From positions 186,001 to 250,000 of the forward strand of contig NZ_JAJQXW010000003.1 in assembly GCF_021246445.1 (NCBI RefSeq): 64,000 nucleotides of DNA, given 5' to 3'. Origin of the DNA: Rhabdothermincola salaria (GTDB taxonomy: Bacteria > Actinomycetota > Acidimicrobiia > Acidimicrobiales > Acidimicrobilacustridaceae). The position numbers and the translations under genes are program-made. Numbering within the stretch: position 1 is the first letter of the stretch; each line of letters begins with the position of its first letter. Positions 1 to 64,000 of this stretch are shown here, one piece after another. The notes below the pieces were generated by a model. The model was not told the origin of the DNA. It saw nothing but the letters and a program-made list of their open reading frames with translations, and did no database searches.

Positions 1-1001
1 TCGACCAGCTGAAGGCCGAGACCGGCTCGTCGAGCGAGCTGGGCGTCTACATCCAGAGCCCCGACGGCGTCCTGACCGACGAGATGAGCGCCTTCGTGAC
101 CGGCCTGGCGCTCGACACGCTGGAGGGCAACGCCGACACCCTGGTCAACGTGTCGAGCCTGGCCACCACCGTCTTCTACCTGATGGAGGTGCCGGGCGCG
201 TCTCCGCTCCCCCCCACCGGTGAGGACCTCCAGAACGCCTACGCGGTGGCCCCACCCGACATCCAGCAGTCTCTCGTCGCGGACGACGGCAACGCCACCA
301 ACATGGTGTTCCTGGTGGGCCAGTCCTCGCTCGAGATCCGCAAGGACCTCGTCGACGAGCTGAGGGCCACCGTCCAGCCTCCGGCCGGCGCCACCGCCAC
401 CCCCGCCGGGCTGGCGGTGGTCGGGGTCGGCCTGCTCGACAACCTCACCGCCAACCGCCTGCTGCTCACCTGGTTGGCCCTCGGCGGCGTCGCCCTCTGG
501 CTGGTGATCCGCTTCGCCAGCCTGGTCAAGGCGGCCCTGGTGCTGCTACCCGTGCTGCTGGCCGTGGGCCTGGCCGCCACCGTCGTGTGGGCCGCCGGCA
601 TCACGGTGAGCCCGCTGACCACGGTGAGCGGCCCGCTGGTCATCGCCATCTGCACGGAGTTCGCCACGCTCATCTTGTTCCGCCACCTCGAGGAGCGGAG
701 GGCGGGCCACGCCCCCCGAACCGCGGTCGACATCGCCGCGGCCCGCACCGGACGCGCCTTCTTCGCCTCGTCGCTCACCATCGTCGGCGGGTTCGCCGTG
801 CTCCTCGTCTCGCCGCTGCCGCTGCTGCGCGACTTCGGTGCCATCGTGGCCCTCACCGTGGCCATCGCCTTGCTGTCCGCCGTCACGGTGCTGCCACCGG
901 TCCTCATCTGGGCCGACGAGCGCGGTTGGGTGAAGGCCGGGCGCTCGACCGCCACCGATCCCACCGGAGCGGACCGGCGCTCGACCGAGGCGCCCGTCTA
1001 G
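1..1001 (+). CDS. RND/MMPL-family transporter, C-terminal part
   Basis: The reading frame is open from base 3 with no start in view, so the gene begins upstream of the window; the first internal ATG at 84 is not a believable start. About 333 residues remain. A soluble stretch is followed by a cluster of roughly five hydrophobic helices (from about base 440 to 920) with the layout of the second half of an RND permease: a helix after 'LLDNLTANRL', then pairs of helices around 'TEFATLILFRHLEERR' and 'RTGRAFFASSLTIVGGF', and a short charged tail. This resembles the HAE3/MMPL branch, which moves lipids or hydrophobic compounds across the inner membrane using the proton gradient. The substrate cannot be told. 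It ends 96 bases before kgd on the same strand. Confidence 0.75.
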   Translation, partial: DQLKAETGSSSELGVYIQSPDGVLTDEMSAFVTGLALDTLEGNADTLVNVSSLATTVFYLMEVPGASPLPPTGEDLQNAYAVAPPDIQQSLVADDGNATNMVFLVGQSSLEIRKDLVDELRATVQPPAGATATPAGLAVVGVGLLDNLTANRLLLTWLALGGVALWLVIRFASLVKAALVLLPVLLAVGLAATVVWAAGITVSPLTTVSGPLVIAICTEFATLILFRHLEERRAGHAPRTAVDIAAARTGRAFFASSLTIVGGFAVLLVSPLPLLRDFGAIVALTVAIALLSAVTVLPPVLIWADERGWVKAGRSTATDPTGADRRSTEAPV

Positions 1002-1097
1002 TCCACATCGCCAGTGGTGGCCTGGGTCCTCGCGCCCGGCGCCGACCGGCCTTCGCGGGGCGCTCGGCACCCGTCGGCGCGCCGGTAGCATCCACTC

Positions 1098-4000
1098 GTG
1101 GCCGATGACTCCCCCCTGCAGATCGCGGGCCCGAACGCGTGGCTCGTCGACGAGATGTACGAGCAGTACCTCGACAACCCGACCTCGGTGAGCGAGTCCT
1201 GGCAGGACTTCTTCGCCGACTACCGCCCGTCGGGTCCAGCTGGTCGGGCCGCACCGCCCACCCCCGCTCCCGAGGCACCGGCGTCCACTCCGGCCCCCTC
1301 GACTCCCGCCGCCACCACACCGGCCGCCCCGGCAGCCTCGGCTGCCGAGACGAAAGAGGCGCCGGCCGAGGTGCCCGGCCAGCCGCTGCGGGGTGCCGCC
1401 GCCCGCATCGTCACCAACATGGAAGCCAGCCTGGCCGTGCCCACGGCCACCAGCTTCCGTGAGGTGCCGGCGAAGCTCCTCGAGGTCAACCGCAAGATCA
1501 TCAACGGCTACCTCACCCGCACGCGGGGCGGGAAGATCAGCTTCACCCACATCATCGGCTACGCCGTGGTGCGGGCCATCGCCGACACCGTCCCGGTGAT
1601 GAACTCGTCGTACCTCGAAGGCCCCGACGGCAAGCCCCGGGTCGTCCGGCCGGAGCACATCGGCCTCGGCATCGCCGTCGACATCGAAAAGGACGACGGC
1701 AGCCGCACGCTGATGGTGCCCTGCGTCAAGCGCGCCGACACCCTCGACTTCGCCGAGTTCCACGCGGCCTACGAGGAGCTCATCCGCAAGGTGCGGTCCA
1801 ACAAGCTCAGCCCCGACGACTTCTCGGGCGTCACCGTGAGCCTCACCAACCCGGGCACCATCGGCACCGTGCAGTCCGTGCCCCGCCTCATGCCGGGCCA
1901 AGGGCTCATCGTGGGCGTGGGGAGCCTCGACTACCCCACCGAGTTCCAGGGCGCCGACCCCGCCACGCTGGCCGACCTGGGCATGTCCAAGATCATGACG
2001 GTCAGCTCGACCTACGACCACCGCATCATCCAGGGTGCCGAGTCGGGGTTGTTCCTGAAGCGGGTCCACGAGCTGCTCACCGGCGCCGACGACTTCTACG
2101 AGGACGTGTTCCGTGCCCTCGGCGTGCCCTACGAGGCCGTCGACTGGCGCCGCGACGTCAACCCCGTCGACCGCGAAGCGGGCATGCTCGACAAGCAGAT
2201 GCAGGTCCAGCAGCTGGTCAACATGCACCGGGTGCGGGGCCACCTCATCGCCGACCTCGATCCGTTGTCGAGCGAGGAACCCCACCTGCACGCCGAGCTC
2301 GATCCGGCCACCTACGGGCTGACCATCTGGGACCTCGACCGCGAGTTCTTCACCGGCGGCATCGCCGGGCGCACCCGCATGAAGCTCGACGACATGCTGG
2401 GCGTGCTGCGCGACGCCTACTGCCGCACGATCGGCATCGAGTACATGCACATCCAGGATCTGGCCGAGAAGCGCTGGATCCAGGAGCACGTCGAAGGCGT
2501 GTCGGTCGAGCTCACCGTCGACGAGAAGCACCACATCCTGGAGCGACTCAACTCCGCCGAGGCGCTCGAGAAGTTCCTGGCCACCAAGTACCTGGGCCAG
2601 AAGCGCTTCGGGCTCGACGGCGCCGAGGCGACCATCCCGCTCATCGATGCCGTGCTCTCCGAGGCGGCCGACGCCCACATGGTGTCCGCCGTGGTCGGCA
2701 TGGCCCACCGGGGTCGGCTCAACCTCCTGGTGAACATCGTGGGCAAGAGCTACCAGCAGCTCTTCAACGAGTTCGAGGGCAACATCGACCCCGAGTCCAT
2801 CCAGGGCTCGGGCGACGTGAAGTACCACCTGGGCCAGACCGGCAAGTTCGAGAGCCGCCGGGGCAACGCCATCCCCGTCGAGCTGGCCGCCAACCCGTCC
2901 CACCTCGAGGCCGTCGACCCGGTGGTGGTCGGCATGGCCCGGGCCAAGATGGACCTCATCGAGCCGCCGGGCAACTACCCGGTGCTGCCGGTGCTCATCC
3001 ACGGCGACGCCGCGTTCGCCGGCCAGGGCGTGGTCGCCGAGACCCTCAACCTGTCCGACATCAAGGGCTACCGCGTGGGTGGCACCATCCACGTGATCAT
3101 CAACAACCAGCTCGGGTTCACCACGCCGCCCACCGCGGCCCGCTCGTCGGAGTACCCGACCGACGTGGCCAAGATGGTGCAGGCCCCGATCTTCCACGTG
3201 AACGGCGACGACCCCGAGGCGGTGGTGCGGGTGGCCCGTCTGGCCTTCGCCTACCGCCAGGCGTTCCACAAGGACGTCGTCATCGACATGGTCTGCTACC
3301 GGCGCCACGGCCACAACGAGGGCGACGACCCCAGCTACACCCAGCCGCTCATGTACAAGCGCATCGACGCCCGCCGCACGGTGCGCAAGATCTACACCGA
3401 GGCCCTCGTCAAGAAGGGCGACATCTCCCTCGAGGAGGCCGAGGCGGCGCTCGACGACTTCCAACAGCGCCTGCAGAGCGCGCTGGACGAGACGCGGTCC
3501 CAGGCGCCCCCGCAGGCGATGGCCAAGGCCCCCGAGCGCACGTACATGGGGGTTCGCCCCCAGGTCGACACCGGGATCTCCCAGGAGGCGCTCGACGAGA
3601 TCTTCGCCGCCCTCGATCGAGTGCCCGAGGGGTTCACCGTCCACCCGAAGCTGGCCAAGCAGTTCGAGACCCGCCGCAAGATGTACACCGAGGACGGCGA
3701 GGTCGACTGGGCCCTCGGCGAGGCGTTCGCCTTCGGTTCGTTGCTCCACGAGGGCACCTCCGTCCGGGTCGCCGGCGAGGACAGCCGACGCGGCACGTTC
3801 TCGCACCGTCACGCCGTGCTGGTCGACTACGAGAACGGCGGCGAGATCACGCCGCTCGACGGCGCGGCGCGCGACGGCGCCAAGTTCTGGATCTACGACT
3901 CGCTGCTCTCGGAGTTCGCCGCCCTCGGGTTCGAGTACGGCTACGCCGTCGAGAACAAGGACGCGCTGGTCGTCTGGGAAGCCCAGTTCGGCGACTTCAT

Positions 4001-4730
4001 GAACGGCGCCCAGGTCATCATCGACCAGTTCATCGTCGCCGCCGAGGACAAGTGGGACCAGACCGCCGGCTTGGTCATGCTGTTGCCCCACGGCTACGAG
4101 GGGCAGGGCCCCGAGCACTCCTCGGCTCGCATCGAGCGCTTCCTCACCCTCTCGGCGGGCGACAACATCCAGGTCTGCAACGCCACCACCGCGGCCCAGT
4201 TCTTCCATCTGCTGCGGCGTCAGATGCACCGAGAGGTGCGCAAGCCGCTGATCGTGTTCACCCCCAAGTCGCTGCTGCGGGCCAAGGCCTCTCGTTCACC
4301 GGTGTCGGAGCTGGTGACGGGCTCGTTCCAGGAGGTCATCGACGATCCGGGGATCACCGACCCTGCCGCCGTGCGACGGGTGGTCTTCGCCTCGGGCAAG
4401 GTGGCCGTCGAGGCCCAGCACGAGCGCGACCAGCGCGGCGCGCCGGTCGCCATCGCCCGCGTCGAGCAGCTCTACCCCTGGCCCTTCGAGGCGGTCGCCG
4501 GGGTGCTCGCCCGCTACCCCAACGCCCACGAGCTGTGGTGGCTGCAGGAGGAGCCCGAGAACATGGGGGCCTGGAACCACATCAAGGGCCACCTGTACGA
4601 GGCGCATGACGACACCCACTCGGTCCACCGCGTGAGCAGGCCGGAGTCGGGCAGCCCGGCCACCGGCGTCCTCGCCATCCACCAGGCCGAGGTCCGCGAG
4701 CTCTGGGACCACACCTTCCGCGACCTCTGA
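1098..4730 (+). CDS. kgd: Multifunctional 2-oxoglutarate decarboxylase/dehydrogenase E1-E2
   Basis: A 1210-residue thiamine-diphosphate enzyme of the TCA cycle, close in length to mycobacterial Kgd. Order of parts: a short N-terminal E1 helix ('NAWLVDEMYEQYLDNP'), an Ala/Pro-rich linker (about 45-95), an E2-type acyltransferase domain (about 97-340) ending in the catalytic 'DHRIIQG' motif near residue 307, then the full E1 part with 'GMAHRGRLNLL' and the metal/ThDP motif 'GDAAFAGQG' near 636. There is no lipoyl domain, as in other actinobacterial Kgd proteins, where lipoate is supplied by a separate E2. Family knowledge: it decarboxylates 2-oxoglutarate and passes on a succinyl group, and is usually controlled by the FHA protein GarA; no garA is in the window. 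The start is GTG at 1098. Confidence 0.95.
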   Translation: MADDSPLQIAGPNAWLVDEMYEQYLDNPTSVSESWQDFFADYRPSGPAGRAAPPTPAPEAPASTPAPSTPAATTPAAPAASAAETKEAPAEVPGQPLRGAAARIVTNMEASLAVPTATSFREVPAKLLEVNRKIINGYLTRTRGGKISFTHIIGYAVVRAIADTVPVMNSSYLEGPDGKPRVVRPEHIGLGIAVDIEKDDGSRTLMVPCVKRADTLDFAEFHAAYEELIRKVRSNKLSPDDFSGVTVSLTNPGTIGTVQSVPRLMPGQGLIVGVGSLDYPTEFQGADPATLADLGMSKIMTVSSTYDHRIIQGAESGLFLKRVHELLTGADDFYEDVFRALGVPYEAVDWRRDVNPVDREAGMLDKQMQVQQLVNMHRVRGHLIADLDPLSSEEPHLHAELDPATYGLTIWDLDREFFTGGIAGRTRMKLDDMLGVLRDAYCRTIGIEYMHIQDLAEKRWIQEHVEGVSVELTVDEKHHILERLNSAEALEKFLATKYLGQKRFGLDGAEATIPLIDAVLSEAADAHMVSAVVGMAHRGRLNLLVNIVGKSYQQLFNEFEGNIDPESIQGSGDVKYHLGQTGKFESRRGNAIPVELAANPSHLEAVDPVVVGMARAKMDLIEPPGNYPVLPVLIHGDAAFAGQGVVAETLNLSDIKGYRVGGTIHVIINNQLGFTTPPTAARSSEYPTDVAKMVQAPIFHVNGDDPEAVVRVARLAFAYRQAFHKDVVIDMVCYRRHGHNEGDDPSYTQPLMYKRIDARRTVRKIYTEALVKKGDISLEEAEAALDDFQQRLQSALDETRSQAPPQAMAKAPERTYMGVRPQVDTGISQEALDEIFAALDRVPEGFTVHPKLAKQFETRRKMYTEDGEVDWALGEAFAFGSLLHEGTSVRVAGEDSRRGTFSHRHAVLVDYENGGEITPLDGAARDGAKFWIYDSLLSEFAALGFEYGYAVENKDALVVWEAQFGDFMNGAQVIIDQFIVAAEDKWDQTAGLVMLLPHGYEGQGPEHSSARIERFLTLSAGDNIQVCNATTAAQFFHLLRRQMHREVRKPLIVFTPKSLLRAKASRSPVSELVTGSFQEVIDDPGITDPAAVRRVVFASGKVAVEAQHERDQRGAPVAIARVEQLYPWPFEAVAGVLARYPNAHELWWLQEEPENMGAWNHIKGHLYEAHDDTHSVHRVSRPESGSPATGVLAIHQAEVRELWDHTFRDL

Positions 4731-4739
4731 CGCCAGCGA

Positions 4740-4770
4740 GCCGGCGCCCGGTGGCGGCGGCGGCGCCGGC
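4740..4770. terminator. GC hairpin between convergent kgd and M20 peptidase
   Basis: A perfect 9-base inverted repeat (GCCGGCGCC at 4740-4748 and GGCGCCGGC at 4762-4770) lies in the 63-base gap between two genes that end facing each other. It runs into further GGCGCC copies up to 4790. There is no T-tract, which is common for high-GC actinobacteria, so its role as a bidirectional terminator is inferred. Confidence 0.4.
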
Positions 4771-4793
4771 GCCGGCGCCAGCGCCAGCGGGCG

Positions 4794-6122
4794 TCACGCG
4801 AGCAGGTCGCGGGCCACGGCGTCCCACATCTCGGTCGAGAGCCGCAACGACGTGGTGTCGACGCGCTCGTCGTCGCCGTGGAACATGGCGCCGTAGTCCT
4901 CGAAGGTGAGGTGCTCGCTGAAGAGCCCGAAGCCGTAGGCGGTGGCGCCGGTCCGCCGGAAGAAGCGGGCGTCGGTGGCGCCCACGGTGAGGAACGGCAC
5001 CGTCTCCGAACCGGGGTACCAGCGCTGCGTGAGACGCGAGAGGCTGCGCCACAGGGGGGTGTCGGTGGCCGACGAGCTCGACGGGTCCTCCCGGTCGGGG
5101 ATGAACTCCACCTTGGCCGCCAGGTCGCCCAACGCGGCGTCGAGCTCGGCGTGCACTTCCGCCGCGCCCTGGCCGGGCAGGGTGCGGATGTCGACCTGGA
5201 GCTCGACGGTGTCGGGGATGACGTTGATCTTGGTGCCGCCCTCGATGATCGTGGGGGCGAACGTGGTGTGGGTGCAGGCGTGGAACTGGCGGGCCATCCC
5301 CACCGGGAGCTGAGCCAGGACGTCGTGGATGCCGTCGGGTGACAGCAACGGCTCGGTGATCTCGGGTGGGTAGCCCATGGAGGTGATGAAGCGTCGCCAC
5401 GTGTCGTGGATGACGGTCTCGGGCACGTGCTCGGCGAGGCGACGCACCACCTCGGCCGCGGTGACCAGGGCGTTGTCGGTGCGGTAGGGCTGGGAGCCGT
5501 GGCCCGGCGTCCCCCCGATGCGCAGGGTGCCCCACATCGAGCCCTTCTCGCCGACGATCACCGGGAGCTTGAGCCCGGCCGGGCTCGGCAGGGGGATCCC
5601 GCCCGACTCGGTGATGACGTAGTCGGCGGCCACCGCGTCGAGGTGGTGCTCGACGAGATGCTCGGCCCCGTAGGTTCCCAGGGCCTCCTCGTCGGCGACG
5701 GCCAGGTACACGAGGGTCCCGTCGGGGGTGAAGCCGCGGCGGGCCAACTCCTTGAACGCCACCGCCATGGACGCGGTGAGGTTCAACATGTCGACCGCCC
5801 CCCGGCCCCACACCTCGCCCTCGATGAGCTCACCGCCGAAGGGGTCGTGGCGCCAACGGGCCTCGTTGGCCGGCACCACGTCGGTGTGGCCCATCAACAG
5901 CAGGGTGGGGGCCTCGGGATCACGCCCCTCGATGCGACCCACGAGGCTGGTGCGTCCGGGGCCGGCGGTGTAGCGCTCGAGATCGAGGCCTGGGCCCTCC
6001 AGGTAGTCGGCGAGGAGGCCGGCGCTGCGCTCCTCGTGCCCGGACCCGGCGGTCCCGTCGTTCACGCACCGGTTGCGGATGAGCCCCTGGAGCAGCTCGG
6101 TGCACTCCCCCTCGAGGGCCAT
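4794..6122 (-). CDS. M20 family metallopeptidase/deacylase
   Basis: A 442-residue zinc hydrolase of the M20/ArgE/DapE/carboxypeptidase G2 family. The metal-binding pattern is complete: 'LLMGHTDVVP' gives the first His and an Asp, 'WGRGAVDML' the bridging Asp, 'VADEEALG' the Glu pair, and 'EGGTKINVIPD' marks the dimerisation domain. Family members remove acyl or amino-acid groups from N-acylated amino acids and small peptides in the cytoplasm; the exact substrate cannot be read from the sequence. The frame stays open far upstream, but similarity starts near 'MALEGECTELLQ'. ATG at 6122 was chosen; a GTG at 6137 is an alternative. It stands alone, convergent with kgd and divergent from the NYN ribonuclease gene. 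Confidence 0.85.
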   Translation of the reverse strand: MALEGECTELLQGLIRNRCVNDGTAGSGHEERSAGLLADYLEGPGLDLERYTAGPGRTSLVGRIEGRDPEAPTLLLMGHTDVVPANEARWRHDPFGGELIEGEVWGRGAVDMLNLTASMAVAFKELARRGFTPDGTLVYLAVADEEALGTYGAEHLVEHHLDAVAADYVITESGGIPLPSPAGLKLPVIVGEKGSMWGTLRIGGTPGHGSQPYRTDNALVTAAEVVRRLAEHVPETVIHDTWRRFITSMGYPPEITEPLLSPDGIHDVLAQLPVGMARQFHACTHTTFAPTIIEGGTKINVIPDTVELQVDIRTLPGQGAAEVHAELDAALGDLAAKVEFIPDREDPSSSSATDTPLWRSLSRLTQRWYPGSETVPFLTVGATDARFFRRTGATAYGFGLFSEHLTFEDYGAMFHGDDERVDTTSLRLSTEMWDAVARDLLA

Positions 6123-6342
6123 CGTCGTGGCGTCCACCCTCGGCAGCGTAGGCTGAGCGGGACAGACACACCGTGGAGTCGCCCCGAACCTCCCGACCGT
6201 GACGTCGCCGCGACCGCCCCGTCCAGGGTCGGTGCGCAGCGCCGTCGGGTCGGATCCGGGTTGGTGCCCTCGACGGTCCGCCCCTCCGGGGCCCCACCGC
6301 TTCCGCCTCTGGGCGGAGAACACAGAAGAGCCGACAACCCAC

Positions 6343-7803
6343 ATGATCCGATCCCACGTGGTCGTCGATGGATCGAACATCGCGACCGAGGGGCGCACCA
6401 GCCCCAGCCTGCGCCAGCTGGACGACGCAGTGAAGGCTTTCCTCGACGAGCACGCCGTCGAGACCCTGACGGTCGTCGTCGACGCCACCTTCCCCAACCG
6501 CATCGAGCCATCCGAGCGCGCCGAGTACGAAGAGGCGATCCTCGCCGGCGAGCTGGTGACGCCCCCCGCGGGGGCCATCGGCCGAGGCGATGCCTTCATC
6601 CTGCAGATCGCCGAGAAGGTCGGGGCCACGGTCCTGTCCAACGACTCCTTCCAGGAGCTGCACCCCGCCCATCCCTGGGTGTTCGACGAGGGTCGCCTGA
6701 TCGGCGGCAAACCGGTGCCCGGCGTGGGCTGGGTGTTCCTGCTGCGGTCGCCCGTGCGAGGCCCGGTGAGCCGCCGAGCGGTGCGCGAGGCCAAGGACAA
6801 GGACCGACCGCGCGAGAAGAGCGACGACGGCCGGCGGCGCTCGCAGAGCGAAGGCAAGTCCAAGCGCCCCAAGGGCGGCGGCGAGACCAAGACCGCCGGC
6901 GACAGCTCGTCCAAGGACTCGAAGCAGTCCAAGGAGCGGAGGAACCGTCCCGCCAAGAAGCCGGCCGAGCCCCTCAACGAACCCCTTCCCTTCATCGAGT
7001 TCGTGGCCGCCCACCCGATCGGCAGCACCCTCGAGGGCAAGGTCGAGACGTTCTCCTCCCACGGCGCCTACGTCGAGGCCGGCGGCGCCCGCTGCTACGT
7101 GCCTCTCAAGCTGATGGGCGACCCACCGCCGAAGCGGGCTCGTGACCTGATGACCATCGGCGAACGCCGGCTGTTCGCCGTCCACTCCCTCGATACCCCC
7201 CGACGCGGGATCGACCTGGCCATGGTCGACGCTCCGCCGATCAGCTCGCCTCGCCCCGACGACGACGCCGAGACGACGACAGCCCCATCCAGTGAGTCGC
7301 CTCAGCATCGTCCCCCCACGACATCGGACGGGCCGCCGGCCGACTCTGTTTCCGCGGCAACGAAGCCGCGTCGCGGTCGCCGATCGGGGGCACCAACCAC
7401 CACGGACGTTGACGCAGTTGGTACAACTACGCGATCCGATCAACACGCCGAGGAGGCGACGGTGACCCCAGCAGCGAAGAAGGCCCCGGCCAAGAAGGCG
7501 CCCGCGAAGAAGGCACCCGCCAAGAAGACCGCGGCGAAGAAGGCGCCCGCCAAGAAGGCACCCGCCAAGAAGACCGCGGCGAAGAAGGCGCCCGCCAAGA
7601 AGGCACCCGCCAAGAAGACCGCGGCGAAGAAGGCGCCCGCCAAGAAGGCACCCGCCAAGAAGACCGCGGCCAAGAAGGCGCCCGCCAAGAAGGCACCCGC
7701 CAAGAAGACCGCGGCCAAGAAGGCGCCCGCCAAGAAGGCACCCGCCAAGAAGACCGCGGCCAAGAAGGCACCCGCCAAGAAGACGACCTCGCGTCGCCGC
7801 TGA
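6343..7803 (+). CDS. NYN/Zc3h12a-like ribonuclease + S1 domain + histone-H1-like Lys/Ala/Pro tail
   Basis: A 486-residue three-part protein. Residues 1-135 look like the NYN (Zc3h12a/PIN-like) metal-dependent ribonuclease fold: 'VVVDGSNIA' (Asp9), '[12 protein letters not shown]' (Asp83) and '[10 protein letters not shown]' (Asn100-Asp101) match the acidic residues that coordinate Mg. After a charged Lys/Arg/Ser linker (about 145-215) comes an S1/OB-like RNA-binding segment (about 226-296, '[19 protein letters not shown]'). A disordered acidic linker leads to a tail from about 376 built of [15 protein letters not shown] repeats, as in the lysine-rich tails of actinobacterial HupB and histone H1-like proteins. 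It would be a nucleic-acid-binding RNase, perhaps tethered to the nucleoid or ribosome. Function is inferred. Start ATG 6343 sits where the NYN motif begins; upstream in-frame starts precede only low-complexity sequence. Confidence 0.8.
7450..7464 (+). promoter_or_regulatory. Strong internal ribosome binding site and in-frame GTG start
   Basis: GAGGAGG (7450-7456) is followed after five bases by GTG (7462-7464) in the same frame as the NYN gene. Translation from here would give a 113-residue protein that is almost entirely the Lys/Ala/Pro repeat tail, that is, a free histone-H1-like protein. It is the best Shine-Dalgarno match in the gene. Seen directly; its use is inferred. Confidence 0.5.
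7522..7776 (+). repeat. 45-bp tandem repeat coding for the Lys-rich tail
   Basis: The block starting aagaagaccgcg recurs at exactly 45-base spacing at 7522, 7567, 7612, 7657, 7702 and 7747. That is five full units of 15 codons ([15 protein letters not shown]) and a partial sixth. Copies differ only by gcg/gcc and gca/gcg swaps, so they look recently expanded. Copy number is likely to vary between strains. Confidence 0.9.
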
Positions 7804-7823
7804 CCCTCAGCTCCCGTCGTGAT

Positions 7824-7850
7824 CGGTGCCCCGCCCGAGGCGGGGCACCG
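7824..7850 (+). terminator. Hairpin terminator after NYN gene
   Basis: A perfect 12-base stem (CGGTGCCCCGCC and GGCGGGGCACCG) with a 3-base loop lies 21 bases after the stop codon and 53 bases before ettA. No T-run follows. It probably separates the two transcripts. Confidence 0.6.
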
Positions 7851-7903
7851 TCGCGTCCGAGGCCCGTCGGCGGGTCCGCAGGGCCTCGGTAGCCTCGGAA
7901 CCC

Positions 7904-9580
<1,677 letters not shown>

Positions 9581-9586
9581 GCCGTC

Positions 9587-9615
9587 GGCTCCGGGCGGGA
9601 CCGTCCCCCGGAGCC
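9587..9615. terminator. Hairpin between convergent ettA and DinB gene
   Basis: GGCTCCGG...CCGGAGCC arms enclose an inner GGGAC/GTCCC stem, with a 2-base bulge, in the 39-base gap between genes that converge. It is likely a bidirectional terminator. Confidence 0.5.
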
Positions 9616-9619
9616 CGGC

Positions 9620-10288
9620 TCAGGCCTCTCCCAGCGACTCGGTGGGCAACGGTAGGTGGGCGTCGAGCACGGCGAGATACGGCTCCACCTCGCCCTCGTG
9701 AGGCAGGGCGCGCAGCTCGTCGGCGGTGCGGCGGCTGTTGACCGCCCTGGTCACCTCCCACGGAGTGGTGACCAGCACCCACCCGGGCGGGGCGTCGTGG
9801 GACCGCCAGGTCCGCACCCCGCACCGGGCCTCGATGCTCCCGAGACCGGCCGCCTCCAACGGGGCCGTCAGGCCGGCGAGCGTGCGAGGCAGGACCATGT
9901 CCACGTCGAGGGCGTCGTAGTCGGCACGGCCGATGGCGCCCCTCAGGTCGTGCTCGTGCACGGCCAGGTCGTCGAAGAGCAGCCCGGCCCCACCGGACAG
10001 CAGACCTCGCAGGCCCTCGTCGATGCTCGTCCACTCCTCGACGAGGGACGCCAGCGACCGGCCCCGGCGGGCCTCGACCAGGCCGTCGAGCCAGGCCTGG
10101 AGCTCGCCGCCGGGGACGTCGCCCGACGAGAGGGCCGCGGGCAGCCCGCTGCAGTGCGCCACCAGATCCGTGACCGACCAGTCCGGGCAGGCGGGGACGG
10201 TGCGGGCCAACTCGTCCGGATCGCACCCCTCGACCAGCTCGATCATGCGCATCCGCACGCGGTCGTATGCCTCGAACAGATCCCCCAC
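9620..10288 (-). CDS. Maleylpyruvate isomerase/DinB-type mycothiol-dependent enzyme
   Basis: A 222-residue four-helix-bundle protein of the actinobacterial maleylpyruvate isomerase-like family. Tell-tale segments are 'PACPDWSVTDLVAHCSGLP' near the N-terminus and 'FDDLAVHEHDLRGAIG' in the middle, which supply the His/Glu/His metal-site pattern of the DinB fold; a C-terminal segment ('ADELRALPHEGEVEPYL') follows. Family members use mycothiol as a cofactor for isomerisation, detoxification or S-transfer; the substrate is unknown. GTG at 10288 was chosen because AGAGGGG precedes it at good spacing; a GTG at 10336 would run into the promoter region of divergent cysQ. Confidence 0.75.
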   Translation of the reverse strand: MGDLFEAYDRVRMRMIELVEGCDPDELARTVPACPDWSVTDLVAHCSGLPAALSSGDVPGGELQAWLDGLVEARRGRSLASLVEEWTSIDEGLRGLLSGGAGLLFDDLAVHEHDLRGAIGRADYDALDVDMVLPRTLAGLTAPLEAAGLGSIEARCGVRTWRSHDAPPGWVLVTTPWEVTRAVNSRRTADELRALPHEGEVEPYLAVLDAHLPLPTESLGEA

Positions 10289-10350
10289 GACGTCCCCTCT
10301 CGTCACGCCGACCGACCCCCGGTCGTGGACCGGCACCCTAGGGTACGGAG

Positions 10351-11142
10351 GTGAGCGCCACCCCGGAACGACACGACCCCACCGACACCGCCGACGACCA
10401 TGCCCTGGCCGCCCGCCTGGCCACCGGGGCCGGGGAGCTGCTGTTGGGCCTGCGCTCCGAGCTCTCCGCCGAAGGGGCCGACGAGCGGACCATCAAGGAC
10501 GCCGGCGACCTGCGGTCCCACGACTGGCTCATGGCCGAGCTGGCCACCGCCCGACCCGCCGATGCCGTGCTCTCCGAGGAGGGCAAGGACGACCAGGTCC
10601 GACTCCGGGCGTCTCGGGTGTGGATCGTCGACCCGCTCGACGGCACGCGCGAGTTCGGCGAAGGACGTGACGATTGGGCCGTGCACGTGGCCCTCTCCGT
10701 CGACGGTGTCCCGGTCGTGGGGGCGGTGGCCCTCCCCGGGCTCGACCTCACCCTCGCCAGCGCGCCGGCCGCCACCGTGCCGGCCCGACCCGATGGCGCG
10801 CCCGTGCGCCTGGTCGTGAGCCGGAGCCGTCCGCCGGCCCTCGCCACCGCCGTGGCCGCCTCGCTCGGCGGCGAGCTGCTCCCCATGGGCTCGGCCGGCG
10901 CCAAGGCCATGGCCGTGGTGCGGGGCGAGGCCGACGTCTACGTGCACGGCGGCGGTCAGTACGAGTGGGACAACTGCGCGCCGGCGGCGGTGGCGCTGGC
11001 CGCCGGGCTGCACGTGTCGAGGCTCGACGGCTCGCCCCTGCGCTACAACAACGCCGATCCCTACCTCCCCGACCTCGTCGTGTGCCGGGCCGAGCTGGCC
11101 GACGACGTGCTGGCGGCAGTGGCGGCCGCGGGCGAGGTCTGA
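10351..11142 (+). CDS. cysQ: 3'(2'),5'-bisphosphate nucleotidase / inositol monophosphatase family
   Basis: A 263-residue Mg-dependent phosphatase. 'VWIVDPLDGTREF' is the classic IMPase motif supplying metal-binding Asp residues, with Glu in 'LSEEGKDD' and Asp in 'YEWDNCAPAAV' completing the site. The sequence is closest to mycobacterial CysQ, which removes the 3'-phosphate of PAP left over from sulfate assimilation and can also act on inositol-1-phosphate and fructose-1,6-bisphosphate. GTG start at 10351, preceded by ACGGAG. It is divergent from the DinB gene and convergent with the DUF2254 gene, and no sulfate-assimilation genes are adjacent. Confidence 0.85.
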   Translation: MSATPERHDPTDTADDHALAARLATGAGELLLGLRSELSAEGADERTIKDAGDLRSHDWLMAELATARPADAVLSEEGKDDQVRLRASRVWIVDPLDGTREFGEGRDDWAVHVALSVDGVPVVGAVALPGLDLTLASAPAATVPARPDGAPVRLVVSRSRPPALATAVAASLGGELLPMGSAGAKAMAVVRGEADVYVHGGGQYEWDNCAPAAVALAAGLHVSRLDGSPLRYNNADPYLPDLVVCRAELADDVLAAVAAAGEV

Positions 11143-11196
11143 ACGAGGTCGCGGTCGGCCGCCGCCCCCCGGGCGCTGGTGACCTCTCGGGTTCGT

Positions 11197-12522
11197 TCAG
11201 CCCAACCCGAGCCGGTCGGGAGCCATCGCCCGCTCTCGCCACTCGCCGTCGGGCACGTGGCGAGCGACCTCCTCGGTGAGCAGACGACGCAGCACCTCGA
11301 CCGCCGCTTGGTCGTCGGGTCGTCGCGCCGCGGCCCGCACCGCGTCGAGCGCGGCCACCAGCCGCCGCGAGATCTGGGGCGAGGACGCGCCGTACAAGAT
11401 GATCTCGGTGAACCCGAGGTCGAGCAGGCGGCCGAAGGTGGCCACTGGCCGCACGACGCGCACCACGCCCTCGTCGTCGTGGTAGATGCCGTCGGGGTCC
11501 TCCCGCCCGGCGGCCAGCACCAGCAGCTCCTCGACGCGCTCCAACGCCTGGAGGGCCGTGGTCGGGTCGTTGACCGCCGGCGACAGGGCCTTGGAGGCCA
11601 CGTCGACGAGCTGGCGCAGCCCGTAGGAGGGGTCCTGGTAGAGGTTGCGCTCGACGCCGAGGTGGAAGGCAGAAGCCAACCGGGCGGGATCGACCGGGGT
11701 GCCACCGTGCAACCGGGCCACCAGCAGGCCGTGGTGCACGTGCACCCCGATCTCGGTGGTGAGCTCGATCACCGTGTCGTGGGCCACCGCCAGCTCCACC
11801 AGCGGGGGGATGCCGACGCCTTGCAGGACCCCGGACCGCCGGCGCCAGTGCACCACCGAGGTGATCGGGCCCAGCTCGGGAACCTCGACCGGCTCGTCGT
11901 GACCCGTGGCCGCCCGGTTGGCGACCACCGCCCGGCGGGTCTCCTCGGCGATCGTCTCGACCACGACGCTCACCTGCATGGCCCGCACGATGGCGTGCAC
12001 GTAGAAGACGAACACGACGAGGCAACCCATCGTGCCCAAGACCACCATCAGCAATGAGAAGACGGGGACGAAGGGGTCGCGGCCCAGCTCGCCCTCGAGG
12101 CCGGGTGCACCGGCGTCGAGCTGCAGCATCACCATCAAGGCGAAGAGGAACGTGCCCAGGAAGATGCCGAGCGTGAACTTGGTCAGGGGGGCCCGCACGA
12201 AGGTGCGCAGCAGGCGGGGCGAGTACTGCTGGCTGGCCAGCTGCAGGGCCACGATGGTGATCGAGAACACCACACCGAGGAAGGTGAGCAACGCCGGCGC
12301 GATGGTCGTGATGACGGCGCGGGCGTCCTCGACCGACCACCACGTGGCGTCGGCCTCGGGCTCGTAGGCGATGGCCTCGTCGATCCCCTCGCTGACCAGC
12401 CCCAACACGAAGGCCACGGCGAGGCACCCCATGGGGACGACCCACAGCGAGGAGCGGATCGTCTCGACCCACTGCGACCGCTGGGTGTTGCGTCGTTCGA
12501 TGGGCGCGACCGTGCTCGACAT
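11197..12522 (-). CDS. DUF2254 family membrane protein
   Basis: A 441-residue protein with four predicted N-terminal transmembrane helices ('LWVVPMGCLAVAFVLGLV', 'VITTIAPALLTFLGVVFSIT', 'FTLGIFLGTFLFALMVM', 'LLMVVLGTMGCLVVFVFYV') and a cytoplasmic half after about residue 165. The conserved 'ALQLASQQYSPRLLRTF' between helices 2 and 3 and the 'SPAVNDPTTALQALERV' segment identify the DUF2254 family. No biochemical function is established; the helix arrangement and soluble domain are reminiscent of a channel or regulator. It stands alone, divergent from the ABC1 kinase gene 113 bases away. Confidence 0.85.
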   Translation of the reverse strand: MSSTVAPIERRNTQRSQWVETIRSSLWVVPMGCLAVAFVLGLVSEGIDEAIAYEPEADATWWSVEDARAVITTIAPALLTFLGVVFSITIVALQLASQQYSPRLLRTFVRAPLTKFTLGIFLGTFLFALMVMLQLDAGAPGLEGELGRDPFVPVFSLLMVVLGTMGCLVVFVFYVHAIVRAMQVSVVVETIAEETRRAVVANRAATGHDEPVEVPELGPITSVVHWRRRSGVLQGVGIPPLVELAVAHDTVIELTTEIGVHVHHGLLVARLHGGTPVDPARLASAFHLGVERNLYQDPSYGLRQLVDVASKALSPAVNDPTTALQALERVEELLVLAAGREDPDGIYHDDEGVVRVVRPVATFGRLLDLGFTEIILYGASSPQISRRLVAALDAVRAAARRPDDQAAVEVLRRLLTEEVARHVPDGEWRERAMAPDRLGLG

Positions 12523-12635
12523 GGCCTCGCGAGTCTGACCGAACCGCCGCCGCGAGGGAGGGACCTCGTCGGCCCGCCCGGCACCTGTGCGCCCGACCGA
12601 GGCAGCCGGGGACCCGCTCCGTACACTCGGCCCCG

Positions 12636-14261
12636 ATGGCCGTGACTCCCCCCACCGAGCCCCTCTCCCGCCCCGAGGACGATGCCCCGAACGACCTGTC
12701 GATCGGGGCCTTCTCCGACGACCCGCCGTGGCTGGTCGACCCCGAGGTGATGCCCTGGCGGGAGGCCGTCGACGCCGTGCGCTGGGTCACCCGGGCCCAG
12801 CTCCCCGACCTCATCCGACCTCGCCGACTCCCACGCGGTCGTCGGGTCTTCACCGTCGTGCGCCGCCTCGGCACCGCCCTGTTGCCCTGGTACCTGATCG
12901 ACCGGCGCAAGGGACGCGAGCTCAGCCGGGCCGGCCTCTCTCGACGGTTGCGCATCGCCGCCGAGCACCTCGGCCCCACCTACATCAAGCTCGGTCAGAT
13001 CATCTCCTCCGGTGAGGGGCTCTTCCCCGAGGAGCTGGTGACCGAGTTCAAGAAGTGCCGGGATCAGGTCCCGCCCCAACCGTTCCGCGACGTGCGCACC
13101 ATCATCGAGACCGACTTCGGGCGGCCCCTCGAGGACGTCTTCGCCGCGTTCGAGCGCACGCCGTTGGCGGCAGCATCGATCGCCCAGGTGCACGCCGCCA
13201 CCCTCCACACCGGCGAGCAGGTGGTGGTGAAGGTGCAGCGGCGCACCGTGGGCGAGCGGGTCCACGCCGACCTCGAGGTCATGGCGTGGCTGGCCCCGTT
13301 CCTCGTCGGCCGCATCCCGATCGCCGCGCTGGCCAACCCGCCGGCGCTGGTCGAGCTGTTCGCCGAGACGATCACCGAGGAGCTCGACTTCCGGCTCGAG
13401 GCCCAGAACATGCTCGACGTGGCGGCGTCGTTCGTCGAGCTCGGGCAGCGCGGCTACGTGGTGCCCCGCCCCCACCCCGAGCTCGTCACCCCCCGTGTGC
13501 TCGTCATGGAGCGCCTCGACGGCTTCAACTTCGACGACGTCGCCGCCATGAAGGACGCCGGCGTGGACACCCACGCGGTGGTGCGCACCGGCATGATCGG
13601 GTTCATGGAAGGGGCCCTCATCTGTGGCATCTTCCACGGCGACCTGCACGGCGGGAACCTGTTCGTGATGGCCGACGGCCGCACCGCCCTGCTCGACTTC
13701 GGCATCACCGGGCGCATGGGGGAGGCGCAGCGCCTGGCGTTCCTGCGCCTGTTGCTGGGGGCGACCACCAACGACGTGCGCACCCAGCTGGCCGCCCTGC
13801 GCGACCTGGGAGCGCTGCCCCTCGACACCGACCTCGAACAGGTCATCGTCGATCTCGACCTCGAAGGCGCCCCCATCGACCCGACGTCGTTGACGCCCGA
13901 CGAGATGATCCACGAGATCCAGCGGGTGGTGAAGCTGCTGCTGGGCTACGGCGCCCGGATGCCCAAGGAGCTCATGCTCTACGTCAAGAACCTGGTGTTC
14001 CTCGACGGGGCCATCGCCCGCCTCGCCCCCGACCTCGACCTTTTCGCCGAGATCACCAGCATCGCCATGCACTTCACCCAGACCCACGGCCAGCGGATCT
14101 TCACCGACATCGGGGTCGATGCCGCCGGCGTCGAGTTCGACTTCACCGGGGTGAAGGCCGGGTTCGGCGTCGACCCGGGCATGGAGCGCCTCACCTACCG
14201 CGAGCTGCAGGCCCGGCGTGAGCTGATCCGCTCCCGCTTCGAGGACCGCGAGGTCTCCTGA
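12636..14261 (+). CDS. ABC1/AarF/UbiB family atypical kinase
   Basis: A 541-residue protein kinase-like protein. The family hallmark 'LGPTYIKLGQ' (KxGQ, near residue 118), the Ala-rich nucleotide loop 'PLAAASIAQVHAA', the lysine in 'VVVKVQRRTV', the catalytic 'HGDLHGGNL' and metal-binding 'LLDFGITGRMG' are all present. UbiB/COQ8 proteins are ATPases that support isoprenoid quinone synthesis or lipid handling at the membrane. Actinobacteria use menaquinone, so the role here may be in quinone or lipid trafficking rather than ubiquinone synthesis. A C-terminal hydrophobic anchor like that of E. coli UbiB is not obvious. Start ATG 12636. Confidence 0.88.
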   Translation: MAVTPPTEPLSRPEDDAPNDLSIGAFSDDPPWLVDPEVMPWREAVDAVRWVTRAQLPDLIRPRRLPRGRRVFTVVRRLGTALLPWYLIDRRKGRELSRAGLSRRLRIAAEHLGPTYIKLGQIISSGEGLFPEELVTEFKKCRDQVPPQPFRDVRTIIETDFGRPLEDVFAAFERTPLAAASIAQVHAATLHTGEQVVVKVQRRTVGERVHADLEVMAWLAPFLVGRIPIAALANPPALVELFAETITEELDFRLEAQNMLDVAASFVELGQRGYVVPRPHPELVTPRVLVMERLDGFNFDDVAAMKDAGVDTHAVVRTGMIGFMEGALICGIFHGDLHGGNLFVMADGRTALLDFGITGRMGEAQRLAFLRLLLGATTNDVRTQLAALRDLGALPLDTDLEQVIVDLDLEGAPIDPTSLTPDEMIHEIQRVVKLLLGYGARMPKELMLYVKNLVFLDGAIARLAPDLDLFAEITSIAMHFTQTHGQRIFTDIGVDAAGVEFDFTGVKAGFGVDPGMERLTYRELQARRELIRSRFEDREVS

Positions 14262-14440
14262 GCGTGGTGGTCGGGCGCCACCGCCTCGGCGACGTCGTGC
14301 TCGCCCGCGCCGCGGACCGTCGAGAGCCACCCGGAGCCGGCTGACCAACACCCCGGCGCACCGGTCCCCGGTTGGCGGAAGCACACCCTGCGACCCCTAC
14401 TGTGAAGCGCTTCGACCGACGCAGGGGGATGGGACCAGCC

Positions 14441-15928
14441 GTGACCGAGATGTCCGTCGTGGAGCCGACGGCGGCCCGATCCGGCGAGGGCGGCTGGCGG
14501 GAGCTGGCGACGGCGGCGTTCGTCGTCGTGATCTGCGCCCAGGCCGCCTCGGGCATGGTGCAGGGCGCGGCGCCGATGGCGCTACCGGCCATCAGCGCCG
14601 ACCTCGGGGCCTCCAGCAGCGCCATCCAGTGGTACGCCTCGCTGTTCCCCCTCGGCTTCGCTCTCGTCTTGATCCTCGCCGGACGCGTGGGAGACCTCTT
14701 CGGGACCCGACGGCTGTTGCTGCTCGGCTACGGCGCCGTGGTGGCCGCCCTGGTGCTCAGCGCGGTGGCGCCGACCACCCCCGTCCTGCTCGTGGCCCGA
14801 CTCCTGCAGGGCGTGGCCACCGGGGTCATGGCCCCGCAGCTGTCGGCCACGATCCAGCGCCTGTTCCAGGGCCACGGCCGCACCCGGGCCTTCGCCGTGT
14901 TCTTGATGGCCACCGGTGGTTCGTTCATGCTCGGCCAGCTGGTCACCGGTGCCCTCATCACGTCGGACCTCATGGGCCTGAGCTGGCGCTGGGCCTACCT
15001 CCCGTCCATCCCCTTCGCCCTGGCGACGCTCGTCGCCGCCTGGCGCGTGCTGCCCCGCACCTTCCGGGGCACCGCCGGGCGTCTCGACCTCGTGGGCGCC
15101 GCCGCGCTGGGCATCACCGCCTTCTTGTTGATGTTCCCGGCCATCCAGGGTCGCAACGCCGGATGGCCGCTGTGGCTCGTCGTGATGTTGGGGTCGTCCG
15201 TCCCCGCCTTCCTCGCCTTCCTCGCCTACGAACGGCGGGTGATCGACCGGGGCGGGGATCCGCTGGTGAACCCGACGCTGTTCGCCATCTCGTCGTTCCG
15301 GGTCGGGAACCTCATCACCGTCGCCGTCAGCCTGATCACCTACGCGGTGCCGATCTACATGATCCTGACCATCCAGTCCGGCTTCGGGCGCACGCCGTTC
15401 GAGGCGGCGCTGCTCACCGCTCCCATGCCCTTCGCCAACATGTTCGGTGCGCTGCTCGCCGCTCCACTGGTTCGCCGCCTGGGCCGAGGCGCCGTCGCCG
15501 TGGGCGGGCTGCTGACCGGCCTGTCGTCGATCCTGGTCCTGGTGGCCACCGCCGGGTCCCCCGACACGGTCGAGGCCACCCACCTCCTCCCGGGCATCGC
15601 CCTGCTCGGCTTCGCCTCGGGCATCTCGATCGCGTCGACCATGAGCATCGTGCTCCACGAGGTGCCCCCGGCCTACGCCGGGGCGGCGGCCGGGGTGCAG
15701 TCCACCAGCCTCCAGCTCGCCGGTGCGGTGGGCATCGCCTTCTTCGGCATGGTCTTCTACGGCGCGATCGCCGAGTCCACCGACAAGGCGGCCTACCTCA
15801 CCGCCATCACCGACGTGCAGTGGATCGCCGTCGGTCTGGCCCTGCTGCAGACCATGGCGGTCGTGTTCCTGCCTCGCCACCGACCTCAGCCACTCGATCC
15901 CGCCGTTCCCCTCGACGCAACGGCATGA
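14441..15928 (+). CDS. MFS transporter, DHA2 (EmrB/QacA) family
   Basis: About 495 residues with 13-14 hydrophobic helices, typical of 14-helix DHA2 drug/proton antiporters. 'SSSAIQWYASLFPLGFALVLILAGRVGDLFGTRR' contains the family helix 2 and the motif A loop (G-RVGD-GTRR), written here as separated landmarks; 'LLQGVATGVMAPQ' is the helix 4 motif. It likely exports amphipathic compounds. The frame is open back to 14372. GTG 14441 follows an AGGGGGA run at 14423-14429 and leaves a short cytoplasmic leader before helix 1; ATG 14450 or 14429 are possible. No TetR or MarR regulator lies next to it. A 179-base gap before it holds nothing recognisable. Confidence 0.82.
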   Translation: MTEMSVVEPTAARSGEGGWRELATAAFVVVICAQAASGMVQGAAPMALPAISADLGASSSAIQWYASLFPLGFALVLILAGRVGDLFGTRRLLLLGYGAVVAALVLSAVAPTTPVLLVARLLQGVATGVMAPQLSATIQRLFQGHGRTRAFAVFLMATGGSFMLGQLVTGALITSDLMGLSWRWAYLPSIPFALATLVAAWRVLPRTFRGTAGRLDLVGAAALGITAFLLMFPAIQGRNAGWPLWLVVMLGSSVPAFLAFLAYERRVIDRGGDPLVNPTLFAISSFRVGNLITVAVSLITYAVPIYMILTIQSGFGRTPFEAALLTAPMPFANMFGALLAAPLVRRLGRGAVAVGGLLTGLSSILVLVATAGSPDTVEATHLLPGIALLGFASGISIASTMSIVLHEVPPAYAGAAAGVQSTSLQLAGAVGIAFFGMVFYGAIAESTDKAAYLTAITDVQWIAVGLALLQTMAVVFLPRHRPQPLDPAVPLDATA

Positions 15929-15982
15929 CCCACCGCCGACTCGGGCCTGGCTCGCGAGCACCTCGGCGGGTATCGCCTCCGG

Positions 15983-16186
15983 TTGACCTTCGCCGACGGC
16001 TTGGTCGGTGACGTGGACCTCACCGACCGTTGTGCGAACCCACGGGGACCGATGTTCGAGCCACTTCGCGACGTCGAGTTCTTCGCCCGGGTTGCGATGG
16101 ATCGCGAACTCGGCACCGTGGTCTGGCCGAACGGCGCTGACCTCGCTCCCGAGGCCCTCCACGAGCAAGCCCTGAGCCTCGCCTGA
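15983..16186 (+). CDS. DUF2442-like small protein, 5' end uncertain or broken
   Basis: The segment 'GPMFEPLRDVEFFARVAMD' followed by 'LGTVVWPNGADLAPEALHE' is a clear DUF2442 match. The homologous sequence starts upstream at 'GGYRLRLTFADG' (from 15965), but that frame has no ATG, GTG or TTG between the MFS stop at 15926-15928 and a TTG at 15983. An ATG at 15925 overlaps the MFS stop but is in another frame that ends early. Either the TTG is used and the first strand is cut short, or a frameshift has separated start and body. DUF2442 proteins often pair with DUF4160 proteins; none is visible here. Function unknown. Confidence 0.5.
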   Translation: MTFADGLVGDVDLTDRCANPRGPMFEPLRDVEFFARVAMDRELGTVVWPNGADLAPEALHEQALSLA

Positions 16187-16329
16187 AAGGCACCTCCATC
16201 CGGCGTTCGGAGATGCTCGCCCGGCGATGACCGCCCCCAACTCGTAACCTCCGGGGCATAGGGCAGCGCGGGACTCATGCGCATCGGCTGGAGATGCGAA
16301 CCGCGGCTGCTCCGATGGGAGCGCGTGCC

Positions 16330-16977
16330 ATGTCCTTCTTCGGACCTCCGCCGGATTCCCCGACCGGGATGCCGATGGAGCCCCCGAAGTGGGGCCCACC
16401 AGTGTGGGATCGGCCCGCGGAGGACACTCTCGGGGTCTCAGTCGGCATGTCAGTGGTCTTGGCGGTCACCGACGAGCACGCCGTCGTCTTCGACAACGTG
16501 CACGCCTTCTCCAACGGCTTCACGTTCGACTTGGTACAGATGCGCAACCCGAACATCCCGGTTGACTTCTCACAGATGCACCAGCGGCCCATGTTCATGA
16601 ACGGTCCGCGACTTGGCTTTGAGTTCGTCGACGGATCCATCGTCACCACCGAGCAGCCAGGGATTCCAGCAGTACCTGGCGGCGGAGCTCCCGGCGGGTG
16701 GTCATCGACGACCATCTCGGCCGCAGCGGCCTCCTCGGAGAGGCCAGGCTTCGACGCCGAAGGTGTGCCGACCGGGCACGTGCTGCGAACGCGCGGCAGC
16801 GGCGGGTCCCAGTACCGGCAAGCCACCGAGCTCTGGTGCTTCCGTCTACCGCCACCGGGACCGATGACGATCCATGCCGACTGGCCCGATCACTTTGACG
16901 AAGTGGCCATCGATGTCGACGCCACTCCGATCGTCGACGCCGCGGGCCGTTCGAGGATCCTGTGGCCTAGAACGTGA
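16330..16977 (+). CDS. Conserved actinobacterial protein of unknown function
   Basis: A 215-residue protein, acidic and Pro/Gly-rich, with no signal peptide or membrane helix. It begins with a short Pro-rich leader ('MSFFGPPPDSP'). The C-terminal segment 'ELWCFRLPPPGPMTIHADWP' resembles a motif I recall from uncharacterised actinobacterial proteins, in which a 'W..PLPPPGPL' stretch is followed by a Trp-Pro pair. The central part ('DEHAVVFDNVHAFSNGFTF') looks beta-rich. ATG 16330 was preferred to the in-frame ATG at 16294. It lies within the low-density accessory pocket and has no clear operon partner. Confidence 0.6.
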   Translation: MSFFGPPPDSPTGMPMEPPKWGPPVWDRPAEDTLGVSVGMSVVLAVTDEHAVVFDNVHAFSNGFTFDLVQMRNPNIPVDFSQMHQRPMFMNGPRLGFEFVDGSIVTTEQPGIPAVPGGGAPGGWSSTTISAAAASSERPGFDAEGVPTGHVLRTRGSGGSQYRQATELWCFRLPPPGPMTIHADWPDHFDEVAIDVDATPIVDAAGRSRILWPRT

Positions 16978-16992
16978 CCCGCATAGCCGGTG

Positions 16993-17157
16993 CTACGGGG
17001 CGCCCGGCTGGGAACGAGCGACCAAGACGCCAGATGGATGTGCCGGACCTGCGTCGCCGTCCTGGCGAGTGCAGCGGGTTCCAACGACCACTGCAAAGAC
17101 CAGGAGGGCCACGAAGAAAGCGGCGATGATCCACTGCGTTCTCGTCTCAGGTGTCAC
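16993..17157 (-). CDS. Small single-span membrane protein
   Basis: A 54-residue reading frame starting at GTG 17157, with AGGAGAG directly upstream at ideal spacing. Residues 8-26 ('QWIIAAFFVALLVFAVVVG') form one strong hydrophobic helix, followed by a short basic patch and a hydrophilic tail. No homologue is recognised. The good ribosome site and well-formed helix support a real gene, but the length makes it uncertain. Confidence 0.45.
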   Translation of the reverse strand: MTPETRTQWIIAAFFVALLVFAVVVGTRCTRQDGDAGPAHPSGVLVARSQPGAP

Positions 17158-17275
17158 GGCTCTCCTCAGCGTCCCAGCTGCGCCGATGGGCTGGCAAACG
17201 CGTCCGAGCGTGAGACGACGCGGGCCTCTCTCCGGTTCCCGTGTCACCCACTCCCGGCGTTCAGAGGCACTTGGC

Positions 17276-17638
17276 TTACTCGTGGAGAGCCTCGGAGACG
17301 ATGAGATCGAGGCGTTGGCCCAGGTGATCGCGATAGAGGCCATTGCTGCTCCGGAGCTTCGCGCCCGGGAACGTGGCGCGCAGTGCTGCCTCAAGGGCGG
17401 CGCGTGCAGCTCTTGGATCCGGCGCCGCTCCGACCTCGTCTACAACCCGTGTTGCAACGTCATCCCAGTAGTTCCCGTCCCAGTGGCTCTCAGTCAGCCA
17501 TGGCTCCAACACCTCGACCTCGCGCATCGCTGCCGACCATCGTCGGACTAGCTCGTCCCGCGCCGCCGCCATAGGGCCCAACCTATCGATCAGCTGCCGC
17601 CACCCAGGAGCATCTCCTTGTCCCGGCGAAAGGGACAC
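17276..17638 (-). CDS. Hypothetical protein
   Basis: A 120-residue soluble, mostly helical protein from GTG 17638. The Trp-rich middle ('WLTESHWDGNYWDDVATRV') and a helical C-terminus ('DHLGQRLDLIVSEALHE') look like real protein rather than a shadow frame. It starts 9 bases after the stop of the 17648-17956 gene on the same strand, so the two probably form an operon. No family recognised. An internal ATG near 17572 is an alternative start. Confidence 0.5.
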   Translation of the reverse strand: MSLSPGQGDAPGWRQLIDRLGPMAAARDELVRRWSAAMREVEVLEPWLTESHWDGNYWDDVATRVVDEVGAAPDPRAARAALEAALRATFPGAKLRSSNGLYRDHLGQRLDLIVSEALHE

Positions 17639-17647
17639 GTCGTGCTG

Positions 17648-17956
17648 TCAGAAGTGCAGGCGCCGTCCCTGGTCTTCGTCATCCGGTGCGTCGTTGAAGT
17701 CTCTACCGATCAGCCAGACCAGCCCCCGCTCTGGTGTCCCGTCCGGCATCAAATCGCGGACCAGTGCGATCGACCACCGCCGATCGGGACCCGCCTCGGT
17801 ACGTGCCCAAGCGATGACCTCACTCACATCTGAGTCACTGATGTCGAAGGTCTCGGCCGAGTAGGACGGGCCGGCTCCGCTGAAGACGTACACCCGGAAG
17901 ACTGCTCCGTGGTCCTCCCAGCCGCAGTCTCGTTCATCCACAGGAGTGACGCGCAC
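17648..17956 (-). CDS. Hypothetical protein, first gene of a two-gene unit
   Basis: A 102-residue protein from GTG 17956, acidic, with an alternating beta/alpha feel: 'AVFRVYVFSGAG', 'DSDVSEVIAWARTEAG', 'RRWSIALVRDLM' and 'RGLVWLIGRDFND'. This pattern is seen in small immunity-like or unknown actinobacterial proteins, but no family can be named. It lies 9 bases upstream of the 17276-17638 gene, so the two are probably co-transcribed. No toxin gene is adjacent. Confidence 0.55.
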   Translation of the reverse strand: MRVTPVDERDCGWEDHGAVFRVYVFSGAGPSYSAETFDISDSDVSEVIAWARTEAGPDRRWSIALVRDLMPDGTPERGLVWLIGRDFNDAPDDEDQGRRLHF

Positions 17957-18045
17957 GCTCGGACCCTACCGATCAGACCTGGTTTCCTTCCGGCGTTCTG
18001 AGACGCGAGCGTGGCGGCGAGCAGGTCCCGGTTAGCGTCGCCCGA

Positions 18046-18396
18046 GTGGAAGTGGTTCAACCGGTGGGGAGGGTGGCTCGCGCAACGGTGCGAGTGGTGC
18101 TGGTCGGACTCCTTGCAACCACCGGTCTCATCGTCATCGGGGTGGCCCTCGCCTTTCACTTGTGGCAGAGGGAGGCGGCTCGGATCAGCTGCCCGATGGG
18201 CTACTTCTTCGATCCCGGAGATTGGATGGGGCTAGACCCGCCCGTGTGCCGGAGCGAGTCGGGCTCGTCAGCTCTACCCCTGATCCACGACTTGGCCTGG
18301 TGGGAGCCTTGGTGGTCCACCCTGCTCCTTGTGGCCGTGGTCCTGCTCTGCGTCGGGACAGTGCGGAAGCTGGGCGGCGTTGTCTGGCGCGTGTAG
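18046..18396 (+). CDS. Small two-helix membrane protein
   Basis: A 116-residue protein from GTG 18046 with two hydrophobic helices (about 17-40, 'VVLVGLLATTGLIVIGVALA', and about 90-107, 'STLLLVAVVLLCVGTV') separated by a roughly 50-residue loop containing two Cys residues and several Trp/Pro. The loop would face outside if the basic N-terminus is inside. Unknown function. A solitary gene in the accessory pocket. Confidence 0.5.
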   Translation: MEVVQPVGRVARATVRVVLVGLLATTGLIVIGVALAFHLWQREAARISCPMGYFFDPGDWMGLDPPVCRSESGSSALPLIHDLAWWEPWWSTLLLVAVVLLCVGTVRKLGGVVWRV

Positions 18397-18494
18397 ATCG
18401 CAGGCCACTCGGAGTCTCGTCGACGCCGAGAGGTCCCCCTATGGCCGGCGATCTGGGCACCAGGGAGACCGGGCGGTCGGGTGGTGGGCCTGTG

Positions 18495-19478
18495 TCACTG
18501 CACTGATAGGGGGCCACTGATTGGTTGGCCGTCGGCGCTGGTCGCGGAGACGGTGATTGTCACGGGTAGCGGGATCACCGACATGACTCCGAGAGCACCC
18601 GGGAGGTTGCCGTCGGCGGCCACGACCAGTTCGTTGGTCGTGGAGTCGAGTTGTCCGGCGAGCTGGACCTCGTAGGTGAACGTCGACCCCGGTTCGAGTC
18701 CGCTGGCGGTGAGCAGCACGGTGCCGTCGCGCTCGGCGCACACCTCCCCCTCTCCGGCCGAGAGGCACGATCTGGCGGGTTCGGCCGAGATTGAGACGTC
18801 CTCGATTCCGTTGGCGGCGACGAAGGCCCGCCACCCGGGGTCATCCACGCGTCCGAGGGCCCCGATGGTTTCGACCAGCGGGCTAGAGCCGATGTCGGGC
18901 GCTGCGCAGAGGCGTCCGGTGTCGTCGCCTCGGACGAGCAGGTCCACGGACAGGGACCCCTCGAGCCACACCGCGGTGGCCGCTGCGTTGCCCTGCGGTC
19001 CCGGTTCATCATCGATCGTGGGCTCATGGCCGCAGTGGACGTACACCGAGCCGATCCCGTCCACTTCGATGGCTTCCGCTCCTGCCGCCCTCAGCTCCAG
19101 GTACTCCTCGGAGGGCTGTTCGCCGGCGAAGTCGAGCTGGGTCAGCTGGTAGGGCTGTCCGTCGACGGTGAAGTTGATCGTGGAGCCGCCCGGCACCTGG
19201 ATCCCCGAGATGTCCGTCGCGTCGAGGGGAGGGACGAGGTAGCTCCCCGCGCCCGATGTCACCGGGATTGACGCGTCGTCGCGGGTGAGCACGACTGCGG
19301 CGATGCCCCCGACGACGAGCACCATGGCGGCCACGGCAAAGACGATGGACCGTCGGCCACGGGCCAGGACCTCAGGTTGGGTGGCGTAGTCGCCCACGGC
19401 CGTCGCGTCTTGGATGTCGACTCCTGACAGGTTGCGGTGGGCGAGGGCTCGGAGTTGTTCTTCGAGTGGTCGACTCAT
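18495..19478 (-). CDS. Anti-sigma-factor-like single-span membrane protein
   Basis: A 327-residue protein: a cytoplasmic N-terminal part of about 45 residues ('LEEQLRALAHRN'), one membrane helix (about 46-66, 'IVFAVAAMVLVVGGIAAVVL') and a large extracytoplasmic beta-rich domain of about 250 residues with a few Cys. This is the layout of transmembrane anti-sigma factors, although the N-terminus lacks an obvious zinc-binding HxxxCxxC. Its ATG (19478) overlaps the sigma-factor stop as TGATG, and GGAGG lies four bases further upstream, so the two are translationally coupled. It probably holds the ECF factor at the membrane until an external signal arrives. The role is inferred from context. Confidence 0.65.
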   Translation of the reverse strand: MSRPLEEQLRALAHRNLSGVDIQDATAVGDYATQPEVLARGRRSIVFAVAAMVLVVGGIAAVVLTRDDASIPVTSGAGSYLVPPLDATDISGIQVPGGSTINFTVDGQPYQLTQLDFAGEQPSEEYLELRAAGAEAIEVDGIGSVYVHCGHEPTIDDEPGPQGNAAATAVWLEGSLSVDLLVRGDDTGRLCAAPDIGSSPLVETIGALGRVDDPGWRAFVAANGIEDVSISAEPARSCLSAGEGEVCAERDGTVLLTASGLEPGSTFTYEVQLAGQLDSTTNELVVAADGNLPGALGVMSVIPLPVTITVSATSADGQPISGPLSVQ

Positions 19479-19936
19479 CACGCCTCCTCTCCCTTGAGGT
19501 CACGGCGAAGCCGGGAGAGGCCCCGCCTCACGAGAGTGCCGATGGTGGACTCGGATCGTCCGGTCATCCGGGCCACGTCGGCCTTGGACCAACCGCAGCC
19601 GACCACCAAGAACACGGCGAGGCGTTGCTTCTCCGGAAGTCGCCCGAGGGCGGAGGCGAGCGCCGGCTCGTACTCTGGGGGCGCCTCGACCGGCAGCAGG
19701 TACTGCGGAGGGATCCGTTTGCGGCGAACGCGGGTCTGGGAGCGGCCGACCTTGAACAGGTAGCCGACCGGGGATTCCATGGCCATCACCCGATGCCGGT
19801 GCTCCCACGCGTAGGCCATGGCCAGCGCGTGGCCGTCCTCACCGCGGTCCGGGCCGAGCGCGCCGATCAGCGCCTGACGGAGCGGGACGCCCACCTTGAC
19901 GGCGAACTCGTCGAAGCTCTGGTCGTTCTCCACCAT
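19478..19936 (-). CDS. ECF-type RNA polymerase sigma factor
   Basis: A 152-residue sigma-70-like protein. Region 2 is represented by 'HALAMAYAWEHRHRVMAME' followed by 'PVGYLFKVGRSQTRVRRKR', which covers the -10-recognition helix. Region 4 is 'LPEKQRLAVFLVVGCGWSKA' followed by 'DVARMTGRSESTIGTLVRRG', a helix-turn-helix. It is shorter than most ECF factors because region 2.1 is abbreviated. ATG 19936 was chosen; the frame is open to 20014. It is followed by its membrane partner. Its own promoter probably lies in 19937-20119, but no motif could be assigned with confidence. Confidence 0.75.
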   Translation of the reverse strand: MVENDQSFDEFAVKVGVPLRQALIGALGPDRGEDGHALAMAYAWEHRHRVMAMESPVGYLFKVGRSQTRVRRKRIPPQYLLPVEAPPEYEPALASALGRLPEKQRLAVFLVVGCGWSKADVARMTGRSESTIGTLVRRGLSRLRRDLKGEEA

Positions 19937-20119
19937 CGGTTCCAGCGTCCGCCCTCCGTTGCTCACAGTACCTAGAGGCAACAACGCACCGAGATCCGCG
20001 ACACCGAAGGCCACCCGCCCCGCCCGGCACCACTGCAGGACACCCGGAGGGGGGTTCGACGGTGCCCAGGCGGGTTGTGCAGCAACGAGAAGGGTCGTGC
20101 TCGCGTCACCCAGCCGGCG

Positions 20120-20359
20120 TTAGCGGACACCCGAGCCCGAAGCCCCTCGGTCCTTCCTATACATCGCCTCGAGTGCGGCCCAGATCCCAACGGCGACCAC
20201 CAGCATGCCGAGCACGACACTGAAGTAGATCCACCGGGCCGCCTCGGCTTCCTCGACGACACCCCGTACGAGGGCCACGACGGATCCGAAGGCGAGAAGC
20301 CGCACCAGCCAGCGCCGGCGTCGCCACCAAGGCCAGTCCCGTGTTCCGTCATCCGCCAT
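20120..20359 (-). CDS. Small two-helix membrane protein
   Basis: A 79-residue protein from ATG 20359 with a Trp/Arg-rich N-terminus ('DWPWWRRRRWLVRLL') and two hydrophobic stretches (about 18-32 and 46-63, 'IYFSVVLGMLVVAVGIWAAL'). No family recognised. It lies 183 bases upstream of the sigma-factor gene on the same strand; whether it shares that transcript is not clear. Confidence 0.5.
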   Translation of the reverse strand: MADDGTRDWPWWRRRRWLVRLLAFGSVVALVRGVVEEAEAARWIYFSVVLGMLVVAVGIWAALEAMYRKDRGASGSGVR

Positions 20360-20554
20360 GAGGCACACCTACCCTGTCGGTACTCCTGAGAGGTCCCCAA
20401 GACCCGGCGATCAGGGGCACTGTCAGAACCAGCGTGCCGGGGGTGAGGTGGGCGCCTCGTCGTGTGGTCCACGACAGGACTCATTGCGGTAGTTCGACGG
20501 CCGGGTTACGTTGCAGGCGCCTCTCGGGGGAGGGGCATTCCTGGCGGAGGACTC

Positions 20555-21058
20555 ATGGTGGACAAGGTCAACGTGCTGCTCCCGGCGATCGCAGTGTCGA
20601 AGTACGTGCGTGTCGGTGTGGTGGCGATTGGTCTCACGGGTGCTCTGGCTGGGTGTGGCTCGACGACGGACAGCACGGCGACGACCACCACCACGCAGGC
20701 TCCTGCCGCGACTGGCACCTCAGACGTAGTGTCGCCGCCGATCACCTGGGGTGGTGGGGGAGACATCGGCGGGATGGAGGCCATCATCATCGGCGACCTG
20801 GACAGCGACGGGCACTGCTGGGGGATTGACCTCATTGGCGACGAAGGGCGAGCCCTGGTCGCATGGCCGAAAGGCACCCAAGCCGAAGGTGACGCGGTTC
20901 GCTTCCCAGACGGGTCCCTCCACCGGCCGGGGGATCGGCTCGAGGATGCCGGGGGCCGCGTATCCCTCGACGCGAATCTGGCCTCGATGATCGGCGCCGA
21001 GGCCGAACGCCTCCAGTCGTGCCGCCAAGGCGAAACCGACGTTGTCTTCATCAACTGA
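20555..21058 (+). CDS. Secreted lipoprotein of unknown function
   Basis: A 167-residue protein with a signal peptide and lipobox 'LTGALAGCGS' (lipidated Cys34), then a Thr/Ser-rich linker typical of secreted actinobacterial lipoproteins, then a small domain of about 110 residues that includes 'DLDSDGHCWGIDLIGDEGR' and 'VRFPDGSLHRPGDRLEDAGG'. The start ATG 20555 is fixed by GGCGGAGG four bases upstream. It would be anchored on the outer face of the cytoplasmic membrane. No binding partner is suggested by its neighbours. Confidence 0.7.
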   Translation: MVDKVNVLLPAIAVSKYVRVGVVAIGLTGALAGCGSTTDSTATTTTTQAPAATGTSDVVSPPITWGGGGDIGGMEAIIIGDLDSDGHCWGIDLIGDEGRALVAWPKGTQAEGDAVRFPDGSLHRPGDRLEDAGGRVSLDANLASMIGAEAERLQSCRQGETDVVFIN

Positions 21059-21245
21059 CCCCCAACGACCGGTCACGCAAGGCGGGGGTTCGCCGTCGGC
21101 TCCCGTCCCTGCGAGACCTGGGGCCGTCATTGGCGCTGATGGGCACCTCACGGTCCTGCCACCAGCGACCTGACCAATCTCACACGCCACGGAGCGCCGC
21201 CTCGCCGCACTAGCTCGGCGCCCACGCCCATCGCACCACAGTCCA

Positions 21246-21277
21246 TCGGTGGCTCGGTGGCTCGGTGGCTCGGTGGC
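21246..21277. repeat. Four tandem copies of TCGGTGGC
   Basis: Four exact 8-base copies lie in the 292-base gap between the lipoprotein gene and nucS. The rest of that gap (21059-21350) shows no gene and no recognisable signal. Confidence 0.8.
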
Positions 21278-21350
21278 GCCGGGGGTGCCATCAATGTGCC
21301 GATATGGGACGGCCGAGCGGAGTCATCGGCTCACCTAGCCTGGCGGGGTC

Positions 21351-22010
21351 ATGCGTCTCGTCATCGCCCGCTGCTCGGTGGACTACGACGGCCGGTTGTC
21401 GGCCCATCTCCCCCTCGCTCCCCGCCTGATCATGGTGAAGGCGGACGGGTGCGTGGCCATCCACGCCGACGGCGGGGCCTACAAGCCGCTGAACTGGATG
21501 AACGCGCCGAACCGCCTGGTGGAGGAGGAGGGCCGCTGGGTGGTCACCAACCCCAAGGGCGAGACCCTCACGATCACCCTCGAGGAGGTCCTCCACGACT
21601 CGGCCCACGAGCTCGGGCTCGACCCGGGGCTGCAGAAGGACGGCGTGGAGGCCCACCTCCAGGAACTGTTGGCGGCCGACCCCAACACGATCGCCGACGG
21701 CCTGGTGCTGGTCCGCCGGGAGTTCCCCACCGACATCGGCCCGGTCGACCTGCTCTGCCGCGACGGTGACGGCCGGGCCATCGCCGTCGAGGTCAAGCGG
21801 CGGGGCGACATCGACGGCGTCGAGCAGCTGGCCCGCTACCTCGAGCGCCTCGAGCGCGACCCCACCCTCCGGCCGGTGCGGGGCATCTTCGTCGCCCAGC
21901 AGATCAAGCCCCAGGCCAAGGTCCTGGCCGCCGATCGCGGCATCGACTGCGTCGAGGTGGACTACGACGAGCTCCGTGGCATCGAGTCCAACGTCCTGAA
22001 GCTCTTCTGA
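21351..22010 (+). CDS. nucS: Mismatch-specific endonuclease NucS/EndoMS
   Basis: A 219-residue DNA endonuclease that starts the non-canonical mismatch repair of actinobacteria and archaea, which lack MutS/MutL. The N-terminal DNA-binding half ('[20 protein letters not shown]', with '[17 protein letters not shown]') is followed by the PD-(D/E)xK nuclease core: '[20 protein letters not shown]' and '[20 protein letters not shown]' supply the catalytic Asp, Glu and Lys. The very C-terminus 'LKLF' fits the beta-clamp-binding tail described for actinobacterial NucS. The length is normal. It is a single gene with no mut genes nearby. Start ATG 21351. Confidence 0.95.
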
Positions 22011-22212
22011 CCCCTGCCCCGCAGAGAGGGAAGCGGCACGCCCGCCGCCGCTGCTGGGTCACGCCGAACCATCCCGTCCGCACCACCGAGCCTTCTCGGC
22101 CTCGTCCCCGCCCGGCCTGCCTCCCGCTGATCGGGCGCGCATAGGCTCCGGCCCGGTGTCAGCGGCACCGAGAGCGACCTCGGTCGTCCGTCGGCCAACT
22201 TCGGGGGAGTCG

Positions 22213-23397
22213 ATGACCACTGACACGGCGGGCGATACCGACCCGGTCGAGGCCTTCGCCCAGACAGCATCGACGATGCCCGCGGGTGATCTGGCGGCCA
22301 TCGTGATCGCGGCCGGAAGCGCACTCGGGGCCGCGTCGGTCCGCTTGCTCGTCGCGGACTACGCCGTGTTGTCCCTCCACGAGCTCGGTGACACCGATCC
22401 GGATGCTCGCCAGACCCCGATCGAGGGCACGCTCGCGGGACGAGCGTTCGTGCGAGAGGAGGTCGTGGTGTCCGGCGACGGCCCCATCACCGTCTGGGTG
22501 CCACTGACCGAGGACAGCGAACGCGTCGGCGTCCTCCAGTTGGAGTTCACCTCCTGGGACGAGCAGATGCTCCCCGGGATCGAGGCCACGGCCCACATGC
22601 TGACGCTCATCGTGCTCAGCAAGCGGCGCTACACGGATGCCCTCTTCCGGAGTCGCCGAAGCGAGCCCCTCTCGGTGGCGGCCGAGATCCAGTGGGATCT
22701 GCTGCCCCCGCTGTCGTACGTGACCGACGAGGTGTCGATCTGCGGGATGCTCGAACCGGCCTACTCGATCGGCGGTGATTCCTTCGACTACGCAGTGAAC
22801 GGCGATCACGTGGAGTTCAGCATCGTCGATGCCGTGGGCCGTGGGATGCCGGCAGTGCTGAAATCAGTGCTCGCCATCAACACGCTCCGCAACGCCCGCC
22901 GAGAGCAGATCCCGCTCGAGTCCGCCTACCTCCACGCCGGCGAGCTGCTCGCCGAGGAGTGGCACGATTCGAGCTTCGTGACCGGTCAGATCGCCTCGCT
23001 CGAGCTGGCGACGGGCCGACTCTCCTGGCTGAACGCCGGCCATCCCCTTCCGCTACTGGTGCGCGGCGGACGCTGCGTGGGCGAGCTGCACTGCCGGCCA
23101 TCGCTCCCGATGGGACTCGGAGGCGAGGTGGTCGAGGTGGCGAGCAATCACCTCCAGCCGGGTGATCGGGTGCTCTTCTACACCGACGGCGTGACCGACA
23201 CGAGGTCGGCCGACGGTGAGCCGTTCGGGCTGCCCCGCCTCATCGACTACCTGGAGCGGGCCACGCTCGACCGAGTGCATCCCACCGAGACCGTCCGCCA
23301 TCTGTCCGCGTCGATCGTGCACCACAACGGCATCGGCCTCAGCGACGACGCCACCCTTCTGCACCTCGAGTACCGCGGGCAGCACACCAGCTCCTAG
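22213..23397 (+). CDS. PP2C/SpoIIE-type serine phosphatase with N-terminal GAF-like domain
   Basis: A 394-residue signalling protein. Residues about 15-150 look like a GAF-type sensor domain; residues about 160-390 form a SpoIIE/RsbU-type Mn-dependent phosphatase with 'YSIGGDSFDYA', 'FSIVDAVGRGMPAVL', 'YTDGVTDTR' and 'LSDDATLLHLEY'. The usual 'GHG' after the metal-binding Asp is 'GRG' here. Such proteins dephosphorylate anti-anti-sigma (STAS) proteins in partner-switching circuits; no STAS or anti-sigma kinase gene is adjacent, so its partner lies elsewhere. ATG 22213 was chosen because GGGGGAG lies just upstream; a GTG at 22156 would add 19 residues. Confidence 0.85.
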   Translation: MTTDTAGDTDPVEAFAQTASTMPAGDLAAIVIAAGSALGAASVRLLVADYAVLSLHELGDTDPDARQTPIEGTLAGRAFVREEVVVSGDGPITVWVPLTEDSERVGVLQLEFTSWDEQMLPGIEATAHMLTLIVLSKRRYTDALFRSRRSEPLSVAAEIQWDLLPPLSYVTDEVSICGMLEPAYSIGGDSFDYAVNGDHVEFSIVDAVGRGMPAVLKSVLAINTLRNARREQIPLESAYLHAGELLAEEWHDSSFVTGQIASLELATGRLSWLNAGHPLPLLVRGGRCVGELHCRPSLPMGLGGEVVEVASNHLQPGDRVLFYTDGVTDTRSADGEPFGLPRLIDYLERATLDRVHPTETVRHLSASIVHHNGIGLSDDATLLHLEYRGQHTSS

Positions 23398-23449
23398 ACC
23401 GAGGAGGGAGACCGGTCCGAGCCGGAATCGGGGACCCGACCAGGCGAGC

Positions 23450-23980
23450 TCACTCGATCGGGCACCACTGCTCCTCGAGGCCGGCCAGGGCCGAGAAGCG
23501 CCCGACCAGGCACATCACACACAGCAGACCGATCTCGACGATCTGCTCGGGGGTGAAGTGGCGGCGCAGCTCGGCCTTGTCGGCCTCGGTGATCGACAGG
23601 TGGTCGGTGGCGAAGGTGGTGGCGAAGGTGACCGCGGCGAACTCTGCCTCGGTCATGTCGCGACGCTCGCCCTCGCCGATCTCGGCCACCAGCTCCTCGG
23701 TGAGCCCGGCCTCGACGGCCGCCGGGTGGCGCCCCGCCATGCACACCTGGCACCGGGTGGTCTGGGCCACCGCGATGCGGACCAGCTCGGTGAGACGAGG
23801 GCCGAGGTGGTTGTCGAAGCGCAGCTGGCCATAGACCTCGTTGTAGCGCCGGAAGTGGTCCGGGGCGTGGGCCATCATCCGGATGAAGTCGCGCAGGCCG
23901 GGCCGCTGGGTTCCCTCCCACTGCGCCCGCAGGTCGTCGGGCAGCTCCTCCACCGGCACCAACGGCACGAACTCGTCCAT
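23450..23980 (-). CDS. Carboxymuconolactone decarboxylase/AhpD-like protein
   Basis: A 176-residue all-helical protein of the CMD/AhpD superfamily. The redox motif 'RCQVCMAGRH' (CxxC followed by a His) is intact, which favours an AhpD-like thiol peroxidase/reductase role over true gamma-carboxymuconolactone decarboxylation. The rest fits the family: 'LTELVRIAVAQTTRCQVC' and a distal helix 'IVEIGLLCVMCLVGRFSAL'. It lies 81 bases downstream of the SDR gene on the same strand and may be co-transcribed. Start ATG 23980. Confidence 0.8.
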   Translation of the reverse strand: MDEFVPLVPVEELPDDLRAQWEGTQRPGLRDFIRMMAHAPDHFRRYNEVYGQLRFDNHLGPRLTELVRIAVAQTTRCQVCMAGRHPAAVEAGLTEELVAEIGEGERRDMTEAEFAAVTFATTFATDHLSITEADKAELRRHFTPEQIVEIGLLCVMCLVGRFSALAGLEEQWCPIE

Positions 23981-24061
23981 CGCACTACCCCTCTCGTAGG
24001 TACTGAAGGCGGCGAGGCCAGGGCGGGAGCGAACCCGGTCCTGGCCTCGGCGTCGGTCGGA

Positions 24062-24970
24062 TCAGGCCTGGCGGTCCTGGCCGAACATGTCGGCGTTGGG
24101 CCGGGCATCGGCCATGAGCGACTCCACCACGGCTCCCATCGCGCTCGGGTCGTGGGTGGGCGCCTCGACGGTGGGACCACGGTGCCAGCCCTCGGCCACC
24201 GCCAGGTGCGTGCCGCTCACGTCGAAGACCCGCCCGGTGACGCCCTTGGACTCCGAAGAGGCCAGCCAGGTGACGATCGGGGCGATCCACTTCGGCGACA
24301 GCTGCTCCTTCATCTCGTCGGAGGCCTGCCCCATGCCCAGGTTCTCGGTGAGGCGAGTGAGTGCCGCCGGGGCGATGGCGTTGACGGTCACGCCGTAGCG
24401 GGACAGCTCGTCGGCGGCGATGATCGTGAAGCTGGCGATGCCCGCCTTGGCCGCGCCGTAGTTGGTCTGGCCGACGTTGCCGTAGATGCCCGAGGGCGAG
24501 GTGGTGTTCACGATGCGGGCGTCGACCTCCTCGCCGGCCTTCGAGCGCTCCCGCCAGTGAGCGGCGGCGAAGTGCGCCGGCCCGGCCGTGCCCTTCAGGT
24601 GCACCTTGATGACCGCGTCCCACTCGCCCTCGCTCATGTTGGCCAACATGCGGTCGCGCAGGATGCCGGCGTTGTTGACGAGCACGTCGAGGCGGCCGAA
24701 GTGCTCGACCGCCTGGGCCACGATGCGCTCGGCGCCGGCCCACTCGCTGATGTCGTCGGTATTGGCCACCGCCTCACCGCCGGCGGCGGCGATCTCGTCG
24801 ACGACCTGCTGGGCCGGACCGGCGTCGGTGCCGGTGCCGTCGGCCGCACCCCCGATGTCGTTGACGACCACCTTGGCGCCGTGCTCGGCCAGCATCAGTG
24901 CGTACTCGCGCCCGATGCCCCGCCCCGCACCCGTGATGATGCAGACCCGTCCCTCGCACAGTCGTGCCAT
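24062..24970 (-). CDS. Short-chain dehydrogenase, hydroxyacyl-CoA dehydrogenase-like
   Basis: A 302-residue classical SDR. The cofactor motif 'ITGAGRGIGREYALMLAEHG' is followed by 'VVVNDIGG', and 'VLVNNAGILRDRML', catalytic Ser in 'IVNTTSPSGIYG' and 'YGAAKAG' (YxxxK) are all present. The longer C-terminus and the 'GREYALMLAEHGAKVVVNDI' form match the dehydrogenase domain of peroxisomal MFE-2-type enzymes and mycobacterial relatives, which oxidise 3-hydroxyacyl-CoA in beta-oxidation of fatty acids or steroid side chains. The substrate is inferred. It is divergent from the desaturase gene across a palindromic operator. Confidence 0.85.
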   Translation of the reverse strand: MARLCEGRVCIITGAGRGIGREYALMLAEHGAKVVVNDIGGAADGTGTDAGPAQQVVDEIAAAGGEAVANTDDISEWAGAERIVAQAVEHFGRLDVLVNNAGILRDRMLANMSEGEWDAVIKVHLKGTAGPAHFAAAHWRERSKAGEEVDARIVNTTSPSGIYGNVGQTNYGAAKAGIASFTIIAADELSRYGVTVNAIAPAALTRLTENLGMGQASDEMKEQLSPKWIAPIVTWLASSESKGVTGRVFDVSGTHLAVAEGWHRGPTVEAPTHDPSAMGAVVESLMADARPNADMFGQDRQA

Positions 24971-25076
24971 CTGTGTCTCCTTCGTCGCCGGCGCCCCTCG
25001 CCGGTCGGTCGTACGACGAGACTACGCGGGCCCTCCCGGGCCGGCACCGGGGCCCCGACCGAGAAAACCGTCCCCA

Positions 25077-25096
25077 CCTACCGACCAGTCGGTAGG
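25077..25096. promoter_or_regulatory. Palindromic operator, TetR type
   Basis: CCTACCGAC-CA-GTCGGTAGG is a perfect 9-base inverted repeat with a 2-base centre, ending 8 bases before the desaturase start and 106 bases upstream of the divergent SDR. Palindromes of the ACCGAC..GTCGGT kind are typical TetR-family sites. No TetR gene is in the neighbourhood, so the regulator acts from elsewhere. Confidence 0.65.
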
Positions 25097-25104
25097 CTGT
25101 CGCC

Positions 25105-26259
25105 GTGACCGCCACCGACTCGACGCCCACCCTGGAACCAGCGGCACCCGAGGCCCCGGCCCGAGGCTCGCTGAAGCCCGTCCTCGACGTCATCCCCCCC
25201 GAGGCCTACGAGAACCCAACGTGGAAGGGCCTCGCCTACCTGGCCCGCGACCTCGTGCTCTACGCGCTGGTGGTGGCCGGCCTGATCCTCGTCGACAACC
25301 CCATCGCGGTGGTGGCCCTGTGGGTGCTGTCGGGCCTGGTCATCTCCGGGCTTTTCGTCATCGCCCACGACGCCGCCCACGGCGCGCTGTTCGCCAGCAA
25401 GCGGATGAACCGGGTGGTCGGCACCATCGCCATGCTCCCGGCCTGGCACGTCTACGAAGGCTGGGTTCTCGGCCACAACCGCATCCACCACGCCTACACC
25501 GTGCGGGAGGGGTACGACTTCGTGTGGCACCCCTACACCCCCGAGCAGTACGCGGCCATGTCGCCGTTGGGCCGGCTGCGCCACCGCATCGAGTGGTCCT
25601 GGCTCGGGGCCGGCGCCTACTACCTGCGCGAGGTGTGGTGGCACAAGATGATCGTCGGCGCCCCGCCCAAGCGCTGGGCCGCCGCCGTGCGCCGCGACCG
25701 CATCCTGGTGTGGTCGTTCGTGGCCCTGGCCACCCTCGCCCTCGGCGCCCTCGGGTGGGCCATGGACGGCACCGTGGTCGGTGCCGTGTGGATGGTCGTG
25801 AAGGTGCTGGTGGTGCCCTTCCTCGCCTTCACCTACGTGATCGCCACGTTCGTGCACGTCCACCACATCCAGCCCGACATCCGCTGGTACCGCCGGCGCG
25901 AGTGGACCAAGTTCAAGGGCCAGATGGAGGGCACCACGGTGCTGCGGGCCCGCTTCGGGCTCAACTTCTTCTTCCACTGGATCATGGTCCACGTCCCCCA
26001 CCACGTGGACATGCGCATCCCGATGTACAACCTCGAGCTGGCCACCGCCGCCATCGACGAGGCCTTCCCCGGCACGGTCCACGACGAGCCGCTGCGCTTC
26101 CGTGACTTCGTTGCCAACACCCGCAAGTGCCGGCTCTACGACTTCGACGAGGGCCGGTGGTTCACCTACCGCCAAGCCCGCGAGCACCTCGCCGCCGCGC
26201 CCCCGACCCAGGCCGAGCAGCCGACCTCCGCCGGCCTGGCCACGGCGCCGGGAGCCTGA
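25105..26259 (+). CDS. Membrane fatty acid desaturase
   Basis: A 384-residue integral membrane di-iron desaturase. The three histidine boxes are present in order: 'HDAAH' (about residue 90), 'HNRIHH' (about 127) and 'HVPHH' (about 297), with hydrophobic helices around 'LYALVVAGLILVDNPIAVVA', 'LVISGLFVI', and after the second box. The type resembles omega-3/omega-6 or carotenoid-like acyl desaturases of bacteria. Electrons would come from a ferredoxin reductase system not seen here. GTG start 25105 lies directly downstream of a palindromic operator, so it is probably repressed by a TetR-family lipid sensor. Confidence 0.85.
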   Translation: MTATDSTPTLEPAAPEAPARGSLKPVLDVIPPEAYENPTWKGLAYLARDLVLYALVVAGLILVDNPIAVVALWVLSGLVISGLFVIAHDAAHGALFASKRMNRVVGTIAMLPAWHVYEGWVLGHNRIHHAYTVREGYDFVWHPYTPEQYAAMSPLGRLRHRIEWSWLGAGAYYLREVWWHKMIVGAPPKRWAAAVRRDRILVWSFVALATLALGALGWAMDGTVVGAVWMVVKVLVVPFLAFTYVIATFVHVHHIQPDIRWYRRREWTKFKGQMEGTTVLRARFGLNFFFHWIMVHVPHHVDMRIPMYNLELATAAIDEAFPGTVHDEPLRFRDFVANTRKCRLYDFDEGRWFTYRQAREHLAAAPPTQAEQPTSAGLATAPGA

Positions 26260-26318
26260 CCCGCCCCGGTCAACGGGTTTGGTCGAGGAGCCTCCCCCTC
26301 CTGAGCGGGGAAGGTCGG

Positions 26319-26801
26319 CTACTCGCCGTCGGGGTCGAGGTCGGGACGCCCTTCCGGACCCCAGTCGTAGCCGAGCGCGTCGAGCCAACGGGCGATCTCG
26401 GCCACCCGCCACGACACCGTGCCCGGATGCTGCGGATCGTCGAAGCCGACGATGAGCGCCGCCTTCTCGAGCACCCGGGCGTCGGGCGCCGACGTGGAGA
26501 CCGAGGTGATCTCCGAACGGGCCAGCACATGGGTGCGCCGCGGCGCCCAGGTGACGAACACCAAGGTGTCGTCGCTGGCCGCCAGCACGCCCTGGCCCCG
26601 TAGCCCGCCGGCCTCCTCGGGCTCGGACCCGAAGCCGACGGCCTTGGGTTCGATCAGCCGGACCCGATCACGACCACCGAGGGCGTCGCGGGCCTCGGCG
26701 ATGGCGGCGTCGGCCCGCTTCTGCAGGATGGGGTTGAACGCCAGCGCGGCCACGGCGAGCAGCACCACGATGGCGATCAGGACGATGACGACGACGTTCA
26801 C
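26319..26801 (-). CDS. Single-span membrane protein of unknown function
   Basis: A 160-residue protein with one N-terminal helix ('[20 protein letters not shown]') and a cytoplasmic domain of about 125 residues ('[20 protein letters not shown]', '[19 protein letters not shown]', '[13 protein letters not shown]'), which looks like a small beta-sandwich reminiscent of PH-like domains. Three in-frame GTG codons (26816, 26807, 26801) lie close together; the third has the best spacing from AGGA. It is divergent from the zincin gene 76 bases away. Confidence 0.6.
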
Positions 26802-26877
26802 GTTCACGTTCCTCACACGAGCGGGGACGGAGACATCCCGAGCCGGATCTTGCCAGAGGCCACCGGCCGGTACGGTC

Positions 26878-27237
26878 ATGGTTGTGATCGAGGTCAGCCT
26901 GGACCGCTTCGAGGAGCTCGTCGCCGACGCCCTCGACGCCCTGCCCCCCGCCCTGGGCCAGCTCATGGACAACGTCGTGGTCTTCGTCGAGGACGACCAC
27001 GAGGAGGGGATCCTCGGGCTGTACGAGGGCATCCCCCTCACCGAGCGCGAGCAGTACGGCGTGGGCTGGGGCGAGCTGCCCCTCCCCGACCGCATCACCG
27101 TGTACCGCCTCCCGATCTGCCGGCTGGCCCGCGACGAGGACGACGTGGTGGAAGAGGTGCTGGTGACGGTCGTGCACGAGGTGGCCCACCACTTCGGCAT
27201 CGACGACGACCGTCTGGTCGAGCTGGGCTGGGACTGA
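26878..27237 (+). CDS. Metallopeptidase family (zincin-like) protein
   Basis: A 119-residue compact protein carrying the zinc-protease signature '[11 protein letters not shown]' (HExxH with a downstream His and Asp) near the C-terminus, and '[18 protein letters not shown]' before it. This matches the small 'possible zinc metallopeptidase' family (minimal gluzincin/metzincin-like fold) common in actinobacteria and proteobacteria. The substrate and physiological role are not established. The frame is open far upstream; ATG 26878 begins the family-like sequence. It converges with ppgK. Confidence 0.8.
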
Positions 27238-27286
27238 GCCATCGCCGCGGGCGGGTCGGCGCGAGGCCCGCCCCTCCTCGCGGTGG

Positions 27287-28090
27287 TCAGTGCTTGTGGT
27301 GGTGGTGCTTCTTCTTGGTCGACGGCAACGCCTGGCCTTCGTCGCCGTGCTTGTCGACGTGGCGGTGCACGGCCAACGCCGCCCCGACGATGCCGGCCTG
27401 GTTGAGCAGCTCGGCGGGCACCACCTCGGTGCGGCACGTCAGCAGCGGGACGAAGTGCTCGGCCTTCTTCGAGACCCCACCGCCGAGGATGAACAGGTCG
27501 GGCCAGAACAGGTCCTCGAGCATCACCAGGTACTCGCTGACCCGGGCCGCCCAGTCCTCCCACGACAGCTCGTCGCGCTCCCGCACGGAGTTGGCCGCCC
27601 ACTTCTCGGCCCCGTCGCCGCGCAAGGGGAGGTGCCCGAGCTCGGTGTTGGGCACGAGGCGTCCGTCGACCACCAGCGCGCTGCCGATGCCGGTGCCCAG
27701 GGTGAGGGCGATGACCAGCCCGGGCTCGCCGTGGGCGGCACCGAAGCGGGCCTCGGCCTCGCCGGCCGCGTCGGCGTCGTTGACCACCGTGACCGGTCGA
27801 CCGGTGGCCTTGGTGAACAGCTCGGCGGCGTGCAAGCCCACCCAGGCGTCGTCGAGGTTGGCGGCGGTGTGGACCATGCCCCCCTTGACGACACCAGGGA
27901 ACGTGCACCCGATGGGGCCGTCCCAGTCGAAGTGCTTGACGCACTCGGCGAGCACCGTCGACACGGCATCGGGCGTGGCCGGCTTGGGGGTGAGGAGGCG
28001 GAGCCGATCGGTGAGCAGCCGGCCCCGCTTGGTGTCGACCACGGCCCCCTTGATGCCGGTGCCGCCGATGTCGATGCCCAGAGCCTTCAT
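27287..28090 (-). CDS. ppgK: Polyphosphate glucokinase
   Basis: A 267-residue ROK-family sugar kinase that phosphorylates glucose with polyphosphate (and ATP). Seen: '[17 protein letters not shown]' (phosphate-binding loop 1), '[18 protein letters not shown]' (catalytic Asp region), '[16 protein letters not shown]' and the '[10 protein letters not shown]' metal/sugar motif, all as in mycobacterial PPGK. The C-terminus is unusual: about 9 residues of Lys and His ('KKKHHHHKH') after the normal end of the fold. Together with ppk2 at 60.1 kb it points to use of stored polyphosphate. Start ATG 28090. Confidence 0.92.
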
Positions 28091-28143
28091 GGCGCGGGAG
28101 TCTGCCACGTGCGGACGCGTCGAGGGGGCGGGCAGGGCCCGGT

Positions 28144-31047
28144 TCAGGCCAGGTCGCCGAAGCGGTGGACCCAGCGCCGAGCCTGGCGCAGGCGCCGTTC
28201 GACGGTGGCGCCGAGCCACAGCGACACCACCCCGGCCACGGCCAGGACCGCCCACCGGGGGATCTGCGCGGCGACGGGGGCCACGGTGTGCAACCCGATC
28301 ACGACCAGCCCGACCGCACCCAGCGTGACCGGTGCCTGGAGCCGGCCTTCGGTGCCGACGACCAGGGCGCCCAGGCAGACCACGGCCACGCCGACCGCCC
28401 GGCTCCCGTCGCCGTCGAGGGCCAGGACGAGGCTGGGCAGGACGCCCACCAGGAGGCCGGGGGCGTAGGCGAACCACGAGCTGAGGGAGCGGTCGCCCCT
28501 GCGCCCGACCCAGCCCGCGCCGAGGCAGACCACCGCGGTCGGCGCCGTGTAGGCCTCGACGACCCCGACCCCCGCGATGCCGAGCCACGACCAGCTCGCC
28601 ACCACGGCGAGGGCGAGCGCCACCAGCTCCAGTCGTCGCCACGTCGGCTCCAGACCGGCGATGGCTGCGCCGGCGGCGCCGAGGGTGAGACCGACGGCGA
28701 GGGCGTGCGCCCCGTCACCGGGCCAGGGGACACTCCGGGCCGCGAGGCCGGCCAGGGTGACCAGGACCACGGCTCCAGCGCTGAGCCCCGCCGCAGGATG
28801 CAGGTGCCGGGCCAACACATGGGGGGTGGCGGCGACCGTGGCCGAAGCCACCAGCACCGCCATCGCCCCGCCCACCTCCGGGCTCCACCCGCCGGCGAGC
28901 ACCCCGAGCGCGGCGGCCCCGGACGCCACCGGGGCGAACACGCCGACCGCCCCCTGGGCGACACGGCGCATGGGGGTGAGCGCGGTGACGGCGAGGGCCG
29001 CGGCCGCGGCCACGCCCAGCGCCACGGCGACCGGCCAGCGCTGCTCGGCCCAGGCCGGTTCGGCGCCCCACGCCGCCAGCGCGAGGGCGGCGGTGGCGGG
29101 TGCGGCGACGACGAGCCGCAGCTCGCGACCCCACGGGCGCACCGAGGTCGCCAACACCAGCGCCGCCGCCGCCCCGATGGTGGTGGTGAGCACGACCATC
29201 GGGAGGGCGGCCGTGACCTGGGCGTCCTCGACGGTGACCACGACCGCCGGGGCCACGCCCAACAGGGATGACACCGCCACGGCGACGAGAGCGAGTCGCA
29301 GTCGGGGCAGGAGCCAGGCCGAGGCGCCGGCCAGCGCCCCGGTGAGACCCACCACCGCCAGCGTGAGGGGCGCGTCGGCCAACGACCACCCGGCCGCCGC
29401 CACCAGCGGAGGGGCCGCCGCCAGCGCCCACCAGGGCGATCGGCACCACCGAGCCAGGAGATGGACGGCCACGGTGGAGAGCAGGACCCCGAGCAGCGCC
29501 AACACGGCATAGGAGGCGCCGGCGCCCACGACCGCGAGGAGCAGGCCCACCCCGGTGGTCGCCACCGCCGCGGCGACGCCGGCCTCCCGGTCGAGGAGAC
29601 GACGACCAGGGAGCCGATCCAGACCGGCGACCAAGGCGGTGGCGGCCACCACCAGGAGGGCGACGGCGGCGGCGCCCGTGCCGCCGATGGTCTCGTAGCG
29701 CACGACGTCGACGGCGTCGACGGCCGGCACGTTGGTGCGGAAGGCCTCGGTGGCGCCCGTGGCCCACGGGTCGGCGAGCAGCAGCCAGGCCGACGCGCCG
29801 GCGGTGACCGCCACGTCGACGGTCCCGAGGAGAGCCGGAACCGCGACGACGACACCGGCGACCAGGGATCCGGCCCGCAACCACGACGGCCCGACACGGG
29901 CCGCCACCACGGCCACGGCACCCGACGCCACCGCGATGGTGGCCAGCCATGGACCCGACACGAGATCGGCCACGGCCACCAGGGGGACGACCAGCACGAC
30001 GAGGGCCGACGTGGTCACGAGGAGCACACCGAGGGCCGGGTCGAGGACCCGCCGCCAGGCCCACCGGGTGGCGAGCGGGAGCACGCCCGACGTCGCCAGC
30101 ACGGCGGCGGTCACCGGGCCGGCACCCCGGTCGGCGGCCACGAACCCGGTGGCCACGAGGCCCTCGGCCCACAAGAGCCAGGCGACGGTGGTGACCGCAC
30201 TCGCGCCGTCGCGCCAGGAGAGGACCCTCGAGAGGCGGGCGCCGGCGAGGGCCACCACCGCGGCGAGGGCCGCGGCGCCGACCGCGGCGGCGACCGCCGA
30301 GCGGGGCACCGTGAGAGCCAGACCCAGCGCCACGCCGAGCACCAACGGCCCGACCTGACGGCCCACCGCCAGACGGAGGCCGGCGCCGAGACCGACGCCG
30401 ATGGCACCCACCAGGGCCAGGCCGGCCACCCACCAGACGTCGAGGGGCAGCTCGGCTCCCACCCCCACCCGGCGTAGGGCCAACCAGTCGACGCCCACCA
30501 GGGCCAGCAACACCCCCGCCAGCGCCTCGGCGGTGGCCGGGAGGCGTCGGGCCGCGGCCACGGTGAGCGCGGCGACGGCGAACGTCGCCCCGGCCAGCAG
30601 CGCCGCCCGTCCGCCGTCGCCCAACCGGGGCCACGCCACCACCGCGAAGACGAGGGCGGCGAGGGCCAACAGCACGGCTCCCACGGCGAGCAGGGTGTTG
30701 CGCAGGGCCTGCGGTCGCCACTCTCCCTGGGTGGCCGGGGGCGATGGCGGGAGCGACGGGACCCCATCCGCGGGGATGGCCCCGGCCGGGGGCGGCGGGA
30801 GGTGCACGTAGGCGGGGGGCGGGGGGAGGGCCGACCACGCGGACGACTCGAGGGGTCGCCCCACCACCTCGGCTCGCGCCGCGAGGAGGCGTTGCTCCTC
30901 GGCCGCCAGCGCGGCCAACCGCTGCTCCCTGTCCTCGATCAGCGCCCGACGGGCGGCCGCCAGGTGCCGCAGCTGGTCGTCGATGGCGGCCAACGGGTCG
31001 GTCGGCGGTTCGGGGCCGGTCGTTCCGGGTGGTCGGTCGTCGGGCAT
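28144..31047 (-). CDS. Giant multi-spanning membrane protein (SCO7613 C-terminal-domain-like)
   Basis: A 967-residue protein. A short cytoplasmic N-terminus contains a coiled coil (about 20-65, '[20 protein letters not shown]') and a Pro-rich linker; from about residue 120 it is nearly all hydrophobic, with well over 20 predicted helices separated by short Arg-containing loops. This layout matches actinobacterial proteins annotated after SCO7613, whose function is unknown. The start ATG 31047 is supported by GAGGAG a few bases upstream; the frame is open to 31188. It is divergent from the AmmeMemoRadiSam operon and lies upstream of ppgK on the same strand. Confidence 0.7.
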
Positions 31048-31205
31048 CGGCTGCTCCTCGTCGCCCCAGGTCCACGAGGGTCGCCCGGCGACCGAGAGGG
31101 AGGGTGCGGTGCGAGCCGGCGTCGCCGATGGACCACCCTCGAGCATGGCAACGTACCGGCCATAGGGCCCTGTGAAAAGGGAGGCCACGGGCGTACGGTC
31201 GAGAC

Positions 31206-32317
<1,112 letters not shown>

Positions 32318-32321
<4 letters not shown>

Positions 32322-33145
32322 CCACCACCACCCGGCCCGCCGCTGTGGCCGGCCTCTTCTACCCCGACGATCCCGAAGCGCTGACCGCCATGGTCGACGC
32401 CGACCTGGCCGAGGGGGCCGCCCGGCTGCCCCGGCTCCCCCTCTCGGTCGAGACAGGAGGAAAGGGCCCGAAGGCCCTCGTCGCACCCCATGCCGGGTAC
32501 GTGTACTCGGGTCCGGTCGCAGGCACGGCCTACGCCGCCGTCGCCGAGCGCAAGGGCACGGTCAGCCGTGTCGTGCTGCTGGGCCCCGCGCACCGCGTGG
32601 CCCTGCGCGGCATGGCCGTGCCGAGCGTCGACGCCTTCGCCACCCCCCTCGGCTCCGTGCCCGTCGACGACGCCGCCCGCCGAGCGGCACTCGACTGCCG
32701 TGGGGTCCACCTCGACGACCGCCCCCACGCCCAGGAGCACGCGCTGGAGGTGCACCTGCCGTTCCTGCAGCGGGTCCTCGGCCCGGACGGCTGGCAGGTG
32801 CTGCCCATCGTGGTGGGCCACGCCACGGCCGAGCAGGTCGCCGCCGTGGTCGAGCGTCTCTGGGGCGGACCCGAGACCTTGTTGGTGGTGAGCTCGGACC
32901 TCAGCCACTACCACGACCAGGCCACCGCCGACCGGCTCGACGCCCGCACCGCCTCGGCCATCCTCGCCGGTGCGGTGGACCGGATCCGCCCCAACGACGC
33001 CTGCGGCGCCCACCCCCTACGGGGGCTGCTCTGGGCCGCCCGCCGCCACGGCTCGAAGGTCACCCTGCTCGACCTGCGCTCGTCGGCCGACACGGCCGGC
33101 GAGCCGGACCGCGTCGTCGGCTACGGCGCCTTCGCCGTGGGCTGA
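32318..33145 (+). CDS. amrB: AmmeMemoRadiSam system protein B (MEMO1 family)
   Basis: A 275-residue protein of the MEMO1 family, related in fold to class III extradiol dioxygenases. Conserved residues: 'AVAGLFYP' at the N-terminus, 'VAPHAGYVYSGPVA' (metal His), 'LGPAHR', 'EHALEVHLPFLQ' (His pair) and 'VVSSDLSHYHD'. Human MEMO1 has been reported to bind metal; the bacterial role is open. ATG 32318 overlaps the radical SAM stop by 4 bases. Confidence 0.92.
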
Positions 33146-33149
33146 ACGC

Positions 33150-33731
33150 GTGTCCCGCGCTCCGACCCCGCAGCTGGATCCGCCGCTGCAGCACTGGCTG
33201 CTGGACCTGGCCCGGTCGACCGTCCGCTCGGCGTTGGACGGGCACGGTCTGGTCCTACCCGACCCGGCAACCGTCCCGGAAGGGGCCGGCCTCCCGGGAG
33301 CGGCGTTCGTGACCCTGCGCCGCGGCGGCCGCCTCCTCGGTTGCATCGGCTCGATCGAGGCCCACCGCTCGCTGGCCGACGACGTCGCGGCCCACGCCTA
33401 CGACGCCGCCTTCCGCGACCCCCGCCTCCCGGCAGTGACGGACGACGACTGGCCGCGCATGGACGTCGAGATCTCGGTCCTCGGGCCGCTGGAGCCGCTG
33501 GACGTCCGCGATCGAGTCGAGCTGGCCGCCGCGCTGCGCCCGGGGGTCGACGGCGTCCTGCTCACGAGCGCCGAAGGCCGCGGGACGTTCCTGCCGTCGG
33601 TCTGGGCCCAGGTGGGCGACACCGACGAGTTCCTCGACGCACTGTGGCACAAGGCCGGTCTGCCTCCCCGCCGTTGGCCGCGCGACCTCGTCGTCGAGCG
33701 GTACCAGGTCACCGAGTTCGACGACGCCTGA
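33150..33731 (+). CDS. amrA: AmmeMemoRadiSam system protein A (AMMECR1 family)
   Basis: A 193-residue AMMECR1-domain protein. The signature 'RGGRLLGCIGSIEAHRSLAD' with its invariant 'LxGCIG' is clear, followed by 'DPRLPAVTDDDWPRMDVEIS' and 'GTFLPSVWAQVGDTDEFLDA'. GTG start at 33150, 4 bases after the MEMO1 stop. Its place as third gene completes the A/B/radical SAM set, seen in many bacteria and archaea. Function unknown; the strict linkage suggests a shared modification or radical chemistry. Confidence 0.92.
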   Translation: MSRAPTPQLDPPLQHWLLDLARSTVRSALDGHGLVLPDPATVPEGAGLPGAAFVTLRRGGRLLGCIGSIEAHRSLADDVAAHAYDAAFRDPRLPAVTDDDWPRMDVEISVLGPLEPLDVRDRVELAAALRPGVDGVLLTSAEGRGTFLPSVWAQVGDTDEFLDALWHKAGLPPRRWPRDLVVERYQVTEFDDA

Positions 33732-33801
33732 CCCCCGCCGTCACCCGGTGGATCGGTCGGCGGTTCGAGCCGCTCCGCCGGCGACGGGGATGGGGGGCCG
33801 C

Positions 33802-35442
33802 TCAGGTCCGACGGGCGGCGCGATAGCGACGGATCAGCGCACTGGTGGAGCTGTCGTGGGCCAGATCGGGCTCGGCGTCGGCGGTGAGCTCGCCGATGAT
33901 GTTCTGGGCCAGCAACTTGCCGAGCTCCACCCCCCACTGGTCGAAGCTGTTGATGCCCCACACCGCCCCCTGCACGAAGGTCTTGTGCTCGTAGAGGGCG
34001 ACGAGCTGGCCGAGCGTGGACGGGGTGAGCTCGGGGAGCAGGATCGACGTCGAGGGCCGGTTCCCGGGGAAGGTGCGGGCGCTCACCAGCTCGGGTGCCA
34101 CCCCTTCGGCCGCCACCTCCTCGCCGGTCTTGCCGAAGGCCAGCGCCTCGGGCTGGGCGAAGAAGTTGGCCATGAAGACGTCCTGGTGGCCGTCGACCTC
34201 GTGCGGGGGGTGCACCAGACCGATGAAGTCGCACGGGATGAGCCGGGTGCCCTGGTGGATGAGCTGGTAGAAGGCGTGCTGGCCGTTGGTGCCGGGCTGA
34301 CCCCACACGATCTCGCCCGACGACGTGCCGAGCGGCCGCCCCCAGCGATCGACCGACTTGCCGTTGCTCTCCATGGAGAGCTGCTGGAGGTACGGGGTGA
34401 GGTGCCCGAGGTAGTGGCTGTAGGGCAGCACGGCCAGCGTCTCGGCGCCGAAGAAGTTGGCGTACCAGACCCCCAGCAGCCCGAGGATCACCGGCAGGTT
34501 CTGCTCGAGCGGCGCCGTGCGGAAGTGCTCGTCGACGGTGCGGAACCCGGCGAGCATCTCCTCGAACCGCTCGGGCCCGATGGCGATCATGAGCGACAGA
34601 CCGATGGCCGAGTCGTAGCTGTAGCGACCGCCGACCCAGTCCCAGAAGCCGAACATGTTGGCGGTGTCGATGCCGAACGCCCGCACCTCCTCCGCGTTGG
34701 TCGACACGGCCACGAAGTGCTTGGCGACCGCCGCCTCGTCGCCGAGCGCGGCGAGCGACCACGCCCGCGCCGTGTGGGCGTTGGTCATCGTCTCGAGGGT
34801 GGTGAACGTCTTGGACGCGATGATGAACAGGGTCTCGGCCGGGTCGAGGTCGCGGGTGAGCTCGTGGAACTCGGTGCCGTCGACGTTGGACACGAAGCGC
34901 ACGGCGAGGTCGGGGTCGGCGAAGGGCACCAGGGCCTCGTGGGCCATGTGCGGGCCCAGGTCGCTGCCACCGATGCCGATGTTCACGACGGCGCGGATGC
35001 GCTTGCCGGTGTGACCGGTCCACTCGCCCGAGCGCACCCGGCGGCTGAAGTCGGCCATGCGGTCGAGCACCTCGTGCACACCGGGCACCACGTCGTGGCC
35101 GTCGTGGTCGCGGATCACCGCGTCGCGCGGGGCCCGCAGGGCCACGTGGAGCACGGACCGGTGCTCGGTGACGTTGATGGGCTCACCGGCGAACATGGCG
35201 TCGCGCAACGGCTCGACGCCCGCCCGCCGGGCCAGGTCGAGGAGGCGGGCCATGGTGGCGTCGGTGACCCGGTGCTTGGACCAGTCCACGTAGAGGTCGC
35301 CCACCTCGCCCACCAGGCGGGTGCCACGGGTGGGATCGTCGGCGAACAGGTTGCGGAGGTGGCGGGGGGCCAGTTCGTCGTGGTGGGCCACGAGCGCAGC
35401 CCACTCCGGGGTGGACTCGATGGGGTCTGGGGTGGCGGTCAT
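33802..35442 (-). CDS. pgi: Glucose-6-phosphate isomerase
   Basis: A 546-residue enzyme interconverting glucose-6-phosphate and fructose-6-phosphate. It has both family signatures: '[15 protein letters not shown]' (phosphate-binding) and '[20 protein letters not shown]', plus '[19 protein letters not shown]' and catalytic Glu in '[13 protein letters not shown]', and the C-terminal '[15 protein letters not shown]'. The length is standard for the long bacterial/eukaryotic form. It is the last gene of a gnd-epimerase-pgi unit (24 bases after the epimerase), so glycolysis and pentose-phosphate steps on glucose-6-phosphate are transcribed together. Confidence 0.95.
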
Positions 35443-35466
35443 CGTGGGCTCCGAGGTGGTGAGCGG

Positions 35467-36411
35467 TCAGAGGAGGGTGATGCGGAAGCGGGCTCGGTAG
35501 CTCTCGCCCGGCGCCACCATCGGCGTGAGGCCGTCGCCCAACGCGTTGATGGGAGCGACCATGGGCTCGAGCGCCACGAAACGTTCGCCCGGTGGCGAGT
35601 AGACCTGCCCGTACTCGTACCCGGGGTCCATCGCGAGGGTGAGCTGGCGGCTGCGCCCCGACACCGTGAGCAGTCGGTGGTTGGCCCGCAGGCGGTACGC
35701 ATCGTCGTAGCCCGGCTCGACCAAGGGTGCCTTGCGCGAGTAGCCCGTCTCCTCCTCGCCGGAGGGCAACATCCGGTCGTCGAGCTGGAGGCGGTCGCCG
35801 GTGGGCAGGTGCACGCGCAGATCGGCCGGATCCTCGCCGGGCAGCTGGAAGTAGGGGTGCCATCCGAACGACGCCGGCACCGAACGCCGCCCGGTGGCGG
35901 TGATCGTGGTGGTGACGTCGAGATCGCCCGGACGGACCCGCATGCCCACCGTGATCTCGTGGGGGAACGGGAACGAGGCCATGACCTCGTCGGCGGCGGC
36001 GGCGTCGAAGCGGGCGCTGAGCCGGGCGTAGCCGTTGAGCGCCTCGGCCCGGTCGACCACCCACCCGGCCCGACCGATCATCGTCCCGTGGATGGGCAGG
36101 CCGTTGGCGTCACGGTGCAGGCCGGGCGCATCGGACAGGTCGACGCGCGTGCGGTTGACCTTGTAGGTGTCGCCGCCGATCCGGTTGGCCCAGGGCGCGA
36201 GGAGGGGCAGTCCGGTCGTGTGGCCGGCGAGCACCGCCTCGGCCTGGCCCCGCAGGACCAGGAACTCGCGTCCACGGTGGCGAAGGGAGGTGCCCAGGAG
36301 CCCCAACCCGGGCACCACCGTGAACTCGGTGGGACCGGCCTGCAGCACGAACGCACCGTGCCCCTCGACCTCGGTCGGCACGAGGGAGACGGGGACCGTC
36401 GAGATGACCAC
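35467..36411 (-). CDS. Aldose 1-epimerase family protein
   Basis: A 314-residue beta-sandwich mutarotase-like protein. 'LPLLAPWANRIGGDTYKVNR' with 'GLPIHGTMIG' (catalytic-type His), 'FGWHPYFQLPG' (second His) and a Glu near 'FVALEPMVAPINAL' match the galactose mutarotase/YeaD superfamily. Members interconvert alpha and beta anomers of hexoses or hexose-6-phosphates; between gnd and pgi a glucose-6-phosphate 1-epimerase role is attractive but inferred. GTG start at 36411, 8 bases after the gnd stop. Confidence 0.82.
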   Translation of the reverse strand: MVISTVPVSLVPTEVEGHGAFVLQAGPTEFTVVPGLGLLGTSLRHRGREFLVLRGQAEAVLAGHTTGLPLLAPWANRIGGDTYKVNRTRVDLSDAPGLHRDANGLPIHGTMIGRAGWVVDRAEALNGYARLSARFDAAAADEVMASFPFPHEITVGMRVRPGDLDVTTTITATGRRSVPASFGWHPYFQLPGEDPADLRVHLPTGDRLQLDDRMLPSGEEETGYSRKAPLVEPGYDDAYRLRANHRLLTVSGRSRQLTLAMDPGYEYGQVYSPPGERFVALEPMVAPINALGDGLTPMVAPGESYRARFRITLL

Positions 36412-36419
36412 CGCGCTGG

Positions 36420-37454
36420 TCAGGCCCCAGGCGCGGTCGACGGCTTCTCGTCGTGGCCGCCGAACTGCTTGCGCATCGCCGAGAGGACCTTGTCGGCGAA
36501 GTCGGCCTCGCCCCGCGAGCCGAAGCGCTCGTACAACGCGGCCGTGAGCACGTGGGCGGGAGCCCCCACGTCGATGGCCGCCAGCGACGTCCACCGACCC
36601 TCGCCCGAGTCGCTCACCCGACCGGCGAAGGTCTCGAGGCCGGGATCGTCGACGAGGGCGGCGGCGGTGAGATCGAGCAACCACGAGGCGATGACGCTGC
36701 CGCGCCGCCAGACCTCGGCGACCGCCGTGTTGTCGATGTCGTACTGGTAGTACTGCGGATCGCGCAGCGGGGTGGTCTCCGCGTCGACCTCGCGGTGCTC
36801 GTTGCCGGCGTTGGCGTGAGCGAGGATGTTGAGGCCTTCGGCGTAGGCGGCCATCACCCCGTACTCGATGCCGTTGTGCACCATCTTCACGAAGTGACCG
36901 GCCCCGACCGGCCCGCAGTGCAGGTAGCCCATCTCCTCGGGTGTCGGGTCGCCGGTGCGGCCCGGGGTGCGGTCGATCCCCCCGACTCCCGGGGCGATGG
37001 TGCGAAAGACCGGGTCGAGGTGGGCCACGACCTCGACCTCTCCCCCGATCATGAGGCAGAAGCCCCGCTCCAGGCCGAACACCCCACCGCTGGTGCCGAC
37101 GTCGACGTAGTGCACGCCGGAAGGGGCGAGCGCCTCGGCTCGGTCGACGTCGTCGCGGTAGTAGGTGTTGCCCCCGTCGATGACGATGTCGCCCGCGTCC
37201 ATGCGACCGGCCAGATCGTGGACGGTGTCGCCTGCGTAGGCGGCGGGCACCATGACCCACGCGGCGCGCGGGGCGTCGAGCTTGGCCACGAAGTCGTCGA
37301 GGTCGGAGGCACCGGTGATGGCGTCGCTCTCGGCCACCAGCTCGGTGACCGCCGAGTCGTTCACGTCGTAGACCACGCACGTGTGTCCGTCGCGCACGAG
37401 GCGACGGACCAGGTTCGCCCCCATCCGGCCGAGTCCGACCATCCCGAGCTGCAT
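36420..37454 (-). CDS. gnd: 6-phosphogluconate dehydrogenase, short decarboxylating form
   Basis: A 344-residue enzyme oxidising 6-phosphogluconate to ribulose-5-phosphate. It is the short (about 300-345 residue) YqeC-like form often preferring NAD. 'MVGLGRMGANLVRRL' is the dinucleotide-binding loop, 'DGGNTYYRDD' and 'VGTSGGVFGLERGFCLMIGG' bind substrate, and 'GHFVKMVHNGIEYG' carries the catalytic Lys. ATG 37454 is the natural start although the frame is open upstream. It is the first gene of the gnd-epimerase-pgi cluster. Confidence 0.93.
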   Translation of the reverse strand: MQLGMVGLGRMGANLVRRLVRDGHTCVVYDVNDSAVTELVAESDAITGASDLDDFVAKLDAPRAAWVMVPAAYAGDTVHDLAGRMDAGDIVIDGGNTYYRDDVDRAEALAPSGVHYVDVGTSGGVFGLERGFCLMIGGEVEVVAHLDPVFRTIAPGVGGIDRTPGRTGDPTPEEMGYLHCGPVGAGHFVKMVHNGIEYGVMAAYAEGLNILAHANAGNEHREVDAETTPLRDPQYYQYDIDNTAVAEVWRRGSVIASWLLDLTAAALVDDPGLETFAGRVSDSGEGRWTSLAAIDVGAPAHVLTAALYERFGSRGEADFADKVLSAMRKQFGGHDEKPSTAPGA

Positions 37455-37581
37455 GGTGCATTCCCCTTCGTCGACGAATCGTCCCCCGGGTGAGGGTCCA
37501 GCCGACACCCGGCGGACCCCATCGTGGCACCGATGGGCGCGCCGGTGCGGTTGCGAACAGATGAACGAGGGGAGGCGGGCC

Positions 37582-38202
37582 TCAGACGGGGACGGCCACG
37601 CCGGACCACATCGCCGACATGACCTTGGGCCCGGCCAGCTGGAACCGGGCCAGCTCTTCGAGACGGAACCCGGCGGCCTGCAGCAGGTCGGGGATGTCGC
37701 GGGTGATGTGGCAGCCCCCGGCCAGGCGCTTCTGGACGGGCTCGAAGCGATGCTGGTTGCGCGCCACACGTGGGTCGTCGGAGATCCCGTGCTCGACGAA
37801 GTGCAAGCTCCCCCCGGGGCGCAGGACCCGCCGGACCTGGTGGAGGGCGCCGAGCACGTCGGGGATGGTGCACAGGGTCCAGGTGGACAGGGCGTGGTCG
37901 ACCGACGCGTCGGGCAGGTCGAGGTGGGCGCCGTCGAGGCCGACGTAGGTGACCGGTGGGCTGTCGGGGTGGGCCGCCAGGCGCTTCTCGGCCAACTGGC
38001 GCCCGACCAGCGCAGGGTCGACGGCCAGGACGTCGGTGACGGCGGCCGGGTAGAGCCCGATGTTGGGACCCGAACCGAAACCGATCTCGAGGACGGTGCC
38101 GGAGAGGCCGTCGACGACCGGGCGCCGGACCTTCTCCATCTCGGCGTTGCCGCACATCACGTCGATGACCCGCGGGAGGACCTGCGCCTCGTAGAAGCCC
38201 AT
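37582..38202 (-). CDS. Class I SAM-dependent methyltransferase
   Basis: A 206-residue Rossmann-type methyltransferase. Motif I 'VLEIGFGSGPNIGLYP' binds SAM, 'AVDPALVG' is the acidic loop, 'LDLPDASVDHALSTWTLCTI' is motif IV, and 'VRRVLRPGGSLHFVEHG' motif VI. It resembles the UbiE/METTL7-like group that methylates small molecules or thiols; the acceptor is unknown. It begins 9 bases after the stop of the GNAT/acyl-CoA synthetase gene, so it is in that operon. Confidence 0.8.
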   Translation of the reverse strand: MGFYEAQVLPRVIDVMCGNAEMEKVRRPVVDGLSGTVLEIGFGSGPNIGLYPAAVTDVLAVDPALVGRQLAEKRLAAHPDSPPVTYVGLDGAHLDLPDASVDHALSTWTLCTIPDVLGALHQVRRVLRPGGSLHFVEHGISDDPRVARNQHRFEPVQKRLAGGCHITRDIPDLLQAAGFRLEELARFQLAGPKVMSAMWSGVAVPV

Positions 38203-38211
38203 GGCGAGAGA

Positions 38212-40713
38212 CTACGTGCGGAGCCGGCGGACCAGCTCGGGCAGGCCCGGGGTGGGGCGACGCAGGACCACGTGCGCCTCTCCGATCTCCACCGCGCGGG
38301 CGGTGGCCGCCACTGGTGCGAGGTGCAGCTCGACGACCTCGGGCAGCTCGTCGGCGACCACACCCACCCGCACCAGGAGGTCCTCCAGGCGATCGACCGC
38401 CAGCGGCGGCGAACCGCGATGGCCCAACAGCAGGGGGGCGAGGCGCAGCGAGCGCACGAGCTCGGCGGCATCGCGCTCGGTGAGCGGCACGATCCGCGAC
38501 GCACGGTCGCCGACGAGCTCGGCCACCTCGCCCCCCATGGCCAGGGTCACCAACGGCCCGAACGCCCGATCCTGGACGACACTGACGGTGGTGACCACCC
38601 CCTCGCCCCCGACGTCGCGAGCGTCGGTTCCGGCGGCGACGGCGATCCCGTAGCCGCGCAGCAGGGAACGGGCGGTGGCCGCGTCGAGGACCACCTCGCC
38701 GTCCGCCCCGGCGAGGGCCTCGTCGACGAGACGGCGGGCGGTGGCCCGGTCGAGGCCGTCGGGCTCCGGCACCGGCCCCGGCTCCCGGCGCCGCCAGTCG
38801 GCGTAGCCGGCCACGCGCGCCAGGGCCGCCGACGCGGCCACGGGCGAGTCGAACACGGGGACGCGTGGCTGGTCGCGCTCGTCGAGCAGGGCCGCAGGGG
38901 GGCACGACGCCGAGAGGTGGGTCACGACGACCGGCTTGTCGCCGGCGGAGGCGGCGGCCCGGATGGCCTCGGCGATCGCCTCGTGGTCGCCACCGATGGG
39001 CGGGGTCACCACCACGTGCACCATGTCGGTGGTGTCGTCGGCGAGAACCCGGCCGATGGCGTCGGCGTACTGGGCGGCCTCGGCCAGCACCGGCAGGGGC
39101 AGCACCCCGCTCGCTGCGGGCACCGCCCACGCCGCCAGCTCGCCGGTGCCACCGGCCTCCGGGCCCAGGTCGGCCAGGCGGAGGCCCGCGGCCAGCGTGG
39201 CATCGACGGCGAGCAGCCCCACCCCGCGGGCGTTGGCCACCACCGCCACGCGGTCGCCCCGCGGTAGCGGCTGGTCCACCAGCACCGAGGCGACATCGAA
39301 GAGCTCGTCGATGGTGTCGACGCGCACGACCCCGGTCTGGGCGAACAGGGCGTCGACCGGCCCGTCGGGGCCGCCGCCGTCGGGGGCGCCCCGCCGTCGG
39401 CCCGACTTCACCGCCACGACCGGCTTGCTGGCCGACACCCGGCGGGCGATGCGGGCGAACTTCCGGGGGTTCCCGAAGCTCTCGAGGTGCAAGCAGATGA
39501 CGGCCGTGTCCGGGTCGTCCTCCCAGTACTGCAGCAGGTCGTTGCCGCTCACATCGGCCTTGTCGCCGACGGAGGCGAACGAGGACACGCCGAGGCCCCG
39601 GCGCGTGGCCCACTCGAGCAGGGCCATGCCCACCGCCCCCGACTGGCTCTGGATGCCCAACCGCCCCCGGGGTGGTTGCACCGGGACGAAGGTCGCGTGC
39701 AGGCCGAGGTGGGTGTTGACCACGCCCATGGAGTTGGGCCCCACGATGCGCAGGCCGCCGCGCCGGGCCGCGGCGAGGACCTGGCGCTCCCTCTCGGCAC
39801 CCTCCGGGCCCGTCTCGGCGAACCCCGTCGAGATGATCACCAGCCCCATGACCCCCTTCTCGGCACACTGGGCGACCACCCCGGCCACCGCCTCGGCCGG
39901 GGTGGCGATCACGGCCAGATCGACCTCGCCGGGGACGGCCAGCACGTCGGGATGAGCGGGAACGCTGGCCACGTGGGAGGTGTTGGGGTTCACCGGGTGG
40001 ACGGGTCCGGCGAACCCGCCCGCCAGCAGGTGGGTGAAGAGGCGGTAGCCGGTGGAGTCCGGGTCGGCGCTGGCCCCGATGACCGCAACCGAGGACGGCC
40101 GCAGGATCCGTTCGATCGATCGGGCCTCGGCCCGGTGCTCGCGGCGCTCGACCGCGTCGCGAGCTGCGTCGGTGGAGGCGATGGGGAACTCGACCTCCAC
40201 CACGCCGTCGGCGAAGCGGTCGACGGTCTGGTAGCCGGCGTCGTGGAAGACCCGGATCATCCGCCGGTTGTCGGGCAGGGTCTGGGCCACGAAGCGCCCG
40301 ATGCCGTTCTCGCGTCCGGCGGCGGCGAGGTACTCGAGCATCACGGTCCCCAGGCCCCGGCCCTGGTGGTGGTCGTCGATCGTGAACGCCACCTCGGCGT
40401 CGGGGCCGACCTCGCCCACCGGGCGGTCGTCGAGGCGGTCGTAGCGGGCCACGGCGATGATCTCGCCCCCCACCACGGCCACCAACGCCACCCGCGCCTC
40501 GAAGTCGACGGTCGTGAAGAAGCGGACCTCGTCGTCGGTGAGCTCGCTCTTGGGGGAGAAGAACCGGTAGTAGCGGGTCTCGCGGGACAAGCGGTGGAAG
40601 AACCGCAGGTAGGCCTCGGTGTCGCTCGGGAGGATGGGGCGGATGTGGACGGTGCCACCATCGGCGAGGACGACGTCGAAGTCCCAGTGGGGCGGGAAGG
40701 GCGTCGCGGTCAC
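38212..40713 (-). CDS. GNAT/ADP-forming acyl-CoA synthetase fusion, Pat-type protein acetyltransferase
   Basis: An 833-residue fusion. An N-terminal GNAT domain (about 1-185; 'HHQGRGLGTVMLEYLAAAGR' is the acetyl-CoA loop) is followed by an NDP-forming acyl-CoA synthetase-like part: a CoA-binding Rossmann domain ('VAVIGASADPDSTGYRLF', near 210), flavodoxin-like ligase domains, and an ATP-grasp-like C-terminus ('EVVLDAATARSLLRGYGI'). GNAT-first order is known for actinobacterial PatA; enteric PatZ has the GNAT last. Such enzymes acetylate and inactivate acyl-CoA synthetases. The C-terminal region has lost or shortened part of the second subdomain, in line with a regulatory rather than catalytic synthetase. 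GTG 40713 overlaps the upstream lipoprotein stop. Confidence 0.85.
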   Translation of the reverse strand: MTATPFPPHWDFDVVLADGGTVHIRPILPSDTEAYLRFFHRLSRETRYYRFFSPKSELTDDEVRFFTTVDFEARVALVAVVGGEIIAVARYDRLDDRPVGEVGPDAEVAFTIDDHHQGRGLGTVMLEYLAAAGRENGIGRFVAQTLPDNRRMIRVFHDAGYQTVDRFADGVVEVEFPIASTDAARDAVERREHRAEARSIERILRPSSVAVIGASADPDSTGYRLFTHLLAGGFAGPVHPVNPNTSHVASVPAHPDVLAVPGEVDLAVIATPAEAVAGVVAQCAEKGVMGLVIISTGFAETGPEGAERERQVLAAARRGGLRIVGPNSMGVVNTHLGLHATFVPVQPPRGRLGIQSQSGAVGMALLEWATRRGLGVSSFASVGDKADVSGNDLLQYWEDDPDTAVICLHLESFGNPRKFARIARRVSASKPVVAVKSGRRRGAPDGGGPDGPVDALFAQTGVVRVDTIDELFDVASVLVDQPLPRGDRVAVVANARGVGLLAVDATLAAGLRLADLGPEAGGTGELAAWAVPAASGVLPLPVLAEAAQYADAIGRVLADDTTDMVHVVVTPPIGGDHEAIAEAIRAAASAGDKPVVVTHLSASCPPAALLDERDQPRVPVFDSPVAASAALARVAGYADWRRREPGPVPEPDGLDRATARRLVDEALAGADGEVVLDAATARSLLRGYGIAVAAGTDARDVGGEGVVTTVSVVQDRAFGPLVTLAMGGEVAELVGDRASRIVPLTERDAAELVRSLRLAPLLLGHRGSPPLAVDRLEDLLVRVGVVADELPEVVELHLAPVAATARAVEIGEAHVVLRRPTPGLPELVRRLRT

Positions 40714-42359
40714 GGGGACAGCCACGCCCCGGCGGTGATGAGCTGGGCCGGTGTGCGGCGCCCCGGGGCGCCCTCGGGGAAGGTCCAGTCGGCCAGACCG
40801 TGCACGGAGGGGGTGGTGACGATCACGAACCGCTGGCGCACCAGGTAGACGTAGGGGAGACGATCGGCCAGCTGCTCCTGCACGACCCGGTAGGCCTCGA
40901 CCCGGGTCTCGAGGTCGGGTGCGGCCCGGCTCTCGTCGAGCGCGGCGGTGAGCGCGGCGTCGTCGTTGCGGGCGAAGTTGAGCGAGAGCTGCCCGGGCGG
41001 TCGCACCGTGCCGGCGGCGATGAAGGAGTAGGAGCGGTCGAGGGTGGGGTCGCCGAACAGGATCCACCCGGTGGCCTGGTAGTTGCCGTTGAGGGCGTCG
41101 GCGATGAGCGTCGCCTGGTCCATGGTCTCGATGACCATCTCCACGCCGATGCTGCGGAAGCGCTCCTGGGCGGCCTCGGTGACGGCCCGGATCTCGGGGG
41201 TCGACGGGATGTGGATGGTGTACGACAGCGGTTCGCCGTTCTCGGCCTGGTACTGCTCGTGGAGGCGACGGGCCTCCTCGAGGTCGTAGGCGGGGTAGTC
41301 GGTCTCGGCGAAGTAGGGCGAGGAGCGGTCGAAGGGCCCTTCGGCCGGGGGGAAGAGCCCCAGGTACCCGATCTCGGAGCTGCTCTGGCGGTCGGTGCCG
41401 GTGGCCACGATGCGCCGGGCGAGCGGGTCGTCGAAGGGGGGCGCCGCCAGGTTGAGGGCGACCATGGTCACGCTCGTGTCCTCGGGGTCGCCGGTGAAGA
41501 CCTGGAAGGTGCCGTCGCGGGCCTCCTCGGCGAGGGAGAGGATCGACGCCGGGTCGTTGGTCTCGACGACGTCCACGCTGCCCGATCGAATCGCGGCCGC
41601 TCTCGACGACGGGTCGGCGAGCACCCTGAACTCCACGGCGTCGAGGTACGGCATGCCCTCACGCCAGTAGGTCGGGTTGGCCTCGACGCGCAGGGTGGAG
41701 TCCGGCACCCAGTCCACGAACGTGAAGGGGCCGGTGCCGACCGGGTTCCGGGCGCCGTCGGGGTCGGCGAGCATGCTGGGCGCAGCCATCACCCCCGTCT
41801 GGGCCGTGAGCGTGTGATCGAAGGTCGCCCACGGTTGGTTCATCACCACCCGCACGGTGAGGGGATCGACGACCTCCACCCGTTCGACGGCCAACAGGGC
41901 GGTGGCGGTGAGCGGCGAGGCCCGATGGGCGTCGAGGTTGGTCTTCACCGCATCGGCATCGAGCGGCGTGTCGTCGTGGAACAGCACCCCTGGCCGCAGG
42001 CCGATGAGCCACTCGGTGGCATCGGGGTTCGGTTCGAGCGAGAGGGCCAGGTAGGGCTGGGGGTTCCCCTCGGGGTCGTAGGCCGCCAGTCGGTCGAAGA
42101 CGGCGTTGGCCACGATGTACGCGGAGCTGGCCCACCGGTTGGCGACCGGGTTCCACCCGTCCGTCTCGGCATTGAGGCCCACGCGCAACGTCCCCCCGAG
42201 CCGAGGCGGGTTCTCGTACTCGGCGACCTGGTCGAGGTCGACCTCGGCCGATCGGGCGGGGCCTGCGTCGGAGGAGTCCCCACCGCACGCGCCGAGCACC
42301 GACGCCGCACCGAGGCACACGCTCAGCACCCTGATGACGCAGCTGCGACTGACGCTCAC
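40710..42359 (-). CDS. ABC transporter substrate-binding lipoprotein, family 5 (oligopeptide/nickel type)
   Basis: A 549-residue SBP_bac_5 protein. It has a signal peptide with lipobox 'SVLGACGGDS' (Cys25) and the family core: 'LGGTLRVGLNAETDGWNPVA', 'WLIGLRPGVLFHDDTPLDA' and 'NPVGTGPFTFVDW'. It would bind peptides or similar solutes outside the membrane. No DppB/C/D/F permease or ATPase genes are beside it, so it is an orphan; instead its stop overlaps the Pat-type acetyltransferase start by 4 bases. GTG 42359 follows GGGAGGG at good spacing; the frame is open to 42404. Confidence 0.88.
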   Translation of the reverse strand: MSVSRSCVIRVLSVCLGAASVLGACGGDSSDAGPARSAEVDLDQVAEYENPPRLGGTLRVGLNAETDGWNPVANRWASSAYIVANAVFDRLAAYDPEGNPQPYLALSLEPNPDATEWLIGLRPGVLFHDDTPLDADAVKTNLDAHRASPLTATALLAVERVEVVDPLTVRVVMNQPWATFDHTLTAQTGVMAAPSMLADPDGARNPVGTGPFTFVDWVPDSTLRVEANPTYWREGMPYLDAVEFRVLADPSSRAAAIRSGSVDVVETNDPASILSLAEEARDGTFQVFTGDPEDTSVTMVALNLAAPPFDDPLARRIVATGTDRQSSSEIGYLGLFPPAEGPFDRSSPYFAETDYPAYDLEEARRLHEQYQAENGEPLSYTIHIPSTPEIRAVTEAAQERFRSIGVEMVIETMDQATLIADALNGNYQATGWILFGDPTLDRSYSFIAAGTVRPPGQLSLNFARNDDAALTAALDESRAAPDLETRVEAYRVVQEQLADRLPYVYLVRQRFVIVTTPSVHGLADWTFPEGAPGRRTPAQLITAGAWLSP

Positions 42360-42472
42360 ACGTGCCCTCCCACGTCGACCCCGACAGTGCCCCGCCGCGC
42401 CCACCGAGTGCCTCAGTGTGCCATAGGCAGCTCGCGCCCCGGCGGCCGACCACGGCCGCCGGGCTCAGATGC

Positions 42473-43051
42473 TCACCCGGTGAAGGAGAACCCGTCCAGG
42501 AGGACCTCGAGGCGGTCGGACTCCTCGCCGACTCGCCCGAGGTGGAGGACCTGGACCAGCCGATCGCCGTCCTGGAAGGCCACGCCGGAGGTGACCAGGT
42601 CGCCGTCGACGACCTCGAACGCCACGGCCTCGCGTCCCTGGAACGACCCGTCGGCGTCGAGCAGGGGCGACTCCGGATCCGTCGTGCCCCCCATGCCCAT
42701 CGCCGTGCCTTCCAGCAACTCGGACACCCGCTGCGGATCGACGAGGCCCGGCGGCAGCACGGTGGTGATGATGCTCAGCGCCTCCGAGTCGGTCTCCCAC
42801 GTGGAGCTCTCGGCGCTCATCGGCTCGGTGACCCCGGCGACCTGGACCGGGTCGCTGCGTCGCTCGACCTCGCCCGGGAAGGTGGCGGTGAAGCCGTCGC
42901 CGGTCACGGTGACGCCGCCGTCGGCATCGCTGGTCGCCGCGACCTCGCTGCTGGCGTCGCTGGTCGCTGCGACCCCGTCGTCGTCTCCGCCGCAGGCGGC
43001 GGTGAGGAAGAGCAGGGCAAGGGCCAGGGCGAGGAGACCACGTCGAATCAT
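42473..43051 (-). CDS. Lipoprotein of unknown function
   Basis: A 192-residue protein with a clear signal peptide and lipobox 'FLTAACGGDDDG' (Cys20), an acidic Asp/Ser/Ala linker ('AATSDASSEVAATSDADGG', which contains a doubled AATSDA unit), and a domain of about 140 residues ('VTVTGDGFTATFPGEVERR', 'SELLEGTAMGMGG', 'LVQVLHLGRVGEESDRLEV'). The fold resembles the DUF1795/PsbP-like group by eye (a beta sheet of 'TFP...' type), not certain. It is 113 bases before the family-5 lipoprotein start on the same strand order but read first, so co-transcription is unclear. Confidence 0.72.
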   Translation of the reverse strand: MIRRGLLALALALLFLTAACGGDDDGVAATSDASSEVAATSDADGGVTVTGDGFTATFPGEVERRSDPVQVAGVTEPMSAESSTWETDSEALSIITTVLPPGLVDPQRVSELLEGTAMGMGGTTDPESPLLDADGSFQGREAVAFEVVDGDLVTSGVAFQDGDRLVQVLHLGRVGEESDRLEVLLDGFSFTG

Positions 43052-43112
43052 GGCGGCCGACGGTACGCAGCCCGGCGGCGTCTCGTCGATGGGAACTTCT
43101 TCCCATCGCCCC

Positions 43113-44372
43113 TCAGCCGTTGGCCACCACGTCGGCGCCCTCGGCCGGGCCGGGGAGGCCCTCTTCGCCGGCCTCGGCGTCGTCGGGCTCGTGACCGGCC
43201 TGATGGCGCACCCACAGGGTGGACAGGAACTTGTCCACCGCCCTCACCACCCGACGGCTGCGGATGGTGGTCACCAGGTCGAACGCGTGCTGGGCGCCGT
43301 GCAGCTCGATGTAGACCACCGGGTTGTCGGAGACCGCCGCCAGCTCGTCGACGAAGCGACGGGCATCCTGGACCGGCGCCAGGGTGTCGTAGTCGCCGTG
43401 GATGACGAGGAACGGCGGCGCATCACCACGGAGGTTGTCCCGCGGGGACGCCGAGGCGAACTTCTCGGGCTCCTCGTCGAGGAACGCCTTGACGATCATG
43501 GGCTGCAGGAACCACTGCACGAACTCGTCGGGCATGGTGCCGTCGCGGTTGGTGAAGTCGTAGACCCCGTAGAAGGGCACCGCCGCCTGCACCGACGTAT
43601 CGGCGTCCTCGAAGCCGGGCTGGTACCGGGGGTCGTTCGGGGTCAGGGCGACCATGGAGGCGAGGTGCCCACCCGCGGAGCCGCCGGTGACGGCCACGAA
43701 CGAGGGGTCGACGCCGTACTCGTCGGCGTGCTCGCGGATGAAGGCCAGCGCCTGCTTGAGGTCGATGAGGTGGTCGGGCCAGGTGGCACCCGGGCTCAGC
43801 CGGTAGTTGGCGTTGAAGCACACCCAGCCCCGCTTGGCCATGGCCTTGAGCAGGGGGATGCCCTGCTCCCGCTTGTCCCCGATCACCCAGGCCCCGCCGT
43901 GGATCTGCAGCAGCGCCGGACGACGCTCACCCGGGGGCGGCGGATCGACCGGCTCGAACACGTCGAGGCGCAGCACGCGGCCGGCCACGCGGCGAAAGGG
44001 GATGTCCTTGCGTCGGCGGATCGCCAGGCGGCCCGCTTCGGGGGCCTCGTCGGTGAGCGCGGCCAACGCCTCCGAGGCCACCCCGGCAGTACCCCAGCTG
44101 CGCAGCACCATGACCACCATCGCCACCCAGTTCACCGCCGCCAGCACCAGCCCCACCCAGCCGGCCCAGTGCTGGAGGGCACCGGCCCACACCAGCGCGC
44201 CGGTGAGCACCAGCCCCACCGGCAGGAACAGCGCGGAGAGCTCGATGGTCACGGCCGACGCGAAGAACGAGGGGACGAAGAGGAGCCGGTTGCGGCGTAT
44301 GGGACGGAAGGCGTTCACGGTGAAGGCCACCGCCACGACGCTGAGCACGAGGAGCAACCACGATGCCCACAT
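43113..44372 (-). CDS. Membrane-anchored alpha/beta-hydrolase (hormone-sensitive-lipase type)
   Basis: A 419-residue protein. The first roughly 105 residues carry three or four hydrophobic helices ('WLLLVLSVVAVAFTVNAF', 'VTIELSALFLPVGLVLTG', 'VGLVLAAVNWVAMVVMVL'); a cytoplasmic or periplasmic esterase domain follows. The oxyanion 'LQIHGGAWVIG', nucleophile 'GGSAGGHLA' (GxSxG), acid in 'VIHGDYDTLAP' and His in 'HGAQHAF' complete the triad. Family: esterases/lipases on short acyl or neutral lipids. It is divergent from the WS/DGAT gene 117 bases away, so opposing hydrolysis and storage of neutral lipids may share a control region. Start ATG 44372. Confidence 0.85.
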   Translation of the reverse strand: MWASWLLLVLSVVAVAFTVNAFRPIRRNRLLFVPSFFASAVTIELSALFLPVGLVLTGALVWAGALQHWAGWVGLVLAAVNWVAMVVMVLRSWGTAGVASEALAALTDEAPEAGRLAIRRRKDIPFRRVAGRVLRLDVFEPVDPPPPGERRPALLQIHGGAWVIGDKREQGIPLLKAMAKRGWVCFNANYRLSPGATWPDHLIDLKQALAFIREHADEYGVDPSFVAVTGGSAGGHLASMVALTPNDPRYQPGFEDADTSVQAAVPFYGVYDFTNRDGTMPDEFVQWFLQPMIVKAFLDEEPEKFASASPRDNLRGDAPPFLVIHGDYDTLAPVQDARRFVDELAAVSDNPVVYIELHGAQHAFDLVTTIRSRRVVRAVDKFLSTLWVRHQAGHEPDDAEAGEEGLPGPAEGADVVANG

Positions 44373-44489
44373 CACCCCAGTGTGCCCTCGGGTGGGGGCG
44401 TTTCGCTCGGGTCGCCCGCCGGCCCGGCGACGACGCGCTCCCGGTGCAAGACTGCGCCTCCCATCCCTCCGTCGCCGAGCGAGGCACCG

Positions 44490-45887
44490 ATGCCCCAGCG
44501 ACTCAGCGGTCTCGACGCCGCCTTCTTGTACTTCGAGACGCGGTCCATGCCGATGAACGTGGCCTTCACCGCGGTGCTGGACCCGTCCACGGTGCCCGGG
44601 GGCTACTCGTTCGAGGAGATGCGCAGCCACATCGCGGCCCGTGTGCCGCTCGTCCCCAAGCTCCGGCGCAAGGTCGTCGACGTCCCGTTCCGGATCCACC
44701 ATCCGGTCTGGGTCGACGACGCCGACTATCGGCCCGAGCACCACATCCACCTGGCCCGGCTCGATCCGCCCGGCGACGAGCGGGCCCTCGCCGACTTCGT
44801 GGCCGACCTGGTGAGCCGCCCCCTCGACCGTCGCCGACCCCTCTGGGAGTTCTGGGTCGTCGAAGGCCTCGAGGGCGGGCACATCGCTCTCGCCGGCAAG
44901 GTCCACCACTGCGTGGTCGACGGCGTGTCCGGCGCCGACCTCATGCCGGCCTTCTTCGGCCTGGCCCCCGAGCCCGAGCCCATCGAGCCCCCGCAGACCC
45001 CGTCCGCCACCCTCCCGGGCGAGCTCGAGCTGCTCGGGTGGTCGATCGCCGACCGCGTGCGAGGCACGGTGGCGGGGATCGGAGCGCTGGGGCGGGTGGG
45101 CTGGGCCACCGACGCCATCCGGCGGCTCCGCCTCGAAGGCGAGCCGGCGGGAGGCACGCCGATGACCGCACCCCCGACGCCCTACAACGGGGCCATCACG
45201 GCCGGCCGTTCCATGGCCTTCGGCCGCCTGCCCCTCGACGGCGTCAAGGAGATCCGCCAGGCCACCGGCGCCAAGCTCAACGACGTGGTGCTCACCATCA
45301 CCGCCGGGGCCCTCCGTGCCCACCTGCTCGACCTCGATGCCCTCCCCGACCAGCCGCTCGTGGCCGCCGTGCCCGTGTCCGTGCGGCGCGAGGACCAGTT
45401 CGGCGACCTCAACAACATGGTGGCGGTGATGTTCGAGCCGCTGCGCACCGAGGTCGCCGACCCCCGCCGACGCCTCGAGCTCACCACCGCCGATTCGGCC
45501 GCGGCCAAGCGCGAGCAGCAGATCGTCGGCAAGTCGACCCTCGTCCAGCTCACCGAGATGGTCGACCCCCTCACGACCGGCATGGTGTGGGACCTCTACT
45601 CGCGGGCGGGCATGGCCGACCGCCACCGACCGGCGGTGAACGCCGTGGTCTCCAACGTGCCGGGTCCGCCCGTGCCCATCTACCTGGGTGGGGCCAAGGC
45701 CTTGCGGCTCTACCCGATGGGCCCGGTGGCCGAGTCGATGGGGCTCAACCTCACCGTCATGAGCTACGACGGCCACCTCGACATCGGCCTGCTCACCGCC
45801 AGCGCCCTCGTCCCCGACGCGTGGGAGGTCGTCGAGCACGTCGAAGCGGCCTACGCCGCGCTGCGCCAGGCCGTCGGCCTGGCCTGA
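44490..45887 (+). CDS. Wax ester synthase/diacylglycerol acyltransferase (WS/DGAT)
   Basis: A 465-residue acyl-CoA:alcohol/diacylglycerol acyltransferase that makes wax esters or triacylglycerol. The active-site 'HHCVVDG' (HHxxxDG, about residue 140), 'PLWEFWVVEG' and the C-terminal 'NVPGPPVPIYLGG' motif are intact. The N-terminal 'MPQRLSGLDAAFLYFET' is typical of the family and fixes ATG 44490; the frame is open far upstream without meaning. The protein is soluble or membrane-peripheral. It is followed by a fatty acyl-CoA synthetase gene and lies back to back with an esterase gene. Confidence 0.92.
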   Translation: MPQRLSGLDAAFLYFETRSMPMNVAFTAVLDPSTVPGGYSFEEMRSHIAARVPLVPKLRRKVVDVPFRIHHPVWVDDADYRPEHHIHLARLDPPGDERALADFVADLVSRPLDRRRPLWEFWVVEGLEGGHIALAGKVHHCVVDGVSGADLMPAFFGLAPEPEPIEPPQTPSATLPGELELLGWSIADRVRGTVAGIGALGRVGWATDAIRRLRLEGEPAGGTPMTAPPTPYNGAITAGRSMAFGRLPLDGVKEIRQATGAKLNDVVLTITAGALRAHLLDLDALPDQPLVAAVPVSVRREDQFGDLNNMVAVMFEPLRTEVADPRRRLELTTADSAAAKREQQIVGKSTLVQLTEMVDPLTTGMVWDLYSRAGMADRHRPAVNAVVSNVPGPPVPIYLGGAKALRLYPMGPVAESMGLNLTVMSYDGHLDIGLLTASALVPDAWEVVEHVEAAYAALRQAVGLA

Positions 45888-45926
45888 CGACCCGGCGGGC
45901 CGGATCCGGCGTTCCCCGGCGGGGGC

Positions 45927-45950
45927 GCGTCACGAACGGGGGCGTGACGC
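45927..45950. promoter_or_regulatory. Inverted repeat plus third half-site upstream of acyl-CoA synthetase gene
   Basis: GCGTCACG-N8-CGTGACGC is a perfect 8-base inverted repeat, followed at 45957-45963 by a further GCGTGAC. It lies 42 bases before the acyl-CoA synthetase start. TACGAT at 45980-45985 could be a -10 box, though that is close to the start. It could be an operator or part of a WS/DGAT terminator. Confidence 0.4.
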
Positions 45951-45992
45951 AGCCTGGCGTGACCCCGGCCACAGTGTCGTACGATCGGCCGC

Positions 45993-47624
45993 ATGGCCTA
46001 CAACTTCGCTGACATGTTCGAGCACACCGTCGACACGGTGCCGGACCGGGTGGGCATCGCGTGCGAGGGCGAGCACCGCACGCTGGCCCAGCTCGAGGAC
46101 GCCGGGAACCGCCTCGCCCACCACCTCATCGCCGCCGGCGTCCAGCCGGGCGACCACGTGGGCATCTACGGACTCAACAGCATCCAGTGGGTCGAGGCCC
46201 TGCTGGGGGTCATCAAGGCCCGAGCCGTCCCGGTCAACATCAACTTCCGGTACGTGGCCGACGAGCTGCGCTACCTGTTCGACAACGCCGACCTGGTGGC
46301 GCTGTTCTACGACGCCCAGTTCGGACCCCTCGTCGCCGACGTCCGCGACGAGCTGCCCCTCCTCAAGACCCTCGTGCGCATGGACGACGGCAGCGGCACC
46401 ACCGACGAGCTGGGCGCCACCGACCTCGCCGACGCCCTGGCCGCCAACTCCCCCGAGCGGGACTTCGGCGAACGCAGCGGCGACGACCAGGTGATCATCT
46501 ACACCGGCGGCACGACCGGCATGCCCAAGGGCGTGATGTGGCGCAGCGAGGACATCTTCTACGCCCTCGCCGGCGGCATCGACATGGCCACCCGCGAACG
46601 GGTGCCCGACGAGTACCACCACGCCCGCCAGGCGCCCGAGAAGACCCCGACGGTGATGATGAACATCCCCCCGCTCATGCACGGGGCCGCCTTCGTGGGC
46701 ACCATCGGCCAGATGCTGCAGGGCAACACCGCGGTCCTGCTGCCCAAGTTCGACCCCTACGAGGTCTGGCGCACCATCGAGCGCGAGAAGGTCAACGCCA
46801 TCCTCATCGTGGGCGACGCCATGGCCCGCCCCATGATCGAGGCGTGGGAGGACATGGACGCCAAGGGCGAGACCCCGGACATCTCGTCGCTGTTCGCCAT
46901 CTCCTCCACGGCGGCGATCTTCAGCCAGACCGTGAAGGACCGCTACCTCGACACCTTCCCGAACCTCATCATCACCGACTCCATCGGCTCCACCGAGGGC
47001 GGGTTCAACGGCACCATCGTCGTCACCAAGGGTGAGCCGCCCAAGACGGTGGGGGCCAAGAGCGGCGGGCTCAACGTCAACGCCATGAACGACACCCACG
47101 TGCTCGACGACGACCTCAACATGGTCGAGCCCGGCTCCGGGGTCATCGGTCGCCTGGCCCGGGGCGGCAACATCCCCCTCGGCTACTACAAGGACGAGAA
47201 GAAGACCGCCGAGACCTTCGTCATCGGCCCCGACGGCAACCGCTACTCCATCCCCGGCGACTTCGCCACGATCGAGGCCGACGGCACCATCACCCTGCTC
47301 GGCCGCGGCTCGGTCTGCATCAACACCGGCGGCGAGAAGGTGTACCCCGAGGAGGTCGAGCAGGTGCTCAAGTCCCACCCGGCGGTGTACGACTGCCTGG
47401 TCGTGGGGATCACCGACGACCGCTGGGGCCAGAAGGTGACCGCCGTCGTGCAACCCCGCGAGGGTGCGAGCCTGGAGCTCGAGGAGCTGGCCGCCCACGC
47501 CCGCGAGCACCTCGCCGGCTACAAGGTGCCCCGCACCCTCCACCTCGTCGACAGCATCCAGCGCTCGCCCAGCGGCAAGCCCGACTACCCGTGGGCCAAG
47601 AAGCTGGCCGAAGCGGCGAGCTGA
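45993..47624 (+). CDS. Acyl-CoA synthetase (FadD type)
   Basis: A 543-residue ANL-superfamily enzyme forming acyl-CoA from a carboxylic acid, ATP and CoA. The AMP-binding loop 'IIYTGGTTGMPKGVMW' (about 167), 'DSIGSTEGGFNGT' (aromatic/A5 region), 'YSIPGDFATIEADGTITLLG' and the C-terminal catalytic Lys in 'SPSGKPDYPWAKK' are present. The 'TTGMPKGVMW' form is typical of mycobacterial FadD17/FadD19-like enzymes that act on steroid side chains or long-chain acids; substrate inferred only. Start ATG 45993, 105 bases after the WS/DGAT gene. Confidence 0.88.
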   Translation: MAYNFADMFEHTVDTVPDRVGIACEGEHRTLAQLEDAGNRLAHHLIAAGVQPGDHVGIYGLNSIQWVEALLGVIKARAVPVNINFRYVADELRYLFDNADLVALFYDAQFGPLVADVRDELPLLKTLVRMDDGSGTTDELGATDLADALAANSPERDFGERSGDDQVIIYTGGTTGMPKGVMWRSEDIFYALAGGIDMATRERVPDEYHHARQAPEKTPTVMMNIPPLMHGAAFVGTIGQMLQGNTAVLLPKFDPYEVWRTIEREKVNAILIVGDAMARPMIEAWEDMDAKGETPDISSLFAISSTAAIFSQTVKDRYLDTFPNLIITDSIGSTEGGFNGTIVVTKGEPPKTVGAKSGGLNVNAMNDTHVLDDDLNMVEPGSGVIGRLARGGNIPLGYYKDEKKTAETFVIGPDGNRYSIPGDFATIEADGTITLLGRGSVCINTGGEKVYPEEVEQVLKSHPAVYDCLVVGITDDRWGQKVTAVVQPREGASLELEELAAHAREHLAGYKVPRTLHLVDSIQRSPSGKPDYPWAKKLAEAAS

Positions 47625-47638
47625 CCGCACCCGCCCGT

Positions 47639-47661
47639 CGCCCGGGGGGACACCCCGGGCG
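47639..47661. terminator. Hairpin after acyl-CoA synthetase gene
   Basis: CGCCCGGGG-GGACA-CCCCGGGCG, a perfect 9-base stem with a 5-base loop, lies 15 bases after the stop. A smaller palindrome (GCCACCC-AC-GGGTGGC, 47695-47710) and TACAGT (47671-47676) follow in the leader of the aldehyde dehydrogenase gene, so the hairpin probably ends one transcript before the next begins. Confidence 0.55.
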
Positions 47662-47777
47662 TAGCGGCGTTACAGTGACGAACGTGTGTCGAGTGCCACC
47701 CACGGGTGGCCGGCACGCCACCCACTCCACCACACGCCACCACGGCGGCACCCGGCCGCCGACACAGGGGGAATGCA

Positions 47778-49241
47778 ATGCACACCTATGACAAGTTCTT
47801 CATCGGGGGCGAGTGGGTCGATCCCGCCGGCTCCGACACGCTCAAGGTCACCTCGCCCAGCTCCGGCGAGATCGTCGGCTCCGTGCCGGTGTCGACCCCC
47901 GCCGACATGGACCGTGCCGTCGCCGCCGCCAAGGAGGCCCTGACCGGCGAGTGGTCCACCTGGACCCAAGAGCAGCGCGCCGACCTGATCCAGCGGGTGG
48001 CCGACGGCATCAAGGCCCGCCAGGAGGACTTCAGCGGCCTCATCACCGAAGAGGTCGGTTCGCCGTTCTACTTCTCGATGTTCGGCCAGGTCCTCGCCGC
48101 AGCGATGATCCTCGAGGCCTTCGCCGCCCACACCCGCACCTTCGCCTTCGAGGAGCGCCGCGACGGCGCCCTCGGCGGCCAGATCATCGTGCGCCGCGAG
48201 CCGGTCGGCGTGGCCGCCGGGATCATCCCCTGGAACGTGCCGCTGTTCATCACCTGCCTGAAGCTCGGCCCGACGCTGGCCTCGGGCTCGACCATCGTGC
48301 TCAAGCCCGCTCCCGAGACCCCGCTCGACGCCAACGTGCTCGCCGAGATCCTCGTCGAGGCGGGCGTGCCCGCCGGTGTCGTCAACATCGTCGCCGCCGA
48401 CCGCGAGGTGGGCGAGCACCTGGTGCGCCACCCCGACGTCGACAAGGTGAGCTTCACCGGTTCCACCGCCGCCGGCCGCAAGATCGGCGCCATCTGCGGC
48501 GAGCAGCTCAAGCGCTGCACCCTCGAGCTCGGCGGCAAGTCCGCCGCCATCGTGTGCGAGGACGCCGACCTCGAGGAGACCATCCCGCACCTGATCGGTG
48601 GCGGCCTCATGAACAACGGCCAGGCCTGCGTCGCCCTCACCCGCGTGCTGGCCCCGCGGAGCCGCTACGACGAGATCCGCGACGCCCTCGCCGCCGCCGT
48701 GTCGGCTCAGGTCGTGGGCGACCCCACCAACCCCGACAACCTGGTGGGCCCGCTCATCGCCGACCGCCAGAAGGTCCGGGTCGAGGGCTACATCACCAAG
48801 GGCCGCGAGGAAGGCGCCACCGTCGTCGTGGGCGGCGATCTTCCCGAAGGCCTCGGGGAAGGCCACTTCGTGGCCCCGACGCTGTTCGCCGACGTCGACA
48901 ACTCGATGACGATCGCCCGCGAGGAGATCTTCGGCCCGGTGCTGTCGCTCATCGCCTACGACACCCTCGACGACGCCATCGCCATCGCCAACGACAGCGA
49001 CTACGGCCTGGCCGGCGCGGTGTACACCACCGACATCGCCAAGGGCATCGACGTGGCCCGCAAGGTGCGCACCGGCACCTTCGCGGTGAACACCACCCAG
49101 GGCATGGACTTCAACGGCCCCTTCGGCGGCTTCAAGAACTCCGGCATCGGCCGTGAGCTCGGCCCCGAGGGCATCCACGCCTTCTGCGAGGACAAGACCA
49201 TCTCGCTCCCCGGTGGCATCGACCTTCCCATCGGAGGCTGA
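47778..49241 (+). CDS. NAD(P)-dependent aldehyde dehydrogenase
   Basis: A 487-residue ALDH. 'IIPWNVPLFITCLKLGP' and 'LKPAPETPLDANVLAEI' bind cofactor, the catalytic Glu is in 'CTLELGGKSAAIV' (about 251) and the catalytic Cys in 'NNGQACVALTR' (about 283); the C-terminal 'PFGGFKNSGIGRELGPEGI' completes the family set. It oxidises aldehydes to acids, perhaps fatty aldehydes given the lipid neighbours. ATG 47778 is preceded by AGGGGGA at ideal spacing. Confidence 0.92.
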   Translation: MHTYDKFFIGGEWVDPAGSDTLKVTSPSSGEIVGSVPVSTPADMDRAVAAAKEALTGEWSTWTQEQRADLIQRVADGIKARQEDFSGLITEEVGSPFYFSMFGQVLAAAMILEAFAAHTRTFAFEERRDGALGGQIIVRREPVGVAAGIIPWNVPLFITCLKLGPTLASGSTIVLKPAPETPLDANVLAEILVEAGVPAGVVNIVAADREVGEHLVRHPDVDKVSFTGSTAAGRKIGAICGEQLKRCTLELGGKSAAIVCEDADLEETIPHLIGGGLMNNGQACVALTRVLAPRSRYDEIRDALAAAVSAQVVGDPTNPDNLVGPLIADRQKVRVEGYITKGREEGATVVVGGDLPEGLGEGHFVAPTLFADVDNSMTIAREEIFGPVLSLIAYDTLDDAIAIANDSDYGLAGAVYTTDIAKGIDVARKVRTGTFAVNTTQGMDFNGPFGGFKNSGIGRELGPEGIHAFCEDKTISLPGGIDLPIGG

Positions 49242-49276
49242 CACTCGGCGGCCGAGGCCGCCACAGGACGACCGTC

Positions 49277-49303
49277 GAGGGGCCGGCTCCGTGCCGGCCC
49301 CTC
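49277..49303. terminator. Hairpin between convergent genes
   Basis: GAGGGGCCGGC-TCCGT-GCCGGCCCCTC, a perfect 11-base stem with a 5-base loop, lies between the aldehyde dehydrogenase stop and the stop of the minus-strand TPP-like gene. It is likely a bidirectional terminator. Confidence 0.6.
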
Positions 49304-49316
49304 GTCGCGTCCGTGA

Positions 49317-50624
49317 TCAGCCCCCGTGCTCCCGCCAGGCCGAGACCGGACCGAGGGCCTCGACCAGCACCTCGCTGCCGGAGAGATCGACCGGCACGGC
49401 GGCACAGGACCGTCCGCCGGACCGGGCCGCCTCCTCCAGCCGGTCGACGAGGCGCCCGTCCCCTCCAGCGGGGGCGCCACCCCACACCTCGACGACGAGG
49501 GGGAGGTCCCGTTCCGCCGCCAGGTCCACCACGGCTCTGGTCAGGTCGGTCACCGGTGCGGCGGTGACCGCCAGGGCCGGGCGATCGTCGAGCGCGGCGA
49601 CGAACGCGGTGGCCGCGGCGAACCCGTCGCACGGGCGGGCGGGCACCACCACCGTGGCCGCGCCGGGGAACAGGCCCCGGGCCAGCCACAGGCCGGCCGG
49701 CCCGGCATCGGCGGCCACGACCCCACCTACGGGCAGCAGCCCGAGGGTCTCCGCCGAGGTGGCGACCAGACCACCGGCGGCGTCGGAGGCGTGGTCGACG
49801 AGGGAGGCGAGGACCCGGGTGAGGTCGGATCCTCCCGGAGCCCGCTCGGCCACCTCGGGCCAGTGGCGGGCCATCAAGGCCAGGTGCCAGGGCTCGACCT
49901 CGAGCACCTGCACGGTGTCGGCCAGCGGCGGGGCCTCGGCGGGGTCGATGCCCGCGGTCACCACCAGCTCGGCGTCGGCCAGTCCGCTGCGCACGGCGTC
50001 GTCGGCCTGGAGTCCCACCACCCCCAGCCAGGCCGGGTCGTCGAGGGGCAGCACGCCCACCGCCCCGGGGGTGGCCACGACCCCCGCGCCGGTGCGCCTC
50101 GCCGCCTCGGCCACGGCCGGCGCCTGGCCGGCCCGGACCACACCGGGCCCGACGAGCAGCACCATCGAGAAGCCGGCGAGCGAGGGGGACAGGGCCACCA
50201 GCTGGTCCGAGGCGGCCGAGACGTCGAGCGGCTCGACCCCTTCAGGAGCCGGGGCGGTGAGGTCGAGGCCGCCCAGGTCGATCTCGGAGGCGGTGAGCAC
50301 CTCGCCGAGGCTCCACCCGGCCACGAGCAGCGGGAGCTCGGATGGGTCGGCGACCGGATGAGCCTCGACGACCAGGCCGGGTTGGGACGTCAGGCGCAAC
50401 CGGGCGTCGGAGAGCAGGGCGACGCCGGGGCCCGCGGCGTCCCCGGTGACCGACCGCCCGTCGGCGTCGGCCAGCACGGTGGCCAGCGCGTCGCTGGGAA
50501 CCTCGATGACGTCGAGGCCGGGCAGCGGCGCCGGAGGGTGCGCCCAGGAACAGAAGACCCGGCGGGCCCCCTGCGCCAGCAGGCATCGAGCGAGCAGATC
50601 GGCGACGGTCGGGGGCGTGGGCAC
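49317..50624 (-). CDS. Degenerate thiamine-diphosphate-enzyme-like protein
   Basis: A 435-residue protein whose layout suggests a shrunken acetolactate-synthase/MenD-like enzyme. The N-terminus 'TVADLLARCLLAQGARRVFC' resembles the start of the pyrimidine-binding domain, but the roughly 160-residue domain is cut to about 110 and has no clear catalytic Glu. Residues about 155-260 ('LLVGPGVVRAGQAPAVAEAA', 'GVVATPGAVGVLPLDD') match the middle transhydrogenase-like domain. The C-terminal part ('GGVVAADAGPAGLWLARGLF') resembles the ThDP-binding domain, but the GDG...N metal motif is missing. It is probably a non-catalytic or repurposed homologue. GTG start. Confidence 0.6.
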   Translation of the reverse strand: MPTPPTVADLLARCLLAQGARRVFCSWAHPPAPLPGLDVIEVPSDALATVLADADGRSVTGDAAGPGVALLSDARLRLTSQPGLVVEAHPVADPSELPLLVAGWSLGEVLTASEIDLGGLDLTAPAPEGVEPLDVSAASDQLVALSPSLAGFSMVLLVGPGVVRAGQAPAVAEAARRTGAGVVATPGAVGVLPLDDPAWLGVVGLQADDAVRSGLADAELVVTAGIDPAEAPPLADTVQVLEVEPWHLALMARHWPEVAERAPGGSDLTRVLASLVDHASDAAGGLVATSAETLGLLPVGGVVAADAGPAGLWLARGLFPGAATVVVPARPCDGFAAATAFVAALDDRPALAVTAAPVTDLTRAVVDLAAERDLPLVVEVWGGAPAGGDGRLVDRLEEAARSGGRSCAAVPVDLSGSEVLVEALGPVSAWREHGG

Positions 50625-50729
50625 GGCCCCAGTATCGCGGCGCTCGGCGCAGGCGCCGCTCCGACGCGAGCCACCGGCGGGGAAGAGCCACTACCCTCGA
50701 ATGGTCCGCGAGCCCTGGGGGCGACGTCC

Positions 50730-51968
50730 ATGGACCCACGCAGGATCGGCCTGACGATGGTTGGCGCGGGCGCGGCCGCCCAGGTGGGCGGGCTGGCGCT
50801 CGACGCCTGGAGCCATGCGGCCGACGGTCGCGGCCCCGACGGCGTGCTCGGGACGCAGGACGTGGGTCACCTGCTCTTCGTCGCCGGTCTCGTCGCCGTC
50901 GGCCTGGGCGCGGTGCTGGCCCTCCTCGGCCCTCGCCTGTACGCCACGACGGGCGACACCGGCCCGGGGCGCCGCCTGGCCCAGTTCGGGGCGCCCGCGG
51001 TGGCGATGGCGCTGGTGGTCGGAGGGCTGGTCGGCGCCGGCTCGTCCAGCCTCGCCGGTGCCCCTGCGTCGAGCTCGCCGGACCCGAACCCGGACCACGA
51101 CCACGACGCCACCACCGTCGCCGCCGAGGCACCGCGCTGCGATCTCGACGTGAACCCGGCGGCCTACTACCGCGAGGCGGTGATGCACGGGGTCGACCTC
51201 AACGGCGGTGCGATCGATCACGATCACGCCGGCGCCGATCCGGCCGCCGGCATCGGTGAGGGCGAGGTCGCCGGGGCCGACCCGGGCCCGACCACCGCCC
51301 CTGCCGAGGACCACGACCACGACGGCCCGCAGGCCTGGACCCCCATCACCGATCCCCAGGTCTGCGAACAGCTGCGCACCGAGCTGGCCGAGGCCTCCGC
51401 GGTGGCGGCCCGCCACCCCACCGCGGCCGACGCCCGCGACGCCGGCTACGTGATGGTCACCACCTACATCCCGGGCATCGCCTCGCACTGGATGAACTTC
51501 GGGCTCGTCGACACCACGTTCGACGTCGGCGCGCCGGAGATGCTGCTCTACGACGGCAACGGCGACGACGCCCAGCTGGTCGGGCTCAGCTACTACCTCA
51601 TCGGCAGCGCCGACACGCCGCCGACGGCCGGCTTCGCCGGCGGCAACACCGACTACCACCGCCACATCGGCCTCTGCGTGCGGGGGTCGTTGGTCGTGGG
51701 CGGCGAGGGCACGTCCAGCGAGGAGTGCGCGGCGCGAGGCGGCATCAAGAACGACGGCTCGAGGGCCTGGATGGCCCACGCCTGGGTGGTGCCCGGGTGC
51801 GAGAGCCCGTGGGGGGTGTTCAGCGCCAAGAACCCCAAGCTCACCGACGAGCTGGGCCGCAACTCCGGCCAGGGGCCGCCGTGCAGCGGCTCGGGCACCG
51901 ACTACGACGACACCCCCGGGGTGCCCGCCGAGCTGGCCCACGTCGTGCTGGGAGCGGACGAGCCCTGA
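50730..51968 (+). CDS. Membrane protein with His-rich linkers and conserved extracytoplasmic domain, unknown function
   Basis: A 412-residue protein. Three hydrophobic helices (about 7-25, 46-66, 87-104) are followed by an extracytoplasmic region with three His/Asp clusters, 'DHDHD' (122-126), 'DHDH' (163-166) and 'DHDHD' (194-198). The C-terminal domain (about 205-412) has conserved-looking His/Cys ('ASHWMNFG', 'NTDYHRHIGLCVRGS', 'RAWMAHAWVVPGCESPWG') with five Cys likely forming disulfides outside. The His clusters suggest metal binding. No family named with confidence. ATG 50730 sits downstream of GGGGGCG. Confidence 0.65.
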   Translation: MDPRRIGLTMVGAGAAAQVGGLALDAWSHAADGRGPDGVLGTQDVGHLLFVAGLVAVGLGAVLALLGPRLYATTGDTGPGRRLAQFGAPAVAMALVVGGLVGAGSSSLAGAPASSSPDPNPDHDHDATTVAAEAPRCDLDVNPAAYYREAVMHGVDLNGGAIDHDHAGADPAAGIGEGEVAGADPGPTTAPAEDHDHDGPQAWTPITDPQVCEQLRTELAEASAVAARHPTAADARDAGYVMVTTYIPGIASHWMNFGLVDTTFDVGAPEMLLYDGNGDDAQLVGLSYYLIGSADTPPTAGFAGGNTDYHRHIGLCVRGSLVVGGEGTSSEECAARGGIKNDGSRAWMAHAWVVPGCESPWGVFSAKNPKLTDELGRNSGQGPPCSGSGTDYDDTPGVPAELAHVVLGADEP

Positions 51969-51973
51969 GGTGA

Positions 51974-52429
51974 TCAGGCGCCACCGGGGCCATCGCCGAG
52001 CCAACGGTAGGTGGTCCACCCCTCGAGCGGCCGGGCCCCGAGCTGCTCGTAGAGCTCGATCGAGGGGGTGTTCCAGTCGAGCACCGACCACTCGACCCGT
52101 CCGTCGGTGAGGGATCGGAGGTGGCGCAACAGGGCGAGGCCGTGGCCTCGTCCGCGCGCCTCGGGGCGCACGAAGAGGTCCTCGAGCCAGATGCCGGGGC
52201 GCCCCAGGAAGGTCGAGAAGGTCCGGAACCACAGGGCCATGCCGACCACCCCGCCGTGGGTGTCGTCGCAGGCCAGGGTGACCTGGGCCGCTGGTTGCGG
52301 GCCGAAGAGGTGCTCGTCGAGCTGGTCGAGGGTCCAGACCACGTCGGCGGCCATGTCCTCGTAGTCGGCCAGCGCTCGGATGAGCTCGCCGATGGTGGCG
52401 AGGTCGTCGCGCCGAGCGGGGCGGATCAC
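51974..52429 (-). CDS. GNAT family N-acetyltransferase, diamine acetyltransferase-like
   Basis: A 151-residue acetyltransferase. 'MIRPARRDDLATIGELIRAL' with 'FSTFLGRPGIWLEDLFVRPE' and the acetyl-CoA loop 'RGRGHGLALLRHL' match the spermidine/spermine and thialysine acetyltransferase group, as does 'DWNTPSIELYEQLGA'. The acceptor is probably a small amine, inferred. GTG 52429 starts 7 bases after the acyl-CoA dehydrogenase stop, so it belongs to the same operon. Confidence 0.82.
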   Translation of the reverse strand: MIRPARRDDLATIGELIRALADYEDMAADVVWTLDQLDEHLFGPQPAAQVTLACDDTHGGVVGMALWFRTFSTFLGRPGIWLEDLFVRPEARGRGHGLALLRHLRSLTDGRVEWSVLDWNTPSIELYEQLGARPLEGWTTYRWLGDGPGGA

Positions 52430-52436
52430 GGCCGTG

Positions 52437-53456
52437 TCAGTCGTCGAGCAGGAGGTGGGCGACGCGCCGGCGGTGCCACGCGGCGTCGCCCCAGGCGGCG
52501 GTGAGCGCCCAGATGCGCTTCAGCCACATGTGCACGTCGTACTCGACGGTGTAGGCGATGGCGCCGTGGCACTGGAGGGCCTGGCGGGCGACGAAGGCGG
52601 CGGCGTCGGAGGCCATGGCCTTGGCCGCCGAGGTGTCGCGCTCGATGGTGGGGAGGTCGTGCGCCAGCGAGTAGGCGGCCCTGGCCACGAGGGGCCGGGC
52701 GAAGGAGAGCTTGAGCTCGCAGTCGGCGAGGTGGTGCTTGACCGCCTGGAAGGTCCCGATCGGCACCCCGAACTGCTTGCGGGCCGCCACGTACTCGACG
52801 GTGACGGCCAACAGGTGCTCGGCCAGGCCCAGCAGTTGCGCCGAGGCGGCGACGGCTCCGCGATCGAAGGCGCGGTTGGCGGCTCGCCAACCGGGTTCAC
52901 CGTCGATGATCAGCGCCTCGTCGGCCACGTCCCAGTCGGCCCGGGACAGGCGGCGGGCCCCGTCGACCGACGTCTCCGGGGTGAGGCGCAGACGATCGGT
53001 GGCCACCGCCACCAACCGGTCGTCACGCTGGGCGATCAGCACGTGGGCCAGCTGGGCGTCGGGGACGAAGGGTTGCCCGGCCAGCGCGACGGTGGCGACG
53101 ACCTCACCCGAGGCGATGCCGGGCAACCAGCGCTGGGCGATGTCGGCGCTGGCGTTCTCGGCCAGCAGGGGGGCGGCCACCGCGGTGGTCTCGAGCAGCG
53201 GGCCGGGGAAGGCGAACCGTCCGGTCTCGGTGAGGATCGGGAGCAGGTCCAGCTCGGAGAGCCCGAAGCCGCCGTGGGCCTCGGGCACGGTGAGGCCGAC
53301 CACCCCCATCTCGGCCAGCGCGGCCCACAGCTCGGGGCGGCGGCCGGTCTCGTCGTCCCAGGCGCCTCGCACGACGTCGGGCGGGCACTCCTTGGCCAGC
53401 AGGTCGGCGACGGCGTCGCGGAACAGCAGCTGGTCGTCGGTGAAGGCGAAGCGCAC
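52437..53456 (-). CDS. Acyl-CoA dehydrogenase, short subunit
   Basis: A 339-residue acyl-CoA dehydrogenase. The middle 'RKQFGVPIGTFQAVKHHLAD' and the catalytic-base region 'CHGAIAYTVEYDVHMWLKR' (Glu in the 'YTxEY' position) are present, but the usual C-terminal FAD segment 'GGTNEIQR' is absent. The length equals that of mycobacterial FadE28. Such short subunits work only as half of an alpha2beta2 heterotetramer. The partner is the gene directly upstream, 5 bases away. GTG start 53456. Confidence 0.85.
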   Translation of the reverse strand: MRFAFTDDQLLFRDAVADLLAKECPPDVVRGAWDDETGRRPELWAALAEMGVVGLTVPEAHGGFGLSELDLLPILTETGRFAFPGPLLETTAVAAPLLAENASADIAQRWLPGIASGEVVATVALAGQPFVPDAQLAHVLIAQRDDRLVAVATDRLRLTPETSVDGARRLSRADWDVADEALIIDGEPGWRAANRAFDRGAVAASAQLLGLAEHLLAVTVEYVAARKQFGVPIGTFQAVKHHLADCELKLSFARPLVARAAYSLAHDLPTIERDTSAAKAMASDAAAFVARQALQCHGAIAYTVEYDVHMWLKRIWALTAAWGDAAWHRRRVAHLLLDD

Positions 53457-53461
53457 AGCGC

Positions 53462-54658
53462 CTACTTTCGGGGAAGGCCGAGCACGCGCTCGGCGACGAC
53501 GTTGCGTTGGATCTCGTTGGTGCCGGCGTAGATGGGGCCCGACAACGAGAACTGGTAGCCCTTCATCCAGGCCCCGCCGTCGACCGCGCTCGGGGAGTCG
53601 TCGACCAGTTCGGCGGACGGGCCGAGCAGCGCCAGGGCGGTCTCGTGGAGGCGCACGTCGAGCTCGGACCAGAAGATCTTCGTGAGGCTCGAGCGGGCCC
53701 CCTGCGGACGCCCCTCGACGATGCCGGTGACGTCGGCCAGGGTGGCCAGCCGGTACGCCTCGGCGTCGATCCAGGACTGGGCCACGTCCTCCCGCAGCGC
53801 CGGATCACCGGCCGCCACCGCGGCGGGGTCGCCCGACGCAGCCAGCGCCGAGCGGCGCTTCCACAGGTCGACCAGGCGGTCGGCGGCGGCACAGAACCGA
53901 CCGGGCGAGCGCAGCGTGAGACCCCGCTCGGACGAGGTGGTGGCCATGGCCACGCCCCAGCCCTGGTCGACCTCGCCGAGCACCAGGTCGTCGGCGACGA
54001 ACACGTCGTCGAAGAAGACCTCGGCGAAGCCCTCGTCGCCGTCGAGTCGCCCGACCCCCCGCACGGTGACCCCGTCGGCGTCGAGGGGCACCATGAGGTA
54101 CGTCATGCCCTTGTGGCGCTCGGCCTCGGGGTCGGTGCGGAACAGCCCGAACAGCCAGTTGCAGAACGCGCCGCGGGTGGTCCAGGTCTTCTGCCCGGAG
54201 ATGCGCCACCCGCCGGCGGCGTCGTCACGCACGGCGCGGCTCTTGATGCCGGCCAGGTCCGAGCCGGCGTCGGGCTCCGACCACCCCTGGCACCAGAGGT
54301 CGTCGGCCGCGGCCATGGCCGGCAGGAACCGGGACTTCTGCGCGTCGGTGCCGAACTCGAAGATGGTGGGGGCCAGCAAGAAGATGCCGTTCTGGGTGAC
54401 CCGCTGCGGGGCACCGGCGCGGTAGTACTCCTCTTCGAAGATCAACCACTCCCACAGCGTGGCGCCCCGTCCGCCGTACTCCTCGGGCCACGACACCACT
54501 GACCAGCGGGCGTCGAAGAGCTTCTTCTCCCACTCGACGTGGAGGTCGAAACCCTCGCGGGTGTCACCCGACGGAAGGCCGTGGGGCACGTTGGCCTCGA
54601 GCCACGCTCGAGCCTCGGCCCGGAAGGCCTCCTCGGCGTCGGTGAAGTTCAGGTCCAT
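53462..54658 (-). CDS. Acyl-CoA dehydrogenase, long subunit
   Basis: A 398-residue acyl-CoA dehydrogenase. It has 'WCQGWSEPDAGSDLAGIKSR' and 'GQKTWTTRGAFCNWLFGLFR' (substrate/FAD loops), and the C-terminal FAD-binding 'YAGTNEIQRNVVAERVLGLP'. The 'GxGY..E' catalytic glutamate region is not recognisable before that motif. Together with the 339-residue neighbour it looks like the split, heteromeric enzymes (FadE28/FadE29 style) used on steroid side chains and other bulky acyl-CoAs. It is the first gene of a three-gene operon, divergent from the amidohydrolase across twin operators. Confidence 0.88.
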   Translation of the reverse strand: MDLNFTDAEEAFRAEARAWLEANVPHGLPSGDTREGFDLHVEWEKKLFDARWSVVSWPEEYGGRGATLWEWLIFEEEYYRAGAPQRVTQNGIFLLAPTIFEFGTDAQKSRFLPAMAAADDLWCQGWSEPDAGSDLAGIKSRAVRDDAAGGWRISGQKTWTTRGAFCNWLFGLFRTDPEAERHKGMTYLMVPLDADGVTVRGVGRLDGDEGFAEVFFDDVFVADDLVLGEVDQGWGVAMATTSSERGLTLRSPGRFCAAADRLVDLWKRRSALAASGDPAAVAAGDPALREDVAQSWIDAEAYRLATLADVTGIVEGRPQGARSSLTKIFWSELDVRLHETALALLGPSAELVDDSPSAVDGGAWMKGYQFSLSGPIYAGTNEIQRNVVAERVLGLPRK

Positions 54659-54716
54659 GGCGCGCTCCGCTGGGTGTCGCAGTCCCTCGTGGGGTCATCG
54701 GCGATCGTAGGGCACC

Positions 54717-54735
54717 ATCTGACGAACGGTCAGAT
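54717..54735. promoter_or_regulatory. Palindromic operator 1, TetR type
   Basis: ATCTGAC-GAACG-GTCAGAT, an inverted repeat of 7-base arms around 5 bases, lies 59 bases before the acyl-CoA dehydrogenase start. With operator 2 it fits a shared 19-base pattern AYCTGACGRNYSGTCAGRT. Confidence 0.65.
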
Positions 54736-54782
54736 CCCACGGGCACTCGGCGGGCACCCGGCCCGGTGTGCGATCCGTCACG

Positions 54783-54801
54783 ACCTGACGGGTCGTCAGG
54801 T
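54783..54801. promoter_or_regulatory. Palindromic operator 2, TetR type
   Basis: ACCTGACG-GGT-CGTCAGGT, 8-base arms around 3 bases, 48 bases from operator 1 (centre to centre 66). It overlaps the likely -35 region of the amidohydrolase promoter, so a bound repressor would block it. Confidence 0.7.
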
Positions 54802-54814
54802 TTTCTCCTACACT
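54786..54814 (+). promoter_or_regulatory. Likely promoter of the amidohydrolase gene
   Basis: TACACT (54809-54814) is a good -10 box; TGACGG (54786-54791) lies 17 bases upstream as a weak -35. The start codon is 73 bases downstream. Seen as sequence match only. Confidence 0.4.
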
Positions 54815-54887
54815 GTGGTCCACGCCCGGGACGGCCCTCACCGGCCCCCCGTACGGCCCCGGCCACCGACACGAACCAGGAGACCCC

Positions 54888-56132
54888 GTGACGCTCACCG
54901 CCCCCGAGCCCACCGCCACCGAGAGCACCCGCACCATCCCCCGGTTCGTCAGCGTCGACGACCACATCATCGAGCCCGCCGGGGTGTGGCAGGACCGCCT
55001 GCCCGAGAAGTACAAGGCCGTGGGCCCCCGCCTCGAACGCCTGCGGGTGGCCAACCTGCAGTTCAACGGCATGCAGTACAGCTTCGACATCGTCGACGGG
55101 GACTCCGCCGAGGGGAAGTGGGCCGATTTCTGGTGCTACGAGGACCTCAAGGTCCCCATGCGGCGCATCATCACCGCCGTCGGGTTCCCCCCCGAAGAGC
55201 GCACGTTGCTGCCCGTGACCTACGAAGAGATGCGCAAGGGCTGCTGGGACCAGACCGCTCGCCTCGAGGACATGGACGTCAACCACACCGAGGCGTCGCT
55301 CTGCTTCCCGACCTTCCCCCGCTTCTGCGGGCAGACGTTCACCGAGGCCAAGGACCGCGAGCTCGCTCTGCTGTGCGTCAAGGCCTACAACGACTGGATG
55401 GTCGAGGAGTGGTGCGGTGGTGCCGGCCAGGGCCGCCTCATCCCGTTGATCATCGTGCCCCTGTGGGATGCCGACCTCGCCGCCGAGGAGGTCCGCCGCA
55501 ACGCCGCTCGCGGCGTGCGCGCCGTCACCTTCTCGGAGATCCCGCCGTTCCTCGACCTGCCGAGCATCCACACCGGCTACTGGGACCCGTTCTTCCAGGC
55601 CTGCGCCGAGACCGACACCGTCATCAACATGCACATCGGCTCGTCGTCGCGCATGCCGGCCACCTCACCCGACGCGCCCGCCGGCGTGCAGGCCACCCTC
55701 AGCTTCAACAACGCCATGGGCTCGCTGGCCGACTGGATCTTCTCCGGCATCCTCGTGCGCTACCCCACGCTGAAGCTGGCCTACTCCGAGGGCCAGATGG
55801 GCTGGATCCCCTACGCCCTCGAGCGCGCCGACAGCGTGTGGAGGGAGTTCCGGGGCTGGGCCTTCGACAAGGAGGCCGTGCCGGAGCCGCCGTCCTTCTA
55901 CTTCAAGCGCCAGGTGTTCGCCTGCTTCTTCCGCGACAACTTCGGGCTCAAGAACCTCACCGACGTCGGCGTGGACAACGTGACCTTCGAGACCGACTAC
56001 CCCCACTCGGACTCCACCTGGCCCGACACCAAGCAGGTCTTCACCGACATGGTGACCGACCTCTCCGACGAGGACGTCTACAAGCTGGCCCGCGGCAACG
56101 CCATCCGCATGCTGAGCCTCGATCTCGACTGA
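54888..56132 (+). CDS. Amidohydrolase family 2 (TIM-barrel metal hydrolase/decarboxylase)
   Basis: A 414-residue protein of the amidohydrolase 2/ACMSD-like family. 'FVSVDDHIIEPAGVWQDRLP' gives the usual first metal motif (HxH is reduced to DHxxE), 'DTVINMHIGSSSRMP' has a barrel His, and 'NVTFETDYPHSDSTWP' the C-terminal Asp/His. Relatives decarboxylate or hydrolyse small ring compounds; similar genes sit in actinobacterial steroid and lipid catabolism clusters. AGGAG precedes GTG 54888. It is probably co-regulated with the divergent acyl-CoA dehydrogenases. Confidence 0.85.
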   Translation: MTLTAPEPTATESTRTIPRFVSVDDHIIEPAGVWQDRLPEKYKAVGPRLERLRVANLQFNGMQYSFDIVDGDSAEGKWADFWCYEDLKVPMRRIITAVGFPPEERTLLPVTYEEMRKGCWDQTARLEDMDVNHTEASLCFPTFPRFCGQTFTEAKDRELALLCVKAYNDWMVEEWCGGAGQGRLIPLIIVPLWDADLAAEEVRRNAARGVRAVTFSEIPPFLDLPSIHTGYWDPFFQACAETDTVINMHIGSSSRMPATSPDAPAGVQATLSFNNAMGSLADWIFSGILVRYPTLKLAYSEGQMGWIPYALERADSVWREFRGWAFDKEAVPEPPSFYFKRQVFACFFRDNFGLKNLTDVGVDNVTFETDYPHSDSTWPDTKQVFTDMVTDLSDEDVYKLARGNAIRMLSLDLD

Positions 56133-56201
56133 GACGACCCTCGGCCGGGCGAACCGGCGGTGGGCGATCGCCGCCCTGGCGACCCCTCATGTCGGTTGCG
56201 A

Positions 56202-56238
56202 CGACGATGGCCCGGCGACGTCTGCCGGGCCATCGTCG
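56202..56238. terminator. Strong hairpin terminator after amidohydrolase
   Basis: CGACGATGGCCCGGC and GCCGGGCCATCGTCG form a perfect 15-base stem with a 7-base loop, 70 bases after the stop and 38 bases before the next gene. There is no T-tract. Confidence 0.65.
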
Positions 56239-56275
56239 CGGGTAGGCACCGCAACGGCGTTGGAGGGCGCCGCCC

Positions 56276-57592
56276 ATGCGGCTCATCACATCGGCAGTGC
56301 TCTGGATCTCGCTGTACCTGGCCCTGGCCGTGGCGCCGCTGCTCTTCGCCCTGCTCGCCGACCCTCCCCCGGCGCGAGCGTTCTGGACCGAGCTGTCGGT
56401 CGCCTTCGGGTTCGTCGGGCTGGCCCTGCTCGGACTGCAGTTCGCCGTCAGCGCCCGCTCCAACGGCGTGGACGCCCCCTACGGCCACGACGTGGTCCTG
56501 CGCTTCCATCGCCAGATCTCCATGGTGGCGCTGGGTCTGGTGCTGGCTCATCCCATCATCCTCTTCGTCACCGACGCCGCCCCCTGGGGCCTGCTCAACG
56601 TGTTCGACGCACCGTGGAGGGCCCGCTTCGGCGTGCTCTCCGTGCTGGCTCTGCTCGCCATCGTGGCCACCTCGCTGTGGCGGCTCCAGCTGCGCCTGTC
56701 CTATGAGGTGTGGCGGCTCAGCCACGACCTGCTCGCCGTCGTGATCATGGTGGCCGCCCTGCTCCACGTGGAGCTGGTGGGCCACTACGTGGCCGGCACC
56801 TGGCGACAGGTGCTGTGGGCGGTCATGTCGCTCGGCATCCTCGGTGTGCTCGCCTGGATCCGTCTGATCAAGCCGCTGGCCATGCGGCGTCGCCCCTGGG
56901 TGGTGGACGAGGTCGTCGAGCGGGCCGACGACGTGTGGTCGTTGCGCCTGCGTCCCGTCGGTCACGACGGCCTTCGCTTCGACCCCGGCCAGTTCGCCTG
57001 GATCACGGTCGGCCGCTCGCCGCTGCGGGTCACCGAGCATCCCTTCTCGATGTCGTCGAGCGCCGAGGAGCCCGATCTGTTGGAGTTCACCATCAAGGCC
57101 GCGGGCGACTTCACCTCGACGGTCGGCGAGATCCAGCCCGGCACGCGCGTGTTCGTCGACGGCCCCTACGGCGTCTTCACCCCCATCCGCAACGAAGGCG
57201 CCGGCTTCCTGTTCGTCGCCGGCGGCATCGGCGTCACGCCGATCATGAGCATCCTGCGCACCCTCGCCGACCTGGGCGATCGCCGGCGCATGACCCTCGT
57301 CTACGCCAACCAGACGTGGGACGACGTGGCCTTCGCCGACGAGCTCGCCGATCTCGAGCAGCGCCTGGAGCTGCGCGTCGTGCACGTCCTGGCCGAACCC
57401 GACGAGGACTGGGAAGGTGAAGCCGGCTTCGTCACCCACGAGATCCTCGAGCCCAACCTCCCCGAGCGTCCCGACCGGGTGCGGTGCTTCCTCTGCGGAC
57501 CGGCGCCGATGATGGACGCGGTCACCCACGATCTGCTCGCCCTCGGTCTGGACCTCGAACAGATCCACAACGAGGAGTTCGTCTTCGCATGA
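56276..57592 (+). CDS. Ferric-reductase-like transmembrane flavocytochrome (NOX/FRE fold)
   Basis: A 438-residue membrane oxidoreductase. Six predicted helices in the first roughly 205 residues contain paired His residues fit for heme ('RFHRQISMVALGLVLAHPII' and 'LSHDLLAVVIMVAALLHVEL'). The FAD-binding domain has 'HPFSMSS', and the nucleotide-binding part 'FVAGGIGVTPIMSIL' and 'RCFLCGPAPMMDAV' (NAD(P)H binding). This is the eukaryotic NADPH-oxidase/ferric reductase scheme: electrons pass from NAD(P)H through FAD and heme to an acceptor across the membrane. Unlike most relatives it has no ferredoxin domain. GGAGGG precedes ATG 56276. It is the first gene of a four-gene coupled operon. Confidence 0.85.
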   Translation: MRLITSAVLWISLYLALAVAPLLFALLADPPPARAFWTELSVAFGFVGLALLGLQFAVSARSNGVDAPYGHDVVLRFHRQISMVALGLVLAHPIILFVTDAAPWGLLNVFDAPWRARFGVLSVLALLAIVATSLWRLQLRLSYEVWRLSHDLLAVVIMVAALLHVELVGHYVAGTWRQVLWAVMSLGILGVLAWIRLIKPLAMRRRPWVVDEVVERADDVWSLRLRPVGHDGLRFDPGQFAWITVGRSPLRVTEHPFSMSSSAEEPDLLEFTIKAAGDFTSTVGEIQPGTRVFVDGPYGVFTPIRNEGAGFLFVAGGIGVTPIMSILRTLADLGDRRRMTLVYANQTWDDVAFADELADLEQRLELRVVHVLAEPDEDWEGEAGFVTHEILEPNLPERPDRVRCFLCGPAPMMDAVTHDLLALGLDLEQIHNEEFVFA

Positions 57593-57605
57593 GGGAGAGT
57601 CCGCG

Positions 57606-57692
57606 ATGAGGGCACAGCTGACGACCCGGGTGGTGGTGGCGATCACCGTCGTGGTGATCGCCGCATCGGTGCTCTTCGCCCTCGTGCGGTGA
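57606..57692 (+). CDS. 28-residue single-span membrane peptide
   Basis: ATG 57606 starts 13 bases after the flavocytochrome stop, with GGGAGAG at a spacing of 6. The protein has a short basic N-terminus (MRAQLTTR), one helix of about 17 residues (VVVAITVVVIAASVLFALV) and ends in Arg. Its stop overlaps the next gene's GTG as GTGA. The position, ribosome site and clean helix support a real gene that would be missed by normal length cut-offs. It could be a small subunit or regulator of the flavocytochrome, as in small accessory peptides of other membrane oxidoreductases; inferred. Confidence 0.6.
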   Translation: MRAQLTTRVVVAITVVVIAASVLFALVR

Positions 57693-58348
57693 GTGCACCG
57701 GACCGGAGGGGCGAGACGCCGGGCGCCGGGTACCGTGCCACCGTGGCCCGACGATCCGACACTGCGCGCCCTCGTCGTCGACGGGGCGTCATGCGTCACT
57801 ACGAGCGGCCCCTGCACCGGGATCGGCTCTTCCTCCTCGTCGCCGCGTCCTCGGTGCTGGTCACGGTGGTGTTCGTGGCGTTGGTGGTGCTGCTGACCGG
57901 GCTGCCCGACCAGCCGCTGGACTGGCTGCGTCCGGCGGTGCTCGGCCTGCTCGTGGCACTGCTGTCGTTCCGCCTGCTCGGCATGGGGGTCACGTCGTCG
58001 CGGACCTTCCAGGAGGGCCTGCGCGGCACATCCGGCGAGCACCGTGGCGCGCCCGGGGGCGACGCGCCGGTGCCTCACGACTTCGAGGCGACGGGCCGGG
58101 CCGCCGGCGCGGTCGTGGGCCAGGCGCTGCGCGCCACCCGGGCGGCCCGTACCCCTTCGGCTGCCCCTGACCCCGGCCACGCCACCGAGCCGGGGAGCCC
58201 CGCGGAGACCACGCCCACGGCCTCCGCCGACAACGCGCCCGCCACCCCGGCGGCGACCCCACCGAGGGTCGACGCGACCGCCCGCGTGGCAGGCGCCATG
58301 CTGGGCCGCCGGCTGGCGGAGCGACGACGACGACACGAGGAGGGCTGA
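57689..58348 (+). CDS. Two-helix membrane protein with duplicated C-terminal motif, unknown function
   Basis: A 219-residue protein from GTG 57689, coupled to the peptide gene by a 4-base overlap. A basic N-terminus (about 1-46) precedes two helices (about 47-70 and 82-99). The cytoplasmic tail has a motif that occurs twice, residues 133-153 and 195-215 (A-T-x-R-x-A-G-A-x-x-G-x-x-L then Arg-rich), separated by a Pro/Ala/Thr-rich linker. The N-terminal 20-30 residues are low-complexity, so GTG 57743 or ATG 57791 could be the start. No family recognised. Confidence 0.6.
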   Translation: MSAPDRRGETPGAGYRATVARRSDTARPRRRRGVMRHYERPLHRDRLFLLVAASSVLVTVVFVALVVLLTGLPDQPLDWLRPAVLGLLVALLSFRLLGMGVTSSRTFQEGLRGTSGEHRGAPGGDAPVPHDFEATGRAAGAVVGQALRATRAARTPSAAPDPGHATEPGSPAETTPTASADNAPATPAATPPRVDATARVAGAMLGRRLAERRRRHEEG

Positions 58349-59094
58349 TGGACCTGGGACTCGTCGGCAAGCGAGCGGTCGTGGCCGGGGCGTCCTCCGG
58401 CCTGGGGCTGGCCTGTGCCCGGGCCCTGGCCGCCGAAGGGGCCCGGGTCGTCGTCGGGGGACGGTCCGAGCAGCGCCTCGGAGACGCCGTAGCCGCCAGC
58501 GACGGGGCGCTCACCGGCGTTGTCGGCGACGTGGGCACGCCCGACGGCGCCACCCAGTGGGCGCTCGATGCGGCGGCGACCCTCGGCGGGGTCGACATCG
58601 TCGTCCCCAACGCCGGGGGACCCCCGCCCGGCACGTTCGCCAGCACCGACCTCGACGCCTACGCCCCGGCGCTCGACCTCAACCTGTTGTCGACCGTGGC
58701 CATGTGCAAGGCGCTGGTCCCGTCGATGCAACAACGTGGTTGGGGGCGGGTGGTGGCCATCACGTCGGTGGCCGTGCGCCAACCCGTCGCCGAGCTCATC
58801 TTGTCCAACACGGCCCGGGCCGGGGTGACCGGCTTCCTCAAGACCCTCGCCCTCGAGGTGGCCTCCGACGGGGTCACCGTGAACTCGGTGCTACCGGGCC
58901 TCCACGACACCGATCGCCTCCGTGCCCTGCGCGGCGGCGACACCGCCGGGCTCGGCGCCACCGTCCCGGTGGGCGAGGTCGGCCGCCCCGAGGACTTCGG
59001 CGCCGTGGTCGCGTTCTTGTGCAGCGAGCACGCCCGTCACATCACGGGCCACGCCCTGCCCGTCGACGGCGGGGCGGTACAGGGTCTGCTCTGA
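58348..59094 (+). CDS. Short-chain dehydrogenase-like protein with degenerate active site
   Basis: A 248-residue Rossmann-fold SDR. The cofactor loop 'VAGASSGLGLACARALAAEG' and 'VVPNAGGPPPGTF' are normal, and catalytic-type Ser is in 'AITSVAVRQP'. The YxxxK pair is gone: the corresponding stretch reads 'ILSNTARAGVTGF'. A subgroup of FabG-like SDRs shows this change, and may act without the usual Tyr or as a binding protein. ATG 58348 overlaps the previous stop (TGATG). It ends 4 bases before a convergent gene, with no visible terminator. Confidence 0.8.
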   Translation: MDLGLVGKRAVVAGASSGLGLACARALAAEGARVVVGGRSEQRLGDAVAASDGALTGVVGDVGTPDGATQWALDAAATLGGVDIVVPNAGGPPPGTFASTDLDAYAPALDLNLLSTVAMCKALVPSMQQRGWGRVVAITSVAVRQPVAELILSNTARAGVTGFLKTLALEVASDGVTVNSVLPGLHDTDRLRALRGGDTAGLGATVPVGEVGRPEDFGAVVAFLCSEHARHITGHALPVDGGAVQGLL

Positions 59095-59098
59095 GGCG

Positions 59099-60046
59099 TC
59101 AGGGGCCGCGGGCGTCGCCTCGGTCGTGCTCCTGCGCCCGACCTCCGACGGCCGTGCCGTCCGGCTCGTCGTGGAGGTCGCCCCCGGCCGACGCCTGGTC
59201 CGCCTCGTGCCCGAAGGCCGCCAGCAGCTGCCGGGCCACCCCCTGGGCCCGCTGGTCCCGGGCCACGAGCACCGAGCACAGCTCGCGGCGGTCGGGGCCG
59301 ACCCCGCCGCGGGCCACGCCCACCACCTCGCCTCGCCGCCGGGCGGTGACGACGACCGGCCGGCATCCCGCCGGGACCGCGGTGGCCGCCGAGTGTGGCT
59401 CGTCGTCGGGCCACTCCCCCGATTCGAACGCAGCGGCCTCTGGATCGAGGAGAGACGAGACGACCAGCTCGAGCTCCACCCCACCCCGCCCCACGACACG
59501 GCGCGGGCCGAAGGGCACATCGGCCACGGGGACCCAGCGGCGGTGGGCGTCGCCGTGGCGTTGCTCCTGGAGGAGGTGGACCCGGTCGAAGGGCACCTCG
59601 ACCACGTAGTCGGACAGGGCGACGAGGGCGGCCGCCCGGCGATCGTCGAGGGCGTCGTCGGCCAGGGTGACGTGGGGTTCGAAACCGAAGGTCAAGGTCC
59701 GCTCGAGGGGACCGACGAACACGTCGTCGCGCAGTCGGCGCACGATCTCGCCGCCCTCGTCCTCGTGCACGCCGAGGTGCACCGTGGCGGTGGCGGGGGC
59801 GAAGGTCGTGGGCGGTCCGAGGCGCGCCACGAACGGCGAGTGCCGGGCGGCCGCCTGCCGCAGTACGGCGAGGGCCTCGGGGAGGTCCTCGACCCGCACG
59901 TTGACCGGCGGCACGAGCGTGAGGTGGGGAGGAACCCTCTCGAGGGCGCCGTCGCCGAGCGCGCGCCGCAACCCGTCGATCTCCGAGTCGAGGGGGGCGG
60001 GCACCAACAGCGCCACCCCGAGGCGCAGCCGAGGCACGGACGCCAC
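59099..60046 (-). CDS. 2H phosphoesterase (LigT-like) fused to GNAT acetyltransferase domain
   Basis: A 315-residue two-domain protein. The N-terminal half (about 1-185) is a 2H phosphoesterase: the twin HxT motifs are 'PPHLTLVPP' (His41, Thr43) and 'FEPHVTLADD' (His125, Thr127), as in LigT-type RNA 2',3'-cyclic phosphodiesterase/2'-5' ligases. From about 195 it continues as a GNAT-like fold ending in the acetyl-CoA loop 'LVARDQRAQGVARQLLAAFG' (about 260-279). A disordered acidic tail of about 35 residues follows. It could process cyclic phosphate ends of RNA or nucleotides and acetylate the same molecule, which is inferred. GTG 60046. Confidence 0.72.
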   Translation of the reverse strand: MASVPRLRLGVALLVPAPLDSEIDGLRRALGDGALERVPPHLTLVPPVNVRVEDLPEALAVLRQAAARHSPFVARLGPPTTFAPATATVHLGVHEDEGGEIVRRLRDDVFVGPLERTLTFGFEPHVTLADDALDDRRAAALVALSDYVVEVPFDRVHLLQEQRHGDAHRRWVPVADVPFGPRRVVGRGGVELELVVSSLLDPEAAAFESGEWPDDEPHSAATAVPAGCRPVVVTARRRGEVVGVARGGVGPDRRELCSVLVARDQRAQGVARQLLAAFGHEADQASAGGDLHDEPDGTAVGGRAQEHDRGDARGP

Positions 60047-60104
60047 CGTAGCGACGGGTCGCCGCGATCACCGGCCCTGCCGCCAGGGCAGGGCAGAATG
60101 GGCC

Positions 60105-60929
60105 ATGGCCGCCGTGATCGACACCGAGCAGTACCGGGTCCAACCGGGCACGAGATTGCACCTCCCCGACTGGCCCACCAAGACCACCAACGGCTTCGAC
60201 GGCGGCAAGGCCGACGCCAAGGCCTGCCTGGAGGAGCTCAACCTCCGCCTCACCGACCTGCAGCAGCTGCTCTACGCCGAGGGCAAGCACAAGATGCTGG
60301 TGGTGCTCCAGGGGATGGACACGTCCGGCAAGGACGGCACCATCAAGCACGTCTTCAAGACCATCAACCCCCTCGGGGTCAAGGTCGCCAACTTCAAGAA
60401 GCCCAACGAGGTCGAGCTGGCCCACGACTTCTTGTGGCGGGTCCACACCCACGCTCCCCGCAACGGTCGCATCGCCATCTTCAACCGCAGCCACTACGAG
60501 GACGTGCTCATCGTCCGCGTCCACGACATGGTGCCCGACGACGTGTGGCGGCCCCGCTTCGAGCACATCCGCAACTTCGAGCAGATGCTGGTGGACGAGG
60601 GCACCGTCGTCGTGAAGTTCTTCCTGCACATCTCGCGTTCCGAGCAGAAGGAACGGCTCGAAGAACGGCTGGAGAACCCGGCCAAGCAGTGGAAGTTCGA
60701 GCACGGCGACATCAGCGAGCGGGCCCACTGGGACGACTACACCACGGCCTACGAGGACGCCATCACCACCAGCGCCACCGTGGGGGCCCCCTGGTACATC
60801 GTCCCCTCCGACCGCAAGTGGTACCGCAACCTGGTGGTCTCCCAGGTCCTCATCAACGCCCTCGAGGACCTCGACATGAGCTACCCCGATCCCATCGACG
60901 GCATCGAGAACATCCGCATCGAGGACTGA
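60105..60929 (+). CDS. ppk2: Polyphosphate kinase 2
   Basis: A 274-residue PPK2-family enzyme moving phosphate between polyphosphate and nucleotides. It has Walker A 'GMDTSGKDG' (residues 70-78), 'FNRSHYEDVLIVRVH' (Walker B region, about 125) and a lid 'FFLHISRSEQKERLEERLEN' followed by 'KFEHGDISERAHWDDY'. The single-domain form matches classes that phosphorylate AMP or ADP with polyphosphate. ATG 60105 starts the family-like sequence. Together with ppgK it suggests that polyphosphate serves as an energy store. A strong hairpin follows the gene. Confidence 0.92.
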   Translation: MAAVIDTEQYRVQPGTRLHLPDWPTKTTNGFDGGKADAKACLEELNLRLTDLQQLLYAEGKHKMLVVLQGMDTSGKDGTIKHVFKTINPLGVKVANFKKPNEVELAHDFLWRVHTHAPRNGRIAIFNRSHYEDVLIVRVHDMVPDDVWRPRFEHIRNFEQMLVDEGTVVVKFFLHISRSEQKERLEERLENPAKQWKFEHGDISERAHWDDYTTAYEDAITTSATVGAPWYIVPSDRKWYRNLVVSQVLINALEDLDMSYPDPIDGIENIRIED

Positions 60930-60931
60930 AC

Positions 60932-60971
60932 GCGACACGGGGGAGCACCCGCAGGTGCTCCCCCGTGTCGC
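60932..60971. terminator. Perfect 18-bp hairpin between convergent ppk2 and atpC
   Basis: GCGACACGGGGGAGCACC and its exact complement GGTGCTCCCCCGTGTCGC flank a 4-base loop, starting 3 bases after the ppk2 stop. It is the longest perfect stem noticed in the window. It is probably a bidirectional terminator protecting the atp operon end. Confidence 0.8.
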
Positions 60972-61013
60972 TGGTCAGTGCTCCCGTTCGGGGCATGGAG
61001 CCCCGACGGGTTC

Positions 61014-61411
61014 TCAGCCGACGGTCTGGCCGGTGGCCACCAGTCGGGCGTGGGCCCGACGCAGGCCGGCTTCGGCCTCGACGTCCTCGCCCTTGGCCAC
61101 GGCGGCCTCGTGGCGCTCCTTGGCCTGACGGGCCCGGTCGGCGTCGATGGCGCTGGCCATCTCGGCGAGGTTCGAGAGGATCTTCACCTGGTCGTTGCTC
61201 ACCTCGATGAAGCCACCGTGCACGGCCGCCAGCTCGGTGCCGCCGTCGACGAGGGCGATCTCGAGGGTCCAGGTGGCCAGTGCCCCCACGAACGGCGCGT
61301 GGCCGGGCAGGAAGGCGATGTCGCCACCGCCGACCGTGCGGGCGCGCACCATGGTGGCGTCCCCGGCGAACAGCGTGCGCTCGGGCGACACGAGTTCGAC
61401 GTGCAGTGGCA

Positions 61412-61412
<1 letters not shown>
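61014..61412 (-). CDS. atpC: F1F0-ATP synthase epsilon subunit
   Basis: A 132-residue epsilon subunit of the F1 stalk that inhibits ATP hydrolysis. The N-terminal beta-sandwich ('LHVELVSPERTLFAGDATMV', 'LPGHAPFVG', 'VHGGFIEVSNDQVKIL') is complete; the C-terminal helical hairpin is present but short ('ARQAKERHEAAVAKGED'). ATG overlaps the atpD stop (TGATG), so the two are translated together. Confidence 0.95.
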
Positions 61413-63860
<2,448 letters not shown>

Positions 63861-63863
63861 GGA

Positions 63864-64000
63864 TCAGGCCTCTTCCTCGCGCCGGACCTCGGTCTCGGGC
63901 AGCGTGGCTTCGGCGAGTCCGCCGGCTCGGGCCAGCTCGGCCTCGCCCTGGTCCTCGGCGTCGGGGATGGTGCCGCCGCCGGGGGTGCTGGCGGCGAACT
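63864..64000 (-). CDS. atpA: F1F0-ATP synthase alpha subunit, C-terminal end
   Basis: The frame is open from the window edge and stops with TGA at 63864-63866. The last 45 residues ('FAASTPGGGTIPDAEDQGEA' through the Glu-rich 'RREEEA') look like the tail of an actinobacterial alpha subunit, and its place directly before atpG supports this. The body of the gene is outside the window. Confidence 0.8.
   Translation of the reverse strand, partial: FAASTPGGGTIPDAEDQGEAELARAGGLAEATLPETEVRREEEA

Follow-up and report, generated by a model that had tools for sequence, protein, structure and literature searches.

A conserved 28-residue membrane peptide encoded with an SpNOX-like flavocytochrome in Rhabdothermincola salaria

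Introduction

CydX and the other single-helix subunits of respiratory oxidases are tiny one-helix proteins whose genes directly follow that of the catalytic membrane subunit. The 28-residue peptide described here is of the same size class and has the same gene position, whereas its enzyme belongs to a different superfamily. We know of no single-helix subunit for ferric-reductase-domain enzymes, nor of a peptide that goes with MsrPQ/YedZ. p22phox, which joins NOX2 in the phagocyte flavocytochrome b558, is far larger than the present peptide and has several helices. The two systems resemble each other in pairing a NOX-type core with a small membrane protein that is a chain of its own, and no homology is claimed. 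p22phox has a cytosolic proline-rich region (PMC3591440); the present peptide, with a single hydrophobic stretch and no proline, does not answer to the description of p22phox.

SpNOX, the NADPH oxidase of Streptococcus pneumoniae (8qt6, 8qta, 8qq7), shares with the enzyme studied here a six-helix haem domain, four histidines and a C-terminal FAD/NAD(P)H domain, and PMC5676040 reports it to be independent of any p22phox-like subunit. The same paper characterizes bacterial NOX by the FAD motif H(PSA)F[TS][LIMV], by two His-X12/14-His pairs in helices 3 and 5, and by superoxide production from NAD(P)H. In MsrPQ/YedZ, as here, a haem protein of the ferric-reductase superfamily hands electrons to an outer partner; MsrQ differs in that it takes quinone electrons, lacks the FAD/NAD(P)H domain and has MsrP as its partner (in part from PMC11564096). 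Among the open-access literature matches listed, no description of a subunit like the present peptide was found.

Organization of the locus

The window is the whole 64,000-nucleotide stretch of R. salaria DNA that was analysed. All four reading frames of the preliminary description are present on the + strand, and the features of the locus are as follows.

56203..56237, + strand: 15-bp perfect hairpin between the amidohydrolase and flavocytochrome genes, terminator-like, no T run
56276..57592, + strand: flavocytochrome of NOX/ferric-reductase type, 438 aa, with a six-helix haem domain and an FAD/NAD(P)H domain
56507..56509, + strand: His78, candidate haem ligand, invariant in 53/53 aligned rows
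56549, + strand: His92, candidate haem ligand, invariant in 53/53 aligned rows
56723, + strand: His150, candidate haem ligand, invariant in 53/53 aligned rows
56765, + strand: His164, candidate haem ligand, invariant in 53/53 aligned rows
57593..57599, + strand: Shine-Dalgarno-like GGGAGAG ahead of the peptide, read from the sequence
57606..57692, + strand: single-helix peptide of 28 residues, very probably a small subunit of the flavocytochrome (homologs, co-occurrence, fusions, dN/dS)
57743..58348 (likelier start; listed from 57689), + strand: third frame (gene 3), outside the module
58348..59094, + strand: SDR without YxxxK (gene 4), outside the module

The hairpin stretch (71 nt) has a folding energy of -44.9 kcal/mol (z -4.7). 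The 13-base gap between flavocytochrome and peptide and the 1-base overlap of genes 3 and 4 are both real. The 4-base overlap claimed for genes 2 and 3 holds only with GTG 57689 as the start, and is probably a start-codon artefact. In an ortholog of gene 3 from the same genus, translation probably begins at the position corresponding to GTG 57743 (window VARRSDTARPRRRRGVMRHYERP, relative MARRDPPRERRRRGVLRHYDRP). Alignments of gene 3 begin inside the listed frame, at residue 14 or later in one comparison and at residue 7 or later in another (with two cases running through stop codons), and the gap between peptide and gene 3 is therefore likely about 50 bases.

The flavocytochrome-peptide module does not include genes 3 and 4. 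The preliminary description took the coupling of the four genes to imply one complex or pathway, which is favoured by their common strand and the short distances between them in the window; synteny contradicts it, and we regard a four-gene complex as highly improbable. Of 19 other places with gene 3, 18 have it next to the amidohydrolase, which in the window lies upstream of the flavocytochrome, and have no flavocytochrome; the remaining one is truncated. In one of these places (G004, 75% identity) the SDR comes after gene 3. The other 96 flavocytochrome loci examined all lack gene 3; SDRs lie near ten of these and are distant only (at most 32% identical). In G001 the flavocytochrome ortholog has the peptide without genes 3 and 4; gene 3 of that genome lies on a different contig, and neither place shows an SDR ortholog. 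G005 is uninformative on genes 3 and 4, its contig ending 286 bases past the enzyme. As to whether relatives keep the flavocytochrome without the other genes, they do for genes 3 and 4, while the peptide is kept. A transcript of all four genes could still exist in this single species.

The SDR does lack Tyr-x-x-x-Lys at the usual place, as described earlier, and its closest solved relatives (5vps, 5idx) likewise lack it. Gene 3 and the SDR were also considered as redox partners and are ruled out by the same synteny.

An SpNOX-like enzyme

The flavocytochrome matches Pfam Ferric_reduct (67.5 bits), FAD_binding_8 and NAD_binding_1, and matches SpNOX in a sequence search (E 2.5e-19). It is an SpNOX-like flavocytochrome with six helices and four histidines. 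Its FAD motif is HPFSM (residues 255-259), as expected of a bacterial NOX, and GIGVTP is present at residues 317-322. The histidine pairs are His78-X13-His92 and His150-X13-His164, with 13 counted as within 12-14 and the helices assigned from an AlphaFold2 (AF2) model of the paralog. The enzyme is rare near the lineage of the window, with one of 296 genomes class-wide at E 1e-60 (the genome itself) and 7/397 in the order.

Conservation and co-occurrence of the peptide

The gene for the 28-residue peptide is conserved, and ordinary annotation would miss it. Purifying selection acts on its codons, with a median dN/dS of 0.14, which bears out the conservation of its frame. Arg2 and Phe24 of the peptide are invariant. 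The window peptide matches no Pfam or NCBIfam family, and four of its relatives reach at best E 0.097, far below any cut-off. A Shine-Dalgarno-like site precedes 19 of 29 peptides of the non-cyanobacterial type and 16 of 49 of the cyanobacterial type.

The suggestion that a hidden membrane peptide accompanies the flavocytochrome is borne out by its relatives, which keep the gene downstream. In a scan of named genomes (80 loci, 78 of them untruncated; 54 HMM seeds), a homologous single-helix peptide lies downstream in 73 of the 78 untruncated flavocytochrome relatives, from six phyla. Five scan loci have no adjacent peptide: three of the genomes encode it elsewhere, and it was not found in the genomes of L101 and L140. 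No peptide is visible for a Ruegeria relative (L163, 34.7% identity). Matches are weak at L097 (E 0.14), L160 (E 0.064, no clear start codon) and L072 (E 0.0043). Among more distant flavocytochromes, none of the 13 has a hydrophobic tail helix, and no peptide was recognised with any of them.

In one cyanobacterial class (194 genomes), enzyme and peptide occur in the identical 35 genomes, which are related to one another and hence are not 35 independent events. There are 37 copies of each, two genomes holding two of both, and 36 of the 37 pairs share a contig with the peptide downstream. In the actinobacterial order of G821, a set too small for much weight, the enzyme is found in 4/200 genomes (one, G976, as a fragment without a peptide match) and the peptide in 6/200 at E 1e-3. 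Three of these six adjoin the enzyme; the other three are weak (E 2e-4 to 8e-4), lie inside long frames and look like chance.

A putative seventh helix

In one clade (SH-aLRT 100), which includes the paralog of this genome (G000:C2), a peptide-type helix is fused to the C-terminus of the enzyme; of six such tails, only two are hit by the peptide HMM, both weakly (E 0.013 and 0.044). At L072 and L159 the peptide is instead extended by an outer cytochrome c-like domain (CxxCH). These two fusions point to a helix that lies next to the enzyme in N-in/C-out orientation. The N-terminal side of the peptide is the more positive in 60 of 75 cases and the less positive in 4.

The AF2 model of the natural fusion (pLDDT 91.5, pTM 0.89) aligns with SpNOX at Z 33.2 (rmsd 2.6 over 391 residues, 22% identity). 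SpNOX covers only residues 2..439 of the model and has no counterpart of its last helix, which is thus an addition to the SpNOX core. For this tail helix (446-471) pLDDT is 92-97 from residue 451 on, after a value of 70 across residues 441-450; the score does not place the helix.

It is very probable that the peptide is translated and serves as a dedicated small subunit, an N-in/C-out helix on the haem domain of an electron-exporting flavocytochrome. It would span the membrane once, running from a cytoplasmic N-terminus to an external C-terminus, and would pack as a seventh helix on the six-helix haem domain. Electrons would pass from cytoplasmic NAD(P)H to FAD, through two b haems and out of the membrane. 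The likeliest acceptor is O2, which would give superoxide; a metal or cytochrome c is a further possibility. The probable role of the helix is to stabilise the haem domain or to shape the electron exit at the outer haem.

A role in assembly, insertion or regulation, in place of that of a stoichiometric subunit, would suit the very small size of the peptide and its separate gene, at times 300-1144 bases from the enzyme or elsewhere in the genome. Permanent fusion, with the enzyme as partner in one clade and a cytochrome-like domain in a second, suits a lasting subunit better, and we consider a role other than that of a subunit rather improbable.

Electron acceptor

An Fe/Mn superoxide dismutase (SOD) lies directly upstream of the enzyme in 23 of the 80 scan loci, all cyanobacterial and none near the genes of the window. 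All 23 have a lipobox-like Cys and so should act outside, where superoxide would appear. The upstream lipoprotein-type SOD suggests extracytoplasmic superoxide. For a named cyanobacterial SOD locus, nothing in the literature beyond PMC8193680 was used.

A two-part NOX for an oxidative burst, widespread in bacteria and made of an SpNOX-like core and a dedicated helix, is a tentative reading to which we give somewhat less than an even chance. In such a two-part NOX, the helix would sit by the outer haem; in part of the Cyanobacteria, the lipoprotein SOD would share the operon and convert exported superoxide to H2O2 outside the cell; and a cytochrome c added in evolution to the outer end of the helix would redirect electrons.

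The enzyme might otherwise be a ferric (metallo)reductase and not a superoxide-producing oxidase, with the cyanobacterial SOD link arising because cells short of iron need an iron-free SOD as well as a ferric reductase. The Ferric_reduct match of the haem domain fits this. So does Leu96, which stands in the window enzyme at the equivalent of NOX2 His-119, placed by counting four residues beyond the second helix-3 haem histidine. The enzyme thus departs at His-119 from the eukaryotic NOX group signature (His-101, His-119, Thr-178 and Gly-179 in NOX2 numbering; PMC3591440). Of the 23 SOD genes, 3 are preceded by Fur-box-like matches of at least 14/19, a level reached in 2.2% of shuffles, but the mean best score is 11.9 against 11.5 for shuffles, no iron transporter was recognised among the recurrent neighbour clusters (three tested by Pfam), and the lipobox-like Cys is found in every one of the SODs. 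A ferric reductase is on balance unlikely. The true acceptor could also be an extracytoplasmic cytochrome c or other redox protein, with O2 reduction a side reaction, a view in line with the two extended peptides. SpNOX reduces cytochrome c in an SOD-insensitive and likely direct manner (PMC5676040), and the authors of one of its structures leave room for a non-oxygen acceptor (PMC11564096). The cytochrome form is, however, one small clade (2/104 tree rows), a search of the order for further forms gave only G399 (1/298 genomes), the domains score 23.8 and 20.9 against a curated Pfam cut-off of 27, and the window peptide stops directly after its helix. Such an acceptor therefore seems improbable as the principal one.

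Significance

PMC11564096 describes the bacterial homologs of NOX as enzymes of a single chain. A large branch of them apparently goes with a micropeptide partner and hence is not single-chain. The pair of enzyme and peptide offers a minimal model for a small membrane helix serving a NOX core, and the enzyme is a candidate for the production of extracellular superoxide in Cyanobacteria and Actinomycetota. When such enzymes are studied, the peptide should be included in the co-expression.

The flavocytochrome and its peptide

The four reading frames lie in the window sequence where the preliminary description had placed them. They and the features around them are:

56203-56237, strong hairpin between the upstream amidohydrolase and the flavocytochrome (-44.9 kcal/mol, z -4.7 for a 71-nt stretch)
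56276-57592 (+), flavocytochrome, 438 residues
57606-57692 (+), 28-residue peptide, MRAQLTTRVVVAITVVVIAASVLFALVR
57689-58348 (+), gene 3, two-helix protein with a duplicated motif
58348-59094 (+), SDR
59099-60046 (-), 2'-5' RNA ligase-like domain fused with a GNAT acetyltransferase domain

The flavocytochrome carries the Pfam domains Ferric_reduct, FAD_binding_8 and NAD_binding_1. Among solved structures, the best sequence match that extends over the haem domain as well is SpNOX, the bacterial NADPH oxidase of Streptococcus pneumoniae (E 2.5e-19). The protein carries three sequence features that serve as filters for bacterial NOX (PMC5676040), namely HPFSM, GIGVTP and two His-X13-His pairs, and the four histidines of these pairs are invariant in 53 of 53 aligned rows. 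His-119 of eukaryotic NOX (PMC3591440) is absent. The peptide starts 13 bases 3′ of the flavocytochrome, with GGGAGAG preceding its ATG.

Conservation of the peptide gene

The hidden peptide is a real gene, as had been proposed. A scan of one genome per species (84,980 species), queried with an alignment of six flavocytochromes, yielded 149 relatives; the best 80 were kept, and 78 loci are usable since L082 and L120 end at a contig edge. A homologous peptide is encoded on the same strand 3′ of the flavocytochrome in 73 of these 78 loci. An HMM of 54 seeds recognises 72 of them, the weakest being L097 (E 0.14) and L072 (E 0.0043), with scores that are not independent for the scan loci because the seeds were drawn from those loci and the window. 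The peptide of L070 came from a hydrophobic-frame scan, which works without the HMM. Two relatives, G005 and G001, encode MRHRLTTALVAAITATALVASVLFAWYVNS and MRHVQVNRLAVIVTVVLLLGCLAFAAAQG, respectively, 3′ of their flavocytochromes, the latter from a GTG start codon.

The peptide table holds 78 entries, six of them from non-scan loci (two of these repeating scan loci), and takes in both forms with a cytochrome-like domain. One entry, L160, scores E 0.064 and has an unclear start codon. The gap between enzyme and peptide is at most 60 bases in 55 entries, 61-200 in 11 and larger in 12. SD-like sites were seen in front of 19 of 29 peptides of non-cyanobacterial type and 16 of 49 of cyanobacterial type, some of the latter being 45-50 residues long. 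M1, R2 and F24 are invariant in all 45 aligned peptides. Pairs with 70-95% DNA identity carry 3652, 1428 and 7487 differences at codon positions 1, 2 and 3, and the median dN/dS is 0.14 (75 peptides; 604 overlapping pairs, of which 541 have a finite dS). Among the open-access papers listed in the searches, none was seen that deals with a peptide accompanying a bacterial NOX.

Co-occurrence of peptide and enzyme

Peptide and enzyme travel together. In 194 genomes from the class of the Fischerella genome that holds L098 (G628), hits to the peptide model at E 1e-4 or better and to the enzyme model at E 1e-60 or better each fall in 35 genomes, and the two sets are identical. Both are found 37 times, with two copies of each in two genomes; in 36 of the 37 pairs the peptide lies downstream on the enzyme's contig, and the pair of G625 is split between contigs. 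Full coincidence by chance would be 10^-38.6 if the genomes were independent; they are related, so the figure is only a scale. At G811:C1:1687195-1688157 the match to the flavocytochrome is incomplete and interrupted by a TAA, but a peptide still follows it.

Five scan loci have no adjacent peptide; three of their genomes encode it elsewhere, and those of L101 and L140 show none. Among 13 flavocytochromes of the order that are more distant (26-33% identity), none has a hydrophobic tail helix or is accompanied by a recognised peptide; the end of one, L012, is overlapped by a chance-looking hydrophobic frame. No peptide was seen after the flavocytochrome of a Ruegeria relative (34.7%). A relative on a Paracoccus plasmid (38%) has an in-frame peptide-like frame directly after the stop codon (L162:4138-4353), with no gene of its own in the annotation table, which is incomplete.

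Natural fusions and probable orientation of the helix

Six flavocytochromes (L033, L034, L035, L154, L155 and L156) extend at the C-terminus by 35-37 residues into a helix whose end shows the peptide pattern; L034 is the second copy in the window genome itself (44% identity). Searched against 26,683 fragments, the peptide HMM gives weak matches to the tails of L033 (E 0.013) and L155 (E 0.044). When the genome of L156 was searched, its tail scored E 0.0096, slightly worse than an unrelated place (E 0.0035). The tails of L034, L035 and L154 fall short of the HMM, and the case for fusion there is the alignment. At the other end of the helix, two peptides of 131 residues continue into a CxxCH domain, whose matches to Cytochrome_CBB3 and Cytochrom_C stay under the curated cut-offs:

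L072:2247-2639, peptide with c-type cytochrome-like domain, CASCH
L159:2825-3217, peptide with c-type cytochrome-like domain, CADCH

In a tree of 104 enzymes, made by a quick method with tails left out and containing several long branches, three groups each form a single clade: the fused forms (SH-aLRT 100), those with the cytochrome-like domain (98) and the distant ones (95). Of the remaining rows, 77 have a free peptide and six lack an adjacent one. L090, titled Candidatus Gracilibacteria, groups within Cyanobacteria beside Hydrococcus and is probably a mis-binned contig.

The fusions place a cytoplasmic domain at the start of the peptide helix and a c-type cytochrome at its end, so the helix should cross the membrane with its start inside and its end outside. 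The charges fit this orientation, the start being more positive than the end in 60 of 75 peptides and the opposite in 4.

AlphaFold2 models the natural fusion L034 with pLDDT 91.5 and pTM 0.89. Its tail helix spans 446-471, pLDDT being 70 for residues 441-450 and 92-97 starting at residue 451. Another model, of L117 with its stop replaced by a glycine as tether to the peptide, gives pLDDT 91.9 and pTM 0.87; in it helix 441-469 scores 83-98 and residues 436-439 below 50. SpNOX matches the L034 model over 2..439 only (Z 33.2, rmsd 2.6, 391 residues), so that the last helix of the fused flavocytochrome is, as modelled, an addition to the SpNOX plan.

Genes 3 and 4

The preliminary description joined flavocytochrome, peptide, gene 3 and SDR in one coupled redox operon, which the relatives contradict. 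A search of 61 genomes gave 19 gene 3 loci besides the window's own, compared with the window proteins (13 with wider flanks, 6 as returned). In 18 the amidohydrolase directly adjoins gene 3 with no flavocytochrome between; the 19th, L045, ends before the amidohydrolase. PPK2, LigT or ATP-synthase genes come after gene 3 in these loci. The SDR follows in G004 (75% identity) and was not found in the other 18. In G001 the flavocytochrome ortholog (52%) and gene 3 lie on separate contigs. Among 97 flavocytochrome loci, gene 3 was found only at the window's (67 of the 80 scan loci have at least 1500 bases after the enzyme), and distant SDR matches, at most 32% identical, lie near ten others. Judged from both comparisons of gene order, flavocytochrome and peptide stand between two old neighbours in the window genome.

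Peptide and gene 3 overlap by 4 bases only if gene 3 is read from an early GTG; in the same-genus ortholog the start probably corresponds to 57743. The SDR does lack YxxxK, but this is not peculiar to it, being common to the solved relatives 5vps and 5idx. The gene 3 family (window 57689-58348, orthologs L037-L055) consists of unnamed two-helix proteins with a duplicated motif that in relatives keep their place between the amidohydrolase gene and those for PPK2 or ATP synthase; Pfam finds nothing in gene 3 at E 0.1.

Other neighbours and the electron acceptor

A DUF2459-like gene lies 18-42 bases 3′ of the flavocytochrome in seven loci (L081, L085, L087, L091, L098, L101 and L133) and farther away in four more; the one representative tested scores under the Pfam cut-off. 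Sorbosone dehydrogenase-like genes, recognised by eye, lie within 5 kb in L107, L143, L112, L095 and L091, and the Paracoccus plasmid copy is annotated as such (L162:4222-5511).

A same-strand Fe/Mn superoxide dismutase (SOD) gene lies upstream of the flavocytochrome in 23 of the 80 scan loci, all titled as cyanobacterial (73 of the 80 hold at least 900 bases 5′ of the enzyme), within about 40 bases in 22 and at 185 in L104. One representative was called by Pfam and the others by BLAST. All 23 (L078 and 22 others, from several branches) carry a lipobox-like cysteine, which predicts an SOD outside the cytoplasm; Cyanobacteria are known to have MnSODs tethered to membranes (PMC8346466, PMC8193680). 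The link between SOD and flavocytochrome may reflect iron limitation, and a cytochrome may be the electron acceptor of the enzyme. The simplest reading of the gene neighbourhoods is that the flavocytochrome would send electrons out to O2, with the SOD handling the superoxide.
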